In this document: positions 1 through 64,000 of the stretch, in pieces | How the letters are laid out: the number at the start of each line of letters is the position of its first letter | Numbering within the stretch: position 1 is the first letter of the stretch | Origin: Nothopassalora personata | Lineage: Eukaryota > Ascomycota > Dothideomycetes > Mycosphaerellales > Mycosphaerellaceae | Length of the DNA: 64,000 nucleotides | NCBI GenBank assembly: GCA_033816765.1 | Contig: CM066290.1 | Coordinates: 3,534,001 to 3,598,000, forward strand | Reading direction: 5' to 3' | Made by a program: the position numbers and the translations under genes | Notes under the pieces: model-generated | What the model was told of the DNA's origin: nothing | Database searches by the model: none | Seen by the model: the letters and a program-made list of their open reading frames with translations, nothing else

Positions 1-1238
1 TTGGAGGATTGTGACTGCAGGGTAGCGGGACGGGAGGAATCGAGTCGAGTGTTGCCGTTGGGCAGGCCCGCCATCAGTGGCAAGGCCGGGGGTTGGTTTG
101 GGTAGCAATGTGCGTATGCTGCGTCGATAGCCGTGTCACGAGCAGATGCCCATTGGGATGGGTGCGTCGTGCGCACGCAGGAGCAGAAGCCGCAGTTGTA
201 ACCAGTAAGCGCGTGCGAGCGAGTGAGGAAAGCGGTGCTGGATGTTCCCAAGAACCCGGTGCTGCGCTGTGCACTGTTGTTTCCAACGACGTCGTGCCGG
301 TGCCGGTGGCGATGCGTGGAGAGGAGAGGGGTACTGGACGTGCTGTTGGACAGCAGACGTGTGCGAGGGAAAGGATAGAATAGCAAAAGGTCCACGACGG
401 CACGCTCGTTCACAACTAGCGCCAATCGCGCTCGTACTGCCGCTGCCGACAGACTTTCGACGTTCGACTTTTCAGCTTCTTCTCTGTCTGTTGCAAAGGC
501 GGGGGTGTCGCGGCGGTCAGTCGAGCATGCTGCTGCGTACAGTCAAGAAGCCCACCTGCACCACGAGATGTCGTTCTGCGCGGACCAAGCCTCGCGAGGC
601 CGGGATAGACAATAGAACTAGAGGTACGGCACGCCAAATCCATAGATATACGACACCGTATGTACATGCGTTGAATCATCAATCATACACGCCCCCCCCC
701 CCAGTCATCAATCCTCACGTTCAGCAGGCGATGCTACGCGCCAGTCCGATCACGCCATGCACATTAACAAGGTACTCGTCGTGCTACTGTACTCCAATTC
801 TCATGTGAAGCCCATCACCACCCGAAACAGGGGTGCACTATATTCTCAAGCCCGTTCTCGCAGCTGTCTTCGATTACCTCAATTTACGTGAAACGCTTGC
901 TCAGGAGAACAGCTCCTGCTACTCGGCACGGAAACACGGCCACCAGCAATGCACGAATTACTGCAATCGATCCCGTCTGCCTCGTCTTTGCACACCGAGA
1001 CTTGTTGTGCCTCGCGCGTGGCTGCTGACATGCACGTGGAACACGATCCAGCTCAAAAGGGAAATAAAGGCGCTGCATCCGGGCTGACTGGGCTGACCCA
1101 GAACTATATCAAGGTGTAAATACTTTGGCCACTCTGTAAAGCCTGCCTCGCTTCGTGCTACACTCAGCGCTGCACACAGTCAGCCAGATCCAACCGCGCG
1201 AGAGACGGAGCCCCCGACGGGCTGCATCGCAAGTCGAC
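1..1238. other. Intergenic, no supported gene
   Basis: Several short open frames exist on both strands, but none shows a recognisable domain, a convincing start context or splice structure. A homopolymeric C run lies near 691-702. I see nothing else in this stretch. Confidence 0.5.
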
Positions 1239-1920
1239 CTAGAACTTGCACAGTGCCTGCAAGCTCTCCTTCGTCTTTCCATTGTACTCTTTCACCAGCT
1301 TCGAAATTTCTTTGAACGCCGGGATTCCAGCGTCGCCCATGCACTCGTAGAGGAAGCTTTCCGAGCTGGTCACGACAGCACCTTCAGCCCTGAGTCGAGC
1401 CAACGCAATGGGGATCTCCTGAGGATTGCAGCTGGACACACCGTCCGCGATAACATACACCTTATGCCCTTCCCGCAGCAGATCTAACGTCGTTTGTGTC
1501 ACACAGATGTGTGATTCAATGCCAACGATCACACACTCCCGCTTCTCACTACCAAGCTCTTTGAACGCATTCTGCACCTCCGGCGTCCACATGGAAAAGG
1601 CGCTCTTGTCTGCATGTACCTTGGTCTGGATCCCATCTGGACTGTCCAAACCAAGCTCAGGACATGTTTCACCGAGCTTGCCACGCAGCTGGGTGGTAGC
1701 GATGACGGGCATGTGCAATGCCTGACTTGCTTTCAACAACTTTTGGGTTGTCGCAGTGACTCTAGCGAATTCGTATATTGCTCCTCGGAACTTCTCCTGG
1801 AGATCGCAAATGCTGCACAGGATGATCAGTGCGATGTAGGAGTAAGAGGAGGAATACTGCCATACAAAAGAGTCGGCCTCACTGGACGCGGGTCAGTCGT
1901 GCTCTTCTACGGAGTTGCAT
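1239..1920 (-). CDS. Isochorismatase-family cysteine hydrolase
   Basis: The main exon (1812-1239) encodes a compact hydrolase of the isochorismatase/nicotinamidase superfamily. Seen in the sequence: an Asp-bearing strand motif ICDLQEKF, a Lys in QLRGKLG, and the nucleophile motif GIESHICV. Together these supply the family's Asp-Lys-Cys triad. The model has two exons: exon 1 at 1920-1883, a 70-bp GT-AG intron at 1882-1813, then exon 2, giving about 203 residues, which is the usual length for small fungal members. Exon 1 gives a Lys/Arg-rich start and is less certain than the body. Known members cleave C-N or ether bonds of small metabolites, and the substrate cannot be told here. There is no targeting signal, so it is probably cytosolic. 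Confidence 0.8.
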
Positions 1921-2039
1921 GCGTTGCAGATACCCAATCGACACGCGGGACCCGCCATCGTGAATCAGTAAGTAGTTCTTACTTGGTTCTTACAGGTCTT
2001 GTATCCTCTCGCAGCTCAGCAGTACTTGTGAGAATCTGA

Positions 2040-3600
2040 AGAGGATCCAACTCAGCACACTATGCATGCCCGCGCTTAACCCCCACATGCTGGCCGACAT
2101 TTAAACCGCTCCTTCCGTGCGGCGCGATGACGTTGACAGAACTCAACCCCAATATAGTTGGGATACCACAGTACCATATCATGCACATTGGATACCAAAA
2201 CCTAACTAACTGCTGAAGCCATAGGGCACTTCCAACATGTGCTCTTCCCCCTTCACTGAGCCGCTGATTAGGTACTAAATGGTACCTCTGATGGCCCGAA
2301 CCAATCACGAGACTCTGTCGTGTTGTAATTAGGTATTTGACGAGTACAAGCTTCCAGATTGAAACGATAGGGTGGATCAGTAACCCTCATGAATTGCCAC
2401 AAGGTGGAAGACTATCTGGCTACAGAAAACAGTGTGATATAGTGTGTGTGTGCCAAGTCCTGACTAACATGGCCCTTGGTCACCTGATTCACAACATGTC
2501 GTCCGCCTAGGCACAAAAGGTTGACGAGTAGCAGACCACATAGACAGCATTATCTTTCGATCCTCTTGGATTGCGTTCCTTTGTCTGAGTTCTCGCAGAA
2601 TAACATACCTTCATGACCATACTCGGTCAGGTCAGCTCAACGGTTGGTGTTCCTCATGGTGCGTGAACTGAGTTGTGCTCGAGAAGACCCACGATGGGCC
2701 GCAATTCGCATGTGCAAGAGTCCTCATACATTCGAGAATGAAAATAGCTCAGAGCACTCATCGACCAGCGAGCGATATGCAGACACTGTAAGCCTCATAC
2801 ACACACACACACACACACTGATCTCTGCCACACGTCCCGGATTCGGGCTCTGACACATGCTCGCGACGTCCGCACGTGCATCCGCCTCTGCAACTCGTTC
2901 AAATCTGCACTGCACAGATGACTGCAGATCCCAACCGTGAGACACCTTCAGGTGGAAAGGTAGAGCCAACGACCGCAGCTGTGACACCAGGGGCTACTGT
3001 CCAGGCAGAAGCGCAACGACGTGAAAGCCTACCAGGATGCGTTGATCAGATACAACGATCGTCCGTCGAGCGGGCGAGGAGGTCCCTGGAGCTGAAGGAA
3101 CTTCAGCAGCAACCGGTACGGCGCGAAGGCGAGATCGAGAGCACCCCTACTTGGGGTGACATTGACGTTACTAATGTGGACTGCGAGGAATAGTTAGCGG
3201 AGGTTGGCATCACAAGTGGAAGAACAGTAGCATTGTGTCCAAATGCCGTTTGGTTGTGTCAACAGAAAAGCCTCGCTCAGAAAACAAGATCCTTGCATGA
3301 GACTCCGCGCAGAGAATGAGAGTGGCGTGAAACAGCACTGGTAGAGTCGGGTATTCTCATTCGAAACAATTCAGCTGTAATGCCTCTTCTACGCATGACC
3401 TCTGAATGCCACCTTCCTCTTCGTGCGCCGCTCCTGTTTCCAATGACTCTCCCCCACAACCACAAATGCACGCTGCGTCTCTCGTAACGTTATAATTCTC
3501 TGTATCTCCCACGAAACACCTTTTGCTACTCCACCTATAAGCTCAAGCTCCATCCCCCTGAATCCCCTCACACCGATCCCCATGCTTCGATCGCCCATGT
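2040..3600. other. Intergenic with a CA microsatellite
   Basis: There is no gene I can name. A (CA)n microsatellite lies around 2797-2819. A frame at 2918-3193 starting MTADPNRETPSGGK could encode a 91-residue polar, Glu/Arg-rich protein. It has no recognisable domain and may be chance. Confidence 0.4.
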
Positions 3601-3601
3601 T

Positions 3602-4125
3602 CTACGCACCGTCACCCCAAATCCCAACCACGCCCATCACGAAGCCCAAGCCCGCGACCCCCGTTCTCACAAACTCAACCGTCTGCTGCCCTCTCGCCCT
3701 CCTCTCCACCTCCTCACCATTAACATCCCCACCATCCTCAATCGCCACACTCTGCTTTGCGCCGGACTCCATAAGCAGATTCAGCCCGCCACTGATAACC
3801 GCCACAGCACCAGTCCAGAGGAGGTACGGGTGCCTGATTCGCGAGGGAGAGAGGTAGAAGGCGAGGAAGAAGGATGCGGCGGATATGCTTGATAGCGTCT
3901 GTGTGTGGAGCGTCGCGAGGCGGGTTGTTTGCGAGAGGGTGTAAGAGGCGGGTTTTGCGCTCGGCAGAGTGAGGAGTGCGGGGAGCGAGAGGGAGGAGAG
4001 CGTGTAGGAGACGCCCTGGAGGGGTGTTAGTGGCGTTGTGTAGGCTATGGGTTGGGGAGGTGTACCGTTAGGAGGCCCAAGGTGGAGACGCCGATGACCT
4101 TGCACAGGCCGATCGAGGAGGGCAT
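3602..4125 (-). CDS. Atg33-like mitophagy/outer mitochondrial membrane protein
   Basis: Two exons: 4125-4066 (20 codons, starting MPSSIGLCKVIGVSTLGLLT) and 4015-3602, separated by a 50-bp GT-AG intron. The joined product is about 157 residues. It contains the conserved stretch of fungal Atg33-like proteins, GVSYTLSSLSLPALLTLPSA, and then hydrophobic segments SAASFFLAFYLSP, YLLWTGAVAVISGGLNLLM and GVAGLGFVMGVVGIWG, which look like transmembrane helices. Yeast Atg33 is a small outer-membrane protein needed for some forms of mitophagy. Filamentous-fungal relatives share the N-terminal signature. The intermediate loop is Glu/Arg-rich. The function is inferred from this family resemblance only. 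Confidence 0.75.
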
Positions 4126-4609
4126 TGTGGTGGTGTTGTCGCTGTGTTTTGCTAGAAGATGCTTATGAGTCTTCGAGGTGGACTGGTCGGTAGTTGAGCC
4201 GGTGTTATCGATGATGGTACAGCGTTTGCCCCAGTCGCCAACCTGCAGGGAGCGTGAGAGCTAGTCAGCAACCTCGGACATGGAAACACCGACGACTATT
4301 CATCATTGTTCACTAAACACATCACTACAGCTACAGTATTCGATATCTACCGTACCACCGCGCGTAAGTAGAAGGTCCCTTCGCTCTCTTGTACTCATAC
4401 ACCACGTTAGCCTCGGATATCTTGTTGCCATCTGACACGGCGGCGGCTACGGTAATACGGCCGTACAGCAACTCGCAAGACGGTTCGGCGATCTACTGAA
4501 AGAGTATCTCAAGAGACTGCCATTGCCCTCGAGACGACATCTCCGCCCATCCCGCCTACTTCATCGCCGCCTGTCCTCAGCCCAGGCAGCCACCCCATCC
4601 ACTGCGATC
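4126..4609. promoter_or_regulatory. Divergent intergenic region between Atg33-like and dienoyl-CoA reductase genes
   Basis: The two genes point away from each other, so this stretch should contain both promoters. I could not assign TATA boxes or operators with confidence. An upstream in-frame ATG at 4523 belongs to a possible extended form of the reductase. Confidence 0.3.
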
Positions 4610-5566
4610 ATGCCCGTTCCACGCGAAGAGTTCATCTCCAACGTCTGGAAAGACGACATCTTCAAAGACAAAGTCCTCTTCTGCACTGGCGGTGCAGGCA
4701 CCATCTGTAGCATTCAGGTCCGCGCCTTCGTCGCTCTTGGTGGAAACGCCTACATCATCGGCCGAAATGTAGAAAAGACAGAACGTATGGCAAAGGATAT
4801 CGAAACAGCTCGGTCCGGCTCTCGCTGCATTGGCCAAGGAAACGTTGACGTGCGAAATGCAGTTGCGTTGAAGGAGGCGGCAGACAAATGTGCAAGAGAG
4901 CTGGGTAGTATCGATTTCGCTATTGCAGGTGCAGCGGGCAATTTCCTGGCGCCAATGAGCCAGTTATCAGCGAATGCATTCCGGACAGTGATGGAAATTG
5001 ATACACTAGGGTCATACCATACTGCAAAAGCAGTCCTACCTTACTTGGTAGAGTCAGCGAAAAAGTATGGCAATACCGGGAAACACCAACCAAAAGGCAC
5101 CGGTGGTCGAATGATCTTTATATCCGCCTCGTTCCACTACAAAGGGTTTCCTCTCCAAGCGCACGTGGCAGCGGCTAAAGCAGCGGTAGACCAAATCTCC
5201 CACAGCGTAGCAATCGAATACGGCCCCTACGGCATAACTTCTAATGTCGTCACACCTGGTCCGATCGCAAACACGGAAGGTATGGAACGGCTAGCAAAAC
5301 AAGACGCCGAGTCTGCCAGGGAGAGCAAAAAGAATATTCCTGTGGGAAGGTGGGGCGAGGTCAAGGAGATCGCGGATGCCACGGTGTATCTCTTCTCAGA
5401 AGCGGGGAGCTATGTGAATGGAAACGTCCTGGTGGTGGATGGAGGTCAGTGGAGGACGACTGGCACGAGTGAGGGCCAGGGATGGAAGTATCCTGACTTT
5501 ATTCTGTCTGGGGCGCCGGTGGACGGTGTGAAGAGTGGGAGGAAGGGAGAGGGGTCGAAGCTGTAG
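4523..5566 (+). CDS. Peroxisomal 2,4-dienoyl-CoA reductase (SDR family)
   Basis: This short-chain dehydrogenase reduces 2,4-dienoyl-CoA with NADPH so that polyunsaturated fatty acids can enter beta-oxidation. From the internal ATG at 4610, which is the usual family start (MPVPREEF), the protein is 318 residues. It carries the cofactor loop TGGAGTIC, the family motif GAAGNFLAP, the active-site region ISASFHYKGF with AAAKAAVDQ, and VVDGGQW near the end. It stops in Ser-Lys-Leu, a canonical type 1 peroxisomal signal. The frame stays open from an ATG at 4523, adding 29 residues that are rich in Arg, Leu and Ser with no acidic residue, like a mitochondrial presequence. Use of that start is inference. 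No intron is needed. Sps19 of yeast is the nearest well-known relative. Confidence 0.9.
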   Translation: MPSRRHLRPSRLLHRRLSSAQAATPSTAIMPVPREEFISNVWKDDIFKDKVLFCTGGAGTICSIQVRAFVALGGNAYIIGRNVEKTERMAKDIETARSGSRCIGQGNVDVRNAVALKEAADKCARELGSIDFAIAGAAGNFLAPMSQLSANAFRTVMEIDTLGSYHTAKAVLPYLVESAKKYGNTGKHQPKGTGGRMIFISASFHYKGFPLQAHVAAAKAAVDQISHSVAIEYGPYGITSNVVTPGPIANTEGMERLAKQDAESARESKKNIPVGRWGEVKEIADATVYLFSEAGSYVNGNVLVVDGGQWRTTGTSEGQGWKYPDFILSGAPVDGVKSGRKGEGSKL

Positions 5567-6830
5567 CATTGATTCCTCTGAAATGTAGCTGTGACGATTG
5601 CTGTGTCAGGAAGCGCTTGTAGATCAGGCAGTGGCGGAATGTGCCACGACCCATGAAGGTACTGGTTTCAATTTGACAATTGCTCTAGTACGTAACGCAT
5701 TGTGGTTTCTACCGAGCTACGTGAAACTGACTGGAGTGACAGCTTGCGTAGGCCCGAGCGAGTGTCTGGGCAAGAAGGATGAGGTTGACTAGAACTTTCA
5801 AGGTGATGTTTGTTGAATGGTGGTTTGGCTAGGAAAATGAAGATTGAAGTGGAGGACAATTGTAAGCCAGAGGGGGTTTGGGAGTATTTCTACTTGAGAT
5901 GCATTTGCTGTGCAGCGGATGCTGTACTTGACTGTGATACATTGTTGGAGTCAAGACATCGTGCTGTCGCTTTAGAGAAGGGTGGCCTGGCTATGGTGCT
6001 TATGCGCATATCAAACTCAGGCGCGGCTCGGAATCTTAAGCAGCTTGAGTGCGTGTTTGATTTCATCCAGACTGCCTAAGGCTGATGGCTCCCTGGCTGA
6101 TGACATGCTTAAACCCAACGATACAGCCTCGGATCCCTGCTACGTCAAAGCGGATGGATTTGTATACTCGGACCCATGGCAAAAGTTGATATGCTGTTAC
6201 ATACATTATGCGGACTTGTGATGTCGCTCTTCGCTCAATTGATGTTTGAAGCCTGACTGCCATGCAGATGTCAAGGTGACTCGGTGGGTGCTGTTTGATC
6301 AAAGCCCACCCTTTCTCTTGTGCGCTTCGGTAGAGCTCTATCGTGCACCACAATACAGACGTCACCACAATAGGTATAGGTTCGTCAGACTTAGTGGCCT
6401 TCTTGCATTGGTGAGACTGAGAGTACGTACTCATAGCAGGCGAATTCGTCAGTGTCCAGAACAATAGCACTCAGCACGCATACGATCGATGCGTGGAATA
6501 CGATTGCCGAGGCATGGTGCTCGTCACAGTGGTCTGGAGGCCTTCGATGCTCCCGCAGCCTCTCAGATCAAGACACTATAGTGGTGCTCCAGCACTGCTA
6601 TCTAATTCTGGCTTGACAACCTTCGGAGGAAGCCTACAATGATCCTGTTGTCCGACGTGTCTACATCAGATCAAGCGTATGGCCAGTTTAATACTGGAGC
6701 AGCAGATGTAGCATCAATATTGTCCAATGTTCCACATGGTGTCTTGCAACCTTTTTTCCACTTCCAACAAGTATGGCCGTGTAGTGAAATTCGATCAGCA
6801 GCTGGCGTGGAAGTGTAGCTTTCGTCGCCC
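5567..6830. other. Intergenic, no supported gene
   Basis: Short frames on both strands lack domains and conserved features. I see no RNA gene or repeat here. Confidence 0.5.
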
Positions 6831-7598
6831 TCAAGTGCCGTGACTAGCTTCGACTCTTCCTTTCTTCCACCTCCATACACACCACTCGAACGGAGCTACA
6901 TCGTCCCATTTGTCAGGATCAGCGTCCTTTTGACCCTCTTCTATACACTCGAGACCAATGGCATCCAAATGTTCCCACAGGTCCCGAATGATATCGATGT
7001 ATGAGTGGCGCAAGACGTAGCAGAAGATGACCCTCGAGTCTGGCCCGGGTGCAAGCCATGAAGTGATGCTCCTGGTCAGGAGCTCGGGGTGGTCTTCAGC
7101 GTATACGGTGTCGGCTGCCAGGATGATCTGGGCCTTCGTCTCATGAGCATCGATAGTTTTTGCCTGTTCGCCAGCAAGCTGCAAGGCATCCGGCTGGAAC
7201 CAGTTCAGGATACCACATGATACAGAAGCTGAGCGATCTTGAAGTAGCTTATTGTTGACGGTGATATTGTGAGCGAGGCCTGGGATCAGAGGGGCAAGGT
7301 CTGTGGTGATTACCCCCTGCACCTGCCAGACTGCTGCAGCCGAAATGCCGACTAGACTTGTGCCAGCACCGAGCTCAAGGACGGGAATAGAGACAGAATC
7401 GCCCCTCCTCTGTGTCGCCTTGGCATGTCCCGCAATAGATGTCCATCTGTGCAACAGATTAGCAAGGACGAAGCTACTGCCCCATGTTGCCAGCGAGAGG
7501 TTCTCTGCTTTGAGACCTGGAGTCTCGCTGATTGCTACTTCTACAGAGGCACCTCGGTCATCTGCGTTGATGTTGAAGGTGCGGAGGGGTGGACTCAT
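6831..7598 (-). CDS. METTL21/EFM-type protein lysine methyltransferase
   Basis: A 255-residue seven-beta-strand methyltransferase of family 16. Seen: a Trp-Gly segment WGSSFVLAN (residues 39-47) preceding the fold, motif I VLELGAGTSLVG (73-84) that binds S-adenosylmethionine, an acidic residue at the end of the next strand (TTD, about 98-100), and LAADTVYAEDH (about 160-170) in the position of the family's DxxY substrate motif. Members methylate lysines of elongation factors and other translation proteins in the cytosol. The exact target is not deducible. It is a single exon with ATG in good position. The neighbouring Ecm15-like gene is divergent, about 220 bp away. Confidence 0.8.
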   Translation of the reverse strand: MSPPLRTFNINADDRGASVEVAISETPGLKAENLSLATWGSSFVLANLLHRWTSIAGHAKATQRRGDSVSIPVLELGAGTSLVGISAAAVWQVQGVITTDLAPLIPGLAHNITVNNKLLQDRSASVSCGILNWFQPDALQLAGEQAKTIDAHETKAQIILAADTVYAEDHPELLTRSITSWLAPGPDSRVIFCYVLRHSYIDIIRDLWEHLDAIGLECIEEGQKDADPDKWDDVAPFEWCVWRWKKGRVEASHGT

Positions 7599-7820
7599 GT
7601 CGAAAGTGCAGGGAAAGAAAGAGGAAGATAAAAGTTGAACTCGACGGTGGAAATTTGAGCAGATGACTGATCAAATCTTGATTGGTTCTTGCAGTGCTTG
7701 CGCTAAGCAATGACCTGAGCTTGTTAGAATCGTGTTATAAGCTGCCATCTCGACGTCACTTCTTTCGTGTTATCATGTTCGATGGAAACAAGTCCACAAC
7801 TTCGATATCTATTGCAGAAG

Positions 7821-8339
7821 ATGGCCGAAAGTGAACCACAGAAGTTGCCAACACCGGCGAGATGTACAGCCGGTACGGCCCCTCCAACCATGTCATGCCA
7901 TGAACGCTGACAACTTGTTGCTGTAAGACTTTTGCCTTGTGCCCATGGGCACTCCCACCGCGTCAGTCAGTAAGGAAGTCGCAGAAGTACAGAGACTACT
8001 GAAGAAGAGTGGAATAGAGTACCAGATGCATGCCGGTGGCACGACCCTTGGTATGCCATCCTGATTCACGCTCACTCTCGGGACCGCACTCACAAGCCTA
8101 CAGAAGGATCGTGGGACGAGGTCACCAAGATCATCGGTCAATGCCACTCTCTCCTGCATGCAAATGGCATTGTAAGGATACAAAGCGATGTTCGCATCGG
8201 CTCAAGAACAGACAAGAAGCAAGGCTTCAAGGACAAGGTGGCGGCTGTCGAGAAACTGCTCGCAAGCGATAACATCGTGGTCGAGGATGCAGAAATCACC
8301 TATGATCGCGATGCACCACCTGGCAGCAAGACATTGTGA
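7821..8339 (+). CDS. ECM15: Ecm15-like UPF0045/MTH1187-family protein
   Basis: Three exons (7821-7872, 7928-8050, 8104-8339) with GT-AG introns of 55 and 53 bp give a 136-residue protein. The splice is supported by continuous family sequence across both junctions: CTADFCLVPMGTPTASVSKE, then GTTLEGSWDEV, then IVRIQSDVRIGSRTDKKQGF. This small ferredoxin-like fold forms tetramers and is linked to thiamine or thiazole binding in bacteria. Yeast Ecm15 was named for cell-wall phenotypes. It is cytosolic with no signal peptide. The biochemical role in fungi is unsettled. Confidence 0.88.
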
Positions 8340-8960
8340 GCTTATCAGCCTATCAGTTCACATCAACTTGAGAACAGATTCCTCCCTCGCGGCATGATTG
8401 TATTGCTCCATTCAGGTCATGCCAGTCATTACCAAAAGCACTCACCGCCATAGCTTATCGCCACAGCAGAACTCATATTAAACCCGCATGATTCTGCCGA
8501 ACTACCAAGACTGCTCCAAGAACATGAGGAACGGAATGCATGGCAAACATTATCTCGTGCGCAACGCAGTGCACTTCATCGCACAAGCAACGGACGTGCA
8601 AAAACCATACGCGGTATTTGATCGCATGCCTCACACCGCAAGCACAATTTTCCGTGGTCACACTTCACACACAGCCAAGACTGCATTCGCGACAGTGAAG
8701 ACAAGTATGAGACACCACGAGTAGAAAGTGCTAGCCCATACCAAGAACCTGAAGAACAGCCTCTACCAACGCAGATCAGGCTACCTCCCAACATACTATG
8801 TCTAACCACCATATAACTGTGCCTAGACCTTCAGAGCCGGCGCTCTGCATCCAAGAAAAAGATCACCAGCAGAACCATCGCCACTCCATCACCACTCCTC
8901 AACCCACCAAGCATTTAGTTCGTCCCCCATCCTCCTCCCTACAAGCGAAACGAACATCTG
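8340..8960. other. Intergenic, no supported gene
   Basis: No recognisable coding domain, RNA gene or repeat. It may contain the unseen first exon of the small Cys-rich protein that follows. Confidence 0.4.
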
Positions 8961-8963
8961 ACC

Positions 8964-9216
8964 TCCGCCCAGCCCATCACCTCAAAAGAATTTCACCCTC
9001 CTCACCAGCATAGCCACCCTGCTATCCCTCGCAACAGCCACAGCAATTCCAGCTCCAGGAGCCGATGCTCAAAGCAGGTTTGGACCCATCGGCTTCCAAC
9101 GCTATTACTCCAGCTGGGGCAAAGACTGCTCGTACCAAGATGGGTACCACTGCACGGCGAATCGCGGTTGGCAGGGATGTAGAGGTTTCCAGGACTGTGG
9201 GAATGGAAGGATTTAA
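8964..9216 (+). CDS. Possible small secreted cysteine-rich protein (start unresolved)
   Basis: An open frame ending in TAA at 9214 reads through a hydrophobic, signal-peptide-like segment (FTLLTSIATLLSLATATA, then IPAPGADAQ). A compact domain of about 40 residues follows with four Cys (DCSYQDGYHC and GCRGFQDC) and several aromatic residues. No ATG lies in this frame before the upstream TGA, so the first Met must come from an upstream exon or the gene is broken. The layout (signal peptide, short pro-like part, Cys-rich mature part) is that of small secreted fungal proteins, sometimes effectors. No family is recognised. Confidence 0.45.
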
Positions 9217-9537
9217 TGCTGCTGTAGTAGCTCTGCTTAAGGTGAGTGAGTTGTACGAACGGAAGTGGGAGATGTGGCATGATCAATGCTGCAATGAGGA
9301 ATGTTGCCGATGGGAACTAGGGTGCAGCCGGATCGCAGTGCTTTGTCCTTGACTCGTCGTTAGCATAGTCTGCAAAACACAAAGAAGCATTATGTCAGGG
9401 CGAATGGAGCTGGGATTGCTGCAAGGCGAACAACTTTCTTCTTAGGCATATTGTTGGTAAAGGTATTCTGCAGAAAGTCCCCATTCGAAGGGCCGTGACC
9501 ACAACAGCCGAGCTCAGACGTAGTACTACGAGAGTCG

Positions 9538-11175
9538 CTACCTCTTTCCCGCGGCACTCGGAGGACGAGGACTTCCGGTTCCTTCACGTAGCTCGCGCTC
9601 TCGGGCAAGCTGCTCCTCGCTGAGACAACCAATCCTATTAAGAATGTCTTTGTGCTCGCCCAAGTTCAAGCCGCTGGAGATGCCTTTTGACTTCTTCCTC
9701 GTACTGCTGCTGCCTTTCCGCGTCGGCCATGTGACTTCGTCCGAGGTGGTTTCGACCTCGATGAATCGTGGTTCCTCGGCTTTGATGGGAACGTTGTGCT
9801 TTGAAGGTTGTGCTGGTCCATCTTCGATTTCTTCGTCCTCGCCTTCATCGTCACTTCGTGTGTCGTCTGCGCCTTGGCCGCGAAGCACGCGCATGACCAC
9901 CCGAATGATCATAACTAGCCACGCTAGAGTTATGCACTGCAGTGCCATAAGCAGACCCAGGAATGACCACCTTATGTTGGCGTTGAATGCAAATGTCTTT
10001 GCGTCCGGCTTCAGTAGTGGCTGCAGAAGGTTGTCCACAAGATTGTCCCCTCCTTGTGTAGATAGTTGCTTTCCAGTCTCGGTCGAGTACAGACCATAGT
10101 GCATCGTCTTCTCGTGAACATGCGCATATATGCTCCAGCAGATCGACAGGTAGCAGATGTGCCGTGCGAATACCCACGCGACCACGAAGAGACCAAATGC
10201 CGCATCGCAAGCTGTTTGCATATCGAGGTAGCGTAGGATCTTGGCAGCCGGGAAGATCAAATCGACAATATCCATCAGGACAAGAATGGCATTCCCGACG
10301 CGCCATTGTCTGTACCCGTAGCTACCGAGCATAAGCCCGCAGGTAACAAAGTGGTGCGTCAACATTTGATAATGATCTTTGCGCCTCTCCTCCAGATGTA
10401 TCACGACGATCTGCTGGATCCAGAATGCGAACTGTGTGAGATAGTACAGTTTCATGCCAGCGCCCAGAGTCAATCTTGGGAAGTCCCTCCAGAGGGAGAT
10501 CAACAAGCTCTCAACGTTGTTCAACTCTTTCGGCGTGTCTTGTACGAACAAGTACAAACCCCATGACCAGTAGATGGCGTAGTAGATCAACATGTACGCC
10601 TGCTCCGCGAACCTGACCTTGCCCTTCCTGCGAGCAATGCCACATCTCGTTGCCAGTGGGATGAGCACATAGTCCAGCATAAATGCTCTGATGCCTGTGA
10701 AGTAGACGACAAAGCTGGCTACGAAGTACATGTCGCGTGGTCCCTGGCTGTACTGTCCCTCGATGTGGGCTGGATAGGATAGCCGGAAGCATGCTTTTGT
10801 GATGTTCCGTAGCGAAGGGAACATGACGTGGCTCATCGTCAAGAGTAGTATAACGTTGAGTGACAGTCCCAGCTGATGCTGCATGGCGATCTTCCGGAAC
10901 CAGCTCCATATGCTCTCGTCGTCCTGTGTGCTCCATGTGCTCTTCCTCTTAGGCGGAGCGTAGTCGCCAGGGCTGGCGCACACGGCCATGTTTTCAAAGC
11001 GCACCTCGCGATGCATGTCTCGATGTGGTGGAGGTGTATTTCTCGGTTTCGGCGAGGGTGGACATTCGAGGGTGGGCGATGTTTTGGGCGGGATAGTCGA
11101 GGCGGTGGGGCTGGTAGTGGTGGTGGTGGTGGTGGTGGTGGATGCTGCTGCTAGGCGTGGTCCTTCCAGACCCAT
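9538..11175 (-). CDS. LAC1: Ceramide synthase, Lag1/Lac1 type (TLC domain)
   Basis: A single exon encodes 545 residues. The N-terminal 60 residues are low-complexity (a nine-Thr run encoded by the GGT-type repeat near 11115-11140, and Pro-rich). A TLC domain with about seven hydrophobic spans covers residues 100-430. The Lag motif begins at about residue 268 with HYQMLTHHFVT, including the catalytic His pair at 274-275, and continues to MDIVDLIFPAAK with the conserved Asp residues at about 302 and 305. The C-terminal tail is very acidic and then basic. The enzyme acylates sphingoid bases with very-long-chain or long-chain acyl-CoA in the ER membrane. Acidic C-terminal stretches in yeast Lac1/Lag1 carry CK2 sites, so regulation there is possible. 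Which of the usual two fungal paralogues this is cannot be told. Confidence 0.92.
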   Translation of the reverse strand: MGLEGPRLAAASTTTTTTTTTSPTASTIPPKTSPTLECPPSPKPRNTPPPHRDMHREVRFENMAVCASPGDYAPPKRKSTWSTQDDESIWSWFRKIAMQHQLGLSLNVILLLTMSHVMFPSLRNITKACFRLSYPAHIEGQYSQGPRDMYFVASFVVYFTGIRAFMLDYVLIPLATRCGIARRKGKVRFAEQAYMLIYYAIYWSWGLYLFVQDTPKELNNVESLLISLWRDFPRLTLGAGMKLYYLTQFAFWIQQIVVIHLEERRKDHYQMLTHHFVTCGLMLGSYGYRQWRVGNAILVLMDIVDLIFPAAKILRYLDMQTACDAAFGLFVVAWVFARHICYLSICWSIYAHVHEKTMHYGLYSTETGKQLSTQGGDNLVDNLLQPLLKPDAKTFAFNANIRWSFLGLLMALQCITLAWLVMIIRVVMRVLRGQGADDTRSDDEGEDEEIEDGPAQPSKHNVPIKAEEPRFIEVETTSDEVTWPTRKGSSSTRKKSKGISSGLNLGEHKDILNRIGCLSEEQLARERELREGTGSPRPPSAAGKR

Positions 11176-11990
11176 TGCTGAACGAATGTATAGCTGGTGA
11201 TGGGTGTCTCTATTTCGTGGATCCTGGTCGTTATCGTTATTGTGGCTAGTGAGAAGCGCTGCCCTCGAGAGCTACGCGCTGTGGTCTCTGGTTGACCTCA
11301 CCGCCCCGGCCCTTTCCTGACGCCGCGCGATGGTGCCTTCCCTGCGGCGCCGGCGATGCAACGTGAGGGAGTGTATGAGAGAGGCAGGAATGTAAACGAC
11401 GCTCCTACATGAGCACACAGCGGCCTCCCATGCGCTGCAAACTTGTCGTGTCTCCAACCAAATCGCATCCCCGGTCTGGTTGACGAATACCACTTTTCGC
11501 CATTGGAGGGACCCTGGCTCGCTCGCAAAACTTAGTGTGGCTTTCAGCCAAGCAAGACCCATAGAACTAACCTCGGCGACCTGAAACACATTTTGTGTTC
11601 CATCACATCTTGTGTTCCATCACTTCTCTTGATGACAAGACATCGAGATTGCCGCCCCAGAAATCATCAAAGTGGTCGGTTTCCACCCCAGACTGATCTC
11701 GTATCATGAGCTGATGAGCATACTAGGCGTTTTTGGGTCATTCAAGAAGTAGCTATGACCAAAGCCAGCATTGGCGTGTGTGGACGTTACTCCTGTGATA
11801 TGCAACACGTGCTCGTGGTGGCAAAATGGCTGCAGTGCAAGTACTGATCCATCGATTTAGATCTGCGCATGACTGTCTATGGCCCCGCGAAGATCCTCAA
11901 CTTTTCTGATGAGCGGCACCCAGTCCTGCTTGCGAGGTTATTCAATATCAACTTCTTGCATGTGACGGAGTGTATTCGGGATTTCGAATA
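11176..11990. other. Intergenic, no supported gene
   Basis: This contains the upstream region of the ceramide synthase. Open frames on the minus strand are Arg/Ser-rich without domain features. Nothing else is recognised. Confidence 0.4.
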
Positions 11991-11999
11991 CACTGAGCC

Positions 12000-13791
12000 T
12001 CTGATGTCGTCTACGCAATCACAGGTCTCGTCCATCTACCAGCTGTGATCACTGCAGACGTCACAAGATTCGATGCTCTGGCTAAACACCATGCGCCACT
12101 TGCTCATGCAAAGGGTTGCAATGTGTCGCTGGGCACATGAAGCGCTATCGCAAAGAATATGTTCAGGACCTGCAGCGATGATTAGCAGCCCAGGTGCAGG
12201 GCACGTCAGACGATCTGGCTTCGTACGATTCCTCGACGCACGCGGCATGCACCATCGAGGTGTCTGCCTCTCCCCACCTCACAGCCAGCAGCGTCAATGC
12301 CATCGCGGCTATGTGTGCCAAGACATCGAAGGAAGCAGAGATCAACGAAGAAGATACGCAAGTAAACCCCCTCGCCATAGGTAAAGACAATGTACTTGGC
12401 CGACTCTCGAGGTAGAAACGTTTACTTAGGCACGTCCTCGAACCTGTCATTCAGGCGAAGGGTCTTACTACTAGTCAGTCCATCGTAACGGCTCAGCGAC
12501 CCAAGCAGGAGCGCCGGAGTAATTGATGTTTCCTGGTAAGGTCTACGACTTCTGGGCTGGACCGGTGAGGGAGGTCATGTTCCAATGCGCGACACTAGCC
12601 TCTCGTAAGCTGCACATGCCATATTTCTTAATAACGCAGTCGAATTCCGCGTGGTTTAGCTGTTTCTTTCATTCGACGATGCATTAGAACCATTTTGGGT
12701 AGATTCGGGGGTTTCACAAGGATCCAACTTCGGAAAGACTAGTTCTACTTGGAAGGATGCGGTACAAACACTATGTTCTATTATTGGCATTTGCAAAGGC
12801 GCACAAACAGCTGCCGGAGCTAAGCTTTTGGTATCCCGTTACCCGTGCACTCTGATTTGCTAGAAAACTTGGAGATAGTGTGCTGTAGAGATCTCTGTTT
12901 ACATTCGATCGACTGCAGAGGTGCTGCATATCCAAGGTGAGCGATGTTGAATTTGTCTGACAGGCTTGATCTCGAGAGCTGTGTCCTCATCTCGCGATGC
13001 ATCTGCTGACCGTCCAACAGATGGGCAATGCCCTGCGACTAGCTTTAGATCAAGGACTGCACACTGAATGCAAAGCAATATCGCTTCCGGCTGTGTACTA
13101 CAAAGAGACCGCAAGATCTGATGTACGATGCATCTTCTCGACCGGCAAATGTCGTAACTCTAAGGTCTGCCGCTGGCAACTTGTGACGAAGATATCACGG
13201 CGCCACTGCCTACCTTCGAGCGCTCGCCAGAAAGAGCTGCAGCCTTCAAAGTGCACCTTTAGCTTGCCAAAGCCATGCCGATGATAGTAAACATGGTCTA
13301 AGGGAAAGAAGGACGAATGCAGTCATATTTCCTGGCACACATGCGAACGGCGCTCAATGTGATCGCGCACGTCACGGATGAGCTACAGGGCGGCACCTAT
13401 GTTATACCTCGTAGGAAGTGAAACCTCGTGAGCATCGGCCTCTCTGCATTGGCTGCAGCCCGAATGCATCATCATGGCAATGCGGCCAATCTTGTCCAAC
13501 CTACTGCAGTCACGAATCGCTTTCGAAAAGCTTTCTCCGCCGCCGGATTCCATCGTGGTATCGATGCATACGTGCAGAGGTTCAGCTTTGCAGATCCTGC
13601 TCATCCTCGATGCGCTCAGGTCGCAAGGGTTGCTCGAATGCTTCTTGCCATTCAATTTGGATGCGCCGTACACTGATCAGTCAGGCCAATCGAATCAACC
13701 ACCACATATCCCACCGACTCGCAACGTGCTTTCCGAGGGAGTCGCTAATGTCCTTTCACTTCGACAGGCACCGGATTCGCGTGTAGAATGA
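12000..13791 (+). pseudogene. Decayed Zn2Cys6 fungal transcription factor
   Basis: A binuclear zinc cluster is visible at about 12040-12130: CDHCRRHKIRC, then after an in-frame TAA, CATCSCKGLQC, followed by a basic linker ending in another stop. Further downstream are fragments typical of the fungal-specific regulatory domain: GNALRLALDQGLHTE near 13025, and LILDALRSQGLLECFLPFNLD near 13600. They lie in different frames, separated by stops. The order and spacing fit one former regulator of about 550-600 residues. Introns may explain some breaks, but not the stop inside the zinc cluster. There is no TpA bias, so the loss does not look like RIP. Confidence 0.65.
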
Positions 13792-13799
13792 TAGCGACG

Positions 13800-15508
13800 G
13801 CCCCGGTTGGACAGTACGATGCGGTCGTTCCTCGTGTCAAAGGGCGAGCTTGGTTGACGGGCTATCGTCAGTCCATGGATTCAACAGATTCGCTTCCGCT
13901 TGGGTCTAGGGTGGGTAACCACTGGCACATGCCCTGATGTGGAGTCTGGTAAGATAACATGAAGTATCTGTAGGCATCGCATGATTACGACGCCCAGACT
14001 GCTACGAAGTGGGAACAGGCTCGGAGTATGCCCGCAACTGGAGATGTCGGCGGTTCTGTAGATAACAGAGACGTACTCCACTGCTTAGTTACGCTACGCT
14101 CCGGACCCTGTCTCTCTTATCGTGTGGGAGCAAGCAGGTAAGTAGGACTGTTGTCGAGAGAGGTCAAGCGGCGCAGAGCTGAGATGGGTAAGTGCCCAAT
14201 CCTTCATGTCCCAAGCTTGCTGTGTGCTGTGCGGCAGAACCTCCAACCGTCCCGGTCGCTGTAATGGTCCTTGAGGTGAACGGAGGTCATTGTCTTATAG
14301 TAATGACAATAATGCTTGGGGTCCTGCAAGCTTCTCTTATTGCCTCATAGCCCGTCCACGCAAGGGAATTCATGAAACACAATGTTTCGCGCTTCGGAAT
14401 GCACATGCCGTCCGTGGTCACAGCCTTTTGTGACGTCAAACTGTGACTAAAGTGACGTCGCTCTCCGCACTCGTGCACGCGCTGTTTTCTTACTGGCGGA
14501 GGCGTTACCGACCCTACTTCTGCCGATTGCACCGTGTCCCTAGCTCAGTCTGCACAATTCCACTCACTAATTACAGCCTGGCGATGCTGGCCAGATGGCC
14601 AGAGATGCAGCCCAGAGAGAGGCCTACAGTGTACCTGCAGCAGAGGCCTGTACCTGCAGTTGTCGTTGCTTGCTTGCCTTCTCACCCAAAAACTCACTAC
14701 AGTCGTTCCGCGATAGCCTGCCTCATCCTGCTCTCGGCGTGGCTGATGACCTTCTTTCTCAACTTCAGAATGGTTGGGTATACATGCTCCCGACCCGAAT
14801 TTCCTATCAAACAAGTGCCGCACAGGAGGTCGCGTAGGAAAGCCTCGCCAGATCATCTTTCGTCGGTGGCATCAAGTGACAAGCGTGAACCTATGCTATG
14901 GATCCTTGATTCTTTGGGTGCCGAAAGATGGCTCCGTCCTCCGCAGTTGCCACCAGCTACCAGGATGTTCTCGTGCTGCATGGATCAGAAGCCGCTTGTT
15001 ACCGACCTAGTGTGCACGCTCCAGAATGATCGCATTCGAACACGCGAAGCTATGGATGGACAGTGCTTGAAACGCGCAGGAATCATGTTGGCTTGCAGTC
15101 TCCGTACCGAGCATCTGGCGACAGGCGGGCTGTAAGCCTCGTGTCTGTGCGCACGACACTGGACTGCATTGCAAGCATAGTGGACCCACCCTGGGCGGAT
15201 AGTGGCCCGATATCACTCTTACGGTGATACCCCATACAGACATTCAGCAATGACCACCTTGATTGAGGCTTTTTCGCATCTCAAATGGCCTATAGAGCTG
15301 TGGTGGTGCATGTTGTGTTTAAAGAGCGTTCGACTTGGCCTTGTGCTCCACCCGGCCTCGACCTCCAGAAGCATTCGACTGCATCAATTGCCTGCACTAC
15401 CACGTGCAGGACTCTGGTAGCCTCGTGTCACTCACTCACTCCGAGTATGAGACCAACCTAGTCGATCCGAGCTATCACCCAGGCGGCATATTTGATAGCG
15501 ACGACACC
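13800..15508. other. Region without a recognised gene
   Basis: A 230-codon frame exists on the plus strand (14443-15135) with one hydrophobic stretch (IACLILLSAWLMTFFLNF). It has no recognisable family and irregular composition, so I do not call it a gene. The last few hundred bases should contain the promoter and 5' leader of the amino-acid permease. Confidence 0.35.
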
Positions 15509-17213
15509 ATGGGGTTCGATAAGAAGAGTCCGAGCGACGACGACCTCGCAAGATCACCTACGCATGCCGCCGGCGAGGTGCAGGATCTGGAGAAGTACAA
15601 GACGAAAGACGCCGTTTTCGGAGAGATCTCAGACGATGGCCCCAACTACCGCAACGTACGCTTCCCCACCGACTCGAAAGTCATGATATTAACAAGTAGC
15701 AAAGGTCGGTTGGTTGGGTACCGCTGTCTTGATGATGAAGACACAGATTGGTCTGGGTGTACTTTCGATACCTACCGTCTTTAATGACCTTGGCATGATC
15801 CCCGGTATTATCTGCCTGATCGCGATCGCGGTGATTACAACATGGTCCGACTACATGGTCGGCATCTTCAAGGTACATTGACCAGTATCCTGTTGCTGCA
15901 CATGGTCACGAAGAACGCAATATTATATGAAAATGCTGACACTTCACGCTTCATAGCTCAACCACCCCGAAGTGTACGGCATTGACGATGCAGGTAAACT
16001 CATGTTCGGCAAGCCTGGACAGTATCTCCTCAGCGTAGCATTCGTTCTCTGTAAGTCTCCTGGAGCTCACTATAAAGCGACGTGCAACTGACACATCTCT
16101 CAGACTGGGTGTTTGTCTCTGGCTCTGGCATGCTCAGTATCTCCATCTCTCTCAACGCCCTGTCGACTCATGGTGCATGCACGGCAATCTTCGTTGCTGT
16201 CGCGTGCGTCTGTGGGTTTTTGCTCGCGAGCATTCGCACACTGGGCAAGGTCAGCTTGATCGCCTGGATGGGTCTCACTGGTATTCTGATCTCGAGTGAG
16301 TTGCAACCAAGTGGTCAAGCTTGGGATAAATGCTAATACGGGCCGTAGTCTTCGCCCTCACCGTTGCCGTGGGTGTCGAGGATCGTCCAGCAGCCGCACC
16401 GCAAGAAGGACCCTGGAAATCCGACTACCACATCACGAACAGCGAGACACCCTGGAGGGCCTTCGCTGCCCTTTCCACCCTCGTTTTCGCCTACGCAGGC
16501 ACTCCGGCTTTCTTTTCGATCGTGTCCGAGATGAAGGACCCGAGGCATTATACCCGATCTCTCATTATCTGCCAAACTGTCGTCACAGTCACCTACCTCG
16601 TCATTGGGATCGTAGTATACTACTACTGCGGCTCATTCGTAGCTTCTCCCGCGCTAGGGTCCGCTGGTAAAACCATGAAGAAGGTCTGCTACGGTGTTGC
16701 CCTGCCCGGATTGCTCGCGACAACATGCATTGTCACACACGTACCAGCAAAGTACATCTTCCTGAAGATCATGAGAGGATCCAAGCACCTGACGGCCAAC
16801 ACCATGCAGCATTGGGGAGCCTGGTTGAGTTGCACGTCTGGAGTGGCTATCGTAGCATACATCATCGCCAGTGCTATTCCGGTCTTTAGTAGCCTGGTAT
16901 CACTCATCGGTGCGCTTCTAGGCACGCTCATGTCTTTCCAACCCATGGGCTTCATGTGGCTCTACGACAACTACAAGCAAGGCAAGGCCAATCCAACCCT
17001 GAGGTGGCGCATAATGGTCTTCTGGTCGTGGGCTATCATTATTGTTGGCACGTTCCTCATGATTGCTGTAAGTCGTGCCCAAGGAAATTGGGAGGAAGGT
17101 ACTGACAATCTCACCAGGGTACCTATGGGTCTGTAGTCTCCATTATGGATGAGTATAGTAAGGATGGAGGTACATCAGCCTGGACCTGCGAGGATAATTC
17201 AGGATCAGTTTAG
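15509..17213 (+). CDS. AAAP-family amino acid permease (MTR-like)
   Basis: Six exons (15509-15655, 15705-15872, 15957-16050, 16104-16295, 16349-17067, 17118-17213) with GT-AG introns of 49-84 bp give 471 residues in uninterrupted frame. The N-terminal 45 residues are hydrophilic. The Aa_trans domain then starts with MKTQIGLGVLSIPTVF, the signature of this family, and about eleven hydrophobic spans follow, including WVFVSGSGMLSISISLNAL and ALSTLVFAYAGTPAFFSIVSEM. Neurospora MTR, a neutral and aromatic amino acid transporter, is the best-known relative. Proton-coupled uptake at the plasma membrane is the likely role. Substrate preference is not determinable. Confidence 0.9.
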
Positions 17214-18120
17214 AGCGGTTACGGGACGTGCGAACAGTGCTGCATGCGCTCCTAGATCGAGTGATAGATGATAACGTCCCAGTGCTTTGCATTGCCCGGA
17301 CATAAATGAATGTTCCACTATCTCAGAAAGAAACCCCAAAAAGAATCGCCGCATTCACCTCATGGGACTCGTCTTGGTAGCATCGAGATAGTCTCGAACA
17401 GCGATGTCGACTTATTCACTGCCTATCTCTGGACACAGAAGGCGGAATCAGGAGTAATGTGTCTTTTGGGATGACAGGACAGCACTAAATTGTCTTGAAG
17501 ACGGAGATAGTGATCACGGTAGTGTGGATTTTGGTCTGCTGCGAAGAAGAGGCTGTGTTCTGCTTGCTGTGTCTCCAACGCATTCGGCCAAAGCATAGAA
17601 GCTCAGAAGACGAGAGCCGCAGCAAAGATACAACCAAGGCCCAAGAATGTAAAAAGCGTGGTAACCACCAGCGCAACAATGTCGAAGCAGGACTCCTTGG
17701 ACAGCGCTTTGCACAAGAGCAAGATCCGTCAGTACCGTGAACCGATCAAGGTCAGCTCCGCCTCGCTTGTGAAGGTACTCGCACACGTTGACCTCCACAG
17801 CCAGGTATCCAGTAGGTATACTGTCCACGAGATTGAGAGGCTTTCCAGAGACGATCATATCCAGTCGATGCTCTCGATACCCTCGAAGTCGTGCACTCAT
17901 GCTGGATGCTGGAGGAAAGGCCCAGAGCGACGCCAAGGAGGAAGATGAAATAGACGACGAGGAGGGTGAACACAAGGTAGAGGATTATGAGGGGACGAAG
18001 GGGAGATTGCCGGCGACCAAGACCATGACGGTGAGTTGGAAGCGATGGTCAACGTGCCTCGCCCTTTGCTATCAATAGATAAAGCCAAGATTGTGTCGTC
18101 ATCTCGGTCAATGGCTGGCA
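17214..18120 (-). other. Possible degraded membrane-protein gene
   Basis: On the minus strand a frame near 18010-17750 contains a strong transmembrane-like stretch (LIILYLVFTLLVVYFIFLLGVALG). The adjacent frame continues with YLAVEVNVCEYLHKRGGADLDRF and more hydrophobic sequence. The shift between frames could be an unrecognised intron or a frameshift. No family is recognised, so this is only a candidate. Confidence 0.3.
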
Positions 18121-18179
18121 TAGCTAATGTATTGAAGTGGAGCTTGGTGATCGTGATGGTCTAGTGTTTCGTCTAACGC

Positions 18180-18480
18180 AAAGATGGAGAAATGTCTGCG
18201 GTATGTCACAAGACTACGGCGTTTAAAGAGGCAAACGGTATACCGTATTATATAAACGCTCGTACTTCGCCGGACTTCTCGGTCGTCGAAACAATAGCGG
18301 GTATAACGAAGAATAAGTTTCGAAAGTACGCGCGGTTTACGAGAGAGGACGTACGGGCGGAGGCGACACGGAGTTTCGAGGAAATTACGGATAACCAAGT
18401 AAACAATAGCGTAGATAGTATGCCCGGACGTCTAAAAGCGTGTTTAGATAACGAAGGTCAAAAGACGCAATACTAAACGT
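18180..18480 (+). mobile_element. Tc1/mariner transposase C-terminal relic
   Basis: The frame encodes the end of a Tc1/mariner DDE transposase: KEANGIPYY, then TSPDFSVVETIAG in the place of the family's SPDLxPIENxW (with the catalytic Glu retained), then RKYARFTREDVR and DSMPGRLKACLDN. Residue changes such as the lost Trp and the His/Tyr substitutions, together with TA-rich codons, fit RIP decay. The N-terminal catalytic half and terminal inverted repeats were not found. Confidence 0.7.
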
Positions 18481-19064
18481 TGTTTGTTGTCGTATTGTCG
18501 TTGTTTAAAGTGCGGAGTGTCTAAAAATCTTAGTTTCCATTTTGCTGTCCGTGGTTACCTCTCCTGGCGAGAAGTGGAGAAGATTCGAAACGTCGGATAG
18601 TCAGCAGCGTAGCCGATCGTTCCTTCCTTCAATCGCGACATGAAACGCAGCGGCGGGCAGGAATCGCCATTCGTCACGACCTGTTCTAGTCAGCCCTGAT
18701 GAGACCCAAACGTGGATGTCATGGACTTTGGGGAATTGAGTCTGGTGAAGGCCTCCAAGAAGTGGTGACGATGGGAAGACAAGCTTTTCCTCTATCGCTT
18801 CTGCTGGGAGCCAATTCCGGCGGCGATATGGTGTTGACCATTGACAAAAGAGCCGTGCCAGCCCGCTTGACCTAGCCTGCTTACTAGTGGTAGTAAAGCG
18901 CATACTGTAATATAGTCTGAGCCGGTAGTTACATAGCCTTGTTGGCGCGAACGGCGTGGGGTGCAACCTTAGTGCTCATAAAGAAGGAGCCTCTTCAAGC
19001 GAGTGTTCATCTCATTATTCTGCAGCTTACCCATTAATTCTCCTTCTACATTCGCTCTTTCAAC
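18481..19064. promoter_or_regulatory. Intergenic region upstream of pectin lyase
   Basis: No supported gene. It must contain the pectin lyase promoter. A TATA-like CATAAAG lies near 18976, but I would not insist on it. Confidence 0.3.
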
Positions 19065-20334
19065 ATGCACAGCAACACTTTAGCAGCAGCGCTGGTCGCT
19101 CTGCTCCCTGTAGCTCTCGCTGCCACATCTGTCAGCGGCACACCTGAAGGCTTCGCCAAGGGCACGACTGGCGGTGCAGCAGGCAAGACTGTCACGCCCG
19201 CCTCCACCACCGAGCTCACCCAGTACCTGTCATCGAAGGATCCTCTCACCATCGTCCTCACAAAGACTTTCGACTACACCAATTCCGAGGGCTCCGCTAC
19301 TGAGACCGGTTGCGCACCCTGGGGAACTGCAGCGGGCTGCCAGCTTGCCATTAACCGCTACAACTGGTGTAACAACGACCAGAGTGGGAAATCGATCTCG
19401 GTCACTTATGACAAGGCAGGTCTCACTCCACTTGATGTCGCCAGCGACAAGTCTATTGTCGGTGAAGGCAGTACCGGTGTCATCAAAGGAAAGGGTATTC
19501 GCTTTGCCAAAGGCGTCTCCAACGTCATTGTCCAGAACATTCACATTACTGATCTCAACCCCAAGTACGTATGGGGTGGCGATGCCATCACTCTTGGCGG
19601 CAACACCAAGATTTGGATCGACCACGTCAAGATCTCCTTGATTGGCAGACAGCACATTGTTGCTGGTGAGTGCAGCCGCTCGCAGCTTGACAATCCCATG
19701 TTAAACATTCGCAGGTTACGACACCAACACTGCTGTGACCATCTCCAACACCGAGATCGACGGACAGACCCAGTGGTCCGCGGATTGTTCCGGTAGACAT
19801 TACTTCGCTCTCCTCTTCACGGGCCAAAATGATCAGATCACATTCAAGGGCAATTACATCCACCACACCTCCGGCCGCTCACCAGCCGTCGACAAGGGCA
19901 CCCTCCTCCACGCTGTCAACAACTACTGGGCCAACAACACCGGCCACGCCTTCGAAGGCGATGGCGCCTACGTCCTGGTAGAGGGCAGCACTTTCGACAA
20001 CGTAAAGGCTACGGAGCAGGGCTTCACCGGTAGTATGTTCGCGCCAACGCAGTCTTCCAGCCAGTGCACCAGCGCACTGGGACGTGCATGCCCTGCCGAC
20101 ACCTTCAAGAGCTCGGGAACGCTCAATGGCGCGGACACATCAGTGTTGAGCAAGTTTAAAGGTTTGACTATTGCTGTTGCGGCGAATGATGCTAGCTCTG
20201 TGCCGACCAATGCTGGGGTTGGAAAGTCTTTGAGCTCGAATGCTCGGACTGGGAATGGTACTAGGTCGACGCGCAGGGCTAGGTCTCTTGGTGGCAGAGT
20301 CTGGTTTGGCGGTGTTCAAGACTTGGTTGTTTGA
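19065..20334 (+). CDS. Secreted pectin lyase (polysaccharide lyase family 1)
   Basis: Two exons (19065-19665 and 19715-20334, 49-bp GT-AG intron) give 406 residues. A signal peptide of about 19 residues (MHSNTLAAALVALLPVALA) is followed by the right-handed beta-helix. Pectin-lyase-type landmarks are CAPWGTAAGCQLAINRYNWC, GDAITL, WIDHVKISLIGRQHIVAGY, and HHTSGRSPAVD with the catalytic Arg, then NNYW. These fit pectin lyase, which cleaves methyl-esterified homogalacturonan by beta-elimination, better than calcium-dependent pectate lyase. The C-terminal tail of about 30 residues is Arg/Ser-rich. The enzyme is secreted and suggests a plant-associated or saprotrophic life style. Confidence 0.9.
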
Positions 20335-21503
20335 GCTGTGTCTTGAAAGTGATGAAGCCATGACCGAGGTTTCGTGAAGTAGAGCAGGTGCAGTCTGAAC
20401 GAGGTAGCTGCTCGTCGACAGAGTGGTGCTGTGCCATCCACCTATCTCAGCTCTCCATCTGCGTATACGACCTTGTTGGGAGGCGCGAGTTGTGATGATG
20501 CCAAAACATTGGCGGAAGATTCATGCACGAGTTTGGTGATTGCTCGGGGCACAAACGATGGCGAGTACGCTGAGTCGTTTGTCTCTAGGTCCTCGAAGAC
20601 ATGCAGATACGCAGGCGAAAGCGCCTGACTGTCGCTTCCAAGCTCATTCCGGAAGCATTGCCTTGGACTTCAGTATGACCAGGCGCGCTGCTGTCCCTTT
20701 CGTCGGAGTTGATATCCTCACTCCGTGAACGCTTCAGGCCCACGTAGCCCTTGCCATGCTCTTCGGCCATATCTTTCAAGGCCACCCGGTGGCCTTATTG
20801 CTAGACGCATCCTGTGGTGTGTCAACACTGCCCTTCGTTCGTCTCTTGCCCATGGACTCCGAGCACACCGATGCTCGCATCGTGTCATGTCAATATTTGG
20901 CAGACATCGTCAGCTTATTGCTCAGCTGCACGAAGATGGCACCTCAGCGGCGACGTTATCGTGTCGTCTCACGCAGCGTGAGACGTTATGCCGCTAACGC
21001 TCCTGCCGGCTCCACGATTGGATCGGCACTTTGCTTCCGTCACCGTTGACTTCTCTTCGACCAAGCCTCCGGTCAAGCATTGCATTATTCGTCTGATGGT
21101 TTTAAGGTCCATTCACTTACATGCCAGCTTGGCATGGCCAGGACACTGCGGCACGAAAAGTGTCAGTCGAAAGCCTTTCCGATCGCACGCACAGTCAAGA
21201 CTGCCGTGGTTAGCAACTAGGGAAGCTTGTCGTGTCATAGCTCATAACATCGGCCAGAACCGGCGGCACCTGCAAATTAGCGACCATGTCACCAAGGTGC
21301 CGACCTGTCTACCTGTGTATGCAATTCCCAAAACCTTGCCTCCCGCCAACCCCAGAAACTGCTGCAGATCCTATTGGTCATAGGTCGGTGTACGCTCCCG
21401 TGGATGAGCGAGTTCGTATATCAGATTCTACCTTTCACGCCCCTCTTGCGCTCTTTCCCTATGACAAAGGATCTCCAACACCCTCACGCCTATTGAGGTC
21501 AAC
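20335..21503. other. Intergenic, no supported gene
   Basis: Several short plus-strand frames lack domain features. It includes the promoter side of the metal transporter. Confidence 0.45.
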
Positions 21504-23327
21504 ATGAATTGCCCGTCCCGGACCGACCCCGAGATTCCATCCGGTTTCAATCAGAGCCCCGACTCTTTGGCCGCAGACACTACGACGAGAAGTGACCTCG
21601 GGAAGGTGGCGAGCGCGAGGATCCAACACGACCACAAGCTGAAGACCAACGATGGCACAGATGTCGAATTAACACAGCTTGGGGGACCCAGCGATGCCGA
21701 CGCTTGGCGAAGGCGGAAGTCTCAAGGCGATGGAGCGTCCATCGCCCGCTCTGGGTTTGGAGAGCAGATGCTTGAGCAGACGCTCGGCACCTCAGGCCCT
21801 CCAAACCCACGACTGCCATTTTGGCGGTCACCGTTCAGGCGAATTGGACAAGTGATGTGGAAGTTCATGCACTTCGTCGGTCCTGGTTTCATGATCGCGG
21901 TCGCCTACATTGACCCAGGAAACTATGCTACCGATGCTGCCGCTGGAGCTTCTTATCGATTCAGGCTGCTATTTATGGTCCTGCTTTCCAACATCTTCGC
22001 CATCTTCTTACAGTCGCTCTGCATCAAGATGAGCACTGTGACTGGCCTCAATTTGGCCGAAATGAACAAGGCGCATTGTCCACGATGGCTTAACTATGTC
22101 CTGTACTTCTTTGGAGAGTGCGCGGTCATCGCAACTGACATAGCAGAGGTCATTGGTTTTGCAATCGCACTCAACTTGCTTGCGCCCAAGCTACCAATCG
22201 TCGCTGGGTGTGCTATCTCGATCCTCGACGTAATGTTCATTCTTCTTTTCTATCGTCCGGAAGGCTCGATGAAGACGTTGCGACTCTTCGAGGGCTTTGT
22301 CATGCTTCTGGTGCTGGGAGTAGCAATCTGCTTCTGCTTCCAGTTATCGTTGATCAAAAACACATCCGTTGGCGATGTCTTCCGGGGATACCTACCGTCA
22401 AGCGCACTGGTCGAAAGTCAAGGGTAAAATCCACTCACTTGGCGGCAATTACTCCATGCTGACAGTGAACACAGACTGTACCAAGCATGTGGTATTCTCG
22501 GCGCAACAGTGATGCCTCACTCACTGTACCTCGGCAGCGCACTGAACCAGCCCCGACTGCAGCACTTCGATATCAAGCACAACAATTTCAGCCGAACTGT
22601 TGTCGAGCACAGCGATGACGACGACACCTCAATGGCTCCACCGGTGAAGTACAGACCCTCGCTTGATGCGATCGACAGCTGCATGAAATACTCCATCATC
22701 GAGCTCGCGATCTCGCTGTTCACTTTTGCCTTGTTCATCAACAGCGCGATCCTGATCGTCTGCGGCGCTTCACTGTACTCAGTCGACGGCGCTTCAGGCG
22801 CAGACCTCTTCGGCATCTACGACCTGCTCCGCGACCAGCTCAATCACGCTGCCGCCACTTTATTTGCTGTTGCGCTACTACTCTCTGGATGCTCCGCTGG
22901 AATCGTGTGCACCATGGCTGGCCAAATTATCAGCGAAGGCCAATTGAACTGGAAACTGAAACCCTGGGTGACCAGACTTCTCACACGATCCATCTCCATT
23001 GTCCCAGCCATTTTGGTTGCCGGAACAATCGGCAAGAAGGGTCTCTCCGATGCCTTGGTCGGTTCACAGGTGGCTCTCAGTGTCATTCTGCCATTCGTTA
23101 CAGCACCATTGATCTACTACACCTGCCGCAACAAATACATGACGGTGATCACATCAGGATCTAGTATCAACCCACGCAACGAAGTGGACGTATATGGTAA
23201 TGCTGTTCCGACACAGGTGAAGATGAGGAACAATTGGGTCGTCTCGGTCCTAGCAATCGCCATCTGGATCATCATCGTTATCATGAACGTTGCCAACATC
23301 GTTCTGACCGGCCTTGGCAAGAACTAA
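21504..23327 (+). CDS. NRAMP/SMF-type divalent metal transporter
   Basis: Two exons (21504-22423 and 22475-23327, 51-bp GT-AG intron) give 590 residues. About 120 hydrophilic N-terminal residues precede the NRAMP fold. Signature motifs are intact: AYIDPGNYATD in TM1 (the Asp-Pro-Gly-Asn metal site) and GATVMPHSLYLGS in TM6 (Met-Pro-His). The full set of about eleven hydrophobic spans is present. Fungal SMF proteins import Mn2+ and other divalent metals with protons at the plasma membrane or endosomal/vacuolar membranes. The intron falls just before TM6, and the spliced frame reads ESQG-LYQACGILGATV. Confidence 0.92.
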
Positions 23328-23956
23328 AATGGGCCCGTTCATACCGAGCAATGAGCAACGGCAACGGTGCGCAGCATTGCACGTCCGTGCGCGATCGAGG
23401 CCATGAGGCAATCGAGAAAGGCCGAATTTGCAGTATGACATTCTGTACGGGAGGCTATAGGTCAGGTGCATCCGGAACGTGTCTCAATACTGTCAAACAT
23501 TTCAACAAATGCCTACCGCACCAGGCTGGTCAGGCTCACTTCCATCATACATCCTCGGAGACTGGGGATCGTCTCTAGCCAACCGCATTATCGGTCGATC
23601 TCCTATCAAGCTGCTGGCGAAATATTGCTTCATCAAGTAGATTAAGTGGTGTGCAGGCTACGCCGCCAGCTTCCAATCAACGTGGTCAACCTCTGGCCCT
23701 GCTTTCGACGTTTTTCCTAACTACAGCAGGTTCGAGCAGTCAATTTGCGTCTGACCGGGTTTAGTGTTCCTCGACTAGATCCCGGTCCTCTCACGCCTCA
23801 AGCCTAGCCTGCTCAGAACTCACCTTCTGCCCGTCCCTAGGGACGAATCCTTGCTCTCACCGCCAAGCAAGACCAAGTCATTCCACCCACTCCTTTTACA
23901 CTCCCGACGCCACCTCCGATACTCAATAGCACCCCCACTATACCTCAAAAAACTCT
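23328..23956. other. Intergenic, no supported gene
   Basis: No recognisable gene or repeat. It lies between the 3' ends of the metal transporter and the broken monooxygenase. Confidence 0.4.
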
Positions 23957-25229
23957 TCACATTCTTCCGTTTGGCATTCTTAATATCACAGTCATCCAGC
24001 TCCTGACCTCATTCACCAAAACTTGCGCGTGACTGCACTTGAACACATGTTCCATCCATCGCTCCACAGCCTCTTCTTCCGGCTCCACGTAAGTGATCCC
24101 GTGTGGTTTACAGAATGTAAGTAGGTCTGAAATTACTGCGACTGCGTGGTCGATAGAACGCGTGGCGTTGCCAAAGGGTTTGTGTGGACTTAAAACCATC
24201 AACATGTTGGGTAAAGGCGGTACTGTTAGGTCTGGAAAGCCGTTCGGTGTCTTTGCACACCGTGGAAAAGCCCCTGATATGACATGAAGCATAACTGACG
24301 TATGGAGAAACTATGTACGAGTGCGAAAGGAAGAAGGCAAAGCTAATGAGATAGGCTGCCTAAGCCCGCATGTGCTGCATACGTCATAATCCTGCCAAGT
24401 GGCACCGAGTATATGTGCCCTTGTGCTTGAGGATTTGCTCGGGCATGATCTCGGAGTTGCGCAAAGGAGTCGACCAAATGACGATACTTTGAAAGACACT
24501 CAGCGGCTTAATCGACGGCTCGTCCGATACTGCTGTGATCGTCTGCATGCCAGTTGCTCCGGTGCCGACCAGTTCTACGCCAACCCGCTGACTAGCGAAC
24601 TCGCGGCTCGTGTTGAGACCGCCGGCCATCGGCTTGTATGAAAATGTTGAACTACGAAAGTCATTGATGCCAGGAATTTTCGGCAGCGTAGGCGAAGAAA
24701 GGAATCCCAAGCAGCTTACGAAGAACTTGGTGCGATATGATTTATCAGACTCATCTGTGAAGGTCCAGATTCGATGCTGTTCACCCCAGGTTGCTGACTT
24801 GAGCCGTGCGTCAGTTTAGATTTCTCTGTATAGACCGTGCTTCGTGGCCATTCGCTTATGTATTCGTGAGTATCGGCTTGAGTGGCGAACTGAGCAATAA
24901 GAGAGAAATTCCGTGTCGATCCTGCATCCAGGGTATTTGTTCTCATACCATGTGCCGCCCACCTGATCCAACAGAATGACGTTTACTATGCTCGAACAGC
25001 ATGCAGTAAAGTTTCAGATACGAGATGTCTCTCGGCTTACGTCGGATCCAGCTCCAAGCACCTTCACTCGCCAGCCAGGGAAACTGCGTATGCTGTACAG
25101 TCTGTAGACACCAGAGAGTCCCGCGCCTACGACCAGTACATTGTGCACATCGTCAGCCCGCAGCCGAGATGCTGACATCTGTTTGGTGAATGGAGAAAAG
25201 AAAGCCTTAACGTTCTGCGCAGCTGCCAC
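23957..25229 (-). pseudogene. Broken Baeyer-Villiger flavin monooxygenase
   Basis: Reading 25229 to 23957, pieces of a class B flavoprotein monooxygenase occur in order. First is the FAD Rossmann motif VLVVGAGLSGVYR (Met at about 25178), then after a plausible intron GGTWYENKYPGC, then KHGLYREI followed by an in-frame TAA. After that come FVSCLGFLSSPTLPKIPG, the NADPH Rossmann motif VELVGTGATGMQT, and the C-terminal part with PNMLMVLSPHKPFGNATRS and YVEPEEEAVERWMEHV. The FAD and NADPH fingerprints are recognisable, but sequence between the YPGC and KHGLY parts is short, a stop interrupts the frame, and segments shift frame. It is probably non-functional. Such enzymes insert oxygen into ketones. 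Confidence 0.7.
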
Positions 25230-25799
25230 AAGTCGGGATGTCTACCAATGTCCTTCTCTTATCGTGCTGGATAGATGTATTTGAACATATGTCAATGGCA
25301 CAATGGCAGAACTGCAGTTCGTCAACTGCCTGGTTGGAATTTCCTGTGGCAAACAGCTTCACCGGCGAGCTCTTTGGCAATAGAACCATTTACACGCATG
25401 CACAAGAGATGGAAGCATCATCGGACTGTCACTGCGTTGTTCAGATGGTCGGGTGTCGAATTGTCGAGAGCCATGAGATGTCGATTTTCTCGTCAGAGAG
25501 ATCCGAACAGTGGGTCCATTGTTTTAGGAAAGCTACACCAAGCGAGAGATTACATGAACGATAGCGATGGAGATGCCCAAAGCAGACTCAAGACGCAAGG
25601 TCTTCGCAGCTTGAAGCCATCGATCACATCTTCCAGCTGCTCCGAATTGGCCATGTCTTCATCCGCCACTCAAACACGTAAAGCAGTCCAGGATGTCGTT
25701 GATCAGCCTACCTCCGGAGGTGAGCTGCTCCAGAAAAGCCTCATAGACCCGCTCAGTGGTTAATGAGCAGCTTCGAATCATTCAAGACCTCAATCCGCA
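25230..25799. other. Short spacer without recognised gene
   Basis: Two overlapping plus-strand frames of 108 and 162 codons occur here, but neither resembles a known family. It may hold promoter sequence of the former divergent monooxygenase/dehydrogenase pair. Confidence 0.3.
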
Positions 25800-26606
25800 A
25801 TGGATGTAACAGGCTTCGCTCTGTTCACGGCTGCCGCTACAGGCATCGGGCGGGCATGCGCAATGGGCTTTGCCGCTGAAGGGAACGCTGACGTGTCGCT
25901 GGTAAGACATGAACTTGAAAGACCTCCAAGGTGTACAGAGTGAGGTCCAAGCAATCAATCCTCCGTGTAAAGTCATACTCTTACAAGTTAACGTGACCGA
26001 CGAGCATCAAGTCAACGAGGTTCTGGGTAAGATCACTCAACAGTTTGGCCGCATCGATTATGTTATGAACGCCGCAGGCGTACAGATGAAGCATCAGGGC
26101 GGTGTAGCTGCAGCTGAGACATCCGATTGTAGGCGGGTTCTAGACATGAACCTTGACGGTAACTTTGTCCTGCGAGCAAATGTGAAGATCATGCTTCGGC
26201 AGGAGCCGATAACGGCGTTGATCAATGGTCGAGAGTTGCAGAGAGGCTCGATTGTCACATTCAGCTCGATACAAGGCATGGTTGGAATTACAACCCCGGC
26301 AGCATATACAGCTTCGGAGCATGCTATCATTAGGTTGACGAGATCGGCATCGGAAGACTATGCAGATAGGGGACTTCGATATGTCCACGCTGTACGGGGA
26401 TGCCACTGACGACAAGGAATCCAGATATGCTGAAGGCAATGCAGGAAAGGGTGGGAACTGCAGTGCCGATGCATAGAATGGGTAAGCCGGACGAGATTGC
26501 GGATGGTGTTTTGTATCTTGCAGATGGCAGAAGCTCGTTTGTCGGTGGATCAGCCTTGATGATGGACGGCGGATACTGTCAAAGGAAGCTGCATAAGATG
26601 TCCACT
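25800..26606 (+). pseudogene. Frameshifted short-chain dehydrogenase/reductase
   Basis: Starting at the ATG at 25800, the N-terminus reads MDVTGFALFTAAATGIGRACAMGFA, with the family's TGxxxGIG-like cofactor loop (here TAAATGIG). A frameshift near 25905 moves to the frame with NLKDLQGVQSEVQAI, VMNAAGVQ (the NAG motif) and FSSIQGMVG with AAYTASEHA. In that last segment the catalytic Tyr is present, but the usual Lys four residues on is His. A second shift near 26395 leads to PLTTRNPDML and SFVGGSALMMDGGY. Two frameshifts and a replaced Lys indicate loss of function, although sequencing error cannot be excluded for the shifts. It is divergent from the broken monooxygenase, and the two could have formed one catabolic or biosynthetic unit. 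Confidence 0.7.
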
Positions 26607-27811
26607 CACTTGTTGTTGCCTTCTCTCGCTTTCTCTGCATGCCCTGGGTTCGTGCCTAGCTCCTTGGCCTCCCACTCCAAGGCCCTCTTTACCTCGTCCT
26701 TGAGACTGCCACCACTGGGTTTCCAGTTCAATATCGCTCTGGCGCGCCTAGCTCTGCAGCGGCTGTTCGCGCCCCAAAGAGCTTGGCCGAACGCAGTAGC
26801 TTGGCCAGCATCCTCTGGAGACACAGACTTCACCTCGTCGGTCGATGCAAGGTTGTGCTTCTTGGCTCCGCTTGCAACCCATTGACTGACCTCGCCCCAG
26901 ACGTGCTCGCCATTCTCGGCGAAGTAGTAGCCTGTAGCACCCCAAGTAGCGGGCTTGTCTGGCCACTCCTTGGTAGAGCCGCCAGCTGCAGCTTCTTCGG
27001 CTAGCTTGAGGTACAAGTCGGAAAGGTCGTGAACGTGGATGTTGTTCCAGTATGCCTTGCCTTCGTTTACCTTGATGGATTGACCTCGCTCAATGGTCAC
27101 GCGGCAAAGTTCAGGCAGTTGATGAGATCGCTGGTTGTCAGGACCTCGACCTGGACCATATATCGTTGGTGGGCAGACGATCGCCGTCTTTGCTCGATCG
27201 GCATGATCGGTTCCGACCTTAAGCACGATCTTGTCCACATTCCTGTGCGGTGCATCATCCGGCAGGGATGTTACGGCAGAGACACCCTCGAGATCGTCGT
27301 AAATTGTGTCGCGGAATTGAGTGCCATAGGTCTTCTCTCGGATATCTTCAAGTAGCAAGATGCCTGTTCCTGAGGTGTGGAGCAGGAACGCTGGGATTGA
27401 AGGATCATGAGCTGCAAGACCACGAGCTATGGCATTTGCTGCGACTTCGTGGTCAGCGTTGGCAAAGTCTGTTGACCAGTCAGCAAGGGTTCGTCCTCAG
27501 GAGTCATTGTCGCAGCCACGTACTGCAAACAATGTCCGCTTTCTTCACCTCGCCCTCAATTAAGCCCGCATCGTCCAAAGTTCCGTACACGAACTTGATC
27601 TTTGGGTAGTGTTTCGCGATTTTGGCGCCTCTTCCGCTGTTTCTGACGAGACAGGTTATGTCCCAGTCAGGGTGCGCCGTGGCTATAGCATACAAGGCAT
27701 CACCGCCGATGTAGCCCTAAGCAATGCAATCAGTAATGACTGTGCACACATCGAGGCGAGACTTGCAGTCGCTCCAGTGATGAACAGCTTTGGTGAGTGC
27801 AGTCGGCTCAT
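26606..27811 (-). CDS. NAD-dependent epimerase/dehydratase-like protein
   Basis: Three exons: 27811-27767, 27716-27524 and 27468-26606. They give 366 residues of the extended SDR family. Exon 1 and exon 2 join to read LFITGATGYIGGDALYAIA, the classic GxxGxxG NAD-binding loop, then VRNSGRGAKIAKHYPKIKF and ADIVC. Later come AFLLHTSGTGILL, CPPTIYGPGRG and YWNNIHVHDLSDLY, all usual landmarks of the family. The first intron starts with GC rather than GT (GCAAGT...TAG), a minor but known splice class. Exon 3 starts after a 55-bp GT-AG intron. The substrate is unknown. It converges on the broken dehydrogenase, with their 3' ends touching. Confidence 0.82.
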
Positions 27812-28063
27812 GATGGCGATGGTGTAAAGGATTGTTTCGACTTGATCTGATGGCTGCTCTTCTGTCGATCAGGCAGCCACGGTCCTATGCAGTACGTGAG
27901 GAAGTCGTGCGGTGTCCCATCGAAGCCGACAGCGGATGGGTTGTGAGGGGTTTACAACATGACGTCGTCGTGTGCATTACCAAACATCCATGACTTTCTC
28001 CATCATGGTGGTGGTGGTCATATACCTGAGTCCAAACCGCCATCGCGATCACGCGCACGCACA
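27812..28063. other. Host sequence up to the virus-like junction
   Basis: This contains the promoter side of the epimerase-like gene and then sequence with no gene. GC content and codon style change abruptly near 28064, which I take as the left junction of the virus-like block. Confidence 0.5.
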
Positions 28064-28064
28064 C

Positions 28065-28138
28065 GTTGAAAACTCGGCCGCGAACTTGTTCGTGCCCACG
28101 AGCGCGGTCATCAGCTCGAACGTGTGCCCGGCGTCGGC
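28065..28138 (-). pseudogene. Truncated virus-like coding fragment at left junction
   Basis: On the minus strand the sequence reads ADAGHTFELMTALVGTNKF and a few more residues with the same codon style as the polymerase gene. It then runs out at the junction near 28064, and upstream it meets a stop in the same frame. It is too short to name. It supports the view that the insertion is a fragment of something longer. Confidence 0.4.
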
Positions 28139-28173
28139 AGCTTAGGCCTGGGCAGAGGCGCCCGGACGCGACT

Positions 28174-28440
28174 ATGATCGAGCACACAATCGCGCACGCG
28201 TTCCGGACCGTCTACTCGGTCAGGGAGAGGATCATGAGCTACCTCGGGGCCTCGTCCTTGTCCGCGTTCTGCTGTGCGTTCGAGCTCGAGCTCTCGGACA
28301 TGGAGAAGCGTGTGTACCTGAACTCGATCATGGACATGCCCGAGGTCTCGATCCCACTGGCGACAAGCAGACGAGCACGTGCTCGTAGACGACCAAAACC
28401 ACGCTCTCGAGCACGACCGCGTGCGCGACGACGCTCTTAG
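28174..28440 (+). CDS. Small F-box-like frame in the virus-like block
   Basis: From the ATG at 28174 the frame encodes about 88 residues. The first 60 (VRERIMSYLGASSLSAF, then ELELSDMEKRVYLNSIMDM) show a pattern like an F-box: a short helix, I-x-x-Y-L, then small and hydrophobic residues. The codon style matches the neighbouring virus-like genes. The last 25 codons are Arg-rich and look like run-on into a non-coding inverted sequence, so the true end may be missing. F-box-like proteins are common in large DNA viruses, where they redirect ubiquitination, but this match is weak. It lies 3' of the polymerase, tail to tail. Confidence 0.35.
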   Translation: MIEHTIAHAFRTVYSVRERIMSYLGASSLSAFCCAFELELSDMEKRVYLNSIMDMPEVSIPLATSRRARARRRPKPRSRARPRARRRS

Positions 28441-28465
28441 TCCTCAACACGCTCGGGCTCACGTG

Positions 28466-30835
28466 CTACTTCCTGCCCCTGTTCATGCTCCTCCTCGACT
28501 CGTAGATGAACAGCAGCTGCGAGACCGTGCCCAAGCCCACGGGCACGATCACGGAGTCGATGGCGCTGGCGATCCTCCTCGCGACCCACTTCTTGCTCAC
28601 GTCCGACGCCTTGACGCCGATCCCGATCAGGATGCTCCTCTTCTTCAGGTTGTTGTCGACGTACGTGATGTGCGGCTGGGCGTTGATCTTGACCTCGGCC
28701 ACCTGCGCGCTCACAGGCAGCTTCCCGTTCTGCAACGCCCTCATGATCCCGCTCACGATCTTGATCAGCCTCTCGGTCTTGTCCGTCTCCGAGAACGAGC
28801 CGTTGAGCACGAACATCACCTCCTTCAAGGCGTACTTCACGATGGGGAGCGCGTCCTTCTTCACGATCGCCAACCCCTTCGTCTCCAGGCTGCCGTCCCA
28901 GTTCACGGCCTCGTACTTCTTCTTGGCCGAGATCACGATCGACGAGTAGTTCCCCTTGATGTCCGCGCCCACCTCTGCGAACACGGTCCCCCTCGTGGCC
29001 TCCTCGATGGCCCTCTTCACCTTCATGCCCGCAGTCTCGCATGCCAGCTCGCTCCTGAGCCCGACCCAGACGAAGATCGAGTCCGTGTCGCCGTAGATCA
29101 CCTCGAACCCGCACCACTCCGCGCTCCTGATCATGAGCTTGACGTAGTACCTGGCGAGGTACGTGACGATGGCCGCGCACGTCTTCGAGCTGATGGCCCC
29201 GTGCCTGCTCCCCATCACGCCGTAGACGCTGACCGTGAGCAGCTTGTTCGACCAGGCCGCGACGTCGTCCCCCTTCGCCTTCGCCCTCTTGCGCCCGATG
29301 ATGAGCATGTCTAAGAGCGAGCTCAACATCGAGTCCTTGCTCCTCCTCACGCACATGAAGTCGCTCGCGGTCCTCATCAAGACTAGGTCCTCGTGCTCGA
29401 CCACGTCGTCCTCCACCATCCCCGCCAGAACGTGATCGACATCGCGATCGAGCTTGGCGGCGAGTCCCGACGGGCTGGACGACGAGTAGCAGCTGTCGAT
29501 GAAGACCCCGATCTTCGACATGATCGAGCCGTACAACGAGTTCCCGTCGATGACGATGACGCCCTTGTAGCACCCGGGCTTGGGCTCGAGCACGAAGCCG
29601 CCCTCGAACTCCTTCTCGTCCGCGTCCGAGCTCCTGCTCAGGTCCAAGCACATGTTCATCGACATGGCCCTGGACATCTCGAGGCAGTGGACCATGTACC
29701 CGGTGTTGCCCCCGATGGCGTCCCAGATCGGGCTCCTGGACGTGCCTGCGAGCGCGAAGTACCTCTCGCACATCCTCATCTTCTTGGCCAGGAGCGCGTG
29801 CAGGTCCGAGTCCCTGGCGTTGTAGATGAGCATGTCCGTGACGTCGTACGAGTCCGAGTTCTCGATCATCATCTCGTCCGCGTCCAACTTCGAGGGCAGG
29901 TCCATCCTCGAGGCCAGGTACGCGAGCCCGATCGAGTTCCAGTCCTTCCTCTGGTACTTGTCCACGTCGTACATCGAGTCCACGAACGAGACCCCGTTCG
30001 GCAACCTCCAGTAGACCGCCTCCCCGGTGTTGCCCAGCCTCCTGTCCTCGAACGTGCTGTTGATCCCGTTGACCATCGCGGAATGGGTCGCGAGCCACTG
30101 CAGGTCGAAGCCGAAGCCGTTGTGGATGTTCACGAAGTCGGGGCTCAGCATGTTTAGGATCTCGAACGTCTTCACGACCGCGTTGGCGCTCGACCCCGCC
30201 TTGACGAACACGGGCTTCCTCCCGTTGTCGAGCTTCGTCTCCCTGTGGAACCCGAACGTGTAGATGCAGTAGCACAAGTCGGGGACCTCGTCGTTGAACC
30301 AGGCCCCGTTCGAGATCGTAATGCTGATGAGGTCGTCGTGCGGGAGCGGCATGTTGCCCTTCCTCGCGAACGTGCTCACCTCGATGTCCAGGCCCACGAT
30401 GAAGAACGGGGGCGCCGTGGCGGCCGGGATGGTGCCCATGCCCCCGCCCGAGCCCGGGCCGAAGCCCGCGGCCGAGCACAGGCGCAGGAGCCAGGACTCG
30501 TTCGTGCTCGAGGGGATGAGCGCCACCTTGGACCCGGGCATGTCCGCGTCCACGTTGAGGACCACGCCGCTGGGCACGTCCACGCTGATGTCCGCCAACA
30601 CGATCATCCTCTCGTTCCCCCGCCCCATCCTGAACGAGACGCCGTACACGCACACAGTCCCGATCTGGGACGGGATCCTGGACACGCTGTCGATCCAGCT
30701 CGAGATGATGACCCAGCCCGCGTCCATGAGCCTCCTCATGTCGTAGTTGTCGCGCTTGTCCACGAGCTTGCACAGGCTGATCTCCTCGCTGATGCACGGG
30801 AGCTTGGTGATGATCGGGGGCGTGAGCAAGGGCAT
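28466..30835 (-). CDS. B-family DNA polymerase, virus-like
   Basis: An intact frame of 789 residues from the ATG at 30835 (the frame is open to 30856, the numbering used here). The 3'-5' exonuclease motifs are all present: GLDIEVS (Asp157/Glu159), NIHNGFGFD (243-251) and YNARDSD (345-351). The polymerase motifs are also present: VIVIDGNSLYGSIM (433-446, motif A), NKLLTVSVYGVMGS (motif B, about 537-550), YGDTDSIFV (588-596, motif C), KKKY (645-648), and ETKGLAIVKKDALPIV in the thumb. The last two favour an RNA/DNA-primed enzyme over the protein-primed polymerases of Polintons and linear plasmids. In motif A the usual Pro after SLY is Gly. There are no stops, no introns and no RIP. It should synthesise and proofread the element's DNA. 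Cellular fungal polymerases delta, epsilon and zeta are much longer. Confidence 0.93.
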   Translation of the reverse strand: MPLLTPPIITKLPCISEEISLCKLVDKRDNYDMRRLMDAGWVIISSWIDSVSRIPSQIGTVCVYGVSFRMGRGNERMIVLADISVDVPSGVVLNVDADMPGSKVALIPSSTNESWLLRLCSAAGFGPGSGGGMGTIPAATAPPFFIVGLDIEVSTFARKGNMPLPHDDLISITISNGAWFNDEVPDLCYCIYTFGFHRETKLDNGRKPVFVKAGSSANAVVKTFEILNMLSPDFVNIHNGFGFDLQWLATHSAMVNGINSTFEDRRLGNTGEAVYWRLPNGVSFVDSMYDVDKYQRKDWNSIGLAYLASRMDLPSKLDADEMMIENSDSYDVTDMLIYNARDSDLHALLAKKMRMCERYFALAGTSRSPIWDAIGGNTGYMVHCLEMSRAMSMNMCLDLSRSSDADEKEFEGGFVLEPKPGCYKGVIVIDGNSLYGSIMSKIGVFIDSCYSSSSPSGLAAKLDRDVDHVLAGMVEDDVVEHEDLVLMRTASDFMCVRRSKDSMLSSLLDMLIIGRKRAKAKGDDVAAWSNKLLTVSVYGVMGSRHGAISSKTCAAIVTYLARYYVKLMIRSAEWCGFEVIYGDTDSIFVWVGLRSELACETAGMKVKRAIEEATRGTVFAEVGADIKGNYSSIVISAKKKYEAVNWDGSLETKGLAIVKKDALPIVKYALKEVMFVLNGSFSETDKTERLIKIVSGIMRALQNGKLPVSAQVAEVKINAQPHITYVDNNLKKRSILIGIGVKASDVSKKWVARRIASAIDSVIVPVGLGTVSQLLFIYESRRSMNRGRK

Positions 30836-30912
30836 GACGGTGCTCGTGGATGTCACGGTGTCCCGAACCGCGTGCGAGCGTCGCCACCTACGAGACCACG
30901 AACCCGCTCGCG
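30836..30912. promoter_or_regulatory. Compact divergent start region of polymerase and helicase genes
   Basis: The polymerase ATG (30835, minus) and the first helicase ATG (30850, plus) are only 14 bp apart. If the helicase begins at the second in-frame ATG (30913) the gap is 77 bp. Any promoter must be bidirectional and very short or overlap coding sequence, as in compact viral genomes. No motif could be identified. Confidence 0.35.
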
Positions 30913-32448
30913 ATGGAGGTCACGAGCGGCGACACAGTCGCGATCGCGCACACGGGCTTGAACATGACCGAGTCCGGCGGCGTGGTCGGGTTCAGGGACG
31001 ACTTCCCGTACTACGGCCCGCTCGCCAACAGGCTTAGGGAGCCGCACAAGAAGTTGATCGAGGACGTGCACAACCGCCGCTCCGTCGTCACGGACGGGAC
31101 CACGTTCTACTTCTACTGCGAGGGCACGGGCTGCTGGGCGCAGTTGTACTCGGGCACGGCCTCGTTCGAGCTCCTCGACATCACCAAGATCAACGCCCCG
31201 GTCAGCTACGCGAAGGCGCTCGGATGGGCGTACGCGATCTTGAAGAGGATGGCGACCCCGGTCAGGCGCGTGCACCCGAGCGTGTGCATCGGCACGTACA
31301 GGTTGGTGTTCATGCTCGAGTACCTGGAGGACCGCTACATCGTGCACTACAGGCCGCACTGGCCGGTGATCGACAACAAGGACATGGACCCGATGTACAA
31401 CAGGATCTACTCGTTCGTCGTGAGCCCGATCATCCTCCCGGCCCCGTCCGTCTGCCCGTTCAAGGTCACGTGCGAGCATGACGACCAGGTCATCAACAAG
31501 ATCCTGCTCCCGTTGAGGTACGACCAGAAGCTCGACTTCCTGTGGAGGATGGGGAAGGCGATCATCAGCCCGGTCAGGAGCCCCTCCGTCATCGTGTTGT
31601 ACGGCAAGGACGGGCACGAGGGCAAGACCGAGTTAGCCAAGGCGGTGTCGAGGATCTTCGGGGACGCAGTGGAGTGGGTGAGCGAGGACTTGTTCGGGGC
31701 CAAGACCGCGTGGCCCGATCCCGAGACGGTCATGCACCTGTGCGAGAAGAGGATCCTGATCTGCGACGAGTGCAAGATCGACGAGGGGTTCTCGTACAAC
31801 AACATCAAGAGGTGGACGTCCGAGGCCCCGATCTCCATGAAGGGCTTGACCGGATACCTGTCCCAGACCGCGATCGTCATCTCGAACCACATCCCCTTCT
31901 CGGACAGGGCCGGGATCAACAACAGCATCGGGAGGCGACTCGTGATCTACCACATGAAGAAGAAGATGAGCTCGTTCAAGGCCCTCGACAGGTCGGAGAT
32001 CACGGGACCCGTCGCCTTGAGGTTCATCTCGCTCTGCATCTCGTTCGCCAGCGCCTACGAGTCTCCACCCACGTCCCTGCCCATCGCCCTATACTCGTTC
32101 TACCGCAAGAACGTGAACAAGATCACGGCCGGGCTCGCGTACGACGTCGGGGCCTCGAAGAGGGAGGCGATCGCGGCTACGTGCGCTATGGCGATAAGGC
32201 TCGGGGTGACGGCTAGGAAGCTGTACTCGGCGTTCCATGCGTCGTCGCCCGCGCTCGTCGATATGCCCGAGATCGGGTTCCCGTATATTAGGTCGATCAG
32301 AGCCCCGCTACCGAAGCTAACCGAGCACGGGAAGGAGGTCGTAGAGAAGAGGGCGACCGCCAACGTAGGTAGGTACTCGATCCAGGCCCTAATCGAGAAC
32401 GGGATTACGATGTCGAGCCTAGACATACTTAAGATAATAAACGCGTAG
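30850..32448 (+). CDS. Superfamily 3 (D5-like) helicase, virus-like
   Basis: 532 residues, intact. The N-terminal half (1-235) is of unknown fold and contains conserved-looking aromatic patches (TFYFYCEGTGCWAQLY, RYIVHYRPHWPVID). It may correspond to a D5_N or primase-associated region, but no clear primase catalytic Asp pattern is seen. The C-terminal half is an SF3 AAA+ ATPase: Walker A YGKDGHEGKTEL (251-262), Walker B RILICDEC (301-308), motif C IVISNHIPF (342-350), and an arginine-finger segment GRRLVIYH (361-368). SF3 helicases unwind origins of DNA viruses and virus-like replicons. It is divergent to the polymerase. TA-rich codons begin to appear after about 32.1 kb, marking the edge of the RIPped interval. 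The TAG stop could itself be mutated, but codon style ends there. Confidence 0.88.
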   Translation: MSRCPEPRASVATYETTNPLAMEVTSGDTVAIAHTGLNMTESGGVVGFRDDFPYYGPLANRLREPHKKLIEDVHNRRSVVTDGTTFYFYCEGTGCWAQLYSGTASFELLDITKINAPVSYAKALGWAYAILKRMATPVRRVHPSVCIGTYRLVFMLEYLEDRYIVHYRPHWPVIDNKDMDPMYNRIYSFVVSPIILPAPSVCPFKVTCEHDDQVINKILLPLRYDQKLDFLWRMGKAIISPVRSPSVIVLYGKDGHEGKTELAKAVSRIFGDAVEWVSEDLFGAKTAWPDPETVMHLCEKRILICDECKIDEGFSYNNIKRWTSEAPISMKGLTGYLSQTAIVISNHIPFSDRAGINNSIGRRLVIYHMKKKMSSFKALDRSEITGPVALRFISLCISFASAYESPPTSLPIALYSFYRKNVNKITAGLAYDVGASKREAIAATCAMAIRLGVTARKLYSAFHASSPALVDMPEIGFPYIRSIRAPLPKLTEHGKEVVEKRATANVGRYSIQALIENGITMSSLDILKIINA

Positions 32449-32489
32449 ACGTCCGTACACACGAGCAAAACACGAGGTCGGACGCGTAC

Positions 32490-32966
32490 GTGTCTACGTA
32501 CAGGACTATCGGCGTAATTATAAACACGAACAGGAACACGAGGGAGACCGCGATTATAAACTGCTACGTGTGTATAGACTCGGTAATCTACGCGGACGCG
32601 TCGACGAGCGTATATATGTTAAGCAACCCGAACAAGTACGGCATCGTATACACGTTCGTAAGTACGACCTGTAGCAAGTACAAGAACAAGATCGAGCGCG
32701 TAAACTAGGGCGTAATCGGGAATAGGACGGTAATCGGGACTATATTCGTGTTTAACTGCTCGGCCTATAAGGAGTTCTCGAAGATGTTCGGGGTCTACCC
32801 CGCGATCATAGGCGGGAACATGCACACTATCGTGCACACGGACGTAGTAATAAACACTATCCCCTCTACGCACGTGTTGTACTCCACGGCTAGGGGCGAG
32901 AACGGGAACGTAATCCTAAGGCCGCACGAGGACGGGGACTTCTTCTCGCTTATAAACGTAAGGTAA
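32490..32966 (+). pseudogene. Small unknown gene of the virus-like block, one in-frame TAG
   Basis: One frame runs from about 32490 to the TAA at 32966 with a single internal TAG at 32706. No ATG is found at the expected 5' end: the frame opens with GTG, and the first ATG is at 32618. The roughly 158-residue product has beta-rich character (RTIGVIINTNRNTRETAIIN, TIFVFNCSAYKEFSKMFG) and no family I recognise. Codons show CpA-to-TpA change. It follows the helicase by about 40 bp and runs in the same direction. Confidence 0.5.
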
Positions 32967-33076
32967 ACACCGTTACGAGCGCGTACGGGAACACGACCCT
33001 AATCGTCAAAAAGGCACGAAGTAGGTCTAGTACGTAACACGCGACGAAGTACTAGAAGACGATCGGCTATAGCAAC

Positions 33077-35525
33077 ATGTCCGACAACACGCTTAGGAAC
33101 ACGAGCTCGCCTACGAACATAGACGACGCCGAGGAGAGGAAGAGGATTATCGCCGAGGGCTTCGGCGCGAGCGACGACGACGACGCTAGCGAGGGCGAGG
33201 GCTCGGTCGCTAGCGGAACCGCGGGTGCGGTTAGGTCTAGGGTCTAGAACAGGGCCGCGTTAAACAGGCTAAAGAACAATAGGCAGTAGAACACGCCCTA
33301 GCCCTAGTCCCCGCTCCCGACTAGGAACACGAGTAGCAGCGTAGTCGCATCCTCGGGTAAGCCTACGAACCCGAGTAACAACCGGCTTATAGGCGGGGTC
33401 GATAGGAAGAGCGGGAACGGGATCTAGGTCGAGGGCTCGAACATCGGCTCGAAGGCGTCGGAGCCCGAGTAGACGTAGGAGGACATATAGGCGATCGCGA
33501 ACGCGGAGGGCAAGAGGCTTAACACCGTGCTAGTTAACGACACTAGGCGTAGCGAGCCGGACCCGGAGAGGAAGTACCTTACGCGCGGGGCGAACGACTC
33601 GATCGTAACTAGGGCCCCGGCGATCCTCCCGAACCCGAGCTATAGCGAGTATAGCCTCGGGATCGGGGAGGTAAAGCCGGACGAGAAGACGGGCAAGTCT
33701 AAGCTCTACACCGACATCGTAATAAAGGGGCCGGACTAGTTACTAAGCTAGTAGACGAGCAAGTTCGTAGTAATAGAGGGCGTCCCGGACAATATCTTAG
33801 ACAAGCCCCCGAGGATAGTTAACGGTAGGCCGGAGCGCAGGATCGGGCACGACTTCGCGCGCATCGGCTTGCCTAAGTTGTGCTTCGCGCCTATCTTCGA
33901 GACCCTAAAGACGAGCATGCCCTCGATCCTAGACTCGGTCTCGCGCACACCCGGCTACTACTAGTTAAACGCGTCCTAGGGCGTTAGCGGCAGCCCGGGC
34001 AACTTTATCTATAGGGGCGAGGGCGGAGTCTAGCGCAACACCTATAGGCTGTACGAGGCCATAAAGATGCTCGGCGGGATAAGCGGCTACGGCTCGGCGT
34101 CGATCGCGGTATCGGTCGGGAACGAGTTTAGGATAGAGGGCGGGAAGCTAGTCCCGGACGCGGGCAAGTACGAGTTAAGCATTAAGATCCATAACTTCTT
34201 CCTAAGCAAGAGGGTGTCGTACTATAGCCCCCCGCAGTCGTCCGCAACCGGGTTCGAGGTCGACGAGGACATCTTTAACGACGCCGAGATCCTAGTCCAG
34301 AACACGGGCACGAGCTCGGCCTTCGACAGCACCGCGACGGCGTTCGGGGGCGGCGGCATAGACCCGTTCTTCGGCGCTGTCTCGGGCGTGACCTAGAACG
34401 CGGTCCCGGGCTAGAACTCACAGCAGTTGCTCTACTAGGACGCGCTCTCGGACACACACTAGTACACGCATACGCACAGGTACGTCGTCGGGTTCTTGCT
34501 CTCCAACGCATCGGCGCTCGGGTTGATGTACGCGTTTAAAAAGAGGCACGGGACCACGACTACGTACTCGAGCGTAAGCTAGTACCTCGTTATAGACGAC
34601 CCTATAAGCGCGAGGATCGACACGATCGAGTGGAGGAAGAGGACTATGATCGACAGTAGCAGCGTAAGCGCCGGTAAGCACACGATTAGAAGCAAGTGCA
34701 TAGACGCGACGATAAACCTAATAAGGCGCTTATACGCTATCTCGGACAGGACCACGTACCCGGACGTCTGCAGGGGCATGCTCCTAATCGCCAACTCGAG
34801 TCTACTCAAGGTCGTGTGCGTGGGTATCAGCCCGTACGAGAACGGTATCCTGCCCCCCTTCGCGACCGCGCTGGCGTACTCGCCTAGGAAGTGCATCGGG
34901 GTCACGCCTTCAGTCCAGGTGCTGAGCTAGGTTATGTCCCTCTGCGCGATAGAGATTAAGGACAGGTACGCTAACAAGAACGCGGACTCGGGTATTACTA
35001 GGTACCTAACTAGGGACGAGTACACGTCCAGATTCGCGATAATGCTTAGGTGCTCGTACTCGTGCGTAGAGGCAGGCGTGGCCTTCGTCAACTGCTCGCC
35101 CGTAATCACGAACATGGTCTCGAAGACGTGCCTAAGCAGGTCGTTGTTCTCGGAGTGGATCGCCAACATCGTCCTAATCCACTTCATGCACGGGCGCAAG
35201 CTCACGATCGTGTCTATGGGCTCGGCCGCCGACAGGACCATCGACCAGGCCGTGGGCTCGTACCCCACCGTGCACTCGAGCATGAGCCTAATCAAGACCA
35301 TGAACCCGGCCGCCATCGCGCGCATGAGCGTGACTAAGAACGAGTCCGAGAGCATGATCCCTAACGCGCTCACGCCCGCGGAGATGCTCATCGACTCGAT
35401 CGTGGGCACGAGCAGAAGCGTAGACCCGAAGACGGGCTTCCACTGGATCAGGTACTAGGACGCGACGTTGAGGACGTTCATCGGCACGGACACGATCAGA
35501 GGCCTGGTCCTGAGGCTCGTTGACC
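33077..35525 (+). pseudogene. Large virus-like gene with UDG-like C-terminus, 21 in-frame TAGs
   Basis: One reading frame runs from the ATG at 33077 to beyond 35458 without a frameshift. It is interrupted by 21 TAG codons and, in my reading, no TAA or TGA. Residues 1-120 are acidic and low-complexity. Residues 120-500 are a region of unknown fold. The last 250 residues resemble the uracil-DNA glycosylase fold: a strand ending in GISPY (34823-34837, where active enzymes have GxDPY), ALAYSPRKC, AFVNCSPVI, LTIVSMGSAA and HSSMS (35273-35287, where active enzymes have HPSPL). Substitution at both catalytic loops suggests a non-enzymatic, structural role if ever expressed. The frame keeps viral codon style past the last TAG to about 35525, where it is cut by the junction. 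It cannot encode the full protein as it stands. Confidence 0.7.
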
Positions 35526-35535
35526 ACGCACCCGA

Positions 35536-36000
35536 CCGTCTCCACGATCACGTCCGAGTGCGGTCTCCAGTACGGAAATCATCACCAAAAGGAATTGCAC
35601 TGTCTGCACATGTCTTTGCCCGGAACGCGTCACTCTCCCTGACCTGCCACGATGGTGGTCATGACCTGCAGCCAGCGTGTTCGGGACGTGTGAGCAGATT
35701 CTGCTTTGGACTAAATGCCAGCCTGATCAGTCCGCAGGTACTGCTGGACGCGGCACGCTCTCCTCCTGTTACTACGTGGATGTGGTTCTGACGATGGGAA
35801 AACATTATGCCGTGCAAAATGCGTTGACGCGAGGCCAGCGCAGTGGCGATGCGGTCTTGGCACTGGAGAGGTACCACTTTCGTTGTTTCGATGTCACGAT
35901 CCAAGCTTACAGTGCTGATTTCGAAAAGTCTATGGGCAGCCCCCATTTTCGTCTATGGTCAGCCCCCATGCTGAGTCATTGTTGCACATAACTATATCAT
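35536..36000. other. Un-RIPped spacer between virus-like block and repeat nest
   Basis: CpA and TpG are plentiful, as in the host genes. No gene is recognised. A short direct repeat sharing GCAGCCCCCAT/TCAGCCCCCAT lies near 35932-35971. Confidence 0.4.
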
Positions 36001-36378
36001 CGTATAGGTTGTTAACGCGACGTTATCGCTACGTTATCGCTTGTATCTTACGCTACTTCTGCCGTCGCGTCGTCGCGTCGTTAGGGGATTCTTAAAGAAT
36101 CTATATTATACCCTACTTTCTTGTTATTAACGTACATTACCTTAGCCTTTTAGTATTAACGAGAACTATATTCTCTATCGCAATATTACCTTAAAATTTA
36201 CCTTAATACGGGCCTAGCCTAAGCTATAGCGATATTAAGTACGTAGATTACTTAGTAAACAAGACTAGTAGGGTATATATATAAGGTTCTAACTCTTAAT
36301 TTAGGTACTAATTGTAGTATATTATCTACCTATAACTATACGTTAATAACATATAGTATACCTTAATTATATAGATTA
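36000..36378. repeat. RIPped repeat start
   Basis: From about 36.0 kb CpA and TpG nearly vanish and TpA dominates, marking RIPped repeat DNA. A short tandem (CGTTATCGC-type) lies at about 36020-36045. No coding domain is readable. Confidence 0.5.
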
Positions 36379-37370
36379 ATAATATAACTAGTATAAGAAC
36401 TATAAGGGGATATCGTAATATATAGTATACTTACAATATTATAATTATAGATAAACTAAATCTTACCTTCTTCTATAGACGCTATACACGTCGTTTAGTA
36501 TATATATACACGTTACGTACGGCTTACTAAGCCGGGCCTAGCCGTATATTATATATAAGGGTTCGCTATAGGCTACCCTTATAACTACCTCCCCTTCTAG
36601 GGTAAGCTACCCTTAGCTCGCGGCTTTAGGAGGTTTCTATATAGTACTTCTATCTACTTCTCGCTAGTTCCGGTACTATACGGTTCGCCTACGTATTACG
36701 TACGTATCGTTATTAGGGTATAAGAGATTAAAGTTATAGTTACCCGGTTAACTAACTCGAGGGTTTAAAAAGTATACCCTTTCCCCCCTTCTTCCTCTTA
36801 CTTATACTACGTTCTCGTAGGGTACTATACTAGTACTACTAGCTCCTTACTAGCTTCTTACTAGCTCCTTACTAGCGTACCGCTAGTATTACTATAGCTT
36901 CTAAAGAAGCTATCCTAGATTAACTCCGCTAGAGGACCTAGTACGTAATTTACTAGACCTACCAATACTATTACTAGTACTACTATAGATATCTAGCGTA
37001 CTAGGTATACTAGATATACTAGTAAAGCGTAAGCTTAGCGTATTAGGGCCGTAGACCCTAAAATTATTACTAGCTAACCGCCTTAGTATAGATATTAAGA
37101 TATACCTACGCTACCTCCCCTACTTTATATATAGTAAGGTTTTATTAGGTTTAGTATAACCTAATAATATTATAAGTTAAGAAGATAAGCTTAATTAGGT
37201 TTCTTTTAAGGTAGATAAGACGTTAAGGGAGAGTAGTATATTACGGAATAATTCCCATAGACCCTAGAATTATAATAACTAAACGAGTACGTAACTTATC
37301 CTACCTAAGTGCTTAGACTTAGGGCAATTAGACTACTTATGCTTAGAATAATTAGACTAATTACCGAGAT
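36379..37370 (+). repeat. LTR-like repeat, copy 1
   Basis: About 36379-36960 is a diverged direct copy of sequence at 63319-63890. Shared anchors are TATAAGGGGAT, CTTCTATAGACGCTATAC, GCTAAGCCGGGC, TACCCTTAGCTCGCGGCTTT and CTCGAGGGTTTAA. The far copy begins TGTAAGG and lies just after a chromodomain Gypsy coding region, so this is probably an LTR of that family. The differences between copies are mostly C/T and G/A, as RIP produces. Confidence 0.6.
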
Positions 37371-37376
37371 CTACGA

Positions 37377-37737
37377 ATCTCCTTTATATTTAGGAACGCT
37401 AAGAATCCCTTATAGTTTTAATACGTTTAACTTACTGTTTAACATTACTATTTAGAATACACTATACCTAACCTCTACCTTACTACTACTTAGTCTCTAC
37501 GAGATAAGACAGCTACTACTTTATTACTCTCCCTTAACTTCCTATCGGCCCGAGAATAAACCCGATTAAGCTTATCTTCTTAACTTATAATATTATTAGG
37601 TTATACTAAACCTAATAGCTTTAAACGTCCTCTACAATAGGAGATCGATAGAGTAATAGGGGAACACCCGCCCCTAGTTAAGTAAGTAGAGCCCGGGGAC
37701 CTTAGACCGCGAACGATGCTATTAATGCCTTAGCTAA
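37377..37737 (+). repeat. LTR-end plus leader repeat, copy 1
   Basis: Homologous to 57590-57940 (shared CTCCTTTATATTTAGGAA, then CTAAACCTAAT and AATAGGAGATCG). Part of it also matches, in reverse orientation, the un-RIPped solo LTR at 41835-42221. It therefore contains the end of that LTR family and the following leader, and it is cut by the insertion of the next Gypsy element. Confidence 0.55.
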
Positions 37738-38104
37738 TATTAACGACTAATGGGTTGTGTTAACCTTAGGTTTAGAGGGGGTCCCTTAGGTCTAACTTGC
37801 CCTAATTTCATTTAGGTTTAATTAGACATTTAGGCAAGCTAGTAGGACCTAGTATAGCTATTAAGATATATACTGCGTAGTTAAGCATTGTAAGCGTAGT
37901 ATTAAGGAAACAATTCAATTTATACCTCTCGAGTAGAGGGCATAGGGGATTGAGTCCGCTAATCCTCTTGTTTATCTAGCTACTACGCTACTCGTTACGT
38001 GACCTAATTTCACGGTCCCGAGACCGGTAAATACCCCTACTTACATAAGCGCCGCTCTATACTACTACAACTCGGATAGGCCTACATAGGGTAGTTAGTA
38101 GACA
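37738..38104 (+). repeat. Gypsy LTR, left copy
   Basis: Begins TATTAACGA (probably TG before mutation) and ends AGTAGACA. It matches 56311-56678 over its length with scattered transitions. It contains one copy of the palindromic CCGGTCCCGGGACCGG-type motif near 38011-38028. Confidence 0.65.
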
Positions 38105-38159
38105 TTATTTTAGTAGTTAATAAGGGGGGTTATTAAGTGTACACCCGGTAGCGTATTAG

Positions 38160-38300
38160 TATCTAGTTTATAAGGTCAAAATTACGGTTTAAGGTCTAAG
38201 GTTCACGGTTAAGGTTATTACTTAAGGTTAAGGTTCACGGTTAAGGTCGACTAAGGTCGAAAACACTTAAGGTCTAAGGTATTTAGTAACAATTACGGTT
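38160..38300. repeat. Degenerate short tandem repeat (TTAAGGTT-type)
   Basis: Repeated units like TTAAGGTTCACGG and TTAAGGTCTAAGG occur several times just inside the left LTR. This is probably a leader repeat of the element. Confidence 0.5.
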
Positions 38301-41300
38301 ATAAGGTCCTATTAAGTAACAGCTAGTATTAGCGCATTCTAAAGTAAGCACTACGTAACAATAGATACGGCTACATTACTAGAAAAACTTAGTACCTTTA
38401 CCGACATAGGTAGAGGCTACGAACAGCCTATAAACCCCACGAAATGGAAGGGGTCTATAGGGATTCTATCCCTTATAAGGGGATAGAGGAATCGGAGGAA
38501 GGGGAAACACCTAAATCTAGTAAAGAAGGGAGAAGCGGAACTAACGCCGCTAAATTAGGTATAGGTGTAGGAACGAATAGCACAATTGGAATAGATACTA
38601 TAACTGCCCTCTTTAGACGATTAGCAGTAGTAATAGAAAACGCTAGCCCTCGCTTTCTACCTCTAGGAGGTACTAAGAATCCGTTCTTTAATAGCACTAA
38701 TGCTACTAAGTTCTAGGAGCGGTTTAGCGACCTAATAGACTAGTATCCGCCTCGGTTATCTATTAAGAAGGATAATTTCTAGGGCAGGTTTAAGCGCAAT
38801 TGCGAAACTACTATCCGGCGCGTAGTTATAAGGCTGCCTAGGTAGCTTACTAATAAGGCACGTTTTAGGAGGGCGTTTTTATTAGAGTTCTTAAGGTTTA
38901 ACGCCTACTCGATATTAGGGAGTCGGGAATATCTTAAGGAGATTGTTAGGGCGTAGTAAGGTAAGAGGCCCGAAGAATAGGATATAAAGGAATTTATCCG
39001 CCTATTTATATCCTTAACTGACCTAATTGAACCTAAGGATTTGGATAATAGCTCCCGGAGTCGCCTCCTCCTTTAGGGATTGCTAGAGGTAGTCGCAAAA
39101 GCGGTCTATAAGGCTTACGGGCTTTACCTAAAGCAACCTAAGAAGTTTAGGGACTTTTAGAGGATCCTCGATAAAGCTACTAGCATCGTAGATAGCGAGG
39201 AGGGATAGAAAGCTATACATATAGATTTCCCTCTTACTTTACCTTAGCTATACCGCTTAGTCGTAAAGTAAATACCGCGCCTTAAGCCTAAGATTAACAC
39301 GCTTAAGAAGACTACCTCTAGGACTATTATTAATAATAACCTAATCTAGAAGGTAGCTAAAATAAGTATACGTGTATACTAGCGCGGTCGCGTCGCGGAC
39401 GCGGGTGCCTTCTACCCGAGCGAGAATTAACGCTCTATATAACCGGAGAGGCACGACCTAGACACGAAACTGTAGGTTTACGTAATATAGCGTCCCCTAT
39501 CCTAGAATCGCGAATAGTCTAAAGCGATAGATAGTTATTACTATAACTATAGTAGTTCGAAGTACTAGGCTAGTAATTATAGGGCGATAAGGTTCTTAAT
39601 ATCCCGGGGCTATATATACCTCGCCCCGAACAACTAGTAGTATCTAGGGAAAGAAGGCGATCCGCGTCCTACTAAATTCAACTTTCGGAGGGACTATAGT
39701 AAACCGAAACTGCTCTATATACTCCCTCTACTCGAAGAACATTATAGACCGATCGAGTTTAATAACTAGTATAAGATTCCCGCACTACGTAAGTAATAGA
39801 TAGGTAGGGACTATACTAGGGTAATAAAGGTTACGCCTCCTAACTATTCTAAGCCCCCTCCTAACTTTAGGCATTTAATAGAGTATAGCCCTTAGGACGT
39901 ACGGTCTAGCTAAATAGAGAAGGCTACTAGGACATATTAGGTCTCATTTAGAGAAAGTAAAGCGGAGTAGGCAATCGACTTAGGCGAGCTTAATAAGGTA
40001 TCTACCTACCCTATGTAGTCTAATAAAGTAAAAGGGAAGGCACCCGTAGGTATTCTAAAGAATCCGCACCCGAGGACCCGGTCCTTAGCCTAGGATCTAC
40101 GAGCCCGAGCTAAGGCTACTAAGAAAGTTCGCCTTTAATTAGAATAGGAGATCCGGTAAGCTAAGATTAACTAGTAGGAGGTTAAAATAATTAACGAAGT
40201 TAGTACTTAAATAAGCGAAACTTAATTATTAGCTAAATCCGGGGTAACCCTAGGAAGGGGAAATAATGCCTAAGTGAATAAACTAGAGAACGATGCTAGC
40301 AAAGGACTGCCTAAGGATATACCTATTAGTCCCGTGAACGCCCCCTTCGTATAAAGGAAGCGTATATAGAATGCTAAGACTATAAGGATTAATAACTACG
40401 TCCGATAATATAGTTTAGCTAGTAATAGCCCGGTTATAAAGAAAGAGGGTATTATCTACTACATTAATTAGATCCTCTAGACAACGTTTCCTAATGTAAA
40501 TGCCTAGGATTAGTTTCAATATAGTCGCTAGTTCGAGGCTGCCCTCTTCGGTCGCGTTACTAACACCCCCGCTCTTTAGGAGAAGCTCGCTATAGTGCGA
40601 CGCCTTATAGGAAAGGACCCTAAGGTTCGCACTAGATAAGTAGTTACCTATAAAGATAAACCTAAGTATAATAATGAGGTCTTCCGCGAAGATAGTTAGG
40701 CCTAGTATGTCGGAGTGTATTTAACTATACTTTACTCTAAAGGTGCGGTCCCTACTACTAAGCTATATAAGGACGTTAAGAAAATCGGACTCTCTAGTGT
40801 CCTTAACAACTTTACTATAGTCCCTAGTCCTTAAGTAGTAGCGGAGTTTAGGATAAACAAGAACTAGATTAGGTGTCTAATTAATAAGGGTTCCGAGGTG
40901 AATATTATCGGCTAGAGGAACGCTTATAGGTTTAGGTTACTAGTAATGTCGAGTACTTAGCTTACCTTTCGAGGTGCTAGAGGGCGGGCCTAGTTTAAAG
41001 GTGTTATAGGCAATTTAGATATTTAGGTATTTAGGGTTTACTACTAAGTAGACATGTTTATCTCCTCGGATCTAAACTTACTAACAATCCTAGGACGTCC
41101 GTAGGCCCGTAAGGTGCGGCTTACTGCCCGTAACTGCGATAATAGTTCGTAGGAGGGGACTATTACTAGCCGTAAAGGTAAAAGTGTTATATTTACTACC
41201 CTAGTTAGCTCGGATAGATACAAGACCCTTTAAGAACTATTAAAAGCGTCGGGAAATAGAAGGGTAGGTTAAGTTACGGCGCTTAACCTACCGGTAACTT

Positions 41301-41365
41301 ACTAAAGCCGGATTTAATAAAATTAGTAAGGTTCTCGTACTATCTCGGAGAAACCTCGGACTTTA

Positions 41366-41391
41366 ATTTACCGGTCCCGGGACCGGTAAAT
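41366..41391. repeat. 26-bp perfect palindrome around CCGGTCCCGGGACCGG
   Basis: A perfect inverted repeat with TTTA/TAAA at its edges. Another perfect copy is at 45587-45612, and near-perfect copies sit in the two Gypsy LTRs (about 38007-38032 and 56581-56606). It contains no CpA in its core, so RIP cannot change it, which may explain its preservation. Confidence 0.7.
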
Positions 41392-41834
41392 AGCTATAGT
41401 AAGGGAAACGGATATAACTACGACACGACGCATCTATAGGAACCCGGCAAGGCTCTAACGCCTAGTAACCATTTAGCTCACTTATTAGGATTGCTTAGGA
41501 GTGCTAGAATAAAGGAACGAGTTATAGAAATTAGAATAGGCGCGTTTAAGAAGATTCTATTACTAACGTTTATTTAGTTTAAGGGGATTAGCCCTCCGAG
41601 ATCTTAAGGCAATCTACATTAAATACTTAGGCACGGAAGCAATAAGTAGGCTAATATATAGCTAATATTAGGATGCCGTAGGTCTTTACGATATATAAGC
41701 GTAAGGCGGATAAGAAGAAGCTAGTAGACACGAGCGTTTACGAACGACTAGAATTACGAGTTAAGGGAGATATAGAATAGAAGCGTAGGGCACTATACCT
41801 AGAGTCTAAGATGCCTAAAGGACAAGGTCCGTTT

Positions 41835-42221
41835 TGTTATTGTCTCGTTCCAGGGCTAGTCTCAAAAGAGAGATAAGTCAAGTCACGTGGCGGTATTATT
41901 CTTTGGAGAGGCTGAAGCAAGCTGAGCGAAGATAAATGATAGGAATAAGAGTTGTATTCCAATCAGTGAGATAGTAACATGAGTTGAACGCATCAGAACC
42001 ATAAGGGTTTCTAGCGTTCCTAAATACAAAGGAGATTCGCGGCGTAGAGCCTATGGCTCAGTATGATCACCTTGATCAGTCCCACTGAGCATACTGATCA
42101 CACTGATCAGTCCGTGAAGTGATCAGTGTCACGTGCGTCTGGATGATCAGTATCACGTGTTTCCAAGTGATCAGTGTTTCGTGTGTCTGGTCGGGGCTGC
42201 CGTTTGGACCGAACCGTAACA
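41835..42221 (-). mobile_element. Un-RIPped solo LTR with CGTTT target duplication
   Basis: On the minus strand it begins TGTTACGGTTC and ends GAGACAATAACA, giving the TG...CA ends of an LTR. It is flanked on both sides by CGTTT (41830-41834 and 42222-42226). CpA and TpG are abundant, unlike the Gypsy sequence around it. It contains about seven TGATCA sites within 42063-42175. Parts match, in opposite orientation, the RIPped repeats at 37377 and 57590, and its TGTTACGG start matches 57398. It sits in the Gypsy polyprotein just ahead of the reverse transcriptase, and the Gypsy frame resumes after it. Confidence 0.75.
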
Positions 42222-45200
42222 CGTTTAACGGGAAGTACTTAACTAAGAAATTCTTAAGTATTGAGCGAGGTAGCCGGATTACTCTAGAACGGCTTACCTT
42301 AATTAAGGTTAGCATTAAGCTATTGCTAATAGAAAGGGCCTTATTCGATAAGATGCTCTATAACCGGAAGGCAGTTCTCGCTTAGGATTTTAGTTATATA
42401 AGGCAAATTAGGTACGACGTTATACTACCTTAGAAGATTAACACGGTCCCTTATAGGCTATAGTAGGCACGCCCTATCCGGTTGCACCTAAGTCTTAGGG
42501 CAATTATTAAGCGCATAATTAGAGCCCGGATTAAGAATAACATCCTAGAATACTTATAAGGGGCATATTCTAATAGCTAGTTCCTAGTCGTAAAGAAGGT
42601 TAATGCCTCTAGAAGCGATATGCCATATCGGTTAATTAACTTAGCTATACTCCTAAATAAGGTTACTATACGCGATACTAACATTCCACCGGACACGGAT
42701 AGCTTCTTAGAGGATTTTGCCGGGTACCGAGTCGCTTTACTTATAGACCTGTTTTTAGGTTATAATTAGATTACTTTAGATAAGTCCTACCGGGACTTAA
42801 TAGCCTTCATAGCCCCTCTTAGCCTAGTACGTAACACGACTCTACCTTAAGGAGCTACTAATTTAGTTGCTTAGTTCGTACGTGCGGTAATAAAGATTCT
42901 ACTTAATTATATCTCGCATCGAGCGAAGCCGTTTCTCGATAACATCGGTATTAAGGGACTAACTAAGGACTATAGGAATGTAGAAGTAGAGCCTAGGTTA
43001 AGGAAATAGGTCGTTAAGCACATTGTTTCCCTAGATCTAGTTCTTACTAACCTAGAAAGAGCTAGTACGGTAGTTGCTAGAGGCAAATCCTAATAGTTAT
43101 ACGAAAAGCTTAAGATTGTTAGGTACGTTACTAGCCCGGATAGTCGCTATCCTAACCTAAAGGTTATAGCTAAGATCCTAGATTAGCCTACGCCTACCTA
43201 TATTAAGGAGGTCCGCACCTATATAGGGCTATATATATACTTCCGGATATAGATCCCCTAGTTTGTTATTATCGCTTAACTAATATATAAGCTGCTAAAG
43301 AAGGACGCCGAGTTCACCTAGATAGAAAATAAGTAGTTCTCAAAAGAAGAGGTTACTAGATATCTTATGTAGGCTCTAGCCTTAGTTACCCTCTACTACT
43401 TACCTAGTGCTAGGTCTATCTTTATCTTAGTTAATGCTAGCGGCACTAGATAGGGATGTATCGTTTCTTAAGAATTAATAGATAGTACCCGACGGCGTTA
43501 CCCGGTACGGTATAAGAGTAGAATCTAGAACGCGTTAGAATCTAGATATAATGCTAGTAAGCGGGAATGCCTTAGGGTCCTTAAGGGGCTTAAGAAGATC
43601 TAGAGATATGTTACTAGCGTTAATTTTGTCCTTAAGGTTAATACTAAGACACTTATATAGTAGCTTAACCGGCCGGCTTCGGACCTACCTAACTCGGCAA
43701 TAGCCCGGTAGGTCGTATAGATTAGGCTATTTACGTTCGAAGTGAAGCACGTTACGGGGACTAGGTATACTAGCCTAGATGCCCTATCTCGTAGGCCCTC
43801 TACACCTTAGGAACCTAGAGAAGCTAACGAAGACGAAGTCGACCGGATAATTAATAATAAGCTATTCGGGTACCCGGAGCCGGTCGACACCTATCTAGTT
43901 AAAATCTAGAAAATACGACATCTCGGGGACTAATACTCTAAAAGCTCTTAGTAACTTACTTAGGTTATAGAAAATAGGACCCGGCCCGATAGTATTACCC
44001 GTACTAAGTACCGGCGGCTAGTAAAGAAGAGCGTTAACTTCTTTATCCGGGATTAGTTGCTATTCTTCTAGAAGCGCCGAGGAGCACCGTTATAACTTAT
44101 AATTAACGATAATAAGGCTTAGAAGGAGATCGTTATAGAATGCTATAAAAGACACGGTTATCGTAGCGCTAAGGTTATGTATAACCTTATTTCCGATCGG
44201 TATTACTAGGACGGGTGCTTCGCCGATGTCTCTACGTAGGTTCGAAGTTATACTCCTTATAGGTTTTACGAAGGCAACTAGCGCGCTAGTAAGCTTCACT
44301 TATTAACCCCTTAGGTTATTAGTAAGAAGGAGTACTCGGACCCCGTCTAGGTACATAAAAATAGATACCTCCTAGTTACGCGCGAAGCACTTAGTAACTA
44401 GATCGAGGCTAGAGTAATGAGGGCACCTCCTAGCTCTAAGACGGTTACTAAGTTTCTATATAAGGATGTCTTCTATAGGCACGGCTAATATACTAAAATT
44501 GTGCTTAATAACGCTACGGTTTATATAGCTAAGGTTAAGCGGTTACTCGTAGGACTTAGTGTTCGAAGGATCCGAATATTACCGTACTATCCGTAGTCTA
44601 ATGCTCCGGTCGAGGTTAGACACCGTCCGATTCTTATAGCGTTAGTAAAGCTTATAAGGAACATATACCGCGGATAGGAGCAATAGGTACCCGCTATATT
44701 ATAGGCTAATAGGACTACAACCTATCGTACTACTAGAATAACGCTAGCTTAGGTCCTATATAGCTATCGCACGATTCTACCAATTGAGGTTAAGTACCCG
44801 ACGTAGGCAAATTATTAATAGGGATTAGTTAGGACGACTAAGGACCTACTTGCTATACGTGCGCGTTAACTCTAGGCTCGAGACCTTAGTTTAGAAGAGC
44901 TACATACTCGAAGGAAGCGACTAAGAGAACTTAGTAAGGACTACTTTAATTCTTACCGGAATGTTAACTTTATTAGTTTCTAAAAGGGCGACCTTATTAC
45001 AAGGTTCGATAAGCTATATAAGGATAACTTCTTACGTAAGATCGGTTACCGATAGTAAGGTCTATATCGGGTGTCTAGTGTCTCTAGGGAGTTTAGTACC
45101 TATATTCTTAAGGAACTTAATAGTACGCTAATAAAGGGTGTTTAGGTACGAGAAAACCTTAAGCTAGTTCTAGAGCTTCGCCCGGATAACATAGGAGTAC

Positions 45201-45817
45201 TAGGCTTAGATAATGGGATCGATCTCGTAATAGGGGAGGGAGAAGTCGCTAATAGCGTCGCTAATAGCGAAGACAGTAGTAATTCGAACGAGATCGAGCC
45301 TATCGCCGACGAAGACGTACTACCTATAGGAGTTAACGAAAGGGGATCGGATCCTAAACCGGAATCTAAGAAGCTATAGGTTAGGCCTTATAACCTTTCT
45401 ATAGCCGAAATTTTATAGTTTAGTAGGATCGAGGCTAAGAACTAATTAGTTAGTAATAGCGTACGGAGTTCACTTCCCTTAGGCATGTGTTACGTATACT
45501 CTTTAGTTTATTAAGCTAATTCGGTTATCTAGACTTTACTTTATAGGATGTTCTTACCTTAGTTAGGCCTTAGTTAGTAGAGTTACATTTACCGGTCCCG
45601 GGACCGGTAAATTAGATTACGTAATAGTATAGCATACCTCTACCGAATACTTACCTAGGTAGTTACTAGTACTGGTTTTCGGTTATATGTAGGGTTATCG
45701 GACCTTTAGTATAACCTTAATAGCACTACTCTTACTACTTATAAGACCGGTCTTAGTACTACTACCTTATAACGGTTATAGGGACATACGCTACGAGGCA
45801 TACTTAAGCGTAGCTCT

Positions 45818-46936
45818 TGTCACGGTTTACCTTTGCACAGACGCACTTCGGTGTCACGTGACCTCGGGCCCGATCTTATCACGCGCTTCTCGCGACTTCT
45901 TACTTCTCTTCTTCGTAGAACTTACTCGATACTAAGGCTAATACACGTTTGCGCCCTGTTGCTGTCTTGTCCGTGTCATTAAGTTCTACCGCGCTCGATC
46001 GCCGCAAGCGATCACCCCGACCACGTGTGCACAGAAACGCGCGTGCGACACCGAGTCCGAATGGCCGCAAACCAGACGACACTCGGAGCAGACGAATCCT
46101 AATTCATTCCCAACCTGAACCTTAACCTACTCACGAAGAAGTTCCTCCGCGACGCGCGCCAACGACAGAACGGCACACTAACCGAAGGACAACGTGAGGT
46201 GGAAGACGAGTCAGAGTGGAATCCGGATTTCGACGACACCCAGGGTGTAGAACGACTGCGCAAGATGGCGCAAGAGACACAAGACGAGACTCAGGGCCGA
46301 GATGGTGCTGAGCAGGCTCGTCAGCAAGAGGAGCACCGGCGGAGCGCAGATACAACTTGAGGCAAGCTGAGGCTTGATATACAGTTGGTGGACACAAGGC
46401 ACACTGCGGTGTGATACTGTCTTCGCTTGAGGCTTGTATTTTTCGAGAGAGAGAGTCTTAGTTTCTCTTCGTCGTAACGAAGATACTGTCTTCGCAGATA
46501 CAACTTGAGGCAAGCTGAGGCTTGATATACAGTTGGTGGACACAAGGCACACTGCGGTGTGATACTGTCTTCGCAGATACAACTTGAGGCAAGCTGAGGC
46601 TTGATATACAGTTGGTGGACACAAGGCACACTGCGGTGTGATACTGTCTTCGCTTAAGGCTTGCTGCGGCAAGATATACATTGGATTGGATTGAATTGGG
46701 TAATGGCGATGGATATACCCCATTGCGATTGATTCACGCGTACGAGGGCGTACGGCGGTTTGAGAGGGGGGGTGGTGTCACGGTTTACCTTTGCACAGAC
46801 GCACTTCGGTGTCACGTGACCTCGGGCCCGATCTTATCACGCGCTTCTCGCGACTTCTTACTTCTCTTCTTCGTAGAACTTACTCGATACTAAGGCTAAT
46901 ACACGTTTGCGCCCTGTTGCTGTCTTGTCCGTGTCA
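45818..46936 (+). mobile_element. Miniature LTR retroelement (TRIM-like) with 161-bp LTRs
   Basis: Two 161-bp direct repeats that appear identical (45818-45978 and 46776-46936) begin TGTCACGG and end CCGTGTCA. The whole 1119-bp unit is flanked by GCTCT (45813-45817 and 46937-46941). A purine tract GAGAGGGGGGGTGG precedes the right LTR. The interior has no reverse transcriptase. It holds a short Gln/Glu-rich frame (about 46061-46360) interrupted by one TAA, and a tandem repeat. The lack of RIP and the identical LTRs mean recent insertion or a length below the RIP threshold. It needs another element's enzymes to move. Confidence 0.88.
46346..46668. repeat. Three copies of an ~80-bp repeat inside the miniature element
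   Basis: A unit starting GATACAACTTGAGGCAAGC and ending GATACTGTCTTCG occurs near 46347, 46496 and 46574. The last two are adjacent and the first is separated by about 70 bp containing a GAGAGAGA stretch. The copies look identical. Because of them the minus strand has a long but meaningless repetitive open frame. Confidence 0.8.
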
Positions 46937-46941
46937 GCTCT

Positions 46942-49010
46942 CTACCTACTACTTCCTCTCTTTTTCTTTAAACACTATCTACACTACTATATCCTTACTA
47001 ACTACTAATATATCTATCTACTACTACATACATTAGACGGTTCTTTAGCCTCTCTCTTTACGACCTTAACCTTCTTTAAAGCCCCCTACCCCGACATTAA
47101 GCTTTTAAAGCTTACTAATACTCTAGAGTAGTACTACGAGATAGCTAGCTCTTACGATCTTACTACTAGCGAATCCTAGTTATTATAGCTTTAGCTAGTC
47201 CTTCGTTACGCCCGGCTAGCTCGAGTATAGCGCTTACTAGTACTATTACTAGGCTTACCTACCTACCTTAGACCTTATTCGAGTCCCTTCGTCTACCGGA
47301 TAACGTTAAGTATGTTCTTACTAACACGAACACGCCGAAGTCCGCCGCTAATGTTATGTTCCGAGAGCTTAGTCCTTAGAAGCGGGTTAAGGTGTTAAAG
47401 GACTTCTATAAGGGCTTTGAGAAGGTATTCGAAGACTACTCCGTCTAGGTTAACCTATTTTTCGAGGAAGTTAAGAGCGGCATAGGTAAGAGCTACTAGG
47501 ATAAATTCCTTAGTAATAAGAAGCTCGATATCTTGTTTCCTATCGTCGGTAAGATTCGTAAGACCGGTTTAGAGATTTATAACCGAGAGAAGACTCTTTA
47601 AGCTACGCTTACCCGCTACTAGCTATAGTAGATAGACAATAAGATTCTTAATCGACGCGTTATCTCCGAGCTTTGTAGTACTAACAGCGGGCGCCGCTAG
47701 TTTACGGCCTTTATTAATAAGTACCTAGACTATACCAGGGCTGTTAGTAGAATTTAGAGGGCATTAATCTAGCGTATAAGGATCGGCCGTAAGGGCATAG
47801 ATCGTAAGCGAATTCTAGAGCCTAGTAATCTTACCCGGTGCGATAGGGAGGCTAAAGCACGTAGCATTAATCCGTAGTCGGCTAAGAGTAGGGAGATTAT
47901 TAGAAGACACCGCCTAGCCGTCTATAAAGATAGCCTTCTATACTTTATAGAGGGTACTATTACTAAGAAGTCCGCGTCCCTAGAGGACAGTATAGATTAA
48001 CCTAGACTATCTAGCTAGCAATAGCCTTAGCCTTAGCTACTACCGGGTAGTAAAGGCAAAGGACGTATAAAGAGTACTACGCTAACTCTACTACTAGCCT
48101 CTACCTAGCCTATAGTCCTATCGAGAGGCGGTCGTAAGTCGAGTCGACTTAAGTAGCTCCGTATAGGCGAGAGTATAGGTAAGGGCATAACTACGCCTAC
48201 TCGATCCTCGCCTAACCGAACGCTAGACGGCGCACCTATACGCGAGGGCAGTCCGCTAGGTACACCGGTTAGTACCCTACGATCTACTCCGGCCTTAACT
48301 AAGAATAGCAATCCAATACTTACTATATTACCTTCGGCTATAATTAGGGATGTATTAGTCTTTAAGGATTAGATCCTATAAGAAGACGAGGCCCTCCGGA
48401 TTAAGCGCGCTAACTACACCTATAATAAGCGGTACTATAGCGTTAAGTTTAGAAACTCGATTAATGTAGATAGCATTAACTAGCTACCTAAGTACCGGAT
48501 AGCGGGCCTTAAGATACTCGAACATGCTGTCTCGTAGGTTCTTAAGAGGGATAGTAAGGTTAGCGCTATAATATACGATTAGTATATTCGAGATTTCTAC
48601 TATAAGGCCCTCTACTTCGTTACGAATCCCGGTATTACCGCTAATACCCTATATAAGCGCGCGCTTAAGGTCTAAGACTAGCTCTTTAAAGGTAAGAGTT
48701 TTTTAGCTATTAAGGTAAAAAATGGATCGTAGTTTTGCCCTAATAAGCGTAGTTAGAAGACTATTAACCCGCTTAGCTACCTCCGCGTTCGAGGTAAAAT
48801 CGGCACTACGAGTAGTATCGTTACGTATACTAACTATAACTAGATACTCGACAAATTCGGTATTAATGAAGCTAACTAAGCCGATCTTAATAGCACCGGT
48901 ACCTATATTAATAGTAACATGCTATATAAGTATAATAACGCTAAACTAGCGCCGCGGGTTAAAACGGTTAGAGAGATAATAAGCCGAGAATTCGACGTAT
49001 ACTAATAGCA
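46942..49010 (+). repeat. RIPped repeat of unknown family, left part
   Basis: A long stop-riddled frame can be followed (for example SYDLTTSES near 47150 and FRELSPxKRVKVLKDFYKGFEKVF near 47360) with a charged, helical, Gag-like character. No enzyme domain is recognised. The sequence continues after the nested Copia element at 54637. It could be the 3' part of the enclosing Gypsy or a separate element. Confidence 0.45.
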
Positions 49011-49015
49011 CCTAC

Positions 49016-52000
49016 TGTTAAGATGTAGCATCTTAAGGGGAGCTAACAGTTAGGTTGTGATCTAATAGCCTAAGGCGCATCTACGATGACTTAGCTTATC
49101 GGAAGACACCTTCTCCCCCCTTTAGCTTAGATAGACATCTTACACAATTAACGCATTGGTTCCTAATATATTGCTGCATGCCCTATAGCTATTAGCCAGT
49201 TGAAGATTAATATCTTACTCTACTCCGCTACTAACTACGTATCCTATAAGGTCTTAACTTAATAGGTTATAAGCCCGGGTTTATGTAGGAGTAAGAGTAA
49301 CCTAGATTAGTACAGGTTACTTGTATCCCTTGCTATTATAGCAGAAAACATCTAGGAAGTAGAAGTCTACCCTATCTGTCCTATTAAGGAGCTTAGTTTA
49401 ATACTAAGTAATAGGTAATCTAGAAAAGGACTCTATACGGCTTACTATAAGCCAATACCTTAAAGACACTCTATAGGCAGAACTGCATCGAGATACTATT
49501 AAGAAGGACTTTAAGTAAGTTATTTAGAACTCTGCTAGGAGAGACAGACCTATATCCTAGCTCCGAGACTACACCGCTCTTTCTTTACCCTACTAAGCAG
49601 GCCTTAGTATCTACACCTACGAACCTTACTATTCTACACTAAAAGCCTTAGCAGGACCTAAGCTACGACTTTGAAGTATATACACCTTGTTTTATTATAT
49701 TCAATTTATTATAGATTTATACTAAGAGAAAGGAGAAGAGAAAGGAAGCAAAATCCCAATTCTTAGGAGAGACAACTAGAAGAGATAGTTCAACCTTTAG
49801 AGATACAAGATAGAGAGCTAGTTAGCATTCTTTACAATTAATAACCTATTAGAAGTGTTATTTAACAATATTAAGGGCAAGAACCTAAAACTCTAGGAAG
49901 AGACTAAGATTAAAGAGATTCTTAATGCACTAACATAGACAAAACAAAATGCAGCTTGTAGCTTTAGTATCCTAAGTAGGATCATAGAAGAAGATAAATT
50001 TAAGCTTAAGGGCTCTTACGAATCTAGAAAAGCTACTAAGATATAGGTGCATCTCTAGAACAAGTATAGCTAGGTGTTACTAACCTATACACATAAGCTT
50101 ACAAAACAGTTTGTAAACTTTAAGATAAGTGAAGAGTTCACTATTAGATCTATATAGGCACACCTAGTATCTCTTAGAAGGAGGATTGCTAATGTTAACC
50201 CAGAGGGCTAGCACTATAGGAAAGCTAATATAAGAATAACCTAGCTTTTAAGCTTACTGCTACCTAACTACTATATAGCTAGGGATACTATTATAGCTTA
50301 GCTAAAGATGGATTATAAAAGGACCTTAAAGATCCTTAAGGCTTAAGAGGCCAGATTAAATCCCTCTAAGGCTAAGTATAGTATAGTAGCTACCTAGGTT
50401 AGGCCCTTAGGTTAGGTAAGATTACTTTCCTGCCTTCTCTATAAGAAGGACCATCTTATTAAGGACTGCCCTAGTCTCTCTAAGGCAAAGAAGGTCCTTA
50501 GATCTTATTCCTAAGCACTATCCTCCTAGAATATAATACATATTAAGAAGAGAAGATCTCTACTACTATCTTTAAGAAGAACACTAAGAGAGAAGTCCTC
50601 TATAGAGGAACTTAAGAAAATAGTAAAGAAACTTAGCTCTAACATGCTATTACTCTAGAAGAACTAGGCCTAGTCTCCTTCCTCTAAAACAAGGAAGACT
50701 AGGAAAGGTTTCTCTACCTAAGAGCTACCTAACTTATACAACTTATCCTAGAAGACAATGTCTAATAATAATAAGTATAATAAAGTAGCTTACTTAACTA
50801 CAGAAGTCTAAGGCAAGTTCCCCTTATTAGAGTAGTTACTTAATTCTTGTACTTCATCCTATATAACTAACTAGAACTGCCTCTTTAGATCTATAACTCC
50901 CTTAATAAAGAAGAAATAGATCAAAGTAGGAGGTAGGCATTTATTAGCCACTTATATTAGGACTATAGAGATAAGTAGGAGATCTAGTAGGAAAGTTGTT
51001 TTAGAAGATGTTCTACTTATACCTAAGCTAGGGGTGAACCTAGTTTCTTAGAACTAGTTTAGCAAGCAGTTTAGTGTCTAACCTCCTTTATTTTCTCTTA
51101 TATCCCCCTCTAGCTAAACTGTTATCTAGATAAGGCTCCTTAGGGGGGTTCTATTTATTAATGAGATTTCTCCTCTACTATAAGAAAGGGTACATTACTT
51201 ATTATATGCACCACTAATAGAGAATGCCTTTATAACTGCTAAATTAGAGACTAACCTAAAACAGTGGGAGCTTTAGCATAGAAGATTTGCACACTTTAGG
51301 AAGAACTTGCTCTAGAATCTTTATAAGGTAATAGACTTAAAAGAACCTATTCCTATTCCTAGGGATAGCTTCTACTAGTGCAGAGTATGTTTAATAGCAA
51401 AGATAAAGAAGTACAAAGGCAAAGTTACTAAGAGAAGACCTAAAAGACTTGCCCTTATATCTATTAACATATATAGTCTACTGCTAATATTAAGGCTAGG
51501 GTTCAAATACTAGCTTAAGATTATTAACAACTTCTCTAGAAAAAAGTGGACCTATCCTCTTAAGAAAAGAGAAGATGCTCTAGTTACTCTCTAGAACTAG
51601 AAGATTAAGGTAGAGAGGAAATTATTAGCATAGTTAAAAGTAGTTAGGCTTAATAATACAAGGGAACTTATTATATTAGTTAAGCAGTAGGAGAAGGATT
51701 TAGGAATTAGGCTAGAGCATACTAAGGCATACAACTCGCTCTAAAATGGACTAGTTAAAAGGTTAATACAAACCTTAGAAGACTCTATACGGGCAATGCT
51801 TAAAGAGGCTAAGATGCTAATTAAATTCTAGCCTAAAGCACTAGAAGCCTAAACCTATATAAGGAACAAACTACTAAATAGTCTAGACTATAATAGGTTC
51901 AAGGTTTCACTAGATAAAGCCTTTAATAGTATTAAGCCAACTATTAACCATTTGAAGGTTTAGGGATGCAAAGCTATTATCTACATAGACATAAGATCCT

Positions 52001-54631
52001 AGCCTTAATAGGTAAGAAGTAATAAACTAATAAATAGAGGTAAAGAAGTAGTGTTTGTTAGATACGTTAAAAACAGAGCTAAGGCCTAGCTCTTTTAGGA
52101 ACTAGACATAAAAGCTATTAAACAACACACACGTACAGACTTCTTTAAGGACTAACCTAGAGGTAATATAGATCTTAATGTTACAAAATTGAATCTATTA
52201 AGCAATGCACTAGCTAGGAGACCCTTAGGGAGGCTAAGGAAGGACATATCCTTAGAGCAACCTATTCACCATTTAATCATTTACTAGAGCAGCCTAGTAA
52301 CAGCCTAGCTAAGAAAGCTGTTTATGCAACTTCCCTAGCCTCTAAAGAATATAGGGGAATTTTAGAAAATTAATAAGCTAATTGAGATAAGCTTACTAGA
52401 TCTCTAGGAAAAGAATGTTACTAGGACATAAGTGACTACTCTTAGATTATCCCTTAGTAAGAGGAGGGCTAACCATAATGTTAAGGGCTATAAATAGAAA
52501 TAGAAAGCCCTAAGATCTATAGTCCCTATACCTAAACTAGCTACTAAAGTAGGAGAAGCAATAGACCTCTTAGAGAACCTTACTGCTTACTACTAAGCTT
52601 TCTTTACAGCTATGCAATTAGTGGATAATTTAGTACTATAGGATAGTAAATTCCTAGAAGAAGTTAAGGAGATAGCCTTTATAGCAACTATAGAAGTTAT
52701 TACATACAAGTAAGAGATCCTAATTCTAAAGTCCTATAAGGATGCTATAAATAACAAGAAATAGGGACACCTTTAGAAGGAAGCAATCTAGAAGGAGCTA
52801 GATGCTCTATAGAGTAACAACACCTAGGAGAATGCTATTCTACTAAAAGGAGCAAACTTAGTTACGTTAAGATAGGTCTTTAATGTTAAAAGAAGCATTA
52901 GTAGAGCTATTAAAAAGTTCAAGGCTAGGCTAGTTGTAAGGGGCTTTTTATAGAAGTTTAGTATTAACTTTATAGAGACATTTGCGCCTACAGTTAGACA
53001 GGACACCCTTAGGGTGTTTATAGCTATTGTGTGCAAGAAGGATCTCTATCTTCACTAAGTAGATATGAACAATACGTTTATAGAAAGCACCCTCTATAAA
53101 GACATCTTTATATTACTACTACTAGGAGTTAAGCTTCTACTAAACATAGTATTTAAGATCCTTAAAAGCTTATATAGACTTAAGTAAGCAGCTAGAGATT
53201 AGAATTAACTCTATATATTAAAGCTTAGAGAGATTAGATTTACATAGTTAGAGGTAGATCTATGCCTACTTATTTATAAGGAAAAAGAGATTATAATTCT
53301 TACACATATAGATAACATTCTAATTACTACACTAAAGTTAACAGATATTCTCTAGTTTAAAAGAGAACTTAGTAAAGTCTTTAAGATTAAAGATCTTAGT
53401 AAACCTAAAAAGATCCTTAGCATAAGAGTTATAAGGGACAGGAGGAGAGGAATCCTAAAATTTAACTAGGGATACTTTATTAGGGACAACCTTACTAAGA
53501 TAGGGATAAACTATAAGAAGGCAGCACCTACACACTTACCTATAGACAGCTATAAGGCTCTTAAACCTTTAAGCCACATAGATAAGAGGTGTAACAAGGT
53601 AGAGTACTAGAGTATTAATAGTACATAGATATAGCTAGCAACAATTACAAGGCTAGACATTGCTTTTGCCCTAGGAAGGATAAGCTTATTTGTAAGTAAC
53701 CTATCTACCTACTATATAAAGGCTTTAAAGAAGATTATAAGATATCTAAGGTTATATCCTAATCTTAGCCTTGTCTTCTCTAGGCATAGAGAAGGATGCC
53801 TAGTTAGATACTATAACTCTAATTATGTAATAGACAAAGCAGACAGAGTCTCTATCCTTAGGTATGTCTTCTTCCTCTATAGGGCACTAGTCTCCTAGAT
53901 AAGCAAGAAGCAAAAGTCTATAGTAACATCTATAATAGAAGCTAAATACATAGCTATAAATGCATATGCAAAGCAATCCCAATTCCTAGCTTCACTACTA
54001 AGGGAGATAGACTGTCTAGAGTTCCTAGGAGACTGTTCCTATTAACTAAGGATCACTAGAAACTAGGAGACTATATTAAGCTTAAGACTAGTCTAATTAA
54101 GAGGTAACAACTAAGCTGCCCTTACCCTAGTAAGGGATGCACATGTTTATAATAAGTTAAAGCACATTAACATTACCTACAATGCTATTAGGAAACTTTA
54201 GTAGAAAAGGCTTATTACTATTAAGTACACCCTAACATCTAAGATAGTTGTAGATAGGTTTATAAAGCTAAAGACTAGTCTACACTTCTAGAGGTTTATA
54301 AGCTAGCTTAACCTGTTATAGAGGTCTAAATACTACTAACAGGAGAAGAGTAGACTGTAACCTCCTATGTAAGATAAGTAGGAGTGTTAAGATGTAGCAT
54401 CTTAAGGGGAGCTAATAGTTAGGTTGTAATCTAATAGCCTAAGGCATCTACGATAACTTAGCTTGTCGGAAGACACCTTCTCTCCCCTTTAGCTTAGATA
54501 GACATCTTACACAATTAACGCATTAGTTCCTAATATATTACTACATGCCCTATAGCTGTTAGCTAGTTGAAGATTAATCTCTTACTCCACTCCGCTACTA
54601 ACTACGTATCCTATAAGGTCTTAACTTAACA
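49016..54631 (+). mobile_element. Ty1/Copia retrotransposon, RIPped
   Basis: LTRs at 49016-49264 and 54385-54631 start TGTTAAGATGTAGCATC and end CTTAACTTAACA (TA in the left copy). The target-site duplication is CCTAC (49011-49015 and 54632-54636). The left LTR is followed by GGTTATAAGCCCGGG, a tRNA-like primer-binding site. In Copia order there are a Gag part, integrase (WELxHRRFAHF near 51270 and LEHTKAYNSL near 51715), reverse transcriptase (RLVVRGF near 52930, FIETFAPTVRQDTLR near 52970, HIDNILIT near 53300) and RNase H (EAKYIAINAYAKQ near 53938). Many TAG/TAA codons make it dead. Confidence 0.85.
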
Positions 54632-54636
54632 CCTAC

Positions 54637-56308
54637 GAGAATTAAATAAGGTTAGTAACGGCGGCGTCTACTAGAACATGTAGTATTCTCTAAGCTAATA
54701 GATTACGCGATAAGACTCCGGACTGTAGCTCTTACAAGTAGCGCTATACCCTTAACACTATACTCGGTTCATCTCCTTCCCTAGGCCTACGATTTTTAGC
54801 TTTAATAGGGCTTATTAGGGGGGTGATACGAATGCTATAGTATAGTATGCTAGGGTCGACTTAAACCTCGAAATTGAAAACTACTAGACTAGTAACCGGC
54901 TTAATATACTGTACTCTCTTAACTTAGAGGGCACTAGTAGGCCGGAGTTTTTACACGGTTTTTATAAGTAAGAGAATGCTATAGAGTTTATCTAGTAGTA
55001 CCGGACTAACGACTATATAGAAGACGGCCGATTTAAGCGTTTCTTCTCGGTTAGGGTTTAGAATTACCTAAGTAAGAATAGCATTAGCTAGTTTAGAGAG
55101 GACCTAAGCGCTAGGCAAATGCGGGTAACTACTATAGGCGTTCTAATAAGGTAGGCCGCACATAAGAAGACGCTACGTTAGATTAACCCTTACTTTATCG
55201 AGATCCGCGACGATAACTATCTTAAACTCTAGAGAAGCTAGAGTATGCACTAGGTAATAGACCTCTATCGTGACTTTAAGACGCTAAGTAAGAGCGCTAT
55301 AGGGTTTAAGTATCGACGCCTAGTACCTAGCTATCCTTTCCCTACGGCCGTACACCTTAGTAGCATTAGCCCTCTATCCGATACCCTAGCGGGTTTAAAG
55401 TCTTAGAACGACAACGAAGTCATCCTTAATGCTAGAAGGTAGCTTAATGCTACGGTCCGCCTAGACTCGGAGCTCTTCTATAAGAAGATGCATAATTAGC
55501 GCGTCCGAGCTATGAAATTAATAGACAAGTAGCTTAGCTTAGTTACTACTCTCGAGTAGATGTGCTTTATAAGCGAAGGGCGTAATAAGAGCTTCTTCCG
55601 TAACTACTATAGGAACTTTACTAGCTAGCTACTTAGGGACGCGTCTAATAAGACTAGTATTAGCTACGACAACGAGTAGGTCTAGATAAAGGAGTTATGT
55701 AAGAATAAATGGAACTAAGTAGTTAGTACGGGTTTATAGGCTCCTAGTTTCTAGTTGAATTTCCGGCTACAGCTATAGCCTATAGGTTTCTAGTTCTAAT
55801 TCTAGTTCTAATTCTAGTTAATGCTTCGGGTACAGGTGCTTCTAGTCCTTAGATCTTACTTGTTTCTTATAGTTACTTATCTTCCCTTAACTTACTTTCT
55901 AGCTACGCAATAGACTCGTCTTTAGATTTATTAGGTTACTAGTACTAACACTTACTTGTCTTATAAATAGCGTTTACATTATTCGACTATCTAGCCCGTT
56001 CGATTAATGCTAACATAGCTATCCATTCCCTCGCTAGTTTCGTAGCATACGTTAATATAGTACGACGGATACGAGTCGCGGTTATTAACGTTACTATTAC
56101 GGTCTCTATTAGAAGGATCCTTTCGATCTTTATAAACTGTCGCTAGTAGGCCCTAGGATTGCCTAACATCTTATATGTTAAGCTAAATGGTAGGGTAAGC
56201 TACTATGCTACTATAAGACTACCTTAGCTTATAGCGACTAACTACGCTACCTATAGTGCCCGGGCTTACTGCTTTAGAACCTAAGGATAGGTTCGTAATA
56301 GGGGAGGA
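54637..56308 (+). repeat. RIPped repeat of unknown family, right part
   Basis: Continuation of the 46942-49010 sequence after removal of the Copia element. A charged, stop-interrupted frame continues (for example FLHGFYKxENAIEFI near 54950) to about 55700. Low-complexity TAGTTCTAATTC repeats occur around 55740-55830. No recognised domain. Confidence 0.45.
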
Positions 56309-56310
56309 TA

Positions 56311-56678
56311 TATTAACGAATAATAGGTTATGTTAACCTTAGGTTTAGAGGGGGTCCCTTAGGTCCAACTTGCCCTAATTTCATTTAGGTTTAATTAGAC
56401 ATTTAGGTAAGCTAGTAGGACCTAGTATAGCTATTAAGATATATACTACGTAGTTAAGCATTATAAGCGTAGCATTAAGGTAACAATTCAATTCATACCT
56501 CTCGAGTAGAGGGCATAGGGGTTTAAGTCCGCTAATCCTCTTGTTTTATCTAGCTACTGCGCTACTTGTTACGTGACCTAATTTCCCGGTCCCGGGACCG
56601 GCAAATACCTCTACTTACATAAGCGCCGCTCTATACTACTACAACTCGGACAGGCCTATATAGGGTAGTTAGTAGACA
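56311..56678 (+). repeat. Gypsy LTR, right copy
   Basis: Direct copy of 37738-38104, preceded by the purine tract GGGGAGGA and ending AGTAGACA. It contains a CCGGTCCCGGGACCGG palindrome at about 56586-56601. Confidence 0.65.
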
Positions 56679-57397
56679 TTACTATATACTATTTAGATTC
56701 ACTACCTTTATAACGAGAGAGACATTACTATAAAGATACTAAGCCTATGTTTTAATAAAGTTATAGCGGATCCTAACACCTTACCCGATAGTAATAATAT
56801 AGGAGGGAGCCATTACTTTTAGTAATAATAGAGATATAGGAGGTAATATAAGGTATAGGGGAGAGGTAAGAAGATTATTTATTTATAATAATATAAATAA
56901 AAGTAAACTTTTATAGGGCGTAATATAGAGGCGCTACATAGATAGAAGATAGGTATAGAGTAAGCGGCTAGTAGGCGAGGCGCGCGCGCTTACTTATTAT
57001 TATTATCCTCCTTCTTGTTATTATTATGCTTATTATATTTGCCGCGTATAGCGGGCGATAAGAACGCCCTATCTACGGCAGTAGTATTGATATTCTTAGC
57101 CTATAGGAACTATAACCGAGGTTAGTATAGGATACGTATATAAGGTATAGGCTACTTACGGCGCGGCCGAGTTTAAATAGCCCGTTAAGGGCCCTATTCT
57201 ACTCTTACTATAGAACTATAGACGTATTAGCTATAGTAGAGGAGGGGCTAGTAGTAGAGGCGCCGGTAAAGTATACGCGAGTATCGTCTATACGCTTATT
57301 CTTATAGGTACTATATTACCTCTTACCCTAGGAGGAGGTTAGCTAAGTTATATAAGGAGTAATAGTACCGTATACGCGGTAAGCGTATAGAGCGTAC

Positions 57398-57752
57398 GTG
57401 TTACGGTTTAGTTCTATAGAAAGCTAGAATTACTAACCTACACGTAATATACTCTATTTTAGTATCTAAACGCTAAATAGAGAATAAGAAGACATAACTA
57501 AGGTAACGGCTAAGTACGACATCTCGCTCTTATAGAGCTTAGATAGAGCAAATAGAGTTGTAATAGAGTGCTGCTCTATTTAAAGGATAATCTCCTTTAT
57601 ATTTAGGAATGCTAAGAATCCCTTATAGTTTCAATGCGTTTAACTTACTATTTAATCTTACTATTTAGAATATAACCTTACCCGACTATTACCTTACTAC
57701 TACTTTATACTACTCTTCCTCCTACTCCTACTCGACGAGAATAAAATCTCGA
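57398..57752 (+). repeat. LTR-like repeat starting TGTTACGG, RIPped
   Basis: Begins TGTTACGGTTTAG, like the reverse-oriented solo LTR at 41835-42221, and carries the same CTCCTTTATATTTAGGAAT block at about 57590. This is probably an LTR of the same family. The approximate right end is set by similarity to the solo LTR's terminal GAGACAATAACA. Confidence 0.5.
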
Positions 57753-60700
57753 TCGAACGAAGGTTACCTAACTCGTTAGTTAACTTAGTAAGATTATAGG
57801 TTATCCTAAACCTAATATCTTTAAACGCCCTCTAGAATAGGAGATCGTTAGAGCACTTAGGGAACTCCCGCCCCTAGTAAAGTCGATAGAGGCACCTAAC
57901 TACGGACCGCGAATAATACTATTAACGCCTTAGCTACTTACATAGGTAACGAATCCCTTAAGGTTAGTAAGCTAGAATTCTACTATAGCGACCGAGATAA
58001 GCTAACACTTACGTTATTTAGATAGATATATACTTCTTATTTAACTCTATAGCTAAGAACCTTAAGCCTATCTTTACTACTACCTTCTTAAGAGGACGAG
58101 CATAACATTAGGTTAGACTATTCCTACGAAAGTACCTAGATAGCAATAGCGAAGACAACGCCGATAGGGTCTTTAAGTCTTATACTTACCTTAAGTATAC
58201 TATAAAGAGCGTCTTTAGGATCTCTAACGAGATCGCTACTACCGTTTATATTATATAGTACTTAACCTAGAAGTCGTCTACCGCTAACTATACTACTAAA
58301 TTCTAGGAATACGCTTAACTTACTAATTAGGACGACGAGGCCTTATAAGTTATATACCGACGTAGCTTAAAGGAATATATTAAAGACGAGTTATTACGGG
58401 ACGGTCGGAAGATCGATAGCTTAGGACGGCTTATCTAAGTTACGATTAATCTGAATAATAAGCTCTACGAGAGAGCTCTAGAGCGACGATACGACTCTAA
58501 GATATCCGGAAAAGCTAGATATATACTAGGCTACGATAATCGAAACAATAGAGGCTTCGGTAACGTTTACGATAATAATAAGCTAAAGAACTATACACTA
58601 TACTATAGACTATAGCTAATAGAGCTCGACGTTACCGAAAAGGGTCGTAAGAGTAGGCATAGGGGTAAGTTTAGGCCTAAGAGTTTAAGAGGAAGTTATA
58701 CCTACTATACCTATAGTAAAGAAGGCTATATAGCGAGGGACTACTACGGTAAAAAGAATATAGTGCGCCGTAAGCAATTTAACATAATGTAACAAGGAAC
58801 TAGTAAACTCGAGGGTAGCGTTAGATTACTAGGTAATACCGACTATACTCGAGGAGTAGCGGAGGGAGTTAGTAACGGAAGCAATATACCTCTACTAGGC
58901 CCCTTAGAAGGACGAGGAGAATACTATAGGCAGTAAATAGCGGTTATTCTATTTAGACTATAGAACTAACTATAATAGTTCAACATAATAGTACGAAGAG
59001 TCGACTACGAGATTAAATCTAAATCTCGAAATAGTTATAGAAGCCTTTATTAGCGATTCTGTTACTAAGACTCGTATTAGGTTTACTACTCTACGAAATT
59101 AGGACTAGGGTATTAGCCTTAGTAACCGTAAGGAACCCTAGGAGCGACGTATAGGTAGAACGCTACGCTCCGAGAAGTAGATATCGACGAATCCTACTTT
59201 AACGACGATAGAAGCGATAAGGAAAACTAAGACCTAGGATAGAACGGATCGTAGTTACCGGAACTATAGGAAGAAAGTTAAGAAACTACCGGGCTAGATA
59301 CTATCGAGGAAGACTAGGATCCGGAAGAATTAAGTAAAGAGGATTCCTCCGGAGGAGAAGAGAGCGACACTAACGACGATAATAAATAAGTAACCTTTAC
59401 CGTAGACGTACTAAGGAAGCTCTACGATATAATAATCTACCTATAATAAAGATACGAAGAATTCCTACTAAATATATCTAGACGACGAATGCTATACCCT
59501 TACGAGTTTAACGAAACACTCGACACGCTACGAGTAATAGTATAGACATACCTAGCCGTAAGTGTTATAGAAAATCTCGCGATAGCCGTTACCGAACGAC
59601 TACCTATAGGAAGTAGAATAATAGGTACCGGATACCTTATACCGTTAGGAACATTCGTATTAAACGAATTACGCAATATAGTATAATACGTACGCGCGCT
59701 CTACTTAGAAACGTAGAAGATCTAGGAACGTTACTAAAGATAGATACGGATATAGAAAGGATCGCGCTAGGCTTAGGCGGAGGCCTCGAGAGACAAAGTA
59801 CGACGTTTTATATACGAATAGGGAAAAGAATTAACTCCCTAGAAGTAAGCAACTAAAGGGAGTTATATAATATAGAAAATGCTTAAGCATTACCGATAGT
59901 AGAAGTAGTCTTATAAATATAAGTAATCGTTAATAGTTATAGGACTAAGGTTATAATTAATTCCGGGGCGAGTAGGAATTTTACCTCCGAAACATTTATA
60001 AGGACTAAAGGGATCGTAACCTAAAAGAAAGAAGAAGGGTATAAATTAATCGCGCTAGACGGATTATCCTTACCTAGTATAGAGCGAGAGACGATACCGC
60101 TACTACTAGTAATCTAATAGCACTACGAGGAGATTATCTTAGATGTTACTAATATAGCTAGTTATAACATTATATTAGGTATACCTTAGTTAAGAAAGCA
60201 TAATCTAATAGTTAACTAGAGGAGAGGAGTACTTATATTTAGGGAATGCGATTGTAATATCGACATTTAGCCTACGTAGTAGTAGCGTTTACTAGTAGAT
60301 AAGGTAAGGAAATAGCTAAATAAGATATAGCTTACGTCGATTAGAAGGATAGAAGAACTACCTTCGACTAGGATAGATACTAGCGCAGGGCCGCCGGGTT
60401 ATAAGGTTACTAGTAGTAATAGAAGTAACGTACTATCGAAGAATACTAATATCTTAGAGTTAACTATTCCTAAGGAGTACCGTAAGTAGTCGCGACTCTT
60501 TAAAGAGGAGAGAGGTAAGGACGCCCTTCCTAAACACCGCCTATAAGATTATAAGATTAACATTTAGCTAGGGAAAGAGCCTCTATAGGGACTCCTATAT
60601 TAAATGTCTAAGAAAGAGCTATAGACCCTACGAGAATAGCTAAAGGAGAAGCTAGCTAAAGGATAGATAAGAAGATCTACCTCGAGTATAGGAACTCTAT

Positions 60701-63300
60701 ATATGTTCGTTCTAAAAGTAAACGGGAAATTACGACTTATATAAGACTATAGGAAGTTAAACGAGATTACGATTAAGAACCGATACCCGCTACCTAATAT
60801 CGAAGAAGTATAAGATAGATTAACTAGATTAGACTAGTATACGAAGATTAACCTACGAGATGCCTTCTAGGCTATATAAATAGTAGAAGGGGTAGAATAG
60901 AAAACCGCCTTTAGGACAAGATACGGACTCTATAAATTCTTAGTTATGTTAATAGGATTAACTAACGCACCCGTATCCTACTAGGACCTTATTAACGAAA
61001 CACTTAGAGACCTACTTAACGTAGGCGTTATTGCCTATATAGACGACATACTAGTCTATACGAAAGGATCCCTATAGAATTATATAAAGTAGGCCTAGGA
61101 TATATTCGAACGGCTTACGCGTTTAGGATTTAAAACGGCACCCGAGAAATGCGAATTCTATAAGAAAGAAGTTAAATTCCTAGGCTTTATTATTAGTACG
61201 ATAGGGATAACGATCGACCCTACGAAGACATAGTTAATTAGAGAATAGCTAGAACCGAAGATAGTTAAGGACGTACAATTATTCCTTAGACTAGCGAACT
61301 ATAACCGGAAATTTATTAAGGACTATTTAAAGATAGTAGTACTAATAACGATACTTACGAGAAAAGGCGTTAACTAGATATAGGGGAAAGAGCAATATAA
61401 AGCGCTTAATAGACTTAAGGAACAATGCGCTTTAGCCCCTACGCTTAGACTATTCGATAGTAGTAAAGAAGTCTATATCGAGACTGACGCGTCTAATATA
61501 GTAATAGACGCATATCTAATATAGACATACGATAGGAAAAGACACCTAGTAGCCTATTACTCCCGGAAAATAACTATAGCGGAACAGAACTACGACATCT
61601 ATAATAAAGAGCTTCTAGCTATTATTACCGCTATATAACATTAGAGAGTGTATATTAAGGGCCTACTAAAGTTAATAATTCTTTCTAACTATAAGAATCT
61701 TACGTACTTTACGACGACAAAAGAACTTACCCGAAGGTAAGCCCGCTAGTCGGAGCTACTAGGACAGTACAAATTTAAGATTAAATATACTCTAGGAAAA
61801 GAGAACGGCCGCGCTAACGCGCTAAGCCGAAGAAGCGACTATATAGAAGGAAAAGAACTAGTATAACATAAGATACTAAGAACGAACCCCGACGGAAGTC
61901 TTAGTATAAACATAAGAGAATTTAATAATATTGTACGGATATTAGGTAATAAGGACGAGCAATTCCCTATATCGTAAGGAAAATACTAAGTACCGAAGGA
62001 TTAAGAGGAAGAGTATATACGACAACATTATAACGGACAGATATATAGATACCCTAGAACTTTAAAAACAATAGACCTAATATAACGTAGCTTCTTATTT
62101 CTATAGATAAGATAGAAGGTACTACGCTGTATTAAATAATACGTATACTACTAACGAAACAAGGCTACGAGACATATAAAAAACGCGCACCTATAGTTTA
62201 GGACAACGCTAATAAAACTATAGGACGAAGTTATAATAGACTTTATTACGAAGCTCCTACCGTTAAAGGATTAAATAACGAAACAACTATACGACATAAT
62301 ACTAGTTATAGTTAATAGACTTAAGAAATACGTATATTTATTCCTACATCGGAGACATATAATATAGAATAGCTCGGATACCTTATACTAGATAGACTTA
62401 TCCGATACTACGGATTCCCTTAAGCATTTATAATAGATAGAGACAAGTTATTTATATTAAACTACTAGAAAACGCTTATAGGAACGATCGGAATTAAACA
62501 TAAACTATTAATAGCGTACTATCTAGAAACTAACGGATAAACTAAACGGATAAATTAAACGCTAGAGCAATACCTACGACATTATATTAACTACGTATAA
62601 GACAACTAGGCTTCGCTACTGTTAATAGTGTAGATTGTACTAAATAACTATAAATCGGAGACAACTTTAACTACGCTATTCTATATAAACTTTAGTAAAG
62701 ATCCTAACCTATTCGGAACACCTAGATCCTACCTATAGGCTAAAAGAGCAATCGTAACGACGGATACTCTTAAGGAAGTACATAAAGAAACACGTAAGGC
62801 GATTAAAGATGTATAATAAAAACTGTCTCGATAACGGTAGGACACGAGAAAAATAGCACCTCTACTAAAGGAGGGAGATAAGGTCTATCTCCTTACTAAA
62901 AATCTAAGAATAAGAACATAGACTAAAAAACTAGATTACGTTAAGGTCGGACTATTTTTTATTAATAAAGTTATAGGACTAGTTGACTATCGCCTACGAC
63001 TACTACCTAACGCAAAAATCTACCTAGTCTTCTATATCTCTAAGTTAGAACCCGTAGACGCTAAAACACCTTACTAGGAGAGCTTCTATTTCGAGCCGGA
63101 AGTAGAAAATAAATTCGAAGTCGAAAGAATCCTAGATAAGAAAGGTGAGCAATACCTTATTAAATAGAAGGAATACGACGATTTAGAAAATACCTAGGAA
63201 CTAAAAGAAAATCTACGTAACTATTAGTAGAAGATCTAGAAATACTATAAAAGGAAAAAGGGTAGTATAGGAAACTAATATATACGAGTATATTAGTTTC
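57753..63300 (+). mobile_element. Ty3/Gypsy chromovirus coding region, RIPped
   Basis: A stop-riddled polyprotein in standard order. It has Gag with a mutated zinc knuckle (YYTYSKEGYIARDYY near 58700, with Cys changed to Tyr), protease (IINSGASRNF near 59950, then YNIILGIP near 60165), and reverse transcriptase (LRLIxDYRKLNEITIKNRYPLP near 60730 and AYIDDILVY near 61035). RNase H (ETDASN near 61480) and integrase follow. At the end is a chromodomain (EVERILDKKGEQYLIK, then EYDDLENT, about 63115-63200), as in chromoviruses that target heterochromatin. Nearly all stops are TAG or TAA in places expected for Gln or Trp. Confidence 0.82.
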
Positions 63301-63301
63301 C
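63270..63301. other. 13-bp-stem hairpin downstream of the chromodomain
   Basis: The arms GGAAACTAATATA and TATATTAGTTTCC face each other across a 6-base loop. It lies between the coding end and the LTR. The role is unknown. It could form in the transcript's 3' part. Confidence 0.55.
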
Positions 63302-63318
63302 TATGCTAAATTAGCTAA

Positions 63319-64000
63319 GTGTAAGGGCCGTAAGGCTATAAGGGGATGTCGCAATGTATAGTACGCCTACGATCTTCTAATCGTAGATAAACTAAAGCTT
63401 ACTTTCTTCTATAGACGCTATACGCGTCTCCTAGTGTACGTATGCGCGTTACGTACGATATGCTAAGCCGGGCATAGCCGCATTATATATAAGGGTTAGC
63501 TATAGGCTACTCTTATAACTGCCTCCCCTTCTAGGACGAGCTACCCTTAGCTCGCGGCTTTAGGAGGTTTCTATATAAGTAATCTATCTACTTCTCGTAG
63601 ATTCCGTTACTATACGACCCGCCTACGGGTCTCGTACGTATCGTTATTAGGGTATAGGTAGGTATAAAGTTATAGTTACCGGGTTAACTAACTCGAGGGT
63701 TTAAGAAGCGTACCCTCTCCCTCCTTTTCCTTCTTTTCCCTTATACTATGTTCTCGTAGCGCACTATACCCGCACTACTAGCGATCTACTAGCTCCTTAC
63801 TAGCGACTATCTAGTAACCCGCTAGTACTACTATAGCTTTAGAGGAAGCTATCTAAGACTAGCTCCGCTAGGAGGCCCTTATAGGGGGCCTATTAGCACT
63901 ACTGACACTATTACTATAAGGGGCAGCCTAGTAACTAACCCCTACATGTAGCCTTATATGTAACATGCGGTTGCAACCGGCTGCTAAGCCGTACGTAACA
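63319..64000 (+). repeat. LTR-like repeat, copy 2 (runs off window)
   Basis: Starts TGTAAGGGCCGTAAGG just after the chromovirus coding region and matches 36379-36960. It is likely the 3' LTR of that element and continues past the window end. Confidence 0.6.

What the first reader, a model, noticed from the sequence alone, without database searches (positions are those of the whole stretch)
28064..35535. Endogenous virus-like replication module in a fungal chromosome
An intron-free, GC-rich block encodes a complete B-family DNA polymerase with proofreading motifs, a divergent SF3 helicase and a UDG-like protein, and ends at both sides in truncated coding sequence. B-family polymerase, SF3/D5 helicase and UDG form the replication core of several large DNA virus groups. 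The polymerase carries KKKY and the KGLAIVKKD thumb motif, so it does not look like the protein-primed enzymes of linear plasmids or Polintons. I know no well-described DNA virus of filamentous ascomycetes with this set, so it may represent an undescribed lineage. Assembly contamination is made unlikely by RIP inside the block.
Basis: partly seen in the sequence, partly recalled or inferred. Interest (0 to 1): 0.92.

Follow-up and report, generated by a model that had tools for sequence, protein, structure and literature searches.

The report
Fossil of unknown fungal DNA virus
A chromosome of a mould carries a broken-off piece of what looks like a small DNA virus, whose relatives turn up in many unnamed public sequences and in other moulds' genomes, although we found no description of such a virus in the papers we could search.

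Summary
The block (about 28054-35544) is real. It holds an intact RNA/DNA-primed B-family polymerase (28466-30835, -), an intact D5-type SF3 helicase (30850-32448, +) and RIP-broken genes to the right, the last being about 310 N-terminal residues of a UDG-fold protein cut off at the edge. Neither the host's polymerases nor plasmid-type polymerases are kin: 38 database relatives plus this one form one clade (SH-aLRT 100, quick tree). Searches gave 44 polymerase, 45 helicase and 14 UDG-like relatives. Those without an organism name lie on contigs of at most 35.1 kb (19 of 31 over 20 kb at 24-28 kb); the named ones are ascomycetes. Four IMG/VR scans found no member. Two more places in this genome hold fragments; the window's RIP lies inside the stretch shared with one of them. 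The other, a polymerase copy, differs almost only by RIP while the window's polymerase is hardly touched, so capture was probably repeated. Best reading: an endogenized piece of an undescribed, small (about 25-35 kb) dsDNA virus lineage of ascomycetes. No capsid gene was seen, so "virus" rather than "plasmid" is inference.

The parts
28046..28053 (+). left copy of an 8-bp direct repeat at the block edge (possible target-site duplication)
   Evidence: one at both edges in 0.43% of shuffles, but some shared 8-mer in the two 160-b edge windows in 29%
28064..28440 (+). coding-like fragment with the block's codon style (by eye), cut at the left edge; family unknown; no second copy found in the genome
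   Evidence: no Pfam match at E<=1
28466..30835 (-). B-family DNA polymerase, intact, about 789 aa (frame open to 30856)
29078..29095 (-). polymerase motif YGDTDS (residues 588-593 of the 796-codon frame)
30850..32448 (+). D5-type SF3 helicase without a primase half, intact; likely start codon 30913
31603..31629 (+). Walker A loop of the helicase (residues 252-260)
   Evidence: motif name recalled
32490..32966 (+). small frame broken by one TAG at 32706, family unknown
33056..34540 (+). middle frame with 18 TAG stops, family unknown; by eye a stretch of it resembles the tail fused to the Cryomyces helicase model P0086
34583..35544 (+). N-terminal part (about residues 8-318 of about 760) of the UDG-fold protein, 2 TAG stops, truncated by the right edge
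32001..35000 (.). RIP-mutated stretch, inside the homology (32002-34382, 34667-35543) to a copy on contig C6; the last 500 b of that homology are hardly mutated
35545..35552 (+). right copy of the 8-bp direct repeat

Best explanation
The block is an endogenized, truncated piece of a small dsDNA element, most likely a virus, of a lineage that lives in filamentous ascomycetes and has not, as far as we could find, been described. In the free element (inferred), the D5-type SF3 helicase would open the origin and drive the fork as a hexamer, the proofreading B-family polymerase would copy both strands from RNA/DNA primers made by another primase (the helicase lacks a primase half), and the UDG-fold protein, which has lost both catalytic residues, would serve as a polymerase-binding processivity or scaffold factor in the manner of poxvirus D4-A20 (recalled analogy). 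A piece of its DNA was joined into the chromosome, perhaps at a staggered break, and is decaying: RIP hit a part that is also present elsewhere in the genome. Shown: genes, helicase fold, copies, RIP. Supported less firmly: linkage in relatives (by equal contig length), UDG fold. Inferred: virion, roles of the proteins, route of insertion.
Confidence: 0.78

Rival explanations
1. The parent is a nuclear or cytoplasmic DNA plasmid (or other free replicon) of ascomycetes that carries its own polymerase and helicase but makes no particle.
For: Only replication-type genes were identified; contigs of 24-35 kb fit a plasmid too; four IMG/VR scans found no member.
Against: Known fungal linear plasmids use protein-primed PolB (recalled); this one matches DNA_pol_B and, as a profile, archaeal and alpha/delta polymerases. 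D5-type helicase, UDG-fold partner and PolB together recall viruses (recalled).
Confidence: 0.22
2. A reduced, divergent branch of Nucleocytoviricota (pox/asfar side) rather than a lineage of its own. This overlaps with the best explanation, which does not fix the phylum.
For: Among eukaryotic viruses the helicase fold is nearest ASFV and poxvirus D5; a dead UDG recalls poxvirus D4 (recalled).
Confidence: 0.25
3. Ordinary fungal chromosomal genes or domesticated transposon genes.
For: Sits in a chromosome; two intact frames.
Against: Extreme GC3, clade apart from the host's four polymerases, truncated third gene, scattered fragments.
Confidence: 0.03
4. Assembly contamination.
For: GC differs from both flanks.
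Against: RIP inside the block and two other places on a 5.7-Mb contig.
Confidence: 0.02

Closest known systems
Poxvirus/asfarvirus D5-type primase-helicases (and SaPI/phage P4 primase-helicases)
   Different: 9-15% identity in the D5, ASFV and SaPI rows; no N-terminal primase; 511-532 aa instead of about 785-962
RNA/DNA-primed family B polymerases (archaeal PolB, Pol alpha/delta)
   Same: Exo and Pol motifs; Pfam DNA_pol_B
   Different: 22-29% identity over part of the length; separate clade with a long stem; three relatives carry an N-terminal NADAR domain
Uracil-DNA glycosylases, incl. poxvirus D4 and herpesvirus types
   Same: fold over about 190 residues and, by eye, motif order
   Different: catalytic Asp and His replaced in 14 of 14 (GISPYE-type loop with S, N or K; NPA); followed by a long tail of low-confidence and helical sequence
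Endogenous asfar-like region of Rhizophagus irregularis (PMC10640383; abstract and passages seen)
   Same: dsDNA virus sequence in a fungal chromosome, PolB present
   Different: 1.5 Mb, Rhizophagus, five Nucleocytoviricota marker genes

Membership tests
Endogenous viral/mobile-element fragment | foreign gene block inside a host chromosome, flanked by host DNA, truncated or decayed | tested here: met
   junction reads not available
Endogenous viral/mobile-element fragment | related free element with the same gene order | tested here: inconclusive
   18 equal contig lengths for pol and hel, contigs up to 35 kb, Hortaea g8908/g8910; the contigs could not be fetched
Nucleocytoviricota | D5-type helicase-primase | tested here: inconclusive
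   helicase half matched, primase half absent from a 532-aa frame
Nucleocytoviricota | PolB grouping with NCLDV polymerases | not testable with these tools
   no eukaryotic virus polymerases obtained
Nucleocytoviricota | double-jelly-roll capsid, A32 ATPase, VLTF3 | not testable with these tools
   only about 7.5 kb of the element is in the window; contigs of relatives not available
Polinton/protein-primed plasmid polymerases | protein-primed PolB (DNA_pol_B_2) | tested here: not met
   only DNA_pol_B and DNA_pol_B_exo1 match the window protein at E<=1; one relative, P0033, bears PF03175 beside PF00136
Host cellular DNA polymerases | clusters with fungal alpha/delta/epsilon/zeta | tested here: not met
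   23-29% identity over parts
SF3 helicase (D5/P4 type) | SF3 AAA+ fold with Walker A | tested here: met
   TIGR01613 E 1.1e-10 but below its cut-off, 40.9 of 108.7 bits; Pfam DUF5906 0.019, below cut-off
Family 1 uracil-DNA glycosylase | UDG fold | tested here: met
Family 1 uracil-DNA glycosylase | catalytic Asp of GQDPYH and His of HPSPLS | tested here: not met
   replaced in 14 of 14 relatives and in the window pieces; motifs recalled and placed by eye

The most novel reading that the evidence does not exclude
This is the fossil record of a still circulating, family-level (or higher) lineage of small, 25-35 kb dsDNA viruses of Pezizomycotina with a minimal D5 helicase + RNA-primed PolB + dead-UDG replication core, i.e. 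the first dsDNA virus group of Dikarya, widespread in public sequence data yet not found in the virus catalogue scanned, and captured repeatedly by the same fungal genome.
Probability: 0.62. Interest if true: 0.93.

Novelty: new variant of a known kind. Interest (0 to 1): 0.86.

Why it matters
[quoted passage not shown] A dsDNA virus lineage of ascomycetes would fill that gap, link PolB/D5/UDG replication modules of pox- and asfarviruses to elements several times smaller, explain misnamed 'DNA polymerase' gene models in fungal assemblies, and give a natural experiment in how RIP acts on viral DNA. It is directly testable: the contigs exist in public data.

Tried and rejected
IMG/VR by single proteins and by family alignments: no member; the single hit (L025, 30% over about 82 residues) was set aside, its neighbouring frames look phage-like to me. 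GTDB genome contigs with the pol alignment: 18 pattern matches, none a relative. Phage records: 77 with general PolB similarity at E<=1e-3, none covering 80% of the query. Eukaryotic virus polymerases for the tree: host Pol delta query found none; a motif pattern found 11 loci, all with much the same phage-type context, four used as outgroup. So the place among eukaryotic viruses stays open. Helicase profile against PDB sequences: nothing convincing; settled by fold. UDG-like by Pfam and PDB profile: nothing. Inverted repeats between the edges: none of 9 b or more in 160-b windows. Small and middle frames: no family in Pfam or PHROGs worth naming. Transposon reading: no transposase or recombinase in the eight frames scanned. 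The fungal linear plasmid reading rests on recall of their protein-primed polymerases. Literature: ten searches listed no paper that, by title and abstract start, describes such a lineage; the library lacks most subscription papers, and Gong et al. 2020 on dsDNA virus fossils in fungi, cited in PMC10640383, is not held, so prior notice is not excluded. PMC7544198 on PolB diversity has no occurrence of 'fung' in its main text. Papers: PMC10640383 start of abstract in listing and passages; PMC7544198 abstract, outline and passages; PMC11071296 and PMC12142844 passages; all others listing only.

Full report
Setting. The window is G000:C4:3534001-3598000 of a 54.5-Mb, 40-contig genome. RIP and the named relatives point to a filamentous ascomycete; the species was not identified. 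Left of the block GC is 0.49-0.57; from 36 kb on the sequence is AT-rich and RIP-affected.

The observation. The polymerase frame 28466-30856 (-) and helicase frame 30850-32448 (+) are intact. The polymerase matches Pfam DNA_pol_B (2.9e-32) and weakly DNA_pol_B_exo1 (0.029). In an alignment of the window with 36 of its 44 database relatives (P0014, P0031 and P0039-P0044, fragmentary or fused models, left out) the exonuclease and polymerase residues are invariant. Relatives favour ATG 30835 for the polymerase and ATG 30913 for the helicase, giving two head-to-head genes 77 b apart. GC at third codon positions is 0.979 and 0.929. To the right, a short frame (32490-32966, one TAG), a middle frame (33056-34540, 18 TAG) and the start of a third protein (34583-35544, 2 TAG) are broken; all 21 stops of the frame 33056-35545 are TAG, as expected from C-to-T mutation of CAG.

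RIP and copies. Two other places of the genome match the block, both on C6: 64465-67687 (88% and 83%, window 32002-34382 and 34667-35543) and 347031-349507 (76%, window 28428-30908). With a relative as query the first runs on to about 68800. TpA/ApT in the window is high in 32001-35000 and low elsewhere in the block, so RIP lies inside the stretch shared with the first copy; the last 500 b of that stretch are hardly mutated. The second index is somewhat low in the left half too (0.85-1.03), so slight RIP there is not excluded. Against the C6 polymerase copy the window differs at 589 of 2477 aligned bases: 519 are C or G in the window and T or A in the copy, 37 are transitions the other way and 33 are transversions. 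Apart from RIP-type changes the two thus differ by about 2.8%. RIP normally strikes both partners (recalled), yet the window polymerase is intact; the simplest order is that the C6 copy was already degraded when the window copy arrived, i.e. capture happened more than once from a nearly identical source. A lost partner, a cross between strains, or RIP spreading from neighbouring repeats on C6 (339-350 kb is RIP-affected) could also explain it. C6 holds complementary parts (polymerase at 347 kb, helicase end to UDG-like at 64-69 kb), so it may be one older insertion torn apart.

Edges. Homology to C6 and to the protein family ends at 35543-35545. An 8-bp direct repeat lies at 28046-28053 and 35545-35552; shuffles give one at both edges in 0.43%, but some shared 8-mer in the two edge windows in 29%. 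It may be a target-site duplication; no inverted repeat of 9 b or more joins the edges.

Relatives. Searches gave 49 polymerases, of which 44 are clear family members (E 6.3e-79 or better) and five general archaeal-type enzymes; 45 helicases, with only the 7998 best candidates scored, so a lower bound; 14 UDG-like proteins of 744-817 aa. Named sources: Friedmanniomyces, Saxophila, Circinaria, Conoideocrella, Hortaea, Cryomyces, Apiospora (Pezizomycotina) and Fusarium, Xylaria, Monosporascus, Penicillium, Curvularia, Oleoguttula, Podospora (ascomycetes, recalled). Of 17 named contig lengths nine are 48.6 kb to 5.5 Mb, hence integrated, and eight are 4.6-34.8 kb and could be either. The 64 lengths without an organism name are all at most 35,131 b, and 19 of the 31 over 20 kb lie at 24.0-28.2 kb. 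Contig names were not visible, so linkage rests on equal lengths, and the column gives only each cluster's longest contig. Assemblies can also end at repeats, so 24-35 kb is a likely, not a proven, genome size.

Placement. In a quick maximum-likelihood tree of 52 rows (window, 38 of 44 relatives, 5 archaeal-type, 4 host, 4 phage-type; P0014, P0031, P0039, P0040, P0043, P0044 left out) the family is one clade with SH-aLRT 100 and a 5.08 stem; the window pairs with P0001 (79% identity). The bootstrap tree did not finish and outgroup branches are long. As a profile the family scores archaeal PolB, Pol alpha and Pol delta above herpesvirus polymerase (best 60 of 110 seen). Placement among eukaryotic viruses could not be done.

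Verdict. I rate it a new lineage of a known kind of replicon, with high interest because the decisive test is to open public contigs.

Noticed in passing
P0032, P0034, P0042 (relatives of the polymerase): An N-terminal NADAR domain (PF08719; E 1.3e-47 in P0032; precomputed in the other two) is fused to the PolB; I do not recall it from another polymerase.
   Followed up: partly
G000:C6:344000-347030 (L023): About 3 kb of heavily RIP-mutated sequence beside the C6 polymerase copy, found once in the genome, matching neither the window nor any fetched protein convincingly: perhaps further genes of the element.
   Followed up: partly
window 28046-28053 and 35545-35552: 8-bp direct repeat at the block edges, a possible target-site duplication.
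   Followed up: yes
window 28064-28440: Coding-like fragment with the block's codon style; the homology to the C6 polymerase copy stops at 28428, short of most of it; by eye faintly F-box-like, no Pfam match.
   Followed up: partly
window 36000-63500: AT-rich, RIP-affected repeats; several stretches recur at C6:70.6-75.0 kb and C6:339.0-339.9 kb, near the other fragments of the element.
   Followed up: no
P0038, P0089, P0041, P0044: Public fungal gene models that look like misnamed or fused pieces of this element, e.g. 'cell division control 48 variant 1' in Fusarium albosuccineum.
   Followed up: no
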